From a virus: a stretch of 36,862 nt of DNA. This document shows positions 1-36,862 of the stretch, in pieces. The notes under the pieces were generated by a model. It had not been told where the DNA came from. It did not search any database and saw only the letters and a list, made by a program, of their open reading frames with translations. Within the stretch, counting starts at the first letter, position 1. Each line of letters opens with the position of its first letter. The position numbers and the translations under genes are program-made. The stretch is from the IMG/VR virus record IMGVR_UViG_3300046794_000458, positions 1 to 36,862 of that record. One strand, 5' to 3'.

Positions 1-26
1 GGGTTCGAATCCCTATCTCTCCGCCA
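1..26 (+). tRNA. 3' end of a tRNA-Ser-like gene (partial), probable attL core
   Basis: The window opens inside a tRNA. The T-stem/loop (GGGTTCGAATCCC) is followed by an acceptor 3' strand TCTCTCC, the discriminator G and a templated CCA. The acceptor strand fits the GGAGAGA 5' end usual in bacterial tRNA-Ser, but the anticodon is outside the window, so the isotype is inferred. Phages with tyrosine integrases often insert at the 3' end of tRNA genes, and an integrase lies about 1.6 kb inward, so this is the likely left attachment core. Confidence 0.8.
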
Positions 27-41
27 TTATTGAATAAGACT

Positions 42-80
42 AAGCCCCTGAAATTGTTAAAGATTTCAGGGGCTTTTTCG
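42..80 (+). terminator. Rho-independent terminator after the tRNA
   Basis: A perfect 12-bp stem (42-53 with 64-75, AAGCCCCTGAAA pairing with TTTCAGGGGCTT) with a 10-nt loop is followed by a T run. It is placed to end the tRNA transcript. Confidence 0.85.
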
Positions 81-94
81 TTTTTGGCGTTTCA

Positions 95-114
95 TTTAGG
101 GCATTTTTAGGGCA
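95..114. repeat. Paired direct repeat, possible integrase arm-type sites (left end)
   Basis: TTTAGGGCA occurs twice with an 11-bp period at 95-114. Read on the minus strand it is TGCCCTAAAAA followed by TGCCCTAAA. The right end of the element (36716-36735) carries TGGGGCAAAAA followed by TGGGGCAAA, with the same period and A-tract layout. Paired short repeats one helical turn apart next to an att site are typical of integrase arm-binding sites. The role is inferred. Confidence 0.4.
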
Positions 115-457
115 GATTTTCTACTCTGCACACCGCTCAGGAACGCTTAAAGCCGGTAGAGGTATGGTTTTCGTTTGCCGGAAAAACAGTTCGTATCATC
201 GGAACAGTGTTAACCGTAGCCTTTGATATAAAAATGCAATGGCATGTCGCGTTGCCATCAGCTAGATTCTGATTACGGAAGAAAAGCGGAATGATTGCCT
301 AGGAATTCAATATCCGAACGTTGGAACCATTCGTCGTTGCGATCATCGGATACATTAAGAATGTACGTTGCGTGCTTCAAATGTTTGTAGCCATTTGCTA
401 GTATCGCGTACCAAATTTTTGGGCTCGTAGGGATACGAGACTTTACCGGAGCTGCAT
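115..457. other. Low-GC gap holding only a doubtful leftward reading frame
   Basis: This stretch between the left repeats and the first rightward reading frame is visibly richer in A and T than the rest of the element. Apart from the uncertain minus-strand frame at 273-515, it holds a small perfect palindrome CTCGTA-GGGA-TACGAG at 424-439 and no recognisable RNA or operator. Confidence 0.4.
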
Positions 458-515
458 ATGCAAACAAATCGTACTGATTTCGAGGCTGGTTTTGCACTAC
501 TAGGGTTGAATCCAT
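273..515 (-). CDS. Possible small protein, unknown function
   Basis: An 80-residue leftward frame with natural-looking composition (several Trp, Tyr, Phe and Asp residues, no low complexity). It overlaps the start of the rightward frame at 458-649, so at most one is likely real over that stretch. The proposed ATG at 515 has a G-rich block directly against it rather than a properly spaced ribosome binding site, which argues against this start. No family is recognised. It could be the remnant of a larger gene. Confidence 0.25.
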   Translation of the reverse strand: MDSTLVVQNQPRNQYDLFAYAAPVKSRIPTSPKIWYAILANGYKHLKHATYILNVSDDRNDEWFQRSDIEFLGNHSAFLP

Positions 516-649
516 CCCCTGGCGCTGCTTATCAGGGCGCGCCTAGCTACGCTCGTCAGTTCAAGAAATGTTCGATTCTGACTGAGGCTAGCGTGGGTTA
601 CGCTGCCACTTCTGCTGGCAGCTCGGCGAAAGTCATCTCTAAAAAGTAA
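458..649 (+). CDS. Possible small protein upstream of the SDH-type protease
   Basis: A 63-codon frame with an acceptable ribosome binding site (CCGGAG about six bases before the ATG) that ends 14 bases before a strong terminator hairpin at 664-692. The product is rich in Ala, Ser and Gly, has a basic C-terminus and belongs to no family I recognise. The favourable initiation site and following terminator support a real short transcript, but the leftward frame at 273-515 overlaps it and coding potential cannot be measured here. Confidence 0.3.
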   Translation: MQTNRTDFEAGFALLGLNPSPGAAYQGAPSYARQFKKCSILTEASVGYAATSAGSSAKVISKK

Positions 650-663
650 TTCAGATTCTTCTC

Positions 664-692
664 AAAAGCCCGGTATTCAGCCGGGCTTTTTT
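664..692 (+). terminator. Strong terminator abutting the SDH protease start codon
   Basis: AAAAGCCCGG (664-673) pairs perfectly with CCGGGCTTTT (681-690) around a 7-nt loop and runs into six T residues. The A and T flanks make it usable in both directions. The last T is directly followed by the ATG at 693, so transcription from upstream would have to read through it to reach the protease gene. Confidence 0.8.
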
Positions 693-1601
693 ATGGACGT
701 TTATATGCCAAATTGGACCCAGGTTTTAGAAGAGATCGTTATCAAGGCTCAGTCGAGTACGAACGCTGTTGACGAAGTACGTAGAAAATACCTGGGGCTT
801 TTGCAGAAAAAGACAGGCCGCAACGTTATCGCCTATTACTCCGGCTTCCTTCAGAAGCCGGGCTATGCGTTCGGGCAGGTAAACGATGACGATAAAAATG
901 GGTTTATGAATGCGGTCCATGGCTTAGATCGCACGCAAGGTTTGGATTTGATCCTGCACACGCCTGGTGGTGATTTGTCCGCGGCGGAATCGATCGTTCA
1001 TTACTTGCGGCAGATGTACGGAACAGATATCCGGGCTGTGATTCCTCAACTGGCGATGTCTGCTGGCACCATGATTGCCTGCGCTTGCTCTGAAATTGTG
1101 ATGGGCAAGCAGTCAAACATCGGCCCTTTCGATCCTCAATTTGGCGGTATTCCTGCGCACGGTGTTCTTGAAGAGTTTGATAATGCTATCGAGGCGGTTA
1201 AGCGCGATCCTCTTTCCACGCCGATCTGGCAGGCCATCATCAATAAATATCACCCCACCTTTCTAGGAGAGTGTGAGAAGGCGATTGAGCTTGCAGATCT
1301 GATTGTTAAGAATTGGCTGGTGAGTGGCATGTTCAAAGACGATGCGGAGGCCGTCCAGAAGGCGGATAACATCGTTCTTGCATTGAATGATCACGCTGGA
1401 ACCAAGACTCACTCGAGGCATCTGCATATTGAGGATGCGGTGGGTTTTGGTTTGAAGGTGGTGAAGCTGGAAGACGACGAAGAATTGCAAGATTTGGTGC
1501 TGACGGTGCATCACGCCTACATGCATACTTTTGCAAATTCGCATGCAGGCAAGATCATTGAGAACCACAACGGCAGTGCGATCGTTCTGTTTTCTCAATG
1601 A
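693..1601 (+). CDS. SDH-type serine protease (ClpP/crotonase fold), cargo gene
   Basis: A 302-residue soluble protein of the serine dehydrogenase proteinase (SDH_sah) type, related to SppA and ClpP. Visible hallmarks are HTPGGDLSAAES (about 89-100, the PGG oxyanion strand) and QLAMSAGTMIACACSEIVMG (about 119-138), where Ser123 is the expected nucleophile. A following SNIGPFDPQFGG segment is also typical of the family. No signal peptide or membrane segment is seen, so it should act in the cytoplasm. Two starts are possible: the ATG at 693 lies against a terminator T run, while the in-frame ATG at 705 has GGACG a few bases upstream and may be used. It sits between the attachment site and the integrase, a common cargo position, and is more A+T rich than the phage core. 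Substrate and role are unknown. Confidence 0.8.
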   Translation: MDVYMPNWTQVLEEIVIKAQSSTNAVDEVRRKYLGLLQKKTGRNVIAYYSGFLQKPGYAFGQVNDDDKNGFMNAVHGLDRTQGLDLILHTPGGDLSAAESIVHYLRQMYGTDIRAVIPQLAMSAGTMIACACSEIVMGKQSNIGPFDPQFGGIPAHGVLEEFDNAIEAVKRDPLSTPIWQAIINKYHPTFLGECEKAIELADLIVKNWLVSGMFKDDAEAVQKADNIVLALNDHAGTKTHSRHLHIEDAVGFGLKVVKLEDDEELQDLVLTVHHAYMHTFANSHAGKIIENHNGSAIVLFSQ

Positions 1602-1624
1602 TCAGATTGACCCTTTAGATTCAG

Positions 1625-2839
1625 CTATGACCTAAAGCCCAGCATGGCAGAGACCATACCTGCCATGCTCTTGGTGTCCTTCGGTATCCATCTCCCGTAA
1701 TGCTTCCTCACCATCGTTGTATCGGCATGCCCTAACTGCCGGGCCACCCACTCGACCGGGACGTAGCTCGACAACATCTGGCTGGCAAAGGTGTGGCGAC
1801 ACTGGTTGGCCCCTCGGTGGCGGACTTCTGCCTTTTTCAGATGCGCAGTAAACCAGTTGCTCAAAGTTTTGCCGCTCCAGAGCAGGCCGCTGGTGGAGCT
1901 GCGAAAAAGAAACCGGACTTTCATCTTCTTCGACGTGATGTTGTCACGCTGGATCACTGTGATATCGACGATTGGTGCTTCTTTGGCGGCGGCAACAATC
2001 TCCCGCATCAATTCAAGAGCTGGGTCTATCAGTTCGACGACTCTCACCCTGGAGCGTTCTTTGGGGACTTTGAATTCACCAACGACCAGTGCGCGCCGGA
2101 CGTGCACCAGGCCAGCATCAAGGTCGACATCTTCAACGGCAAGCGCAATGACTTCGGACAGCGACAGCCCGGCCCAGCAGTTGAACTCGATCATTCTGGC
2201 ATCAGGCCTCCGGACGGGATCTCCTTTACCGATCAACGCGATCTCGGTGCGGCTGAAGGGGTCAGCATGTTCCAGGTCGACGTCCGATCCGACATTGCTG
2301 ATCCTGTCGAGCGGGTTGGCTTTCAGGATGCCGTCGCCGAAGGCATCAGCCCAGACCCCGCGGACGACGGTGAAGATATCGTTTACGGTCTTCGGGGCCA
2401 GGCCTTGCTTGAGCAACTGAGCTTGAAACAACTCGATATCGCTCTTGCTGACGTCGACGATTCGACGTTTTCCGAACTTGTTCTCAACATGCACGGCCTT
2501 GCTCACGTAGTTGACTACCGTGCTCGACGCTTTCAGTGCGCACTGAACCTCCAGCCATCGATCAATGCCTTCCTTGACTGTGCGCTTCATCGACGGGCCG
2601 CCGGTGCCGGTGAACATGGCGGCCCTGGGTGAGTTGGGGAAGTGGGCCGCATAGTCGAAGCGGCCCTCTTTGATTTCCGCGAGGATGGTGCGGCGCTTGT
2701 TGTCGGCATAGGCGATCGCGGACTTGTTTACCTTCGAAATTCCTTCCAGAGGTTCCCGGCACCGTTGGCCGTTGAAGATGAACCAAATGCGCAGCTGCTT
2801 GCCGTTCATCTCAACGCCTGTCGGCATCTTGTCGGTCAT
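1625..2839 (-). CDS. int: Tyrosine recombinase (phage integrase)
   Basis: A 404-residue site-specific recombinase expected to integrate and excise the prophage at the tRNA. The N-terminal third is an arm-binding/SAM-like region and the catalytic domain occupies about 200-395. Arg348-His349 (CRHTFAS), His371 (QLGHAD) and the nucleophile Tyr381 (KHYGRW) are clear. The first Arg of the family (TGLRxSE) is Ser226 here (AGLSLSE), and the His normally three residues before the second Arg is Asn345. It is the last gene of the leftward operon and its ATG overlaps the excisionase stop by four bases, so the two are translationally coupled. The same substitutions recur, as I recall, in a Pseudomonas integrase subgroup, so it is probably active. 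Confidence 0.95.
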   Translation of the reverse strand: MTDKMPTGVEMNGKQLRIWFIFNGQRCREPLEGISKVNKSAIAYADNKRRTILAEIKEGRFDYAAHFPNSPRAAMFTGTGGPSMKRTVKEGIDRWLEVQCALKASSTVVNYVSKAVHVENKFGKRRIVDVSKSDIELFQAQLLKQGLAPKTVNDIFTVVRGVWADAFGDGILKANPLDRISNVGSDVDLEHADPFSRTEIALIGKGDPVRRPDARMIEFNCWAGLSLSEVIALAVEDVDLDAGLVHVRRALVVGEFKVPKERSRVRVVELIDPALELMREIVAAAKEAPIVDITVIQRDNITSKKMKVRFLFRSSTSGLLWSGKTLSNWFTAHLKKAEVRHRGANQCRHTFASQMLSSYVPVEWVARQLGHADTTMVRKHYGRWIPKDTKSMAGMVSAMLGFRS

Positions 2840-3051
2840 GGTTTCCCTTCCATCCAGCGTTCAATGGCCGCGCGGTTGTAGACAATTACGTTGGCCGGAT
2901 CGTACCGCCAGTGCTTGCCCTCAAGCCAAAGGCCCCGTGTACGGTATTTACGAACAGCTTCGGTGCTCAGGCCGAACACTGGGTACAGCAGGTCCTGGCG
3001 GAACCAGGCGCCGGGGGTGATGTGGAAGTCGAGTTTCTCTGCGGCGCTCAT
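2836..3051 (-). CDS. xis: Excisionase-like small DNA-binding protein
   Basis: A 71-residue protein directly upstream of the integrase and overlapping it by four bases. The start at 3051 is preferred over longer versions because AGGAGA lies about seven bases upstream and the gene then overlaps the preceding 57-codon gene in the usual ATGA way. The segment from about residue 20 (QDLLYPVFGLSTEAVRKYRTRGLWLEG) reads as a winged-helix/MerR-like recognition unit, as in phage excisionases, followed by Tyr/Asn and a C-terminal helix ending RWMEGKP. Such proteins bend attachment-site DNA and direct the integrase toward excision. Assignment rests on size, fold pattern and position. Confidence 0.7.
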   Translation of the reverse strand: MSAAEKLDFHITPGAWFRQDLLYPVFGLSTEAVRKYRTRGLWLEGKHWRYDPANVIVYNRAAIERWMEGKP

Positions 3052-3221
3052 TGTGGTTTCTCCTCTGCGCGCCGGGCGATGCCTTCGGCCTGGCGTTGCT
3101 TGCTGCATTTTTTGTGGTTGCCATGTGCCCGCGAGGTGTTGCATTTGTCGCAGATGACGTTGAGGTCGAGGTGCGGCATTTGCCCTCTGCGTATTCGGAC
3201 TATTCGGCGAAGTGCTGTCAT
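3048..3221 (-). CDS. 57-residue Cys/His-rich protein between methyltransferase and excisionase
   Basis: A short gene chained to both neighbours: its ATG (3219-3221) overlaps the methyltransferase stop as ATGA, and its stop overlaps the excisionase ATG in the same way. A strong GGAGG lies seven to eight bases upstream. The product is basic and contains CDKCNTSRAHGNHKKC (about 24-39), a Cys-X2-Cys...His...Cys arrangement that could bind one zinc ion and nucleic acid. No family is recognised. The overlaps and good ribosome binding site make it very likely real despite its size. Confidence 0.7.
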   Translation of the reverse strand: MTALRRIVRIRRGQMPHLDLNVICDKCNTSRAHGNHKKCSKQRQAEGIARRAEEKPQ

Positions 3222-4141
3222 GCGGCCTCCTTCAGTGCTTCGATGATCCTTTTTCCTGCGAGGGGCGGCACCGCGTTGCCAGCCATATGCACAGTCAGGC
3301 GGTGGTTGGTTGGGCGGAGAGTGCTGGTCGGGAAGGTCTGAGCCGCAAGTACTTCATCGGCTGTGATCATTCGCATTTTGTCGCCATCGACTACTGCCCA
3401 TCGATCACGGGTTGTGATCGTGCCGATCGGTCGATCCAGGCTTCGGCCGGTCAAGCCGGATCCTGATCCGTAGTAGGGCATCAGGAATCTGTCGCCGAAT
3501 TTTTTACGGCCGTTCTCCACACGTGTCAGCGTGGATGTGGCGCGGCCAGCTTTCTCAATTGGTGACCAGTTGCCGGAATCGAAGTCGACAAACGAGCTGG
3601 CAGGAACATGCTCGTAGCGTGGGAGTTGAAGGTGCAGAGGCGCTTTGCTTCTGGTGGCGATCATGAACAGCCGGACGCGGTGTTGGGGTACGCCCAGATC
3701 GGCGCAGTCAACGATATGTGGTGCGAGTTGGTAGCCTAAGGCTTTCATTGCCTGAGCCCAGGCCGGGTAAAGCGTCCATCTCATAAACTCGGGGACGTTC
3801 TCGATCACCCATGCGTCTTGGCGGCGACTTTCGGCGCAGTCCACCACTGCCCAAGCGGTTGAGCGCGAGTCGTCATGCTCGGGGTTGTCCGCTCCTTTTC
3901 CTCTCGCTCGGGTATGGCCCTGGCAGCAAGGGGCCGCGAGGCCCAGATCATGGCTCGGCATGTCAGCCCATCGTGCCTGCCTCAAGTCCTGGCATGCGTG
4001 GACGGCGTTGGGATGGTTTGCGCTATGCCAGTGAACAGCCTCAGGCCAATGGTTGGCTGCGTATACAACACTTACGCCCGCATCTGTGGCGCCCTGTGTT
4101 AAACCGCCCAGGCCAGCAAACAGGTCAATGGCCTTGCTCAT
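3218..4141 (-). CDS. dcm: DNA cytosine-C5 methyltransferase
   Basis: A 307-residue solitary C5-cytosine methyltransferase that transfers methyl groups from S-adenosylmethionine to DNA. Motifs in order: I, DLFAGLGGLTQG (6-17, cofactor site); IV, AAPCCQGHT (about 69-77) with catalytic Cys73; VI, IENVPE (about 113-118); VIII, VPQHRVRLF (about 151-159); X, GNAVPP near the C-terminus. In motif IV the usual PPCQ is PCCQ. The region between VIII and X is short, so the target-recognition domain is small. No restriction enzyme partner is adjacent, so it probably protects phage DNA from host restriction or marks it for regulation. Its stop overlaps the 57-codon gene. Confidence 0.92.
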   Translation of the reverse strand: MSKAIDLFAGLGGLTQGATDAGVSVVYAANHWPEAVHWHSANHPNAVHACQDLRQARWADMPSHDLGLAAPCCQGHTRARGKGADNPEHDDSRSTAWAVVDCAESRRQDAWVIENVPEFMRWTLYPAWAQAMKALGYQLAPHIVDCADLGVPQHRVRLFMIATRSKAPLHLQLPRYEHVPASSFVDFDSGNWSPIEKAGRATSTLTRVENGRKKFGDRFLMPYYGSGSGLTGRSLDRPIGTITTRDRWAVVDGDKMRMITADEVLAAQTFPTSTLRPTNHRLTVHMAGNAVPPLAGKRIIEALKEAA

Positions 4142-4785
4142 GCTGCGTCCTCCATTGGCAGTTGGCCCAGCTCGATGGCCAGGCGTTTTATGTCCAGTTC
4201 ATAAGCTTCGCGCAGTGCATCGCGCAGGTGTTGGTAACCTTCCGTTTCTGCTTCGTGGGGGAAGCTAATCGTGCTCAACTCGGGTTCCGCACCGAAGGAT
4301 CCGCGCTTGTCCAGCCATTCAATGAGCTGAGTATCCAGTGGCTGCGCGTTGAGGCTGTTCGCCATTTCCACGGTATGAAAGACGCGGTGCTCCAAGGCGC
4401 GGGAGATCTTGATCAGTTGTTCGGCTCTCGCCTGGGTGGGTTCGGTACCTTTCAGTGCCTTCCAGGTCTGAAGCGCGAGTGCCAGGAACTGGGTGATCTC
4501 CATCAAATTGCGATAGTCGGCCGATGTGAAGGAAGTCGCCTTGATGCCGTTCAATCGCCTCCGCAGCGTGGTCAGCTCCTGTGCTTCCTGGTTGCGGAGT
4601 TGTGTGATGGTGGCCAAGTCGCTGTTCAGCGCGGTGATTCTCCGGCTGTGCAAGCTGTTGCGTTCGGCGAGGCCGGCATCGTAGCTACGGGTCGTCGCCC
4701 GAAGGATGAGCTTGCGGACGTAATACCCCAGCAGGGCTAGGCCAAAGGCCATTCCGATGAGGATGATCGTGTTCTGTGCGTGCAT
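4138..4785 (-). CDS. Membrane-anchored coiled-coil protein, unknown function
   Basis: A 215-residue protein with one N-terminal hydrophobic segment (about residues 7-25), a basic stretch, then a long helical region (about 38-85) rich in Leu, Arg and Gln that should form a coiled coil. The rest is soluble and acidic toward the end. One membrane anchor followed by coiled coil suggests an inner-membrane protein facing the cytoplasm. The start has CGGAGCACAGCAC upstream. Its stop overlaps the methyltransferase start by four bases, and a conserved-loop RNA hairpin (4805-4842) lies in the gap upstream. Function is not recognised. Confidence 0.75.
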   Translation of the reverse strand: MHAQNTIILIGMAFGLALLGYYVRKLILRATTRSYDAGLAERNSLHSRRITALNSDLATITQLRNQEAQELTTLRRRLNGIKATSFTSADYRNLMEITQFLALALQTWKALKGTEPTQARAEQLIKISRALEHRVFHTVEMANSLNAQPLDTQLIEWLDKRGSFGAEPELSTISFPHEAETEGYQHLRDALREAYELDIKRLAIELGQLPMEDAA

Positions 4786-4804
4786 GTGCTGTGCTCCGGT
4801 AGAG

Positions 4805-4842
4805 CCCGCCGCCGGGATTCTTGGTGAGAGGCCGGCAGCGGG
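4805..4842 (-). promoter_or_regulatory. Conserved-loop RNA hairpin, leftward copy 2
   Basis: On the minus strand an 11-bp stem (CCCGCTGCCGG with CCGGCGGCGGG, one U-G pair) closes a 16-nt loop CCTCTCACCAAGAATC. The odd pair is U-G in the leftward RNA but would be A-C if read rightward, so the structure favours the leftward transcript. It lies between the DUF2303 gene and the membrane-protein gene. The loop core is identical to copies at 7821-7852 and 9018-9218. There is no T run after it, so it is not a terminator. Confidence 0.7.
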
Positions 4843-4860
4843 GTGTAGCTTGGGGTTTAG

Positions 4861-5682
4861 TTACAAGGTGGCTTCGTACAGTGGTACATCACCGATTGCG
4901 CTCTGGATCTTCTGGCGAACGGCGTTGTAGGCCTCTTCAAGCACCTTGTCAGGGCGCACCAGCTCGAACCACATTTGCAGGCGGCCTTCCAGAATGCGGT
5001 AGCGGAAGCGTGCCGGGACGCAGAAGGCGTCACCGCCGAGAAAGGGCTTCACGGCAATGAAGAATTGTTCGGGGATTCGCAGTTGGCCTGCTTCACCGGC
5101 ACGACCGTCGATTTCTTCGTTGTAAGTCAGTTGAACCTGGCCGTTGTCGAGTCGGGTGCCTTGGCGGAAGGTGATGTTTTTCTTGGCTTCCAGGGTGCGG
5201 CTGATTTCCAGCATGTCGGCAGCACTTGGGTCGTTTGCTTCGTTTTCGCGCTGGGTGATGTCCTTGACGTTCTCTTCGATGAACTCGGCGAAGGTGGCCT
5301 GATCCATACGCTTGCGGTCGGTTTCTTTCCAGCGGCCCCACTCGATGGTGGTCGGGCAACGGTAAGTGGCGATGTGGTCGCGCCAGGCGGGGCTGGTTGG
5401 TTGGTGATAGTCGATGACAGCAGAGAAAGTGCGACCTTCGGGGCCGTTGCAGAACACTGCGGTAGCGTCATTGGCGAAGCGGTTCACGTATGCAATGAAC
5501 GATTCTGCGTCCAGGACCGTGAGTTTCTGGCGCGTGCGGGTAGGGTTTGGCAGCAGGTGTTCAAGGTCTTTGATGCTCACGCTATCGGGCAGCAGTGCAA
5601 TGGGCGCCGACAGCCCTGGGTGATCAATCGGCTTGCCGATTGCTTGGGCGAGGGTGACCAGTTCTTGAATTGCTTGTTGCAT
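4861..5682 (-). CDS. DUF2303 family protein (YfdQ-like)
   Basis: A 273-residue soluble protein matching the DUF2303 family, common in early regions of temperate phages of Gram-negative bacteria. Characteristic features are an early LPxSVSIKDLEHL segment (about 32-44), a central WRDH...WGRWKETDRKRMDQATFAEFIEEN region (about 101-136) and a C-terminal FRYRILEGRLQMWFELVRPD segment. The biochemical role is unknown. The position with excisionase and a kinase-like gene suggests takeover or DNA metabolism. The ATG at 5682 has GGAGCACATCC upstream. A stem-less copy of the conserved CCTCTCACCA motif lies 26-35 bases before the start. Confidence 0.85.
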   Translation of the reverse strand: MQQAIQELVTLAQAIGKPIDHPGLSAPIALLPDSVSIKDLEHLLPNPTRTRQKLTVLDAESFIAYVNRFANDATAVFCNGPEGRTFSAVIDYHQPTSPAWRDHIATYRCPTTIEWGRWKETDRKRMDQATFAEFIEENVKDITQRENEANDPSAADMLEISRTLEAKKNITFRQGTRLDNGQVQLTYNEEIDGRAGEAGQLRIPEQFFIAVKPFLGGDAFCVPARFRYRILEGRLQMWFELVRPDKVLEEAYNAVRQKIQSAIGDVPLYEATL

Positions 5683-5707
5683 TGGATGTGCTCCATGGGG
5701 TGATGCT

Positions 5708-5720
5708 GTGGTGAGAGGTT
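5708..5720 (-). promoter_or_regulatory. Stem-less copy of the conserved CCTCTCACCA motif
   Basis: The minus strand reads AACCTCTCACCAC, the same ten-base core found in five hairpin loops elsewhere in this element, again in a gap between leftward genes. No complementary arms of more than a few bases flank it. It is either a decayed hairpin or shows that the single-stranded sequence alone can be the recognised element. Confidence 0.5.
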
Positions 5721-5732
5721 TTGAAGTCAGGA

Positions 5733-6077
5733 TTACTGACTGACGTGTCGCAATTTGTCGGGCACGTGCTCTTCGCTGACGGTGCGCAGCGGCAAGTCTT
5801 GTTGTCGTGGGTCGCGGCGGGTCAGGTTGCCTTCTGGCGTCAGGAAGAACAGCGATGTGCCGCGGGACAGGATCGGTTCTTTCGCTTTGACGTCAGCCTT
5901 GATGGTCATCTGGCCGCTGCCGTCTGGCTTATAAATCAGCTTGATGTTCAGTTCTCCGCCCTTGCCGGTCTGGCGGATAGCATCAATCAGGCTGTGCTGG
6001 GTTTCGCTGAGTTCATCGAGCAGACCTCCGGCCTCGATATCCCGTAGCGTGTCGATGAAGGGGCGTGCTTTGCTCAT
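5733..6077 (-). CDS. Conserved phage protein, unknown function
   Basis: A 114-residue soluble protein upstream of the DUF2303 gene in the leftward operon. The N-terminal half is helical (about residues 1-40, ending RQTGKGGEL). A beta-rich region follows (NIKLIYKPDGSGQMTIKADVKAKEP), then SLFFLTPEGNLTRRDPRQQ. Pairs of this kind next to DUF2303 genes are familiar in Pseudomonas prophages, but I know of no function. GAGGCACAGCAC precedes the ATG, very similar to the initiation region of the 4785 gene. Confidence 0.7.
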   Translation of the reverse strand: MSKARPFIDTLRDIEAGGLLDELSETQHSLIDAIRQTGKGGELNIKLIYKPDGSGQMTIKADVKAKEPILSRGTSLFFLTPEGNLTRRDPRQQDLPLRTVSEEHVPDKLRHVSQ

Positions 6078-6108
6078 GTGCTGTGCCTCATTGAGTGGAT
6101 GTTGTTTG

Positions 6109-6125
6109 CCCCTGACCGGCAGGGG
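6109..6125 (-). other. Short intergenic hairpin
   Basis: A perfect 6-bp stem CCCCTG/CAGGGG around a 5-nt loop lies between the PrtN-like gene and the next leftward gene. It lacks a T run, so it is not a classical terminator. It does not carry the conserved loop found in the other leftward intergenic hairpins. Confidence 0.4.
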
Positions 6126-6136
6126 TCACCGTTGAG

Positions 6137-6382
6137 TCAGGCCGCTTCCTTCGACGCTTGGGCGTCGAGGTAGGCGGCCAGGTCGTGCAGGTACACAACT
6201 GCTGTGCCTTTGTTTCCTGCTCCGCCTAGGCGGGTCACTTTCAACTGAATTCGCCCAGCGCTGATGCGGCGTAGTAGGTAGCGATCGCTGGATATGTGAG
6301 AGAAATAACGCTGGCGGATGGCGGATAGCGTTGGGCATGGTGTCGCCCATTCCTTTCGCAATTGGTCGATGGTGTTGCTCAC
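6137..6382 (-). CDS. PrtN-like transcriptional activator
   Basis: An 81-residue protein resembling the pyocin activator PrtN family. The pattern PTLSAIRQRYFSH (about 17-29), YLLRRISAGRIQLKVTRLGG (about 35-54) and VVYLHDLAAYLDAQ (about 62-75) matches the family's layout of a DNA-binding helical core followed by a 'hLxDLAxYLD' tail. PrtN activates R/F-type pyocin genes in Pseudomonas aeruginosa. Here it may act on phage promoters or be a repurposed regulator. The start is GTG at 6382, overlapping the preceding stop, with GGAGG eight bases upstream. Confidence 0.75.
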   Translation of the reverse strand: MSNTIDQLRKEWATPCPTLSAIRQRYFSHISSDRYLLRRISAGRIQLKVTRLGGAGNKGTAVVYLHDLAAYLDAQASKEAA

Positions 6383-6762
6383 GCAGCGTCCTCCCCGAGC
6401 CCCTCCGATGGGGGCAGCAACTTGAGGCGGATCAATTCGGCGAGGCCTTCTTTGCTCTTACCCTTGGCTGCGGCGCAGATCTGGCCTTTTTCATCGGCGA
6501 CGACGGCGCCGAACGGATACTCGGGTGAGTTGGTGGGGGTGACGTAGGCCACCTGACCTTCTTGAATCACGTCGTTGACGCAGCGAAAGACTTCGGCCAG
6601 TTCCACTGTGCGGCAAGGCATGCTGTCCAGCAGGTCAATGGCTTCGCTGGCGGCCCCGATGAGCGTGGCTCGGCTGACCACGCCCGGGCTATCCAGATAG
6701 ATTGGAATCAGCCGAAGGGCGCCGAGGGCTTGGGTGTACGCATTGAAGTAGTTGGTTTTCAT
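6379..6762 (-). CDS. Conserved phage protein, unknown function
   Basis: A 127-residue protein starting at the ATG at 6762 (MKTNYFNAYTQALG). This start overlaps the preceding stop as ATGA and has AAGGA upstream, whereas longer versions would run deep into that gene. The first part (about 10-60) is helical, and the C-terminal part (VVADEKGQICAAAKGKSKEGLAELIRL) contains a beta-hairpin-like segment and a helix. No family is recognised. It lies between the KilAC-like and PrtN-like genes, coupled to both by overlaps. Confidence 0.7.
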   Translation of the reverse strand: MKTNYFNAYTQALGALRLIPIYLDSPGVVSRATLIGAASEAIDLLDSMPCRTVELAEVFRCVNDVIQEGQVAYVTPTNSPEYPFGAVVADEKGQICAAAKGKSKEGLAELIRLKLLPPSEGLGEDAA

Positions 6763-7034
6763 GCTGCGGCGTCCTTGTGCGTGATGGCGATGCCCAGCTT
6801 CTTCGCCAGCCATGGCACGCCGGCCTCGGTGACCATCACCACGGCGTAGTGCTTGTAACGGTTGGTGGTTCCGATCTGGACGCTGCGCGGGTCTGAAAAC
6901 AGATTGCCGCCGCCACGGTGGTGGCTGGCCAGGTCGCCGCTTGGCGTCAGCACGCGGAGCGCACGCAGTTGCTCGCGGAATTTCCGGGGTTTGAGGCCGA
7001 GCACGGCGGCCGTTTCGTCCAGGGTGCGGTTCAT
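6759..7034 (-). CDS. KilAC/antirepressor-C-terminal-like protein
   Basis: A 91-residue protein resembling the C-terminal domain of phage antirepressors (KilAC/ANT). It starts with a helix-turn-helix-like segment LDETAAVLGLKPRKFREQLRALRVL (about 4-28), then a GGNLFSDPRSVQIG strand region, and ends with HYAVVMVTEAGVPWLAKKLGI, a common KilAC ending. Stand-alone versions occur in Pseudomonas phage early operons and may bind DNA or modulate the repressor. The ATG at 7034 has AGGAAAGCATC upstream, and the stop overlaps the next gene. Confidence 0.6.
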   Translation of the reverse strand: MNRTLDETAAVLGLKPRKFREQLRALRVLTPSGDLASHHRGGGNLFSDPRSVQIGTTNRYKHYAVVMVTEAGVPWLAKKLGIAITHKDAAA

Positions 7035-7044
7035 GATGCTTTCC

Positions 7045-7617
7045 TCAGGCGCCCGAGTGCATACGGAGATGCAGGAAGGCGCTGACCAAGTTGTCTATGT
7101 CCGTCAGAAACTCTTCAACGGTGTCGTCGTTGAAAATCTGGACATCAAGGTCGTGCAGTTGGATGCCTGCCTCGCTGACATGGCTGTTGACCAGTGGCGC
7201 GTTGCCGCGACTGATGTGAACGACCAGTCCGCCGCGCTTGCGGATGAAGTCCGCTTCGTTTTCGAACCGAATGTCGCTGACGACAATGCCTTGAGCGGTG
7301 TCATGGGTACGTGTCAGCAGGTCAAGGTTCTGCTCAGCAAGAAGCAGCCACAGCTCAGGGTGCACAGCGTTACGGCCCCATTCGGTGCCCAGTGACTGCA
7401 TAAGTTCGCGAGGGGAGCGGCCCAGCCACGGGAGCGGCTGTTCTTTCTGGTCGCCTTCGAAGTCGCACGGGCTCAGGTTGAGGATGTGCATCAGGCCGTC
7501 ACGCAGCGGATCGGCGAACGCGTAGGACTGGAATCCATGATGGTTCACCAGGTGTTGTGCTGCAGTGTCTTTGCCCGAGCGAGCACGCCCGGCAATGCCG
7601 ATTAGAAGTGTCGTCAT
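7045..7617 (-). CDS. Deoxynucleoside monophosphate kinase-like protein
   Basis: A 190-residue P-loop kinase. The Walker A motif is GIAGRARSGKDT (about 7-18), followed by AQHLVNHHGFQSYAFADPLRD, the substrate-proximal segment typical of phage dNMP kinases (T4 gp1-like). A strand with VVSDIRFENEADFIRKRGG (about 112-130) supplies the usual Asp/Arg. It probably phosphorylates dNMPs to feed phage DNA synthesis, or converts modified nucleotides. The start overlaps the upstream gene's stop by four bases. Confidence 0.85.
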   Translation of the reverse strand: MTTLLIGIAGRARSGKDTAAQHLVNHHGFQSYAFADPLRDGLMHILNLSPCDFEGDQKEQPLPWLGRSPRELMQSLGTEWGRNAVHPELWLLLAEQNLDLLTRTHDTAQGIVVSDIRFENEADFIRKRGGLVVHISRGNAPLVNSHVSEAGIQLHDLDVQIFNDDTVEEFLTDIDNLVSAFLHLRMHSGA

Positions 7618-7820
7618 GCGGCGTCACCCCCGAACGGCCAGGAGCTGTCATCGGCGGCGGCAGTGTTGAGGGGCTTGATAGCCTCGGTGCGACCTTCGGG
7701 GCTGGTGATCACCAGCAATCCGGTGCGGCGCTGAATGGCTTCTACGGCGGCCCGGCTGCTGCAGGCTGATGGGTGCAGGTAGACCGGGCAGCGGGTGTTG
7801 CTGTGCTGTGTGGTTTGCAT
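7614..7820 (-). CDS. First gene of the leftward operon, unknown function
   Basis: A 68-residue soluble protein with no recognised domain. It contains three Cys residues near the N-terminus (TRCPVYLHPSACSS) and an acidic, Trp/Pro-containing end. The ATG at 7820 immediately follows the 3' arm of a conserved-loop hairpin (7821-7852). No good ribosome binding site lies at normal spacing, so translation may depend on opening that hairpin or on another factor. It lies in the place lambda N occupies, but it is not arginine-rich. Confidence 0.65.
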   Translation of the reverse strand: MQTTQHSNTRCPVYLHPSACSSRAAVEAIQRRTGLLVITSPEGRTEAIKPLNTAAADDSSWPFGGDAA

Positions 7821-7852
7821 GGCTCGTACTCTTGGTGAGAGGTTTACGAGCC
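7821..7852 (-). promoter_or_regulatory. Conserved-loop RNA hairpin in the leftward leader, copy 1
   Basis: On the minus strand GGCTCGTA and TACGAGCC form a perfect 8-bp stem around the 16-nt loop AACCTCTCACCAAGAG. The stem ends directly before the first start codon of the leftward operon. The candidate promoter lies just upstream, so this is at or near the 5' end of the early leftward RNA. The loop core CCTCTCACCA is shared with four other hairpins with unrelated stems. Confidence 0.75.
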
Positions 7853-7853
7853 A

Positions 7854-7883
7854 ACATTACCTCAAGGTAAAATATTCATTCAA
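7854..7883 (-). promoter_or_regulatory. Candidate early leftward promoter (PL-like)
   Basis: On the minus strand a -35-like TTGAAT (7883-7878) and a -10-like TAATGT (7859-7854) are separated by 18 bases. The operator 7857-7870 covers the spacer and -10 region, and the operator 7883-7896 touches the -35. This arrangement lets the repressor block leftward transcription. The predicted start falls within or just before the 5' arm of the leader hairpin, so the exact start site decides whether the hairpin is complete. Confidence 0.5.
7857..7870. promoter_or_regulatory. Left operator OL1
   Basis: TTACCTCAAGGTAA has perfect 6-bp arms and matches the TTAC-N6-GTAA pattern of the sites on the right side of the repressor gene. 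It overlaps the candidate leftward promoter. Confidence 0.75.
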
Positions 7884-7896
7884 TACCTGTGGGTAC
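7883..7896. promoter_or_regulatory. Left operator OL2 (imperfect)
   Basis: ATACCTGTGGGTAC keeps the TACC/GGTA arms of the operator consensus, 26 bases centre to centre from OL1. A further half-site (AGGTAA) occurs at 7913-7918. Confidence 0.55.
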
Positions 7897-7934
7897 TTTA
7901 TTTTGTTTTTTCAGGTAATTTTTATTTTTTATGG

Positions 7935-7962
7935 CGAAAAAAAACCGCCCATCAAGACGGTT
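7935..7962 (-). terminator. Terminator of the repressor transcript
   Basis: On the minus strand a stem AACCGTC/GGCGGTT (7943-7962, one U-G pair) is followed by a run of T. It lies about 20 bases after the repressor stop, and separates repressor transcription from the early leftward promoter beyond it. Confidence 0.75.
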
Positions 7963-7980
7963 GTATTCAGTGATTGATGC

Positions 7981-8667
7981 TCAGTAATTAATTTTGCTGG
8001 GGGGCACAATTCCACCGACGTAGTGAATTTGCTCGATTTCTTTCCGATCTATGGAGAGGCGTCCATACCCGTCGTTGACAGCCATGAGGCTGACCTCATC
8101 GTCATTTTCGTAGAGCAGCTCTTTTACCATGCACTCGCCATTGGATCTTCGCACCATTACGTATTCACCAGGTACAAGCCTGTGATTGGGTTCGCACCAA
8201 ACAACCCAACCGCTGCGAATGGCTGGTGCCATTGAATCCCCTTTGACTCGTAGCGAATATGCGCCGGGGTCTGAGCTTGGAACGTCAATCCAGCCGTCCG
8301 CTAAGCTCAGCGCTTCCCAGTATCCATCTGGTCCCAATTGTGCCGTTCCTAGAATTGACGCTCTTTTAAAGGGTCTTGAAAACACCGGGCCTTTTTCCAG
8401 GATGTCGATGTCGGTCGATTGACCCTCGTCATCCAGTTTTATGCCCTCGGCTGAGTCCAGCGAGCCCGGTGGGAGTTCCAGTTTGCTCTCTATATGGCGG
8501 GCAAAATCTTCACCAATTCTTTTGCGGTTTTTTTCAATTGTCGTGAGGCATCTGGAGATATAGCTAGCCTGTCGGTCGAGCGCAGCAGCCAAACCGGCCC
8601 GATAGCCTTGAAACCTGACCGTAAGGATTGTTTGAAGGTTGTGTCTTCGAATGTCATGAATATCCAT
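7981..8667 (-). CDS. S24-family prophage repressor (CI-like)
   Basis: A 228-residue repressor with an N-terminal helix-turn-helix (about 18-45, GYRAGLAAALDRQASYISRCLT) and a LexA/CI-type C-terminal domain. The serine is in KGDSMAP (Ser145) and the lysine in CMVKELL (Lys182), the catalytic pair of S24 self-cleaving repressors. The linker (about 80-115) contains no Ala-Gly or Cys-Gly pair. The best-aligned site is Gln-Leu-Gly at 110-112, so self-cleavage may be weak or absent. It is transcribed leftward, away from the cro-like gene, with operators of the form TTAC-N6-GTAA on both sides, as in lambda. Confidence 0.9.
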   Translation of the reverse strand: MDIHDIRRHNLQTILTVRFQGYRAGLAAALDRQASYISRCLTTIEKNRKRIGEDFARHIESKLELPPGSLDSAEGIKLDDEGQSTDIDILEKGPVFSRPFKRASILGTAQLGPDGYWEALSLADGWIDVPSSDPGAYSLRVKGDSMAPAIRSGWVVWCEPNHRLVPGEYVMVRRSNGECMVKELLYENDDEVSLMAVNDGYGRLSIDRKEIEQIHYVGGIVPPSKINY

Positions 8668-8688
8668 GTCGTTGATATTCCTTCCTTG

Positions 8689-8702
8689 TTACTTAGAGGT
8701 AA
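8689..8702. promoter_or_regulatory. Right operator OR3
   Basis: TTACTTAGAGGTAA matches TTAC-N6-GTAA. It is the right-hand site nearest the repressor start (8667), placed to autoregulate the repressor promoter. Confidence 0.65.
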
Positions 8703-8703
8703 A

Positions 8704-8717
8704 TGTCCTGAAGGTAT
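8704..8717. promoter_or_regulatory. Right operator OR2 (imperfect)
   Basis: Read on the minus strand, ATACCTTCAGGACA keeps ACCT and AGG of the consensus. Its centre is 15 bases from OR3 and 24 from OR1. It sits just upstream of the -35 of the candidate rightward promoter. Confidence 0.5.
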
Positions 8718-8744
8718 TGCTTTGTCATTACCTTTGGGTAATAT
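8717..8744 (+). promoter_or_regulatory. Candidate early rightward promoter (PR-like)
   Basis: TTGCTT (8717-8722) and TAATAT (8739-8744) are separated by 16 bases, and operator OR1 lies between them, overlapping the -10. It would drive the cro-like gene starting at 8774 and the rightward early operon. Confidence 0.6.
8728..8741. promoter_or_regulatory. Right operator OR1
   Basis: TTACCTTTGGGTAA, with further A/T flanks extending the inverted repeat (ATTACC...GGTAAT). It is the best right-hand match and covers the rightward promoter. Confidence 0.75.
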
Positions 8745-8773
8745 TTGTCGCAGTGACGACTAGGAGGCGCGAC

Positions 8774-9010
8774 ATGCGACCCAAAAACACAAAGCTCCTT
8801 GTATGGCTGAAGAGCGCAGACGACGAGTCTGTTGCCAAGACGGGGACAACTCGCTCGTACCTGCGGGCTATTGGTTATGGCTACAAAACAGCGGGAGCGG
8901 AGATTGCTTCGGCAATCGAGTTGGCGACTGATGCAGTAGTCACCCGAAAGGATCTGAGAGACGACTGGGCAGCGATCTGGCCGGAGTTGAATAGTAACGA
9001 AGATACCTAA
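8774..9010 (+). CDS. Cro/YdaS-like DNA-binding protein
   Basis: A 78-residue protein starting at the ATG at 8774, with AGGAGG six bases upstream. The upstream in-frame extension runs through the operators and is not translated sense. The sequence ESVAKTGTTRSYLRAIGYGYKTAGAEIASAIELATDAVVTRKDLRDD has the helix-turn-helix order of YdaS/Cro-type antirepressors and ends WAAIWPEL, typical of the group. It is the first rightward gene, divergent from the repressor with shared operators, so it should lower repressor synthesis and support lytic growth. Confidence 0.85.
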   Translation: MRPKNTKLLVWLKSADDESVAKTGTTRSYLRAIGYGYKTAGAEIASAIELATDAVVTRKDLRDDWAAIWPELNSNEDT

Positions 9011-9017
9011 GGGTGCC

Positions 9018-9053
9018 GGGCTGGGGCCTCTCACCATAAGAATCCCCCAGCCC
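9018..9053 (+). promoter_or_regulatory. Conserved-loop RNA hairpin, rightward copy 1
   Basis: GGGCTGGGG (9018-9026) pairs perfectly with CCCCAGCCC (9045-9053) around the 18-nt loop CCTCTCACCATAAGAATC. It starts eight bases after the cro-like stop codon. No T run follows. Confidence 0.75.
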
Positions 9054-9097
9054 AGCGGTGGCGATACGCAGCACACACCATACCGCCACATGAAACA

Positions 9098-9135
9098 CCG
9101 GCCTGAAACCTCTCACCAAAGAAACACCAGGCCGG
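9098..9135 (+). promoter_or_regulatory. Conserved-loop RNA hairpin, rightward copy 2
   Basis: CCGGCCTG (9098-9105) pairs perfectly with CAGGCCGG (9128-9135). The 22-nt loop contains CCTCTCACCA followed by AAGAA. The stem sequence is unrelated to those of the neighbouring copies. Confidence 0.75.
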
Positions 9136-9176
9136 AAGTAACGAGCTACACGTACATGCAAGTCGCTACATAGCGC

Positions 9177-9218
9177 GTCGGCCCAGGACCTCTCACCATA
9201 AGAATTCCCTGGGCCGAC
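9177..9218 (+). promoter_or_regulatory. Conserved-loop RNA hairpin, rightward copy 3
   Basis: An 11-bp perfect stem (GTCGGCCCAGG with CCTGGGCCGAC) closes the 20-nt loop ACCTCTCACCATAAGAATTC. Its loop is nearly identical to rightward copy 1 while the stem differs. Confidence 0.75.
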
Positions 9219-9267
9219 TGGAACGATGAACCGTGCTGCACAGCACGATTCGCACAGCACATCGGTC

Positions 9268-9305
9268 GTGGTCGTAGAATAGAGCGTGTTTGGCTCTACG
9301 GCCAC
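9268..9305 (+). promoter_or_regulatory. Two-part stem-loop upstream of the CII-like gene
   Basis: GTGGTCGT (9268-9275) pairs with ACGGCCAC (9298-9305) with one G-U pair, and inside it AGAGC/GCTCT forms a second stem with a 5-nt bulge. It directly abuts the hairpin holding the ribosome binding site. Confidence 0.5.
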
Positions 9306-9328
9306 ACCGTAAACAGGGGATTTACGGT
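9306..9328 (+). promoter_or_regulatory. Hairpin presenting the ribosome binding site of the CII-like gene
   Basis: ACCGTAAA and TTTACGGT form a perfect 8-bp stem around the loop CAGGGGA, which is the ribosome binding site of the gene starting at 9330. The start codon begins two bases after the stem. Such a layout usually means translation is gated by folding or by a loop-binding factor. Confidence 0.65.
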
Positions 9329-9329
9329 T

Positions 9330-9818
9330 ATGAGTCGCACAGATCTTTTGCCGGGTGCAGGCCCGGTCCTTTCACTGCGCAAAGCCCTTTACCGGGCAGG
9401 CCATGATTATCGGGGCGGTGTAACTGCTCTGGCGTTGGACATGGTCATCGATTACGACACCCTTCAGAAGAAACTAAAGCACGACGAAGAGCGCCGGTGG
9501 CTTGATCCTGATGAGCTGGAAGAGGTCATCCGCCTGACGGGAAATTCTTTGTTGCTGGATGCCCTGATGCGGCCTGCTGGGATGGTCTGGTACAAGCCGG
9601 AGGCGGCGGCGCCGACCAAGGAAGCTTTGCTCGCGGTCAGCAAGGTGCTGCACCAGACCGGCCTGTTTGTTTCTAGCATGCACGAAGGTGCTGCCGACAA
9701 CGTCTGGGAGCCGCACGAAGTTGAATGCTTGGAGAAGCACGGCAACGACGTAATCCGCGCGGTCTTGGGCATCATGGCCGGGGCCAGGGAAGCGATGGAG
9801 GCCCGCCAAGATGACTGA
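9330..9818 (+). CDS. CII-like phage regulatory protein (Phage_CP76 family)
   Basis: A 162-residue protein of the phage regulatory CII/CP76 family. Clear family segments are SLRKALYRAGHDYRGGVTALALDM (about 15-38, with a helix-turn-helix character), YDTLQKKLK (about 42-50), RRWLDPDELEEVIRLTG (about 55-71) and LMRPAGMVWY (about 79-88). The C-terminal half is helical. By analogy it controls the lysis-lysogeny choice or early transcription. Its initiation region lies in a hairpin (9306-9328), which suggests translational control. Confidence 0.85.
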   Translation: MSRTDLLPGAGPVLSLRKALYRAGHDYRGGVTALALDMVIDYDTLQKKLKHDEERRWLDPDELEEVIRLTGNSLLLDALMRPAGMVWYKPEAAAPTKEALLAVSKVLHQTGLFVSSMHEGAADNVWEPHEVECLEKHGNDVIRAVLGIMAGAREAMEARQDD

Positions 9819-10014
9819 CGTAATCGATATCGCCAACGACCAGGCCGAATACTTCCTACAAGTGGCGTTGGATCGCCGTCCGCGCCCAACGTGCGCCGTC
9901 AGCGCGCAATTCTGTGAGGATTGCGGCGAACCTATCCCGTTACTTCGTCAGCAGACGATCCAGGGTTGTGCGACCTGCGTCAGTTGCCAGGGGTTGCGGG
10001 AGCGGCGCAGATGA
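9811..10014 (+). CDS. TraR/DksA-type zinc-finger protein
   Basis: A 67-residue protein with a four-cysteine zinc finger, CEDCGEPIP (Cys at about 35 and 38) and CATCVSCQGLRERRR (C-terminal pair). This is the C-terminal module of DksA/TraR proteins, which bind RNA polymerase in the secondary channel. An N-terminal helix precedes it (DVIDIANDQAEYFLQVAL). It probably modulates host or phage transcription. GGAGG lies about nine bases before the ATG, and the gene overlaps the CII-like gene by 8 bases and the primase start by 4. Confidence 0.85.
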   Translation: MTDVIDIANDQAEYFLQVALDRRPRPTCAVSAQFCEDCGEPIPLLRQQTIQGCATCVSCQGLRERRR

Positions 10015-12704
10015 GTGATCACGGCGACCGATTGCCTACTGCCGATTGGGCTCAGTTCTACATCGACACATTTGGTTTGGCACTCGTCCCAATAGAACCT
10101 GGTGAGAAGGGGCCGAAGGGGAAGGGTTGGAACCAACCGGGTGGCTACTTCACGGAGTCGGGGAAGGCTGCCGCATTCTGGGAGAAGAAGCCTCAGCACA
10201 ATCTTGGCGTCGTCTTGGGGCCGAGCCGCATCTGCTCGCTGGATGTTGATGACGTTCGGTGGACTCGGCACGTGCTGTATGACCTGCTGGAAATTGACCT
10301 TGATGCAATGGCCTTGGTGTTTCCGACCGTAGTTGGCAACCCAGCACGTTTTCGTATCATGTTTCGCGTTCCTGACGGCGTTGATTTGAGCCGTCATTCG
10401 CTTGCGTGGCCGAATGAAAAAGACCCTGATGGTTCGATCCACAAGACTCTGACCGCTAAGGCAAAAACTGCCAAGGCCGCAGGTGATGCAGCTGGTGAAG
10501 CCGAGGCGCGTGCCGAGGCCGATGAGTATCAGCGCATCACCGTGTTCGAGTTGCGTGGTGGGTTGGTGCAAGACGTGTTGCCACCATCTATTCACCCAGG
10601 CACTGGCAAGCCCTACACCTGGCGCACGCCCCCAAGCTCTGTTGATGGTCTGCCGGTTCTCACATCTGAGTTACTGAGGATCTGGAATCACTGGGACATC
10701 TTCAAGCGCGATGCGGAGGCCGCGTGCCCGTGGGCGCCAAAACCGAAGACACCTCCGGCGAAAGTCATCAAGCGTCCACCGTCCGCCACAGGCAAGCCGT
10801 CGGTTATTGATGAATTCAATCGCAGCCACGATGTTGAAGAGCTGTTGCGGTCACATGACTACATCAAGCGCGGCAGTAAGTGGCTGTATCCGCACAGCAG
10901 CACCGGTATGCCGGGTGTAACGATCAGCGACGACGGCAAAGTGTATTCGCACCACGGGGCTGATCCGCTCGCGAACGGGCATCAGAACGATGCGTTCGAG
11001 GTGTTCTGTTTGCTTGAGCACGGCGGCGACCAGTCGAAGGCTGTAAAGGATGCTGCGCGGATGTTGGGTATGCAGCATTCGTCGCGCCCAGCCCCACAAG
11101 AACTTCCCCCAGCCCCATCTGCGGAAGCCCACGAGCAGGACTTACGTGCTCCGGCGAGTGAGGCCGCTCCTGCTGCTGACGGGGGGGCGGGGGAGGAGCT
11201 TACGTATGAGCAAGTACTCCGACGTTATGTGTTGGTCGAGGGTACTACGCAGGTATGGGACCTCGACAAATCGCGGGTGATGAAGAAAACCGCGTTTGAA
11301 GCCCGAGTGGGCAAGCCGCTGGCAAAACAATGGATGGACGACACCCTTAAAAAGCTGATCTCGGATGACAAGGTTAAAGAGATCGAGCAGGCCCGTAAGA
11401 TGGCGGGCAAAAAGGGCGGTGCACTGAACCTGGAGCCGATTGAACGCTACGTTTACATCGACGGGACTAAGGACGTTTGGGATCGCGAAAAAAAGCGGCG
11501 TGTGGCTGAAGGCGCGGTCAAGATGGCCCTCGGCGATATGTACGGCATGTGGTTGAACAGCCCGGAACGGCGCGTGGTTGACGTGGAGAACATCGTATTC
11601 GACCCGACGATGACCAAGGATCCCAATGTCTACATCAACACCTTCGATGGGTTGCCTATGGAGCCGACCCGCGACGACGCGGCATGCGAGAACCTGAGGT
11701 GGTTGATCTCGTTCCTGTGCAACCATGATAGGTCGTCACACGATTGGCTGGTACGGTGGTTAGCGTACCCGTTGCAGCACCTGGGCGCCAAGATGGACAC
11801 TGCGGTGCTGGCTCACTCGACGATGGAGGGCTCGGGCAAAAGCCTTTTGTTTGCCGATGCCTTTGGATTGCTCTACGGTCAGTACGCCGCGACGGTCGGA
11901 CAAACGCAGTTGGAGAGTAACTTCAACGCCTGGCAAAGCCGCAAGTTGTGGGCAGTTTTCGAGGAAGTGGTAAGCCGTGATCAACGTTATAACCAGGTGG
12001 GCAAGATCAAGCACTTGGTTACCGGCAAGACAGTGCGCATGGAGTCGAAGTTCATCAATGGGTGGGAGGAAGCCAACCACATGAACGCGGCGTTCCTCAG
12101 TAACGAGATTATGCCCTGGCCGATCGCGCCCAGTGATCGCCGGATGTTGGTTTTGTGGCCGATGGAGACGCTGCCGGTGGAGCGCCAGAAGGCTGTGGGC
12201 CGGGAGCTGGAGAACGGTGGAGTCGCGGCGCTGTACGCGTGGTTGCTGTCCGTTGACCTGGGTGACTTCGATCAGCGCACTAGGCCGCCAAGTACTGAGG
12301 CCCGTGAACGATTGGTTGCCTTGAGTCGAGCGAGTTGGCAGACTTTCTTGTCACTCTGGCAGTGCAACGAATTAGGTCGCGAGATGTGGGGCGCCTGTTT
12401 GTCGACCGACCTGTACGCAATGTTTTTGGAGTGGTGCCACCGCAACAAAGAGCATGTGATGAGCCAGACGAAGTTCTCGCTATTTATAAGCTCCGAGGTG
12501 GACAAGACGCGTGCGATACCCTGGACTGATGGTAACAACCGCAAGTTTGGGGCATTCTTCTTTCCTCGGGGTGATGACGCTTCCCAGCCCCCATCACTCA
12601 AGGCGGCCGACCTAGGCAAGGCGGTGTTCGCATGGCGAGCGCAGGCCCGGCTGGTGGGTTGGAATGTGGACAATTGGGACCACATTAAGGCGGCTGCAGC
12701 ATGA
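10011..12704 (+). CDS. Replication primase/helicase (Prim-Pol plus DUF5906 helicase)
   Basis: An 897-residue replication protein, with the ATG at 10011 coupled to the zinc-finger gene. The N-terminal domain (about 10-240) is a bifunctional primase-polymerase: GLALVPIEPGEKGPKGKGW, NLGVVLG and the acidic metal-binding SLDVDD (about 76-81). A Pro/Ala-rich linker follows (about 370-400). The C-terminal third is an SF3-type helicase: Walker A HSTMEGSGKS (about residues 601-610), an acidic FEEVVSRD Walker B-like segment (about 650), and SNEIMPWPIAPSDRRMLVLW with sensor and arginine-finger features. It should unwind DNA and prime phage replication. The repeat-rich sequence just downstream could be its origin. 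Confidence 0.88.
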   Translation: MSDHGDRLPTADWAQFYIDTFGLALVPIEPGEKGPKGKGWNQPGGYFTESGKAAAFWEKKPQHNLGVVLGPSRICSLDVDDVRWTRHVLYDLLEIDLDAMALVFPTVVGNPARFRIMFRVPDGVDLSRHSLAWPNEKDPDGSIHKTLTAKAKTAKAAGDAAGEAEARAEADEYQRITVFELRGGLVQDVLPPSIHPGTGKPYTWRTPPSSVDGLPVLTSELLRIWNHWDIFKRDAEAACPWAPKPKTPPAKVIKRPPSATGKPSVIDEFNRSHDVEELLRSHDYIKRGSKWLYPHSSTGMPGVTISDDGKVYSHHGADPLANGHQNDAFEVFCLLEHGGDQSKAVKDAARMLGMQHSSRPAPQELPPAPSAEAHEQDLRAPASEAAPAADGGAGEELTYEQVLRRYVLVEGTTQVWDLDKSRVMKKTAFEARVGKPLAKQWMDDTLKKLISDDKVKEIEQARKMAGKKGGALNLEPIERYVYIDGTKDVWDREKKRRVAEGAVKMALGDMYGMWLNSPERRVVDVENIVFDPTMTKDPNVYINTFDGLPMEPTRDDAACENLRWLISFLCNHDRSSHDWLVRWLAYPLQHLGAKMDTAVLAHSTMEGSGKSLLFADAFGLLYGQYAATVGQTQLESNFNAWQSRKLWAVFEEVVSRDQRYNQVGKIKHLVTGKTVRMESKFINGWEEANHMNAAFLSNEIMPWPIAPSDRRMLVLWPMETLPVERQKAVGRELENGGVAALYAWLLSVDLGDFDQRTRPPSTEARERLVALSRASWQTFLSLWQCNELGREMWGACLSTDLYAMFLEWCHRNKEHVMSQTKFSLFISSEVDKTRAIPWTDGNNRKFGAFFFPRGDDASQPPSLKAADLGKAVFAWRAQARLVGWNVDNWDHIKAAAA

Positions 12705-13038
12705 ATCCGACAAAAAGTGTGTTGGGTGTGTCGGGTATGTGTTGGGTTCGTTTTCGCAACTACACACAATTTCTAGCCTTCTATTTCGCGGCTCTCCGCC
12801 TGTTGTGTTGGGTGTGTTGGGTTTGGCGTCGCGCGCGCGCATGGGCGTCATTATTTCCAATCACCACACTCATGGTGCTCAGATTTTTTTCTCATGCGAG
12901 GACCGTAAAACCCAACACACCCAACACACTAAACACACTTGATTCAAGGCTATTGATTTTAAAGAGATTTATTTGTGTTGGGTTTGTGTTGGGTTGCTGG
13001 TTTTTTGTGTCGGGTTCGGTTTTTCGGGGGGAAGGACG
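12705..13038. other. Repeat-rich gap with TTGGGTGTG-type iterons, possible replication origin
   Basis: About 330 bases without a credible gene. The core TGTGTTGGGT and close variants (TTGGG/TCGGG steps) occurs in blocks at about 12718-12755, 12804-12824 and 12972-13020 on the plus strand and at 12908-12928 on the minus strand. A short alternating GC run lies at 12831-12840. The location directly after the replication helicase and the iteron-like blocks suggest an origin or protein-binding array. In-frame readings through the region give low-complexity Cys/Trp/Val-rich peptides, so it is judged non-coding. Confidence 0.5.
12804..12928. repeat. Perfect 21-base inverted repeat of the TTGGGTGTG element
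   Basis: The 21 bases at 12804-12824 (two TTGGG steps joined by TGTG) reappear exactly as the reverse complement at 12908-12928, separated by 83 bases. They could form a cruciform or long hairpin, or present paired protein sites in opposite orientation. Confidence 0.75.
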
Positions 13039-13527
13039 ATGATCGAGGAAATTGAAGAGCTGATGCAGCATTGGGCGCGCCAGCACTGCCAGGTTGGCGA
13101 CGGCGGCGGGCTGGGCAGCCCGATGGCAACAATCATGCAGTGGGGCGGTAGTGCGCCACGTAGTACGCCAGGGTCGCGGGACCTGTTGATGGCAGCGGGT
13201 GGTGGTATGGATCATGTGGCAACGGAGGTCGCTGCTGCCCTTGCACAACTTGAGCGGCAATCAGAGAAAGGGGCTCAGCTCGCAAACTTGGCTCGCAATC
13301 GCTACTTGCCGCAGCCTGCGTACTCGGTTCGATCACAGCTGCAGTTGCTCGGACTTCGGGAGGACGCTGACCGGACGTACCGGAATTGGGTTCATCGCCT
13401 GCATCAGCAGGTGCAGCTGATCCTCACGGTCCGTAGTGCCACGACCCGGGGACTTGATCGACGTAGTGGTGCACTCGAAACCAACCTGACCCGAGCATCG
13501 ACGAGCAGGCGCGCTCGGGCCTGCTAG
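13039..13527 (+). CDS. Putative late-gene antiterminator (Q-like)
   Basis: A 162-residue protein starting at the ATG at 13039, with GAAGGA upstream; longer versions would begin inside the repeat array. The N-terminal part (IEELMQHWARQH...GGGLGSPMATIMQWGG) and the end of the core (YSVRSQLQLLGLREDADRTYRNWVHRLHQQVQLIL, about 96-131) resemble small helix-turn-helix Q-type antiterminators of lambdoid phages. Position supports this: last early gene, followed by a leader terminator, then lysis and head genes. The roughly 30-residue basic tail after the core looks unstructured. Assignment is moderate, since Q families diverge strongly. Confidence 0.5.
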   Translation: MIEEIEELMQHWARQHCQVGDGGGLGSPMATIMQWGGSAPRSTPGSRDLLMAAGGGMDHVATEVAAALAQLERQSEKGAQLANLARNRYLPQPAYSVRSQLQLLGLREDADRTYRNWVHRLHQQVQLILTVRSATTRGLDRRSGALETNLTRASTSRRARAC

Positions 13528-13549
13528 CTACCGTTCGTCGGGGTACTTT

Positions 13550-13580
13550 GTCGTATTGTGGTCGTATTGTGGTCGTTTTC
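13550..13580. repeat. 11-bp tandem repeat (GTCGTATTGTG)
   Basis: GTCGTATTGTG occurs twice in exact tandem (13550-13560 and 13561-13571), followed by the partial copy GTCGTTTTC. The period of one helical turn and the position just before the late leader terminator suggest a protein-binding site, possibly for the late activator. Confidence 0.5.
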
Positions 13581-13597
13581 ATGTCGTTTGTTGACCT

Positions 13598-13624
13598 ACC
13601 GAAAATGACTGCTTTTCGGTTTTT
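13598..13624 (+). terminator. Leader terminator after the Q-like gene (tR'-like)
   Basis: ACCGAAAA (13598-13605) pairs perfectly with TTTTCGGT (13613-13620) around a 7-nt loop and is followed by TTTT. It lies about 70 bases after the Q-like stop, the expected place for a terminator that Q overrides. Confidence 0.7.
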
Positions 13625-13685
13625 CCGGAGAGGGGTAAAAAGTCCCCACGATATGGAATTTGCGCCTTGGCGCTGACCTCGCACG

Positions 13686-13755
13686 TGCTGTGCAGCTTCC
13701 CCCGGCCTTCCCTGAGCCGGTCACCAAACCCCGCTTCGGCGGGGGTTTTATTTTC
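13686..13755 (+). repeat. Terminator-bearing direct repeat, copy 1
   Basis: About 70 bases beginning TGCTGTGCAGCTT, continuing GAGCCGGTCACCAAA and ending in a CCCCGC-TTCG-GCGGGG stem plus TTTTATTTT. Copy 2 at 14394-14462 is nearly identical except around the 12 bases after the first block. The two copies bracket the gene at 13895-14386. Confidence 0.8.
13729..13754 (+). terminator. Rho-independent terminator (copy 1)
   Basis: CCCCGC and GCGGGG form a 6-bp stem with the stable UUCG tetraloop, followed by GTTTTATTTT. It would end transcription entering the inserted gene from upstream unless antiterminated. Confidence 0.8.
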
Positions 13756-13894
13756 CCGATGGGTGTCTTCAGAGAATCAGGAGTTGTCAGTGGGCAACGA
13801 AAGATCCTTCATCGCTTGAAATGGCGTGAGACAGTCCCAATCACTTCCAAGCTGCCTGAATAGAGGCTCACCGCGAAGGAATGAGGAGTTGGGA

Positions 13895-14386
13895 ATGACT
13901 GATGATGTGGATGCCAAGCTAGACGCGATTTTCAATGCCCGATCTGTAAGAGAAACAGAAGCGGTTCGCATAAGGACTGAGGCACAACAAAGACAGGAAG
14001 CAAGCCTTCAAGAGTTCTTGGCGTTGAAGGAGTCATTAATCCGTCCAACTCTTGACGCTTTGGCCCAAAAGCTGAACGAGCGAGGCCATAAGTGCAAGGT
14101 TTACGAAATTGCTGACGGAGAGAAGGTTGGCGGTAACACGAAAGAAGAAACTATAGGTTTACGCCTTCTGCTCGAAGTTGCAGCGAATTATCGTGAACTC
14201 AATCAGTACCCTCACCTGACGATGTCGGTTGATAAATCCGGTAGGCGAGTACAGTTCTTCTCCAGCACGATGTCACCTGGTAGAGGCGGCACGTCTGGTG
14301 GAGATGGTTCTGTCGAATACGACGCTTTAACCGCAGAGCTGATTAATACAAAGGCTTTAAAAATCATTGCTGAAGTTTATAAGTAA
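13895..14386 (+). CDS. Cargo (moron-like) protein of unknown function between duplicated terminators
   Basis: A 163-residue protein; the ATG at 13895 is chosen because AGGAG lies about seven bases upstream and earlier in-frame starts have no such site. The first half is helical and charged (AKLDAIFNARSVRETEAVRIRTEAQQRQEASLQEFLALKESLI, about 6-50), likely a coiled coil. The second half (from about 65, GHKCKVYEIADGEK) is a mixed alpha/beta region with a Gly-rich loop near 132-140. No family is recognised. The gene is visibly richer in A and T than its neighbours and sits between two copies of one terminator, the classic layout of a moron expressed on its own from the prophage. A defence or host-benefit role is only a guess. 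Confidence 0.7.
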   Translation: MTDDVDAKLDAIFNARSVRETEAVRIRTEAQQRQEASLQEFLALKESLIRPTLDALAQKLNERGHKCKVYEIADGEKVGGNTKEETIGLRLLLEVAANYRELNQYPHLTMSVDKSGRRVQFFSSTMSPGRGGTSGGDGSVEYDALTAELINTKALKIIAEVYK

Positions 14387-14393
14387 GTTTCTA

Positions 14394-14462
14394 TGCTGTG
14401 CAGCTTTACCCGGCGTCTTTGAGCCGGTCACCAAACCCCGCTTCGGCGGGGTTTTTATTTTC
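14394..14462 (+). repeat. Terminator-bearing direct repeat, copy 2
   Basis: Second copy of the element at 13686-13755, starting eight bases after the cargo gene's stop. Recombination between the copies would delete the cargo gene cleanly and leave one terminator before the holin gene. Confidence 0.8.
14436..14461 (+). terminator. Rho-independent terminator (copy 2)
   Basis: The same CCCCGC-TTCG-GCGGGG hairpin as copy 1, followed by TTTTTATTTT. It ends the cargo gene transcript. Late transcription must pass it to reach the lysis and head genes. Confidence 0.85.
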
Positions 14463-14492
14463 GGCGTATGGCGCAACCCATAAGGACAGAAC

Positions 14493-14837
14493 ATGACGAA
14501 TGAACAGCAGGCGCTGGCTGAAATGCCGATCTGGTTGGTGATCCTCTTAGCCTTGGTTGGTGGTGTTTCGGGTGAAATGTGGCGGGCCGATAAAGACGGT
14601 GCGCGCGGTTGGGCATTGTTGCGGCGCTTGGCTCTGCGGTCTGGTGCCTGCATCGTCTGCGGTGTGTCGGCAATGATGCTGATGATTGGAGCAGGCATGT
14701 CGCTCTGGACGGCAGGTGCGATTGGTTGCCTGACCGCGATGGCCGGCGCTGATGTGGCGATTGGGCTGTATGAGCGTTGGGTCGCGAAGCGGCTCGGTGT
14801 CAGCGAGGCTCCTGCCGATGTCCAGTCCGAACGATGA
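14493..14837 (+). CDS. Holin (LydA-like)
   Basis: A 114-residue membrane protein with hydrophobic segments at about 12-27 (MPIWLVILLALVGGVSGEMW), 50-66 (GACIVCGVSAMMLMIGAG) and 70-88. A basic RRLALR stretch sits between the first two and the C-terminal tail is charged. This matches the three-span holins that replace LydA-type proteins in Pseudomonas phages. It opens the inner membrane at lysis so that the endolysin can reach the wall. It lies at the start of the late operon, far from the endolysin at 35204. AAGGACA precedes the ATG. Confidence 0.75.
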   Translation: MTNEQQALAEMPIWLVILLALVGGVSGEMWRADKDGARGWALLRRLALRSGACIVCGVSAMMLMIGAGMSLWTAGAIGCLTAMAGADVAIGLYERWVAKRLGVSEAPADVQSER

Positions 14838-15186
14838 TCGACGAGGCAGCAGCACTGAGCGTGGTTATGGGTACAAGTGGCAGAAGTCTCGTGATGGGTA
14901 TCTTCGTCAGTATCCCTACTGCACCATGTGTTCGACCGATCAACGACCGGTAGCTGCCACTGTCGTTGACCACAAGATTGCGCCGAAGCTGAAGGACGCC
15001 AAGGACAGTGGTGATCCTGCTCGCATCAAGGCTGCATGGAAGTTGTTCTGGAACCCCAAGAACTGGGCGAGCCTGTGCAAGTTCTGCCATGACTCGACCA
15101 AGCAACGGATGGAGAAGAGCGGTCGGCTCCCTGGCTGTCAGGCCGACGGCCGGCCAGTCGATCCGGGGCACCACTGGAACCGGTGA
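14818..15186 (+). CDS. HNH endonuclease (terminase-associated)
   Basis: A 122-residue HNH nuclease with the start at 14818, overlapping the holin's end; longer versions lie within the holin gene. Zinc ligands are CTMC (about 36-39) and CKFCH (about 94-98). The HNH core is VVDHKIAPK (His about 52) plus NPKNWASLCKFCH (Asn and final His). HNH proteins directly upstream of the small terminase are common in HK97-like phages and are needed for specific DNA cleavage during packaging. Context strongly supports that role. Confidence 0.88.
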   Translation: MSSPNDDRRGSSTERGYGYKWQKSRDGYLRQYPYCTMCSTDQRPVAATVVDHKIAPKLKDAKDSGDPARIKAAWKLFWNPKNWASLCKFCHDSTKQRMEKSGRLPGCQADGRPVDPGHHWNR

Positions 15187-15340
15187 TCAGCCGCCTCCGG
15201 CGCACCAAAAAATGGCGCCACCCCGAGGGTAGGGGGGGTGAAAAACTTCGTTCGGATTCTCTTCTAGACCGCTCGCCCCCCTCTCCTCGCAAAGTCGGGA
15301 AAAATGAGGGAGGGGGGGTATCAACAGGTAGGGGTTATTT

Positions 15341-15874
15341 ATGGCCGGAAATGGAAACTCGGGTCGCCCCGGAATGCCGGCGGCGCTCAAACTTTTGCAA
15401 GGAAACAAGGGGCGGGAAAATCGCGATGATCTTCTCGCCGAGATAGCGAGGCCGGCGGTACCGGTTGGCGCACCGCCACGGCCCGATGTCTTGTCCGCTG
15501 AAGCGGTCGCTGAGTGGGACGAATTGGTCCCCGCGCTGATCTCCCTTGGCATCGTTTCACAGTTGGATTCGATGGCATTGGCCACATATTGCCAGGCCGT
15601 GGCCGATTGGCGCCGCTACCAGCGGTTGATCACCAAGCGCAATGCTGCATCCGATGACGAATTGGGTGGCGACATCCAGACCTTCAAGACCGGCGCGCAA
15701 CAGATGCACGTCCTTCGGCAGCTCGCGAACGACGCGGAGAAGCGTGCCAATGCTGCCGGCGCCCAGTTCGGCATGTCGCCAATGTCCCGGCGCAACCTGA
15801 AAACCGCACCGGCACCGCAAGGTGATCTATTCCCAAATGACCAACGAGACGCCGCAGACAAGTACTTCAGCTGA
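15341..15874 (+). CDS. terS: Small terminase subunit (P27 family)
   Basis: A 177-residue protein of the P27 small terminase family. It starts with the usual GNGNSGRPGMPAALKLLQGNKGRENR segment, then PRPDVLSAEAVAEWDELVPAL (about 47-66) and a long helical region including ALATYCQAVADWRRYQRLI (about 79-97). The C-terminus has the FGMSPMSRRNL motif typical of the family. It recognises the packaging site and stimulates the large subunit. AGGGG precedes the ATG at 15341. The gene overlaps the large terminase start. Confidence 0.92.
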   Translation: MAGNGNSGRPGMPAALKLLQGNKGRENRDDLLAEIARPAVPVGAPPRPDVLSAEAVAEWDELVPALISLGIVSQLDSMALATYCQAVADWRRYQRLITKRNAASDDELGGDIQTFKTGAQQMHVLRQLANDAEKRANAAGAQFGMSPMSRRNLKTAPAPQGDLFPNDQRDAADKYFS

Positions 15875-17651
15875 CGACCGAGTTACCAGCTTTGCCCACG
15901 CCGTCCTAGATGGCGAAATCGTCGCCGGCCCCAACGTCCGTAACGCCTGTAAACGCCACCTTCGAGATCTGGAGCATGGCCCATCGCGTGGTTTGATCTG
16001 GGATCTTGAGAGAGTCAATCGTGCCCTCGGCTTTTTCGAGGATGTCCTTTGCCTCAACGGCGGTGACTATGAAGGCATGTCCTTCATGCTTGCGCCCTGG
16101 CAGGCCTTTGTCGTCGGCAGTTTGTTCGGCTGGATGACCGTTGACGGTTATCGCCGCTTCCGACTCGGCTACATCGAAACAGGAAAAGGCTCGGGTAAAA
16201 GCCCCCTAGTCGCGGGCATCGGCCTATATGGGCTGGTCGCCGACGGTGAACAGCGCGCCGAAATCTACGCAGCTGCCACCAAGCGCGACCAGGCAATGAT
16301 CCTGTTTCGTGATGCCGTGTCGATGGTCGACATGTCGAAGAAGCTTCGTTCGCGGCTTGTGCAGTCTGGTCGAGATGAAAAAGTCTGGAACCTGTTCTAC
16401 CCGAACACAAACTCCTTTTTCCGGCCCATCAGCGCCGACGAAGGCAAGTCCGGGCCAAGGCCGCATATTGGTTTGCTCGATGAGCTGCACGAGCACAAGA
16501 CCGCTTCCACCGTAAACATGATGCGCGCCGGTACCAAGAACCGACGAAAAGCCATGGTCGTGATGATCACCAACAGCGGTTCCGACAAGAAGACAGTCTG
16601 CGGTCAGTACCACGACCTGGGCGTTCGGATCTGCGCGGCCATCGAAGACGATGACAGCTTCTTTGCCTTCATCTGCTCGCTGGATGAAGGTGATGACCCG
16701 TTCAAGGATGAAGCCTGCTGGCCCAAGGTAAACCCCTCTTTGGATTACATCGCCGAGGGGCAGAGCGATGGCATCCCCGGCCGCAAGTACCTGCGTGAGC
16801 AGGTCCAGTCAGCCCGAGGGTTGCCAGCGCAGGAGTCGGTGGTGCGTCGTCTCAACTTCTGTGAGTGGACCCAAGCCGATGCCCCGTGGATTTCTTGGGG
16901 AGTTTGGAAGCAGGCCGAAGAGCGTGTGCCGATGAGGCTACTGCGCAACCGCCGCTGTGTTGGCGGGCTCGATCTTGCCAGCACCACGGACTTGACCGCA
17001 TTTGTCCTTATCTTCTGGCCGGCACCACACGATCCGCACTGGCGGCTGTTGCCGTACTTCTGGATTCCGGACGACGATCTGCAAGGGCGTGAGGATCGCG
17101 ACAAGGTGCCCTACGCCATGTGGGTTAAAGATGGGCACCTTGAAACGACGCCCGGCCGGGCTATCAGCAAGCTGCATGTGCTGCGTCGCCTGGTAACGAT
17201 CTGTGCGTACTTCGACGTTGAGCGCATCGCCTATGACCGATGGCGCATTGAAGACCTGCTGCAGCTGATGTCCGAATATGACATCTCGTTGCCTGAAATG
17301 GTGGGCTTCGGCCAGGGGTACAAGGACATGGGGCCGGCAGTCGATGAGTTTGAGCGCCGCCTGCTGGGGTTGGCCCCCGAACAGGATGTGATCGATCTTG
17401 ATCCCGCTGACTGGGAGGTTATCGAAAGCGAGACAGTTGAAACCCTGCGTCACGACGGCAACCCGGTAATGACCTGGTGTGCTGGCAACGCGGTGATTGT
17501 TTCCGATCCGGCCAACAACCGAAAGGCCGACAAGGCCAAGGCGACCGGTCGGATCGACGGCATCGTCGCATCCATTATGGCCGTCGGGATCAGCAGCAAG
17601 GCTGCTGGGCCGAGCGGCAAATCCATCTACGACGAAGGGGCGAGTATATGA
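15837..17651 (+). CDS. terL: Large terminase subunit (HK97-type)
   Basis: A 604-residue DNA-packaging motor. The ATPase domain has a Walker A-like YIETGKGSGKSPL (about 110-122) and an acidic Walker B LLDELHEHKT (about 212-221), followed by a TNSGSDKKT coupling segment. The C-terminal nuclease part includes CVGGLDLASTTDLTAFVLIFW (about 373-393), with the metal-binding Asp typical of the RNase H fold, and YDRWRIEDLL. It translocates DNA into proheads and cuts it. I prefer the ATG at 15837 over an in-frame GTG at 15822, which lacks a ribosome binding site. It ends overlapping the next gene by four bases. Confidence 0.94.
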   Translation: MTNETPQTSTSADDRVTSFAHAVLDGEIVAGPNVRNACKRHLRDLEHGPSRGLIWDLERVNRALGFFEDVLCLNGGDYEGMSFMLAPWQAFVVGSLFGWMTVDGYRRFRLGYIETGKGSGKSPLVAGIGLYGLVADGEQRAEIYAAATKRDQAMILFRDAVSMVDMSKKLRSRLVQSGRDEKVWNLFYPNTNSFFRPISADEGKSGPRPHIGLLDELHEHKTASTVNMMRAGTKNRRKAMVVMITNSGSDKKTVCGQYHDLGVRICAAIEDDDSFFAFICSLDEGDDPFKDEACWPKVNPSLDYIAEGQSDGIPGRKYLREQVQSARGLPAQESVVRRLNFCEWTQADAPWISWGVWKQAEERVPMRLLRNRRCVGGLDLASTTDLTAFVLIFWPAPHDPHWRLLPYFWIPDDDLQGREDRDKVPYAMWVKDGHLETTPGRAISKLHVLRRLVTICAYFDVERIAYDRWRIEDLLQLMSEYDISLPEMVGFGQGYKDMGPAVDEFERRLLGLAPEQDVIDLDPADWEVIESETVETLRHDGNPVMTWCAGNAVIVSDPANNRKADKAKATGRIDGIVASIMAVGISSKAAGPSGKSIYDEGASI

Positions 17652-17833
17652 AATTGGTCATCCTTTCATGGCTGGCCGGTCTGCTGGGCTTCGGGTTGCT
17701 GGTGTGCGGCGTGGCAATGATCAGCACGCCCGCGGCCTGCATCGTCGCCGGCCTCGGCTTAATGGCCTGGTCATTCCTTGCCGATCGCGCATCCGCCGCA
17801 CTGAAAACCAAATCCAAACCCCAAGGAGGTTGA
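17648..17833 (+). CDS. Small membrane protein between terminase and portal
   Basis: A 61-residue protein, almost all in two hydrophobic segments (about 3-22 and 26-45) and a basic tail (LKTKSKPQGG). Its ATG overlaps the terminase stop as ATGA, and its end lies two bases before the portal start. Small two-span proteins occur at this spot in many HK97-like phages. The function is unknown; superinfection interference or assembly at the membrane are possibilities. Confidence 0.7.
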   Translation: MKLVILSWLAGLLGFGLLVCGVAMISTPAACIVAGLGLMAWSFLADRASAALKTKSKPQGG

Positions 17834-17835
17834 GC

Positions 17836-19107
17836 ATGTTCTTTTCAAGCGTGCTCGGCGAGGGGCGCGGCAATCTGACAGAAACGGGCGGCGGTTTTTG
17901 GCGGGGCATTCTGGGTGGTGGTCGCAACAGCACGGGCGTCAAGGTCACACCCGAGTCAGCGTTGGGCCTGCCTATCCTGCAAAACTGCGTCACGCTGCTG
18001 GCCGAGACCATGGGGCAACTGCCTTGCGAAATGTACCGCCGACTGGATAAGGGCCAGCGTGAAGCCGCCATAAACCACCCGGCGTATGACGTCCTTCGTT
18101 ATCAGCCGAACGGGTTTCAGACGCCTTATGAATACCGTGAGTGCACGCAGGGTGCTGCCGGTTTGCGTGGCAACGCGTACAGCTTCATTGATCGCCGGGA
18201 CGACGGAAACGTCACGGCGCTTTGGCCGTTGTGCAACGACAAGGTGCAGGTGCTGAAAGGCGGCGACATGCTGCCGTATTACCGGATCAGCGGCGGGGAA
18301 ACTCTGCCGATGCGGATGATCCACCATGTGCGGTGGTTCAGCACCAACCATTACGTCGGGCTGTCACCGATTGAGGTGCATGCCGAATCGCTAGGCCTGG
18401 CTCAGGCGGTGCGCCAATACACAGGCAAAAGCTTCGCCAACGGCGTGACCGTCTCCGGTGTGATCGAACGCCCGCGTGAAGCCCCGGCGATCAAGGATCA
18501 AAGCAGTATCGACAAGATCGTCGATCAGTGGGGCCAGAAATTCGGCGGCATGGACAACGCCAAGAAGGTTGCGTTGTTGCAGGAAGGCATGACTTTCAAG
18601 CCCGTCTCCATGAACAACGTGGACGCCGAGGTGTTGGGGATTCTGAAAACCACCGGTACCGATATCGCTCGGATTTACAAGATCCCGCTGCCTATGGTCA
18701 ACGACCTGGAGAAGTCCAACTACAACACCCTTGAGCAGCTGATGATTCAGTTCGTGGTGTTCGCACTATTGCCCTGGGTGAAGCGTCACGAGCAGTCGAT
18801 GATGCGGGACTTTCTGCTACCAGCTGACAGGCGCGAGTACTTCATTGAGTTCAATCTGTCCGGCCTGCTGCGCGGTGATCAGAAGAGTCGCTATGAGGCC
18901 TACGCCATTGGGCGGCAGTGGGGCTGGCTCAGCGTGAATGACATCCGCAGGCTGGAGAACATGCCTCCGGTACCTGGCGGGGATATCTACCTGCAACCGC
19001 TGAACATGGTGGACGCTGGCAAGGGCGCCGCTGACTTGACCAACCCCAATGTGCGAGCGCAGCTCGAACTGCAGCACGCTGAAATAGAGAGGATTCTCGC
19101 GCAATGA
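17836..19107 (+). CDS. Portal protein (HK97 family)
   Basis: A 423-residue portal protein forming the ring through which DNA enters and leaves the head. The start at 17836 has a perfect AAGGAGG seven bases upstream. Family segments: ESALGLPILQNCVTLLAETMGQLPCEMYRR (about 39-68), the HPAYDVLRYQPNGFQTPYEYRE region (about 82-103), HHVRWFSTNHYVGLSPI (about 160-176) and a C-terminal RYEAYAIGRQWGWLSVNDIRRLENMPPV with the Ile-Arg-Asn/Glu-motif of HK97 portals. It overlaps the protease gene by four bases. Confidence 0.93.
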   Translation: MFFSSVLGEGRGNLTETGGGFWRGILGGGRNSTGVKVTPESALGLPILQNCVTLLAETMGQLPCEMYRRLDKGQREAAINHPAYDVLRYQPNGFQTPYEYRECTQGAAGLRGNAYSFIDRRDDGNVTALWPLCNDKVQVLKGGDMLPYYRISGGETLPMRMIHHVRWFSTNHYVGLSPIEVHAESLGLAQAVRQYTGKSFANGVTVSGVIERPREAPAIKDQSSIDKIVDQWGQKFGGMDNAKKVALLQEGMTFKPVSMNNVDAEVLGILKTTGTDIARIYKIPLPMVNDLEKSNYNTLEQLMIQFVVFALLPWVKRHEQSMMRDFLLPADRREYFIEFNLSGLLRGDQKSRYEAYAIGRQWGWLSVNDIRRLENMPPVPGGDIYLQPLNMVDAGKGAADLTNPNVRAQLELQHAEIERILAQ

Positions 19108-20048
19108 AAAACTACCTGAGAGCCTCCAGCCTGCTGTTCAATCAGCCGCTGTTGGTGACGCCTGACATGTTGGACCTCGGCGTTCGCTGGGCCAACCAGG
19201 CAATGAGCTTGAACATCGTCAACATTGGTGCCGTAGCAGGCGCCGGTCTCTGGTCGGACGATGGCCTGGACCGCATCGCTCAGCGCGAAGAAGAGCGTCG
19301 GACTGCAATCGCACGCACTGGCATTGAGGTGATTCCGGTCAGCGGCGTGCTGGTCAGCCGCGGCAGCCACGTGAGCATGTGCGAGACGATGACCAGCTAT
19401 GAAACGCTGCGCGCGCAGATTCGCAACGCAGTTGCAGATCCGATGGTCGAGCGCATCGTGTTGGACATCGACAGCCCTGGAGGTTCTGCCGTCGGCGCGT
19501 TCGAACTGGCGGCTGACATTCGCGCCATGGCCCAGCAGAAGCCCATCACCGGCATCGTCAACTTCATGGCCTACAGTGGCGGCTACCTGATCGGTGCCGC
19601 CTGTAGCGAACTGGTGGTCAGCCAGACCAGTGGCGTCGGATCGATCGGCGTCATCGCCAGCCACATGGATCGTTCCAAGATGGAAGAAGGCATGGGCGTC
19701 AAGGTGACCACCGTGTTTGCCGGCGCTCACAAAAATGACCTCAGCCCTCACGAACCGTTGAGCGACCAGTCGCTCAAGTACCTCAACGACGTCGTCCAGG
19801 AGAGCTATCAGCTCTTCGTCAATGCGATTGCTGACTACCGGGGGCTCTCGGTGCAGCAGGTCATTGCCACTGAGGCGGGCCTGTATAGAGGTCAGGCCGG
19901 TATCGCGGCAGGCCTCGCCGATCGCATGCAGAGCCCGCAGCAAGCCGTCGATGATTTGTCCAACTCAGTGGCATTGAACCGAGCCAACCGCCAGCAAGGC
20001 CGGCTTTCGGTCCGTGCAGCTGCACTGAATTTTCAAACCCAGATCTGA
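19104..20048 (+). CDS. Prohead protease (S49/SppA-like serine protease)
   Basis: A 314-residue S49 peptidase. The oxyanion segment is IDSPGGSAVGAFELA (about 117-131), the nucleophile is the Ser in MAYSGGYLIGAACSE (about 155-169), and the general-base Lys region follows in SHMDRSKMEEGMGVKV (about 190-205). The position between portal and capsid shows that it is the capsid maturation protease, removing the N-terminal delta domain of the major capsid protein. The C-terminal 40 residues are basic and probably removed or unstructured. Confidence 0.9.
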   Translation: MKNYLRASSLLFNQPLLVTPDMLDLGVRWANQAMSLNIVNIGAVAGAGLWSDDGLDRIAQREEERRTAIARTGIEVIPVSGVLVSRGSHVSMCETMTSYETLRAQIRNAVADPMVERIVLDIDSPGGSAVGAFELAADIRAMAQQKPITGIVNFMAYSGGYLIGAACSELVVSQTSGVGSIGVIASHMDRSKMEEGMGVKVTTVFAGAHKNDLSPHEPLSDQSLKYLNDVVQESYQLFVNAIADYRGLSVQQVIATEAGLYRGQAGIAAGLADRMQSPQQAVDDLSNSVALNRANRQQGRLSVRAAALNFQTQI

Positions 20049-20073
20049 CCGCGTTCGCGGCAGTCGTTCGAAG

Positions 20074-20094
20074 CCCGCCATGTGCGGGTTTTTT
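20074..20094 (+). terminator. Intrinsic-terminator-like hairpin between protease and capsid genes
   Basis: A CCCGC/GCGGG stem with a 5-nt loop followed by six T residues. Within the late operon it would act as a partial terminator or be bypassed by antitermination; it may also stabilise the end of the upstream mRNA. Confidence 0.6.
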
Positions 20095-20111
20095 AATGCC
20101 CAGGAGGCACC

Positions 20112-21431
20112 ATGTCCCTTGTACTTCAATTGCGTAGCGAACGCGCCAAACTCAACGAATCGCTTCAGACTCTGGCGAAGCTTGAGTCCGGTGGCGAAAG
20201 CCTGTCGGCTGAGCAGCTAACTCAATTCGCCAGTCTGGAGGTTCAGTTCAATGCGCTGACCGATAAGATCAGCCGCGCCGAACAGGCCGAGCGAATGGCA
20301 GCCGCCAGTGCGGTGCCGGTAAGTGAATTGGCGAAGGGCCGTACCAACCTATCACCAGGTTACATTTCCGAATCGGGTCCAGCTGGTGCGCCGGGAGTGC
20401 GGATGGCTCAGATGGTCCGTTTGCTTGCCGCCGCCGGTGGCAATCAGCAGCAGGCCGCTCAAATGGCGGAGCAAGGTGGCTTTTCCACTGATGTTGCCAT
20501 GGCTCTGAGTACGGTGACGCCGGGCGCCGGTGGCGTATTGGTTCCTCAAAACTTTGCGACCGAGATCATTGAGGCTCTGCGCCCTATGTCGGTGGTGCGC
20601 AAGATGGGGACCCGGAGTCTGCCGTTGAACAACGGCAACCTGACCATGCCGCGTATCACTGGCAACACCGTTGTGACCTATATCGGTACCGACACCGATA
20701 TCCCGATCACTGGCATGACGTTCGCAGATACAAAGCTTTCCGCGAAAAAAGCGGCTGCGATTGTGCCTATCTCAAATGACCTGATTGCCAACGCAGGCAC
20801 CAGCCCGCGAACCGATGACATCGTTGTCAGCGACCTTGCAGTATCGATGGGGCTCTCGGAAGACCTGCACTTTGTCCGGGCCGACGGCACCGGCACGCTG
20901 CCCAAGGGTATGCGCTATTGGGCGCAGGCGTTCAATGTGTTGCCCGCTCCCGACACCGTGGGCATCACCCTGGAAAAAATCGACCTGTTCTGCGGCGGCA
21001 TGATGCTTCGCATCGAAACGGCCAACGTGATGATGAAGGACTGCGGTTGGCTGATGCATCCGCGCGTGTTCCGCTGGTTGCAATCGCTGCGTGATGGCAA
21101 CGGCAACAAGGCCTACCCGGAAATTGAACAAGGTCTGTTCAAGGGCTACCCGGTTGGTCTGAGCAACCAGATCCCGGTGAACCTTGGCGCCGGAGGCAAT
21201 GAGACTGAATTCTACTTCGTCAACTTCGCAGACATGATGATCGGCGAAGATATGGACCTGACGATCTCGTTCAGTAGCGAGGCCTCGTATAAGGATTCCG
21301 AGGGCAACATGGTCAGCGCGTTCCAGCGTGACCAGACCCTGGTCAAAGTAATCGCCAAGCACGACTTCGGTCCACGCCACGTGGAGTGCATCGTGGTCGC
21401 TGTCGCCGTGAAGTGGGGCGCTGGCATGTAA
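20112..21431 (+). CDS. Major capsid protein (HK97 fold)
   Basis: A 439-residue HK97-type capsid protein. The first ~100 residues (LRSERAKLNESLQTLAKLE...QFNALTDKISRAEQAERMAA) form the coiled-coil delta scaffold domain. The shell domain starts around VTPGAGGVLVPQNFATEIIEALRPMSVVRKMGTRSLPL (about 135-172), with TMPRITGNTVVTYIGTDTDIP typical of the N-arm/E-loop. The P-domain and A-domain run to the end. Strong expression is expected: the ribosome binding site is CAGGAGG and the gene lies between two hairpins. Confidence 0.94.
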   Translation: MSLVLQLRSERAKLNESLQTLAKLESGGESLSAEQLTQFASLEVQFNALTDKISRAEQAERMAAASAVPVSELAKGRTNLSPGYISESGPAGAPGVRMAQMVRLLAAAGGNQQQAAQMAEQGGFSTDVAMALSTVTPGAGGVLVPQNFATEIIEALRPMSVVRKMGTRSLPLNNGNLTMPRITGNTVVTYIGTDTDIPITGMTFADTKLSAKKAAAIVPISNDLIANAGTSPRTDDIVVSDLAVSMGLSEDLHFVRADGTGTLPKGMRYWAQAFNVLPAPDTVGITLEKIDLFCGGMMLRIETANVMMKDCGWLMHPRVFRWLQSLRDGNGNKAYPEIEQGLFKGYPVGLSNQIPVNLGAGGNETEFYFVNFADMMIGEDMDLTISFSSEASYKDSEGNMVSAFQRDQTLVKVIAKHDFGPRHVECIVVAVAVKWGAGM

Positions 21432-21440
21432 TCCCTTTGC

Positions 21441-21456
21441 CCCGCTTCGGCGGGGC
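21441..21456 (+). terminator. Hairpin after the capsid gene
   Basis: CCCCGC-TTCG-GCGGGG with a UUCG tetraloop, followed by CTTTG rather than a full T run. It is more likely an mRNA-stabilising element or weak terminator than a strong stop. Confidence 0.5.
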
Positions 21457-21479
21457 TTTGCATATTTGAGGTCGAAACG

Positions 21480-21767
21480 ATGAGCGATAAAGTTGTGGTG
21501 CGGTTTCTGAAAGCCTGGCGTGGTTATTCGGCAGACGAGTTGGCCGGGTTTGATCCAGACGTTGTTGAAGGCCTGAAATCCAAGGGCTTTGCTGAGGTCT
21601 ACGAAAAGCAGAAAGCAGGTAAGACTGCTGCAGCGAAAACCAGTGGTTCAAAAAATTCCGGCGAAACGGGCACGGCAAATTCACCCGCCGAGACATCCGG
21701 CGCAACGTCGAACGGTGCTGAAGGCGGCGAAGGTAATACGGGCGCCGATGACGACGCGAAGCCGTAA
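21480..21767 (+). CDS. Small acidic protein after the capsid gene
   Basis: A 95-residue protein. The first ~42 residues are ordered (VVVRFLKAWRGYSADELAGFDPDVVEGLKSKGFAEVY), a short domain common at this position in HK97-like phages. The rest is a low-complexity Gly/Ala/Ser/Thr/Glu tail. The N-terminal pattern (growth of a strand, then 'GY..DE.AGF') resembles small head-accessory proteins. GAGG precedes the start. Function is not established. Confidence 0.7.
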   Translation: MSDKVVVRFLKAWRGYSADELAGFDPDVVEGLKSKGFAEVYEKQKAGKTAAAKTSGSKNSGETGTANSPAETSGATSNGAEGGEGNTGADDDAKP

Positions 21768-21770
21768 GCC

Positions 21771-22322
21771 ATGGCCCGTCGAATCGAGTATTTCGGCGAA
21801 CCAGTCCTGACGCTGGAGCAGGTGGCTTTCCAGTGCCGGGTTGAGCCAGAGGACATGGAGCCGGCGCTGATCGAGCAGATCATCATTCCCGGCGTCACCA
21901 CTCAGTGTGAATCGAAAACTGGCGCCTCAATTCGCGGTGCTGTTTACGAAGAGGAATGGCCAGCCGGTTTTGCCTCTGGGCACGCGCTGGACATTGGTCA
22001 GGCCACAGAGGTCGTGTCGGTGGATGTCCGGCAGTTTGATGGTTCGTGGGCTGCACACACAGGCTCGATTGAGCTGCGTCAAGATCAGCGCGAAAGTTTC
22101 CTTTCTTTCCCGTCGGGCCGGCCCTCTGGGGCGTTACGCATTCGCTACAAGGCTGGTGTCGATCTGAATCTGCACCCCGGCGTCCGCAACTGGCTGCTGA
22201 TGGCGGCGGCGACAATCTACCGCCATCCGGAAATGTTTCTGGTGGGGCAGACCCTGGCCGAGCTGCCATCTACTTTTCTTGATCACCTGGTGGCAGAGGT
22301 CACCGTCCCGCCGAGGTTCTGA
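21771..22322 (+). CDS. Head-tail connector (gp6-like)
   Basis: A 183-residue adaptor that binds the portal ring, of the gp6/phiE125 gp8 type. The N-terminal helical part includes LTLEQVAFQCRVEPEDMEPALIEQIIIPGVTTQCESKTG (about 14-52), the classic connector motif. A beta-rich insertion follows, and the C-terminal helices end LRIRYKAGVDLNLHPGVRNWLLMAAATIYRHPE. It forms the second ring of the neck. Confidence 0.85.
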   Translation: MARRIEYFGEPVLTLEQVAFQCRVEPEDMEPALIEQIIIPGVTTQCESKTGASIRGAVYEEEWPAGFASGHALDIGQATEVVSVDVRQFDGSWAAHTGSIELRQDQRESFLSFPSGRPSGALRIRYKAGVDLNLHPGVRNWLLMAAATIYRHPEMFLVGQTLAELPSTFLDHLVAEVTVPPRF

Positions 22323-22324
22323 AT

Positions 22325-22687
22325 ATGGCGATGCGCGAGCCGAGCGCTGGTGAATTGGAGCGGCGTATCACTTTGAGGTTGAGGACCGACATTCCGGCGC
22401 CGGATCAAGGGCTTGACTCGTTGTTCACCGATCAGAAAAAACGGTGGGCAAAGATCGAGCCTGTCGGTACCGCTGTTTACGCAAACGGTGTTCAGACCGA
22501 TGTGAAGATCACCCATCGGGTGACCTTCTATTACCTGAAGGGGATGAGCGAGTCCCATGAAGTTGTTCATGGTGACATTATCTATCGGGTTCGCAGGGTT
22601 GCAGACATGAACGGCAATCGTCGGTTCACGCTGCTCGAAGTAGAGGAGCTGGGACCGCAACAGGTTGGGGGAGGGATCTATGTCTAA
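22325..22687 (+). CDS. Head closure (head-tail adaptor) protein
   Basis: A 120-residue protein with the beta-barrel pattern of SPP1 gp16-type head closure proteins: GELERRITLRLR (about 8-19), RWAKIEPVGTAVYANG, THRVTFYY (about 62-69) and DIIYRVRRVADMNGNRRFTLLEVEEL (about 83-108). It closes the head after packaging and joins it to the tail. It starts two bases after the connector stop and overlaps the next gene. Confidence 0.85.
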   Translation: MAMREPSAGELERRITLRLRTDIPAPDQGLDSLFTDQKKRWAKIEPVGTAVYANGVQTDVKITHRVTFYYLKGMSESHEVVHGDIIYRVRRVADMNGNRRFTLLEVEELGPQQVGGGIYV

Positions 22688-23201
22688 CTCAGCTTCGATT
22701 GATGGTTACCTGCACGTCGAAGGCTTCGACAAGTTCGAGCGCGATGCCTTCGACAAACGGAAGATCCGCGCAGGGATGCGCAAGGTTGGCCTGCTGATCA
22801 CACAAAAAGCCCAGATGAATCTCGCGCTGGGCAGTGGCCAGGATGGTTACCCGGTCACTCGCACCGGTGCCACGGTGGAGTCGATCAGTTTCAAGGTGTC
22901 ACGCTCTGGCTTTCTCGTCCGCATCTCTCCCACCAAAACCACGGCCATGGAAGATTTCTATCCGGTTTACCTGCACTACGGGGTGAAGCGAGGAAAGAAA
23001 CTCGGAAAGCTTGCGCCCGGGATGGGTAAAGGCAAATCGAACCGTCGAGCCAAAGGCGCTCGCGCCGCCGCGCTGGCCGAGCGTGCTTCCGGTGAATGGC
23101 GGATCAAGCCGCGAGACAACTACATGGCCGATGCCTTGCAGGACTCGGCTTCACAAGTTCAATCAATCCTCTCTGCTGCGTTCGCAGCTGCCTTGGGCTG
23201 A
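22680..23201 (+). CDS. HK97 gp10-like neck/tail protein
   Basis: A 173-residue protein related to HK97 gp10, a neck component at the head-tail junction. The family pattern of an N-terminal globular strand and helices (VEGFDKFERDAFDKRKIRAGMRKVGLLITQKAQMNLA, about 13-49) is followed by RTGATVESISFKVSRSGFLVRISP and a basic KRGKKLGKLAPGMGKGKSNRRAKGARAAALAER segment. The ATG at 22680 is preferred since it has GGGAGGG upstream, and the overlap with the previous gene is only 8 bases. Confidence 0.8.
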   Translation: MSNSASIDGYLHVEGFDKFERDAFDKRKIRAGMRKVGLLITQKAQMNLALGSGQDGYPVTRTGATVESISFKVSRSGFLVRISPTKTTAMEDFYPVYLHYGVKRGKKLGKLAPGMGKGKSNRRAKGARAAALAERASGEWRIKPRDNYMADALQDSASQVQSILSAAFAAALG

Positions 23202-23225
23202 TCGCTGATCCTTCTGGATACCCTC

Positions 23226-23816
23226 ATGAAATTGAATCCGATTGTCGCTCACCTAAAAGCGACATGCCCCGTCTTCGCCGAGCGAGTCACTGGCGGCATC
23301 GATTGGGATGCCGTAGTGGACAGCGCAAAGCTTGCTCTTCCTGCGGCATACGTCATTGCTTCGGCGGATGCGGGCGGCCCGAACAAAACGCAAAACGCAG
23401 TCATTCAAGACATCACCGATCAGTTCGCTGTGGTGATCGTTCTCGATGCTGGCGATGAGCGCGGCCAGGAAGCCAACGATTTGTTGCATGACCTGCGCGC
23501 TGAGCTCTGGCGATCTCTTATCGGTTGGTGCCCAGCCCCCGAGTACGAGCCTATCGAATACGGCAAGGGTGCGTTGCTCCACACCAGTAGGGCGCGCGTG
23601 GTGTACCAGTTTCTGTTCACTGCCGAGTTCCAGCTTGGGCGTAGTAGGCAAGGCGATCCCGCTGAAACTTGGCACGAACTCGAACTCGACGGTTTGGCGC
23701 CTTTCACAGGCGTGACCTTCAACATGGACTGCATTGACCCGGCAGATCCGAACCTGCAACGACCTGGCCCAGATGGGCGCATTGAAGCGACATTCTCAGG
23801 AGACGTAACACCATGA
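23226..23816 (+). CDS. Tail terminator protein
   Basis: A 196-residue protein matching phage tail terminator (gp37-like) proteins. The first part (KLNPIVAHLKATCPVFAERVTGGIDWDAVV) leads into a strand-rich core (LPAAYVIASADAGGPNKTQNAVIQDITDQFAVVIVLDAG, about 37-75), then helix LLHDLRAELWRSLIGW (about 84-99) and the VVYQFLFTAEFQ strand. It caps the sheath-bearing tail at the correct length. It overlaps the DUF2635 gene by four bases. Confidence 0.75.
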   Translation: MKLNPIVAHLKATCPVFAERVTGGIDWDAVVDSAKLALPAAYVIASADAGGPNKTQNAVIQDITDQFAVVIVLDAGDERGQEANDLLHDLRAELWRSLIGWCPAPEYEPIEYGKGALLHTSRARVVYQFLFTAEFQLGRSRQGDPAETWHELELDGLAPFTGVTFNMDCIDPADPNLQRPGPDGRIEATFSGDVTP

Positions 23817-24019
23817 CCAAACGCATCACTGTGGTGCCGGCCTCAGGCCGCTCTGTGCCCGATCCGGAGGCAGGCGACCTGTTGCCTGCTGAAGGTCGGG
23901 AAGTCCCCGATAACGCATGGTGGCGCCGCCGTCAGGCAGACGGTGACGTAACCCTCAAGGCTGATAAAGCCCAATCCACCAAGGGCGTCACCACGCCGAA
24001 ACCCGAGGAAGCGCAATAA
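23813..24019 (+). CDS. DUF2635 protein (Mu gp38-like)
   Basis: A 68-residue protein with the DUF2635 pattern RITVVPASGRSVPDPEAGDLLPAEGREVPDNAWWRRRQADGDV (about 4-46), including the invariant WW. It is always found directly before the tail sheath gene in Mu-like tails, where its role is unknown. Start and end overlap the neighbouring genes. Confidence 0.85.
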   Translation: MTKRITVVPASGRSVPDPEAGDLLPAEGREVPDNAWWRRRQADGDVTLKADKAQSTKGVTTPKPEEAQ

Positions 24020-25515
24020 TGGCTATCGGATTCAGCAACATCCCCGCCGATATCCGGGTGCCGCTGTTCTATGCGGAGATGGATAACTCGGCGGCTAACA
24101 GTGCGTCATCGGCCATGCGCCGGCTGATCGTCGCCCAGGTCAATGATGATGCCACCGGCGAAAGTATTGGCAAGTTGGTGCTGGTGTCGAGTCTGGGGCT
24201 GGCCAAGGACATCGGCGGGCAAGGCTCGATGCTGGCTTCGATGTACGAAACCTGGCGCAAGGTTGATCCGATTGGCGAGATCTGGTGCCTGCCGCTACAA
24301 AGTGATACCGGTACCGCTGCCACAGCGACCGTCACCATCACAGGTGCGGCGACCGAGCCGGGCTTGTTGAACCTGTATGTCGGCGGTGTTCGCGTGCAGT
24401 CGGTAGTCGTTTCGGCGGCAACGCCGGTCATCGCGGCATCGGCGTTGGCCGTGAAGATCAACGCTACACCCGACCTGCCAGTCACTGCTGTGGCCGCGGC
24501 GGGCGTGGTTACACTCACTTGCAAGTGGAAAGGTGAGAGCGGCAACGATATCGGTCTGGTCCTCAACCGATTGGGTAAGTCGAATGGCGAGGCCACCCCT
24601 GTGGGCCTGACCGTAGTTTCGACCCAGCTGACGGGTGGCGTCGGTGCGCCTGACCAGATCGATGCGGTAGCGGCGCTGGGCGATGAGCCGTTCGAATTCA
24701 TCTGCGTGCCCTGGTCGGATACGACCACGCTGAACGCGTGGCGGGATGCGATGGATGACAACACCGGTCGATGGAGCTGGGCCAAGCAATTGTTTGGTCA
24801 CGTCTACAGCGCGAAGCGCGGCACGCTGGGAACGTTGGTAGCAGCCGGTCAGGCGCGCAATGATCAGCACATGACCATCCAGGCGGTGGAGCCGGGCGTG
24901 CCACAGCCGGTCTGGGTGCAGGCAGCGGCGCTGGCGGCGCGCACCTCGGTGTTCATCTCGGCGGATGCCAGCCGGCCAACGCAAAGCGGCTCGCTGCCCG
25001 GGCTCGATCCGGCACCGGCCAGTGAGCGGTTCACGTTGACCGAGCGTCAGTCGCTGCTGACCTATGGTTTGGCGACGGCCTACTACGAAGGCGGCTACGT
25101 TCGCATTCAGCGTTCGATCACCACCTATCAGAAGAACGGCTATGGGCAAGCCGATAACTCGTACCTGGACAGCGAGACGATGCACCAGTCGGCATACATC
25201 ATCCGGCGTATGCAGAGCGTCATCACCAGCAAGTACGGCCGCCACAAGCTGGCCAGCGACGGCACGCGGTTTGGCGCCGGTCAGCCGATCGTCACACCGA
25301 GCACGATTCGCGGTGAGTTGATCGCGCAGTACGCCAAGCTTGAGTCGGAAGGTCATGTAGAAAACGCGGATCTGTTCGCTGAACACCTGGTGGTGGAGCG
25401 AGACAGCAATGACCCGAGCCGTGTGAATGTGTTGTTCCCGCCGGACTACATCAATGGCCTGCGAATCTTCGCGCTGCTTAATCAGTTCCGCCTCCAGTAC
25501 GACGCCGCCGCGTAA
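24019..25515 (+). CDS. Contractile tail sheath protein (Mu gpL-like)
   Basis: A 498-residue tail sheath subunit. It starts GFSNIPADIRVPLFYAEMDNSAANS, typical of Mu gpL, has a beta-rich inserted domain at about 90-210 and ends with DPSRVNVLFPPDYINGLRIFALLNQFRLQYDA, the conserved C-terminus that interlocks with neighbouring subunits. Its presence shows the phage has a contractile tail (myovirus). Confidence 0.94.
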   Translation: MAIGFSNIPADIRVPLFYAEMDNSAANSASSAMRRLIVAQVNDDATGESIGKLVLVSSLGLAKDIGGQGSMLASMYETWRKVDPIGEIWCLPLQSDTGTAATATVTITGAATEPGLLNLYVGGVRVQSVVVSAATPVIAASALAVKINATPDLPVTAVAAAGVVTLTCKWKGESGNDIGLVLNRLGKSNGEATPVGLTVVSTQLTGGVGAPDQIDAVAALGDEPFEFICVPWSDTTTLNAWRDAMDDNTGRWSWAKQLFGHVYSAKRGTLGTLVAAGQARNDQHMTIQAVEPGVPQPVWVQAAALAARTSVFISADASRPTQSGSLPGLDPAPASERFTLTERQSLLTYGLATAYYEGGYVRIQRSITTYQKNGYGQADNSYLDSETMHQSAYIIRRMQSVITSKYGRHKLASDGTRFGAGQPIVTPSTIRGELIAQYAKLESEGHVENADLFAEHLVVERDSNDPSRVNVLFPPDYINGLRIFALLNQFRLQYDAAA

Positions 25516-25533
25516 CGCTGACCACGATCACCA

Positions 25534-25557
25534 AGCCCGCCACGAGCGGGCTTTTTC
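25534..25557 (+). terminator. Intrinsic-terminator-like hairpin between sheath and tube genes
   Basis: AGCCCGC/GCGGGCT (7 bp) with a 5-nt loop followed by five T residues. Like the hairpin before the capsid gene, it probably adjusts the transcript level between strongly expressed structural genes. Confidence 0.65.
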
Positions 25558-25575
25558 ATTCTGGAGATACAACCC

Positions 25576-25923
25576 ATGGGCAAAAAAGTAGCGGGCACGG
25601 CCTACATCAAGGTGGACGGTATGCAGTTGACCGTCACTGGTGGCGCCGAGGCGCCGTTGATGGACAAAAAGCGGGAGACGGTTTATCCGGGCTACTACAA
25701 GGAGGAGGAGCTGGCGCCCTATCTGAAAATGACCGTCATCCATGATCCGGCGCTATCGATCAAGACGCTGACCGAGGGCACGGATATGACGGTCACCTGT
25801 GAATTTAACAACGGCAAGGTCTATGTGCTCTCGGGGGCGTACCTGGTCGACGAGCCGACGTCGAAAGGCGATGACGGCACCATTGAACTGCAATTCGACG
25901 GCATCAAAGGGGTATGGCAATGA
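25576..25923 (+). CDS. Tail tube protein (Mu gpM-like)
   Basis: A 115-residue tail tube protein. The pattern VAGTAYIKVDGMQLTVTGGAEAPL (about 5-28) and KRETVYPGYYKEEELAPYLKMTVIHDP is typical of Mu gpM. It stacks in rings inside the sheath and forms the DNA channel. GGAG lies nine bases before the ATG. The stop overlaps the chaperone start. Confidence 0.92.
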   Translation: MGKKVAGTAYIKVDGMQLTVTGGAEAPLMDKKRETVYPGYYKEEELAPYLKMTVIHDPALSIKTLTEGTDMTVTCEFNNGKVYVLSGAYLVDEPTSKGDDGTIELQFDGIKGVWQ

Positions 25924-26216
25924 CGGGCGCAGTAAAACTTCAAGTGGCCATTGAGGCCCATGGCGAACCTTTGACCGAGTTGACGCTGCGTCGTCCAACC
26001 GTGCAGGAAGTGCGGGCCATCAAGGCGCTGCCATACAAGATCGACAAAAACGAGGACGTCAGCCTCGACATGGATGTCACTGCGAAATACATCGCCGTCT
26101 GCGCCGGCATCCCGCCATCGTCGGTTAATCAGTTGGACCTGTCTGATCTCAACACCTTGAGCTGGGCGATCGCTGGTTTTTTCATGACAGCGGCGTCGGC
26201 TCCGTCACCGACCTGA
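25920..26216 (+). CDS. Tail assembly chaperone, short form (Mu gp41-like, G analogue)
   Basis: A 98-residue tail assembly chaperone that coats the tape measure before tube assembly. The start at 25920 overlaps the tube stop as ATGA; an in-frame ATG at 25914 is an alternative. Family segments are LTELTLRRPTVQEVRAIKALP (about 18-38) and SVNQLDLSDLNTLSWAIAGFFM (about 68-89). This form ends at the TGA at 26214-26216 if ribosomes do not shift at TTTTTTC (26177-26183). Confidence 0.88.
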   Translation: MTGAVKLQVAIEAHGEPLTELTLRRPTVQEVRAIKALPYKIDKNEDVSLDMDVTAKYIAVCAGIPPSSVNQLDLSDLNTLSWAIAGFFMTAASAPSPT

Positions 26217-26347
26217 TTTCAGTCGCCTACGACCTGGCCTGGTTCTGGAAGGTTGACCCCCAACAGATGATGGCCAGGCCACTGGATGTGCTCATCGAAA
26301 GCCTTGAGCACGCCCAACGCATCAACGAACTCCAGCAGGTGCAGTGA
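25920..26347 (+). CDS. Tail assembly chaperone, -1 frameshift form (GT analogue)
   Basis: About 142 residues. The zero frame reads to TTT at 26178-26180, then a -1 shift at the slippery heptamer T-TTT-TTC (26177-26183) continues in the other frame to the TGA at 26345-26347. The extension (HDSGVGSVTDLISVAYDLAW, then FWKVDPQQMMARPLDVLIES and a short helical end) reads as a proper protein with the usual second-domain pattern, and no start codon or ribosome binding site of its own is seen. It overlaps the tape measure start by one base. The arrangement is established for lambda G/GT and found widely in tailed phages. Confidence 0.85.
26177..26183 (+). promoter_or_regulatory. Programmed -1 ribosomal frameshift site
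   Basis: T-TTT-TTC matches the X-XXY-YYZ slippery pattern in the correct frame. After slipping, tRNA pairing is kept (TTT-TTT). The open extension frame begins exactly here and continues 165 bases. Confidence 0.85.
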
Positions 26348-28410
26348 TGGGGGACAAATTCCAGCTCAAGGCGTTGATCACCGGCGTCGATAAGCTCTCG
26401 CCGAAGCTCTCGGGCATCCGTAAGAACATCGCGGGATTCAAGAAAGGGCTCGATAAAACCGGGCTTGGTAAGATCAGTTTCGGGGACGTCATGGCAGGTG
26501 GCGCGTTAGCTGCGCCGTTTGTTGCCGGCGCAGCTGCGGCTATCGACTTCGAATCACAGATGGCGGACGTGCGAAAGGTCGTCAACTTCGACAAGCCCGA
26601 ACAGTTCAAGCAGATGGGTGACGATATCGGGCGAATGTCTGAGCGTTTGCCCATGGCCGCTGGTGACATCGCCAAGATCGTCGCCGCCGGAGGCCAGTCT
26701 GGTATTGCACGGGAAGAGTTGCTGGGCTTTGCCGAAGCCGCTGTGAAGATGGGTATCGCCTTTGATCAGAGCGCCGAGGAAAGCGGCGACATGATGGCCA
26801 AATGGCGGACGTCTTTCAAAATGACACAGGACGATGTCGTTGGGTTGGCGGACAAGATCAACTACCTCGGTAACACTGGGCCGGCGAACACCAAGCAGAT
26901 TTCAGACATTGTGACGCGCATCGGTCCACTGGGCGCCATCGCAGGTCTTGCCTCGGGTCAAATCGCGGCACTTGGCGCGACGATGGCGGGGGTGGGCATA
27001 GAGCAAGAAGTCGCCGCCACCGGCATCAAAAACTTTATGTTGGCACTGACCAAGGGCAGCGCGGCCACGAAGGGCCAGCAGCAGGCTTTCAAGGCTCTCA
27101 GGCTGGATTCGAAAGCAGTCGCAGTGGGCATGCAAAAAGATGCTCAGGGCACCATGCTCGATTTACTGACCCGGGTCAGCAAGGTTAAACCGGAGTCACA
27201 GGCAGGGCTGTTGACGACGTTGTTCGGTAGCGAATCTGTCGGTGCCATTGCGCCGTTGCTGACTAACCTTGATCTGCTCAAGAGCAATCTGAAGAAAGTC
27301 ACCGACCAGAAACAGTATGGCGGTTCGATGGACCAGGAGTACCAGTCCAGGGCCGCCACAACTGCAAACAACCTTCAATTGCTGCGCAACACAGTGCAGA
27401 GCGTTGCGCGTGCCATTGGTGACGCTTTATTGCCCGCCATCAATATGGTGTCCAAGTCTCTCCAGCCGATGGTGGCGAAGGTCGCCCAAGTCATCGAGGC
27501 GAACCCCGCGTTGGTCCGTGGCCTGGGCATCGCAGGGGTCGCTTTCACCGCGATTCGGGTCGGCGTGTTGGCGGCCACCGTCGCCGTGCGTCTACTCGGT
27601 GTCGCCTTTGCAGCAACGCCAATCGGCATTGCGGCGGTAGCCATTGCCGCTGCCGCAGGGCTGATCGTCGCCAATTGGTCGACTGTCGCACCGTACTTTC
27701 AGGCGATCTGGGAAAAGATCAAAGGTCCGGCGATGATCCTGTGGGGCTGGTTCAAGCAAGCCTTTGCATTCTCCCCGATCGGGCTGGTGATCGAAAACTG
27801 GGGGCCGCTGACCGAGTTGTTCTCGGCGCTTTGGGATGTTCTGGTCGCCGTCTCCACGCCGGTAATGGACTTCCTCGGCCGCATGTTTGAGTGGACTCCG
27901 CTTGGGATCATTGCCAAGAACTGGGCGCCCATTACTGAGTGGTTCCAGAATCTCTGGGCGAAATTGAAGCCGATTATCGAGCCGATGATGAAGTACTTCG
28001 GAGGCGGCGAGGGTGGTGAAGGAATCATCAAAACCGCCACCAATAAAGCCAACAAGTTCGCCGAAGAGCAGCGCGCACGCAACGCAGGACCGGGCGGCGG
28101 TGACGGCGCGTTCGTGGAAGCCGGCGCAGTCGAAGGCGCCCAGCGTTATCAGCGGATGATGAAAAACGCGGCGGGGATCCCGAGCACGGACAAGTTGTTG
28201 AGTCGACCGAATCTGGCTAACCAATCTAGCGGGTTGCTTCAACAGGCATCGGCTAATCAGGCGCGGAAACTCAATGGAGAGCTCAACATCAACCTCAACG
28301 GCGCACCGCCGGGTACCACCGTTGATCAAGCCAAAACCAACCAGCCGGGTCTGAACATTAAGCCCAGTGTCGGTACCCGAACTATTGGAATTATGAGGCC
28401 CAACCAATGA
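26347..28410 (+). CDS. Tail tape measure protein
   Basis: A 687-residue tape measure protein (TP901 core type) that sets tail length and may help DNA entry. The N-terminal part contains VTRIGPLGAIAGLASGQIAALGATMAGVG (about 195-225), with a hydrophobic stretch near 390-445 (IAGVAFTAIRVGVLAATVAVRLLGVAFA). The repeated W-rich segments ENWGPLTELFSALWDVL and KNWAPITEWFQNLWAKL (about 480-545) are typical. The 687 residues predict a fairly short tail. The ATG at 26347 overlaps the stop of the frameshift product; an in-frame GTG three bases upstream is an alternative. Confidence 0.92.
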   Translation: MGDKFQLKALITGVDKLSPKLSGIRKNIAGFKKGLDKTGLGKISFGDVMAGGALAAPFVAGAAAAIDFESQMADVRKVVNFDKPEQFKQMGDDIGRMSERLPMAAGDIAKIVAAGGQSGIAREELLGFAEAAVKMGIAFDQSAEESGDMMAKWRTSFKMTQDDVVGLADKINYLGNTGPANTKQISDIVTRIGPLGAIAGLASGQIAALGATMAGVGIEQEVAATGIKNFMLALTKGSAATKGQQQAFKALRLDSKAVAVGMQKDAQGTMLDLLTRVSKVKPESQAGLLTTLFGSESVGAIAPLLTNLDLLKSNLKKVTDQKQYGGSMDQEYQSRAATTANNLQLLRNTVQSVARAIGDALLPAINMVSKSLQPMVAKVAQVIEANPALVRGLGIAGVAFTAIRVGVLAATVAVRLLGVAFAATPIGIAAVAIAAAAGLIVANWSTVAPYFQAIWEKIKGPAMILWGWFKQAFAFSPIGLVIENWGPLTELFSALWDVLVAVSTPVMDFLGRMFEWTPLGIIAKNWAPITEWFQNLWAKLKPIIEPMMKYFGGGEGGEGIIKTATNKANKFAEEQRARNAGPGGGDGAFVEAGAVEGAQRYQRMMKNAAGIPSTDKLLSRPNLANQSSGLLQQASANQARKLNGELNINLNGAPPGTTVDQAKTNQPGLNIKPSVGTRTIGIMRPNQ

Positions 28411-29702
28411 CGGCGACGTGGCGTGATAAGTTGTTGCCGGCTTCGTTCCGGGGGATCAGTTTCTTGATTCCTCAGGCGTCGGTACCGGTGGGCATGAAGG
28501 GTCCGCTGCATGAATTTCCGCAGCGCGACACGCCGTTTTTTGAGCAAATGGGCATGCAGGCCCAAGTGCACAAAATGACCGCGTGGGTGGTGGGCGATGA
28601 CTGCTTTGAGCGGCGCGACAAGCTGATCGAAGCCCTGCAAACCCCTGGTGCCGGCGAGCTGGTGCACCCCTGGTTGGGGCGCCTGCAGGTCAAGGTCGGC
28701 GAGTGCGAGATGGGTCACGAGCGCACCCAGGGCGGGATGGTGACGTTTGAACTGACCTTCTACCCCGACCTGCCGCTGAAGTCGCCGTCGGCCAAGGTCA
28801 ACACCCAGCAGCAAGTGGTGACGTCCTCCAACAGCTTGCTGGATTCCTCACTGGGCCGTTACCAGTCGACGATGGCCACGGTCAATAAGGCCAAGCTGGG
28901 GCTGCTGCAACTGCGCAACAGCCTGTCGGGGGTGTACGGGGTGATCCAGCAGCAGTTTGCGCCGTTCCTGGGCACCTTCTCGACGCTCTCGGGGTTTGCC
29001 CAGTCGCTGATGAACTCGCCCGGCACGCTGTCGTCGCTGTTCTCCAGCTACTTCAGCAGTTTCTCGGGGTTCGACTTTTTCGGTGGCTCCAGTTCTGGCG
29101 GTGGTTCGAGTGGTGGTTCGAGTGGCGGATCGACCGGTGGCTATCGGGCGGCGCTGGCCGAAACGACGCAGCAAAGCCAGGCGGTCATCGCGATCGACAC
29201 GGTCAGTCCGCTGGGTGGCCACGACACGGTAGCCGCCGCGCAGGCCACCGCCAACCTGGTGCAGGACGCGCTGCTGGTGCTGATCGGTTTGATCGTCAGT
29301 GACATGCCGGTGACCCAGCAGCCGGTGTCGCCGGGCTCGACCCCGTCGGTGGAACAGCAGGCCCTGCAGCCGTTGGTGCGCCCGGAGGTGCCGGTGGCGG
29401 ACGATGTCCTGGCGCTGCGCGACAGCCTCAACGAGGCGATCTATACGGCCTCGCTCAAGGCCGACCCGGCGCATTACCTGGTGCTGAACAACCATCGCTT
29501 GGCGCTGGTCAAGCACCTGACGGCGGTGGCCGCCTCGGGGGTGCGCCTGGTCGATGTGACCCCGCCGGAGACGCTGTCGGTCCTGGTGCTGGCTTATCGG
29601 CGCTTCGGTGACGCCACTCGCGAGTCCGAGCTGGTGCAACGCAACCGCATCCGCCATCCCGGTTTTGTGCCGGCGCTGCCGATCAAAATCGCCCAGAGGT
29701 AA
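28407..29702 (+). CDS. Mu gpN-like tail/baseplate protein (DNA circularisation family)
   Basis: A 431-residue protein with the DNA_circ_N domain at the N-terminus: WRDKLLPASFRGISFLIPQA (about 5-24), HEFPQRDTPFFEQMG (about 35-49) and GGMVTFELTFYPD (about 111-123). A Gly/Ser-rich linker (SGGGSSGGSSGGSTGG, about 230-245) separates it from a helical C-terminal half. Mu gpN is a tail and baseplate hub component, named for an older role assignment. From this gene on the sequence is visibly more G+C rich. Confidence 0.88.
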   Translation: MTATWRDKLLPASFRGISFLIPQASVPVGMKGPLHEFPQRDTPFFEQMGMQAQVHKMTAWVVGDDCFERRDKLIEALQTPGAGELVHPWLGRLQVKVGECEMGHERTQGGMVTFELTFYPDLPLKSPSAKVNTQQQVVTSSNSLLDSSLGRYQSTMATVNKAKLGLLQLRNSLSGVYGVIQQQFAPFLGTFSTLSGFAQSLMNSPGTLSSLFSSYFSSFSGFDFFGGSSSGGGSSGGSSGGSTGGYRAALAETTQQSQAVIAIDTVSPLGGHDTVAAAQATANLVQDALLVLIGLIVSDMPVTQQPVSPGSTPSVEQQALQPLVRPEVPVADDVLALRDSLNEAIYTASLKADPAHYLVLNNHRLALVKHLTAVAASGVRLVDVTPPETLSVLVLAYRRFGDATRESELVQRNRIRHPGFVPALPIKIAQR

Positions 29703-29705
29703 CTC

Positions 29706-30821
29706 ATGTCCGATGAACAAAACGCCGTCCGCCTCACGGTCGACGGCCTGGACTACTTCGGCTGGAAAACGGTGGAGATCACCGCCGGCCTGGAAGATCA
29801 GGCGCGCTCGTTTAATCTCAGCCTCACCTGGCAATGGCCGGGGCAACTCGAGCGCCGGCCCATTAGCGAGGGCGCTAAGTGTCAGGTGCGCATCGGTACT
29901 GACCTGGTGCTGACCGGTTGGGCGTTTGCCACGCCGATTGGCTACGACGACAAGCAGATCACCACGTCCATCAGCGGGCGGTCGTTGACCGCGGATCTGG
30001 TCGACTGCGCGGCGGTGAACAAGCCGGGGCAGTGGAGTAACCAGAGCGTGCTGGCCATCGTCAAGGCGCTGGCGGCGCCGTACAACATCAACGTCAGCAG
30101 TGAAATCCCCGAAGGCAGCAAGCTCTCCGACCACACCATCGAGCCGGGCGAGACGGCGTTCGCCTCGATTGACCGGCTGCTGACCTTGTTCCGGGTGTTC
30201 TCCACCGACGATGCGCGCGGCATGGCGGTGTTGGCCAGTCCTGGCAGCGGCGGGCGCGCCTTCGATGCGCTCGAGGTCGGCAAGAACATCAAGTCCGCCG
30301 ATGCTGCGCTGGATTTCTCGGGGGTGTTTTCCGAGTACCAGGTGCTGGGGCAGAAGAGCGGTACCGATGACGAATATGGCGCGTCGGCCTCCGAGGTGTC
30401 CGCCACCCTGAGCGATGACCGGGTCAAGCGCCGGCGGGTGCAGATCATTCAGGAATCCGGGCAGATGACCAACGAGCTGGCCCAGGCGCGGGCCAACTGG
30501 GAGCGCGGGTCGCGCATGGGCAAAGCTCTGGCCACCACCTACACGGTGTACGGCTGGCGTCAGTCCAATGGCCAGCTGTGGCGGCACAACACCCTGGTGC
30601 GGGTGATCGATCCGATCATTGGCTTTGATCGCGACCTGCTGATTTCGCGCATCACCTATTCGCTGAGCGATGCCGGCATGTTGGCCAAGCTGGAAGTCGC
30701 CCCACCGGACAGTTTCGAACCGGAGCCGAAGGATCCGCACAAGGCGCGCAAGGCGAAGAAGGGCGGCAAGGCCGACAACTTCGAGTACCTGATTCCTGCT
30801 GACTACGAGACCAAAAAATGA
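29706..30821 (+). CDS. Mu gpP-like baseplate hub protein
   Basis: A 371-residue hub protein like Mu gpP (gp44) and T4 gp27. Family segments are VRLTVDGLDYFGWKTVEITAGLEDQARSFNLSLT (about 8-41), the ITTSISGRSLTADLVDCAA region (about 86-104) and TVYGWRQSNGQLWRHNTLVRV (about 278-298). The C-terminus is Lys-rich and probably flexible. It links the tube to the spike. It overlaps the gp45-like gene by four bases. Confidence 0.9.
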   Translation: MSDEQNAVRLTVDGLDYFGWKTVEITAGLEDQARSFNLSLTWQWPGQLERRPISEGAKCQVRIGTDLVLTGWAFATPIGYDDKQITTSISGRSLTADLVDCAAVNKPGQWSNQSVLAIVKALAAPYNINVSSEIPEGSKLSDHTIEPGETAFASIDRLLTLFRVFSTDDARGMAVLASPGSGGRAFDALEVGKNIKSADAALDFSGVFSEYQVLGQKSGTDDEYGASASEVSATLSDDRVKRRRVQIIQESGQMTNELAQARANWERGSRMGKALATTYTVYGWRQSNGQLWRHNTLVRVIDPIIGFDRDLLISRITYSLSDAGMLAKLEVAPPDSFEPEPKDPHKARKAKKGGKADNFEYLIPADYETKK

Positions 30822-31327
30822 GCCTGAAAAGTATGCTGGTCCGCGGCACGGTGATCATGGCCGATGCCGCGCGCAAGCTCCAAACCCTGCAGGTGCGTCT
30901 CACCGCCGGGGAAATCAAGGACGGCGCCGAGCACTTCGAGGCGTATGGCTTTACCAGTCACCCGCTGGCCGAGGCCGAAGTGCTGACCGCGTTTCTCGGT
31001 GGCGACCGGTCCCACGCCGTGGTGCTGGTGGCCTCGGATCGCCGGTACCGGATCAAGGAGCTGAAGCCGGGCGAGGTGGCGATCTACACCGATGAAGGCG
31101 ACAAGGTCCATTTCAAGCGCGGACGGATCATCGAGATCGAGACCGAAACGCTGAACATCAAAGCGACCAACTCAGTGAACTTTGACACCCCGACCATCAC
31201 CCAGACCGGGCGGATTGAATCGCAGGGCGACCAGGTCGCCGGCGGCATCAGTCAAATCGAACACCTGCACGGCAACGTGCAGGGCGGCGATGGCCAGAGC
31301 GGGCCGCCCGTGGGAGGTGCGGGATGA
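30818..31327 (+). CDS. Baseplate central spike (Mu gp45-like)
   Basis: A 169-residue spike protein. An OB-fold-like N-terminus (KLQTLQVRLTAGEIKDGAEHFEAYGF, about 20-45) leads into repeating beta segments. The C-terminal HLHGNVQGG supplies the His-X-His motif (about 149-151) that binds iron at the tip of Mu-type membrane-piercing spikes. It is a trimer in the family and pierces the outer membrane. Confidence 0.9.
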   Translation: MSLKSMLVRGTVIMADAARKLQTLQVRLTAGEIKDGAEHFEAYGFTSHPLAEAEVLTAFLGGDRSHAVVLVASDRRYRIKELKPGEVAIYTDEGDKVHFKRGRIIEIETETLNIKATNSVNFDTPTITQTGRIESQGDQVAGGISQIEHLHGNVQGGDGQSGPPVGGAG

Positions 31328-31719
31328 GCGCCGACGCGCTGCACGCCGACCTGACGCGGGCGGTGATCATTAGCCTCTACACCTGGCGCCGCGCCGCCAC
31401 CGATGACCCGGTCGACGACGAGGAGCGGTTCGGCTGGTGGGGCGACAGCTACCCGGCCATCGCCGATGACCGGATCGGCTCGCGCTTGTGGCTGCTGCGC
31501 CGGGTCAAGCTGACCGCGCAAACCCAGCGCGATGCCGAGTTCTACGCGCGCGAGGCGCTGCAGTGGCTGCTTGACGATGGCCAGGTGATCGGCCTCGAGA
31601 TCAGCAGTGAGCAGGTCGACCTCAATCGCTTAAACCTGCTCACCACGCTGACGGTCCCCAGTGGCGCGCGGCTGAACATCAACCCTTCTTCTGCCTGGCA
31701 GGTGATCTATGCCGTATGA
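31324..31719 (+). CDS. Baseplate wedge protein (Mu gp46-like)
   Basis: A 131-residue GP46-family protein (gpW/gp25-like). DEERFGWWGDSYP (about 34-46), GSRLWLLRR (about 52-60) and the RDAEFYAREALQWLLDDGQV segment (about 69-88) are the familiar motifs. It forms the wedge that ties the sheath to the baseplate. It overlaps both neighbours. Confidence 0.9.
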   Translation: MSADALHADLTRAVIISLYTWRRAATDDPVDDEERFGWWGDSYPAIADDRIGSRLWLLRRVKLTAQTQRDAEFYAREALQWLLDDGQVIGLEISSEQVDLNRLNLLTTLTVPSGARLNINPSSAWQVIYAV

Positions 31720-32746
31720 AACCCCCACGCTACCGGTGCTGGTCAGTCGCGCCCAAGCCGACCTGGCGGGCGATGCCTTGCGCCGCTCCGATGCGCAGGT
31801 GCTGGCCCGTGCGCACGCCGGTGTGGCCTATGGGCTGTACGGCTACCTGAACTGGATGGCCGATCAAATCCTGCCGGATTCGGCGGATGAGGAAACCCTG
31901 GAGCGCATCGCCGCGCTGCGCTTGAACGAGCCGCGTAAGCCGGCCCAGCCCGCCGAAGGCCCGGCCAGTTTCATGGCCGCCGCCGGTGGCGTGCTCGATG
32001 TCGACACCGTGCTGCAGGCCGCGGATGGCCGCACTTACAAGGTCACCGTCGGCGTTACCACGGTGGCCGGGCTCAACAGCACCACGTTGGAGGCGGTGGA
32101 CGCCGGCACTCTCGGCAATGCCGACGCCGGCCTGACGCTGACCTTGGTCCAGCCGGTGGCGGGGGTGGCCAGCACCTTTACCGTGTTGGCCCCTGGCCTG
32201 GCCGGCGGGGTGGCCCAGGAGAGTGTCGAGGCGCTACGCGCGCGGGTGATCCGCTCCTACCGGGTGATTGCCCACGGTGGCTCGGCGGAGGATTACGAGA
32301 CCTGGGCGCTGGAAGTGCCGGGCGTCACCCGCGCCTGGTGCCGGCGTAATTACCTGGGACCAGGCACCGTCGGGCTGTTCGTGATGCGCGATAAGGATGT
32401 TGTGCCCGTGCCGAATCCGGCGCAGCTGGCCGAGGTGAAAGCCTACATCGAGGCGCCGCGCCCGGTGACGGCCGAGCTGTACGTCTTGCCGCCGGTGCTG
32501 CGGCCCGTGCTGTACAGCATCCACGCGGTGCCGGATACCTCAGCCGTGCGCGCCGCCGTCGAGGTGCAGCTGCGCGATCTGCATCAGCGCGAAGCCGGTC
32601 TCGGCGACACGCTGCTGATCACTCATATCCGTGAAGCGGTCAGTGGCTCCGCAGGCGAAACTGACCACCAGCTGACGGCGCCGGTGGCGGACCAGGTACC
32701 GACGACCAATGAAATTCTGACGTTCGGGGGTATCACATGGCTGTAG
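31709..32746 (+). CDS. Baseplate J-like protein (Mu gp47)
   Basis: A 345-residue Baseplate_J protein. YETPTLPVLVSRAQADLAGDALRRSDAQVLARA (about 2-34), then YGLYGYLNWMADQILPDSADEETLERIAALR (about 39-69), and the central beta region with GLAGGVAQESVEALRARVIRSYR and EVPGVTRAWC (about 205) are all typical. It forms the ring of wedges with the gp46- and gp48-like proteins. It begins 11 bases inside the gp46-like gene. Confidence 0.92.
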   Translation: MPYETPTLPVLVSRAQADLAGDALRRSDAQVLARAHAGVAYGLYGYLNWMADQILPDSADEETLERIAALRLNEPRKPAQPAEGPASFMAAAGGVLDVDTVLQAADGRTYKVTVGVTTVAGLNSTTLEAVDAGTLGNADAGLTLTLVQPVAGVASTFTVLAPGLAGGVAQESVEALRARVIRSYRVIAHGGSAEDYETWALEVPGVTRAWCRRNYLGPGTVGLFVMRDKDVVPVPNPAQLAEVKAYIEAPRPVTAELYVLPPVLRPVLYSIHAVPDTSAVRAAVEVQLRDLHQREAGLGDTLLITHIREAVSGSAGETDHQLTAPVADQVPTTNEILTFGGITWL

Positions 32747-33336
32747 CGCGCACGGCTGAGCAATACCGTCAGCAGCTGCGCGGGCTGCTGCCGTCAGGCC
32801 CGGCCTGGGATCCCGAGCTGGTCCCGGAGATCGAGCTGGTGTTGCAGGGGGTCGCCCTCGAGTTCTCGCGCCTCGAAGGGCGGGCCGTCGACCTGCTGAA
32901 TGAAATGGATCCGGCCGGCGTCAGTGAGCTGGTGCCAGATTGGGAGGCGGTGATGGGCTTGCCCGATCCGTGCCTGGGGTTGAACCCGGCGTTTGAAGAT
33001 CGGCGTTTGGCGGTGCGCCGGCGCTTGGTCGAGGTGGGGGGGCAGAGCCGCGCCTACTTCCTGGCCATCGCCGTCAGCCAGGGCTACCCGAACGCTACCA
33101 TCACCGAGCATCGAGCGCCCCGTATGGGGCGTTCGCGGTTTGGGGCGGCGCGCTTCGGCACCTGGAACGCGCAGTTCATGTGGACGCTCAACACCGGCAG
33201 CCGGCAGAAGAAAGGGCGGCGCTTTGGCGTCAGCTACTGGGGCGAGCGCTTCGGCGCCAATCCCGGTAACGCCATTGAGTGCCTGATCCACCGCACCGCA
33301 CCGGCGCACACCGTCGTGCACATCAATTTTGACTAA
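32737..33336 (+). CDS. Baseplate wedge protein (Mu gp48-like, DUF2313)
   Basis: A 199-residue DUF2313 protein. The N-terminal YRQQLRGLLPSGPAWDP (about 9-25) and LNEMDPAGVSELVPDWEAVMGLPDPCL (about 49-75) are the family signature. The C-terminal part with RFGAARFGTW...RRFGVSYWGERFG and ends HRTAPAHTVV links to tail fibres. It overlaps the gp47-like gene by 10 bases. Confidence 0.9.
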   Translation: MAVARTAEQYRQQLRGLLPSGPAWDPELVPEIELVLQGVALEFSRLEGRAVDLLNEMDPAGVSELVPDWEAVMGLPDPCLGLNPAFEDRRLAVRRRLVEVGGQSRAYFLAIAVSQGYPNATITEHRAPRMGRSRFGAARFGTWNAQFMWTLNTGSRQKKGRRFGVSYWGERFGANPGNAIECLIHRTAPAHTVVHINFD

Positions 33337-33347
33337 GGGGAAACACC

Positions 33348-34895
33348 GTGGATTATCCAAAAAGCCTCCCGAGTATCGGGCTGGTCGGCGGCAAGTTTGT
33401 TGACGAGGACGCCGTCACCGGGACACCGGGATCCTTGATCCCCGCCCAGTGGGGCAATGCCGTCACCGATGAACTCCTGGTGCTCATCGCCGCGAGCGGA
33501 TTGGTGCCTGATGAAAACGACAACACCCAGCTGGCGGCGGCCATCAACAAGATCGCGCAGAAAGGCCAGGTCGTTTATGCGCTGGATACCGGGGTCGCGA
33601 ACGTTTACGCGGCGAGTTTTACGCCGGCGATCACCGCCCTGGTTGACGGCATGGTACTGAAGGTCAAAGCGAAAACCGCGAATAGCGGGGCCTGCACGTT
33701 TAACCCGAATGGCTTGGGGGCCAAGGCGATTGTCGGCGGTGGTCACGGTGCGCTGCAGGGCGGTGAGATCATCGCCAATGGTGACGTGTGGCTGCAGTAC
33801 AACAGCTCCATTGGTGGCGGCTCCTGGATCCTGGTTGATAGCACGGGCGGCGCCCTGCCGCTGGCCCCGGCGACTAAAAGCCTGCACGCGATACAGGTGG
33901 CTCAGGTTCAGGCCGGGACCGGTCTGTATGCCGCTGACACCGGGGCCGGCAGCGCCTATACGGTGGCCTATGCGCCGGTCATTACCGCGCTGACCGATGG
34001 TATGACGCTTCACTTTAAAGCGCTGACGTCGAACACCGGTGCCAGCACGTTTTCGCCGAGTGGCCTGGCCGCCAAAGCCATCGTGGGCTTGGCGCACGCG
34101 GCGCTGCAGGGCGGGGAAATTTTCGCGACGGGCACCTGCACGGTGGCCTACTCCTTGACCCTGGATAAGTGGGTGCTGATCAGTTGTTCGGGGGGCGCTA
34201 CGCAAGTCGCGGCGGCCACGCAAAGTCAGCACGCGCTGTCACTTGGCCAGGCCAACACCTTGTATGCCGGGCTTGGCGCTGTGCCTGGCCAGATGGAGTG
34301 GTTCGCCACAATGGCCCCCCCTGCCACCTTCCTGGCGTCCAACGGTTCGGCGGTTTCTCGTGCTACATACACCAACTTGTTTAATGCCATTACTGCGCAG
34401 ACCACTGGCTCGGTCACCAATGGCAGTAACAGCATCACCGGCGTGACCAGTCCAGCCCCTGCGTCGATGTGGGTCGGCATGCCAATTAGCGGGCCGGGTA
34501 TTCCGGCCGGTGCAACCGTCTCGGCAGTCGGTGCCAGCACCATCACCCTGTCGGCGAATGCCACGGCCACCAACGCCGCCGCTGCTCTGGTAATCGCGCC
34601 TCACGGTGTCGGTGATGGCTCTACGACGTTTAACGTCCCTGATGGGCGCGGCGTGGATTTTCGAGGCTGGGATAACGGCCGAGGCATGGACGCGGGCCGG
34701 GTGTTTGGTAGTTATCAAGCTGACCAGTTCCCTGTTCACGGTCACTCCTATGGCTCTACTGCTGTCGTCCAAGTCGGCTCCGGTACCACTGTTCTTCAGC
34801 CGGGTACTGGGTCTTCGTCCACCACATTCGGGGCGGGCAGCGGTTCAGAAACGCGCGTGAAAAACATCGCGCTCCTACCGTGCATTAAATATTAA
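33348..34895 (+). CDS. Tail fibre with internal repeats and collar-type C-terminus
   Basis: A 515-residue host-recognition fibre, starting at GTG with AAGGGG upstream. The N-terminus (DYPKSLPSIGLVGGKFVDED, AQWGNAVTDELLVLIAASGL) attaches to the baseplate. Two tandem repeats of roughly 100 residues follow (beginning YALDTGVANVYAASFTPAIT and YAADTGAGSAYTVAYAPVIT). The C-terminus is a phage collar domain (GQMEWFATMAPP...NLFNAI, then GVGDGSTTFNVPDGRGVDFRGWDNGRG) interrupted by an inserted ~65-residue beta-rich segment. It ends KNIALLPCIKY, the usual collar end. Confidence 0.88.
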   Translation: MDYPKSLPSIGLVGGKFVDEDAVTGTPGSLIPAQWGNAVTDELLVLIAASGLVPDENDNTQLAAAINKIAQKGQVVYALDTGVANVYAASFTPAITALVDGMVLKVKAKTANSGACTFNPNGLGAKAIVGGGHGALQGGEIIANGDVWLQYNSSIGGGSWILVDSTGGALPLAPATKSLHAIQVAQVQAGTGLYAADTGAGSAYTVAYAPVITALTDGMTLHFKALTSNTGASTFSPSGLAAKAIVGLAHAALQGGEIFATGTCTVAYSLTLDKWVLISCSGGATQVAAATQSQHALSLGQANTLYAGLGAVPGQMEWFATMAPPATFLASNGSAVSRATYTNLFNAITAQTTGSVTNGSNSITGVTSPAPASMWVGMPISGPGIPAGATVSAVGASTITLSANATATNAAAALVIAPHGVGDGSTTFNVPDGRGVDFRGWDNGRGMDAGRVFGSYQADQFPVHGHSYGSTAVVQVGSGTTVLQPGTGSSSTTFGAGSGSETRVKNIALLPCIKY

Positions 34896-34909
34896 CTGAG
34901 GTACGTATC

Positions 34910-35149
34910 ATGACGCGGTCCGTAATTGCTTTTAGCTTTTACCCTGACACTGGCGAGTTCATCGGACTGACCGATGCCTTTGAGTCGCCATTGGAGCCGG
35001 GGATCTTTCTTTACCCAGCGCACTCAACTTCGATTGAGCCGCCTTCTTTTGATAGTGCCCAGGTATGCGTATTTGACGGGGAGGCATGGCACCTAAGTAC
35101 TCGCCCGGTAGAACCGGATCCTGAGTTGCCGCCAGACCAGCTGCCATAA
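34910..35149 (+). CDS. Small protein after the tail fibre (possible fibre partner)
   Basis: A 79-residue soluble acidic protein (SVIAFSFYPDTGEFIGLTDAFESPLEPGIFLYPAHST...). The segment VCVFDGEAWHLS resembles the 'f.g..W.l..' pattern of small tail-fibre-associated and assembly proteins, and the Pro-rich end EPDPELPPDQLP suits a binding tail. Its place directly after the fibre gene supports that. It is much shorter than typical fibre assembly chaperones. Confidence 0.65.
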   Translation: MTRSVIAFSFYPDTGEFIGLTDAFESPLEPGIFLYPAHSTSIEPPSFDSAQVCVFDGEAWHLSTRPVEPDPELPPDQLP

Positions 35150-35163
35150 GGCATCAACGAAGC

Positions 35164-35187
35164 GCCCGCCACTGAGCGGGCTTTTTT
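35164..35187 (+). terminator. Terminator-like hairpin before the endolysin
   Basis: GCCCGC/GCGGGC with a 6-nt loop followed by six T residues, between the fibre-linked gene and the lysis genes. Confidence 0.7.
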
Positions 35188-35203
35188 ACGCCTGGGGAAA
35201 ACC

Positions 35204-35737
35204 ATGTCCATCACCCAGCAGCGGTTGCTGCAGATTCTCCCGAACGCCGGCGCCAAAGCCGGCGTTTTTGCACCTGTCCTTAATACGGCAATGCAGCGGT
35301 TCCAGATTGTCGGGGCCAAGCGTGTCGCCGCATTCATCGCTCAGATCGGCCATGAGTCTGGCCAGTTGGTCTACGTCCGTGAGATTTGGGGGCCAACCTT
35401 AGCCCAGAAGGGCTACGAGGGGCGGGCGGACCTGGGCAACACCGTCGCGGGCGATGGCTTCAAGTATCGTGGCCGGGGCCTGATCCAGATCACCGGTCGA
35501 GCCAACTACGCAGCGTGCGGCGAAGCGCTCGGCCTGGACCTGATCAGCCAGCCGGAGTTGCTCGAGCAGCCGCAGTATGCGTGCCTGTCGGCTGCGTGGT
35601 TCTGGGCGACCAAGGGACTAAACACGCTGGCCGATTCCGACAAGTTCGAAACCATCACCCGTCGGATCAACGGAGGGCTCAATGGCCAGGCGGATCGGCT
35701 GAAGTTGTGGGCAAAGGCGTTGGCGGTGCTGGCGTGA
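35204..35737 (+). CDS. Endolysin, glycoside hydrolase family 19
   Basis: A 177-residue lysozyme-like enzyme of the GH19 chitinase family that cuts peptidoglycan at lysis. The catalytic Glu lies in AQIGHESGQLVYVREIWGPTLAQ (HES at about 49-51). The substrate-groove segments GDGFKYRGRGLIQITGRANYAACG (about 84-107) and the C-terminal ITRRINGG are diagnostic. There is no signal peptide, so release needs the holin. The end overlaps the Rz start by four bases. Confidence 0.95.
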   Translation: MSITQQRLLQILPNAGAKAGVFAPVLNTAMQRFQIVGAKRVAAFIAQIGHESGQLVYVREIWGPTLAQKGYEGRADLGNTVAGDGFKYRGRGLIQITGRANYAACGEALGLDLISQPELLEQPQYACLSAAWFWATKGLNTLADSDKFETITRRINGGLNGQADRLKLWAKALAVLA

Positions 35738-36255
35738 TTCCGCTTGAATGGCGTGTCGTTTGCGCCCTGGTATTGGTTGCGCTGCTGACGGCCGGTAGCG
35801 GGGCGGTCGCATGGCGCTGGCAGGCGAACAGCTACGACAAGCAGCTCGCCGAACAGGCCCGATTGCACAGCGATGACCTGTCAGCCATTAGCAACGCGGC
35901 CGCCGCCCAGGTCCGCGCCGATCAGAATAAGCGCCTGGAGCTCGAGCAGCGCCTGTCGGGCAGCGAGCAATCCCATTATAAGGAACTGAGTGATGCTCAA
36001 ACCAACCAAGCTCGCCTGCGCGATCGCCTTGCCACTTCTGATTTGCGGCTGTCAGTCCTCCTCGACACTGCGGATCCAGCCAGTCGTTGCTCGGTGCCAG
36101 CCAGTCCCGGCGCCGGCAGCGTGGTTTATGGAGGAGCGCGCGCCCAACTTGACCCAGCGCATGCTCAACGAATTGTCGCCATCACCGACGGCGGCGACCA
36201 AGGACTGATTGCACTGGCAGCATGCCAAGCTTACGTTCGCGAAGTGAGCCGATAA
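35734..36255 (+). CDS. Inner-membrane spanin (Rz)
   Basis: A 173-residue i-spanin starting at the GTG at 35734, overlapping the endolysin stop. One N-terminal membrane segment (about 7-28, VVCALVLVALLTAGSGAVAWRW) is followed by a long periplasmic coiled coil (about 30-115, DKQLAEQARLHSDDLSAISN...). It pairs with the outer-membrane lipoprotein Rz1, encoded inside this gene in another frame, to fuse the inner and outer membranes in the last step of lysis. Confidence 0.85.
   Translation: MIPLEWRVVCALVLVALLTAGSGAVAWRWQANSYDKQLAEQARLHSDDLSAISNAAAAQVRADQNKRLELEQRLSGSEQSHYKELSDAQTNQARLRDRLATSDLRLSVLLDTADPASRCSVPASPGAGSVVYGGARAQLDPAHAQRIVAITDGGDQGLIALAACQAYVREVSR
35993..36208 (+). CDS. Outer-membrane lipoprotein spanin (Rz1), nested in Rz
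   Basis: A 71-residue lipoprotein wholly within the Rz gene in a different frame. The ATG at 35993 has AAGGA nine bases upstream. It has a hydrophobic signal peptide ending in the lipobox LLICGC (the Cys is the modified residue), then a Pro-rich mature part (QPVVARCQPVPAPAAW). This is the classic nested Rz1 layout of lambda. It reaches the outer membrane and pairs with Rz. Confidence 0.85.
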   Translation: MLKPTKLACAIALPLLICGCQSSSTLRIQPVVARCQPVPAPAAWFMEERAPNLTQRMLNELSPSPTAATKD

Positions 36256-36257
36256 TT

Positions 36258-36620
36258 CTACTTTCTTCCGGTCAGCGGATCGGTTCCAGTCAAGTCTTTG
36301 AGTTTTGCGCATAACTCGCTGATCAACTTATTGTTTGCCATCAACTCCCAGCTGCTTTTCGTCTCAATATCGGTGGCTCTACGGTTTGAATCTGCAAGGT
36401 CGGCCCTGGCTTTCAACAATTCCGCACGTAGCACTCCGCACTCTTTGGTGACATCCGCATGCATTTGCACCAGGCCGAAGATGTCTTCGCGAGCTTTGCG
36501 TAACTGCAGAGTCAGTTCCTGCACCTCGTTCTCGGTTATGCGCAGGAAATAACGACAGGTCTCAAGCTCAGTCGGGCAGCCAAGCCAGTCGCTGGTGTCT
36601 TCAATTTCTATAGCGTCCAC
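36258..36620 (-). CDS. LexA-box-controlled coiled-coil protein, unknown function
   Basis: A 120-residue protein, mostly helical coiled coil (about 20-112, heptad-like Leu/Ile in YFLRITENEVQELTLQLRKAREDIFGL and LRAELLKARADLADSN). It runs opposite to the lysis genes. The start is GTG at 36620 with AAGG about eight bases upstream. A LexA-like box at 36639-36654 overlaps its candidate promoter. The place at the right end, opposite orientation and SOS-type control recall Tum of phage 186, an SOS-induced antirepressor, but no sequence similarity is claimed. The product could instead be a lysogenic conversion protein. Confidence 0.65.
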   Translation of the reverse strand: MDAIEIEDTSDWLGCPTELETCRYFLRITENEVQELTLQLRKAREDIFGLVQMHADVTKECGVLRAELLKARADLADSNRRATDIETKSSWELMANNKLISELCAKLKDLTGTDPLTGRK

Positions 36621-36638
36621 GGTCGCGCCTTGTCTGTA

Positions 36639-36654
36639 CTGGTTGCATATACAG
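36639..36654 (-). promoter_or_regulatory. LexA-like (SOS) box
   Basis: On the minus strand CTGTATATGCAACCAG matches the CTGT-N8-ACAG consensus with a perfect first half (CTGTATAT) and CCAG in place of ACAG. It covers the -10 region of the promoter of the 36258-36620 gene, the usual position for LexA repression. Confidence 0.6.
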
Positions 36655-36672
36655 TAATCGAGATATGTTCAA
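36644..36672 (-). promoter_or_regulatory. Candidate promoter of the right-end gene
   Basis: On the minus strand TTGAAC (36672-36667) is followed after 17 bases by TATGCA (36649-36644), or after 15 by TATATG. The LexA-like box overlaps the -10. The start codon at 36620 follows about 24 bases later. Confidence 0.5.
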
Positions 36673-36715
36673 AGGGCGAGGGGAGGCGACGAGATGCGGT
36701 AAGGAGGAATGTCAG

Positions 36716-36735
36716 TGGGGCAAAAATGGGGCAAA
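36716..36735. repeat. Paired direct repeat, possible integrase arm-type sites (right end)
   Basis: TGGGGCAAAAA is followed directly by TGGGGCAAA, with an 11-bp period and the same architecture as the left-end pair at 95-114. A second short direct repeat AATGCCATTT/AATGCCAAAC follows at 36747-36770. These suggest the right edge of the phage is close. Confidence 0.4.
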
Positions 36736-36795
36736 CCGTACGCCAATCAATGCCATTTAATGCCAAACGAAGGATATTGTTGATTTGTCAATTGT

Positions 36796-36835
36796 GCCCT
36801 ACACCCCTTGTTATCCGGGGGTGTAGGGCTTTTTT
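36796..36835 (+). terminator. Strong Rho-independent terminator at the right end
   Basis: GCCCTACACCCC (36796-36807) pairs perfectly with GGGGTGTAGGGC (36818-36829) over a 10-nt loop, followed by six T residues. It may terminate the rightward phage transcript or belong to flanking host DNA, depending on where the element ends. Confidence 0.85.
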
Positions 36836-36862
36836 GCGTTAGTACTCCAACACAATTGGCGT

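Follow-up and report, generated by a model that had tools for sequence, protein, structure and literature searches.

In phage lambda, the N gene lies beside nutL, and the two nut sites are found near PL and between cro and cII. The boxB loop of these sites has 5-6 nt, and N carries a short N-terminal arginine-rich motif. The put element of HK022 consists of two adjacent hairpins that act without a phage protein. Translation of T4 gene e is controlled via alternative 5′ ends of early and late transcripts, and MS2 and PP7 have operator hairpins for their coat proteins. Here, we analysed a stretch of 36,862 nt from a Pseudomonas phage (IMG/VR virus record IMGVR_UViG_3300046794_000458; hereafter the window), in which a hairpin element takes the places of nutL and nutR, at PL and between cro and cII. 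The parallel to nutL and PL drawn in an initial annotation of this DNA therefore holds, with a reservation for the PL copy concerning the transcription start site. No paper on this element was found in the open-access literature, and none of its six copies matched an Rfam covariance model up to E = 5.

A repeated hairpin in both early operons

The early region has lambdoid-like surroundings, comprising an S24 repressor, a Cro-type ORF, CII (PF06892), a DksA-like zinc finger and a Prim-Pol, and the leftward operon includes nucleotide kinase and DUF2303 genes. The landmarks used below are:

7614..7820, minus strand: g1, the first leftward gene (68 aa, phrog_13491, no assigned function), proposed loop-recognising factor
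7981..8667, minus strand: CI-type repressor (peptidase S24)
8666..9010, plus strand: Cro-type repressor ORF, probably translated from the ATG at 8774
9330..9818, plus strand: CII-type regulator (PF06892), 3′ of the R array
14433..14454, plus strand: strong intrinsic terminator that separates the early right operon from the late genes, with a second one at 13729-13744

Directly after CII, in most relatives as at 9811-10014 of the window, lies a gene for a DksA/TraR-type zinc-finger protein (phrog_54), which might affect host RNA polymerase.

The sequence CCTCTCACCA occurs six times exactly in the window (0.09 expected), on the minus strand at 7833, 5709 and 4822 and on the plus strand at 9027, 9109 and 9189. 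All six copies are intergenic and sense-oriented with respect to the early operon that holds them, the rightward ones between cro and cII, which bears out the earlier claim that both operons carry the element. With up to one mismatch there are nine copies vs 2.7 expected, a number reached by none of 100 shuffles. The copies and their stems are as follows:

7821..7852, minus strand: L1 hairpin, arms 7852-7845 and 7828-7821, core CCTCTCACCA at 7842-7833, abutting the start codon of the first leftward gene
5691..5727, minus strand: L2 copy, core 5718-5709, just 5′ of the DUF2303 gene (ATG 5682), weak stem CTTCA/TGGAG
4805..4842, minus strand: L3 hairpin, CCCGCTGCCGG / CCGGCGGCGGG around core 4831-4822, 5′ of GGAGCACAGCACATG (ATG 4785)
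9015..9056, plus strand: R1 hairpin, after cro, GCCGGGCTGGGG / CCCCAGCCCAGC, core 9027-9036
9098..9135, plus strand: R2 hairpin, CCGGCCTG / CAGGCCGG, core 9109-9118
9177..9218, plus strand: R3 hairpin, GTCGGCCCAGG / CCTGGGCCGAC, core 9189-9198

On the minus strand L1 reads GGCTCGTA (7852-7845), AAC, CTCTCACCAAGAG and TACGAGCC (7828-7821), followed by the ATG at 7820-7818, and GGCTCGTA pairs with TACGAGCC. The hairpin reported directly 5′ of this ATG is thus present, and its stability is far above chance: folding of 7852-7790 as RNA gave the eight outer pairs plus CUCU/AGAG around a CACCA loop at -17.6 kcal/mol (z = -5.2), and 0 of 200 shuffles were as stable. Further inverted repeats occupy the interval between R3 and cII (9260-9332), among them CCGTAAA...TTTACGG, whose loop exposes GGGG, the ribosome binding site of cII.

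The element family in related phages

When viral contigs were scanned for the pattern, many of the hits were due to chance, but a clear family with arrays and differing stems also emerged. To avoid a bias towards the hairpin, relatives were gathered via g1, which yielded 132 distinct upstream regions, including a few that the pattern scan had supplied. Relatives of g1 are encoded on 290 viral contigs and 50 genome contigs, and the phage group to which they belong spans Pseudomonas, Stutzerimonas, Halopseudomonas and Halomonas. The core CTCTCAC was present in 120 of the 132 L1 regions and CCTCTCACCA in 111. Hairpins in the relatives numbered 254 in sense and one in antisense orientation, and a reversed-core control gave 4 over four strands.

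The stems are compensatory. We counted 94 distinct R stems, 57 internal L stems and 70 L1 stems, overwhelmingly with Watson-Crick pairs. At L1 alone the stem has been rebuilt in many ways, for instance as GTCTCGTAC/GTACGAGAC, CTGGACC/GGTCCAG, CTGAGCC/GGCTCAG, TGGCCC/GGGCCA, GGCGTGTAC/GTGCACGCC or GCTCCGTAC/GTACGGAGC. Most phages have one to three R copies, spaced 53-84 nt apart, and L296 and L301 have up to five; a hidden small ORF running through the R array was rejected, as this variable spacing does not keep the frame. A CAGCAC box follows the stem, often by 11-15 nt, in 91 of 94 internal L, 102 of 149 R and 76 of 108 L1 copies. Since CAGCAC also precedes a start codon that has no hairpin (6077), it may belong to translation starts and not to the element. 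The sequence CACAGCACATG likewise recurs at left-operon start codons (6077 and 4785 in the window), with or without a hairpin, possibly as a common translation-start context.

Halomonas-type relatives have the loop CCCACCA in both L1 and R. L313 and L314 (Halomonas cerina, Onishia taeanensis) share the layout, and their PL hairpin has this loop, as do two hairpins 5′ of cII, so that the system reaches the Halomonadaceae. In Pseudomonas sp. ICMP 561 and P. caspiana (L294 and L308) we found remnant or tailocin-like clusters with only a repressor, the PL hairpin with loop CATTCATTACC, g1 and an excisionase-like gene (phrog_1300), adjoining apparent holin and tail genes.

Copies beside translation starts

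The initial annotation had also stated that no ribosome binding site stands at a normal distance from the first leftward start codon. That holds only in part, as the window phage has a weak AAGAG, on the 3′ side of the loop, and the relatives have GAGG, AAGG or AGGG 7-8 nt 5′ of the ATG and inside the hairpin. At L2, the CTTCA/TGGAG stem would cover the ribosome binding site GGAG; this stem was not predicted by RNA folding in the window phage, and several relatives have a short stem with a large loop there. The copies at 5709 and 4822 both lie next to ribosome binding sites, in keeping with the second suggestion of the initial annotation, that the hairpin could control translation.

The main rival to antitermination is an effect on translation only: a phage factor would bind the hairpins near ribosome binding sites (L1, L2 and L3) and repress or open translation, leaving elongation unaffected, and the R copies would serve as decoys or in control of the cII leader. 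In line with this, L1 abuts its ATG and its loop carries the ribosome binding site on the 3′ side, L2 has the site or the start codon in or next to its 3′ arm, L3 lies about 20 nt before a start codon, and the remnant clusters L294 and L308 retain a lone L1 with g1. We nevertheless consider it rather unlikely that translation is all that is controlled: R1-R3, as the most repeated copies (one to three, elsewhere up to five), have no adjoining ribosome binding site, and cII starts 111 nt 3′ of R3 in the window.

The PL promoter and the predicted start site within L1

The leftward promoter overlaps the L1 region as follows:

7854..7883, minus strand: PL promoter, -35 TTGAAT at 7883-7878, -10 TAATGT at 7859-7854, 18-bp spacer, canonical +1 at 7847 in the L1 5′ arm

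The candidate promoter previously suggested from its -10 is therefore present, complete with a -35, and 131 relatives have a like arrangement. Their sigma-70 promoters consist of TTGNNN, a spacer of 17 bp in 112 of the 131, and a TAATTT/TATTGT-like -10 only 0-6 nt 5′ of the L1 5′ arm. A generic promoter scan of the window did not list PL, whose match lies under the scan threshold. The canonical +1 falls inside the 5′ arm, and in most relatives the seventh or eighth base after the -10 is a G (G7847 in the window phage).

With a predicted start at 7847, the full hairpin should therefore not form in PL RNA. Here our result departs from the initial annotation, which had placed the hairpin at the 5′ end of the PL transcript and had named a start downstream of the 5′ arm as the finding that would refute this; a conserved promoter that predicts a start at about 7847, inside that arm, comes near to this. 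RNA from the predicted start can form only an inner hairpin (GUA/UAC plus CUCU/AGAG) of -6.3 kcal/mol, vs -17.6 kcal/mol for the full structure. The six bases upstream of +1 nevertheless pair with their own 3′ segment better than with permuted partners, as the mean observed for 14 diverse sequences was reached in only 10 of 2000 permutations. As the outer pairs are conserved despite a predicted +1 within the arm, the full stem has probably been selected in a molecule other than the PL transcript, and probably matters there, e.g., in read-through RNA from the cI side or in single-stranded DNA.

A read-through switch at L1 would make use of this geometry: the full hairpin would form only in RNA entering from the cI side and mask the g1 start, whereas RNA from PL would be translatable. 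The promoter arrangement in the 131 relatives, the permutation result and the difference in folding energy all favour such a switch, which we regard as possible, if doubtful, and which could add to the main explanation as far as L1 is concerned. Against it, the switch leaves the shared loop code and the R, L2 and L3 copies unexplained, and a terminator between cI and PL could be detected in no more than 45 of 131 relatives (vs 19 on the control strand), although the window has one at 7962-7943.

Loop classes change together across copies

Loop classes vary among phages, and all or nearly all hairpin copies within one phage agree. Next to CTCTCAC we found CTCTGAC in L296 and L301, CTCTAC in LPPA56 and CACTTACC in L297 and L303; by a shorter stretch of the loop, L297, L303, L306 and PG1 are TTACC phages and L304, L305, L307 and pAN are TCACC phages. 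Between Lodos and LPPA56 the loops of L1, R1, R2 and L3 all switch (CTCTCAC vs CTCTAC). Two more coordinated switches, TCACC vs TTACC, separate L307 from L297/L303 and L304/L305 from L306. An antisense small RNA as the partner of the loops was rejected, as the early region contains no class-matching complement.

A host factor such as NusB/S10, with boxA in the loop, might be thought of because CTCTNAC resembles the boxA of lambda nutR, GCTCTTAC. This is extremely improbable: the P. aeruginosa phages Lodos and LPPA56 differ in their loops, and both TCACC and TTACC occur among Stutzerimonas phages. The code goes with the phage rather than with the host, as different loops are found in phages that infect one host species; we therefore rejected a host factor as the loop reader and conclude that the reader is phage-encoded.

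The same pair of phages bears on the possibility that the hairpins act in replication, as single-stranded DNA sites at which primase or a primosome assembles, exposed on the lagging strands of forks that leave the cI region both ways. The orientation of the copies suits divergent forks, primase genes lie 3′ of cII in these phages, and the start-site problem at L1 would vanish. However, the primase module is exchanged while the elements stay (most phages have an AEP Prim-Pol, pAN is annotated with a PriCT-2 type, and L297 and L310 differ in the N-terminal region), and the loops of Lodos and LPPA56 switch despite Prim-Pol regions that are 97-100% identical. For these two reasons we consider a replication signal very improbable.

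The first leftward gene as candidate loop reader

In the comparison of Lodos with LPPA56, the kinase, o91, o144, o67 and Prim-Pol are 92-100% identical, and divergence is found alongside the hairpins, in g1 (68% aa), the cI-cro block and CII (81%). As they barely differ between these phages, o91, o144, o67 and Prim-Pol were rejected as the reader.

Across six TCACC/TTACC phages, one column of g1 segregates with the loop class, as Thr vs Ala/Arg. Two phages fetched after this pattern had been seen, pAN (TCACC, Thr) and PG1 (TTACC, Ala), fit it as well, so that g1 segregates in 8 of 8 phages, which represent about two independent events. The g1 proteins of pAN and L306 differ in only two residues and their identifiable loops by C vs T, and the L307 g1 segment with the class residue looks exchanged together with the loops, relative to L297/L303. 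No column of o91 or o144 segregates with the TCACC/TTACC class; weakly segregating columns also occur in CII (six) and o67 (two). The CII of L305 and pAN is only about 50% identical to that of the other TCACC phages, and CII was rejected as the reader because it differs too much between phages that share one loop.

Since a g1 column follows the loop class and CII is too different among same-loop phages, g1 is the best candidate and, going by these alignments, most likely the loop-reading factor. Its position next to L1 recalls that of N beside nutL. Site specificity thus tracks a phage-encoded factor, as judged from the coordinated loop switches and the correlation with g1. Against g1 stand L065 and L078, both fragments, whose available DNA has no g1 although all elements are kept. 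In L078 (9600-9760) and L065 (1200-1300) the first codons (ATGAAAACAGCACAG or ATGCAAACAGCACAG) lead directly into the nucleotide kinase.

Searches with g1 revealed neither a recognisable RNA-binding domain nor a relative in PDB or Pfam nor a PHROG function, and an N-like short arginine-rich N-terminal motif was not seen in the g1 sequences. The AlphaFold model of g1 is of low confidence (mean pLDDT 60). In the record of Turba (OR683412) g1 is unannotated, and a short early gene overlapping it (WWQ72208) is annotated as D-alanyl-D-alanine carboxypeptidase, probably a misannotation.

A proposed control element of the N/nut type

Taken together, we propose, at about an even chance of being right, that the hairpins are a loop-coded, multi-copy control element of both early operons, N/nut-like with unrelated parts, with g1 as the reader and antitermination as the most likely outcome. 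The stem would merely present the loop, and its 7-8 nt core (here CTCTCACC) would be the recognition code, read by a phage-encoded factor, most likely g1, whose gene starts at L1. On the emerging RNA, g1 would bind the loops of R1-R3 (PR, after cro) and of L2 and L3 in the PL operon, and the bound protein would most likely modify the elongating polymerase, leading to processive antitermination. At L1, L2 and L3 it would probably also affect translation of the adjoining gene, its own included. We favour antitermination of the N/nut kind because of the placement at PL and between cro and cII, the phage-specific code, the adjoining candidate factor gene and the strong terminator at 14433. Terminator scans found no strong intrinsic terminator in the left operon, and antitermination there would need Rho-dependent or undetected sites.

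More tentatively, and with somewhat less than even confidence, g1 (phrog_13491) may found a novel family of very small phage proteins whose function is to read hairpin loops. Such proteins would use the code TCACC, TTACC, CTCTCAC, CTCTGAC and CTCTAC at many sites in both early operons, their specificity would be switched by one or two residues, and the PL hairpin would straddle the start site so that the origin of the RNA decides its folding. As nature provides pairs that differ in one or two residues of a 64-aa protein and in one loop base, the recognition code is directly testable, and an orthogonal set of protein-RNA pairs might result.

Comparison with known systems

Like lambda N/nut (boxB) and its P22 and phi21 counterparts, the system has RNA hairpins in either early operon, located at PL and in the interval from cro to cII, a first leftward gene as the candidate factor, and a loop code that differs from phage to phage. 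In contrast to lambda, there are up to nine copies instead of two, some of them deep in the left operon, the conserved loop has 7-8 nt instead of the 5-6 nt of boxB, the L1 5′ arm overlaps the predicted start site, and g1 is not arginine-rich and has no known relative. No conserved separate boxA was recognised 5′ of the hairpin in the L1 regions of the relatives, where a CAGCAC box often lies downstream instead and the loop itself has a likeness to boxA.

With HK022 put the element shares structured RNA early in both the PL and PR transcripts. However, put needs no phage protein, whereas here the loop co-varies with phage genes, and instead of a put-like double hairpin we found hairpins that stand singly or at distances of 53-84 nt and whose loops are specific to the phage. 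L1 is reminiscent of T4 gene e in that the predicted promoter start lies in its 5′ arm and a masking hairpin would form only in long transcripts, but only L1 has this geometry and the remaining copies are far from promoters. Like the coat-protein operators of MS2 and PP7, the element is a loop-specific hairpin beside or over a start codon with a variable stem sequence; unlike them, it occurs in many copies per genome, in both early operons and with a different protein. What is well understood about early control by RNA hairpins comes mainly from a few coliphages, and the element described here appears to be an independently built counterpart in a large phage group.
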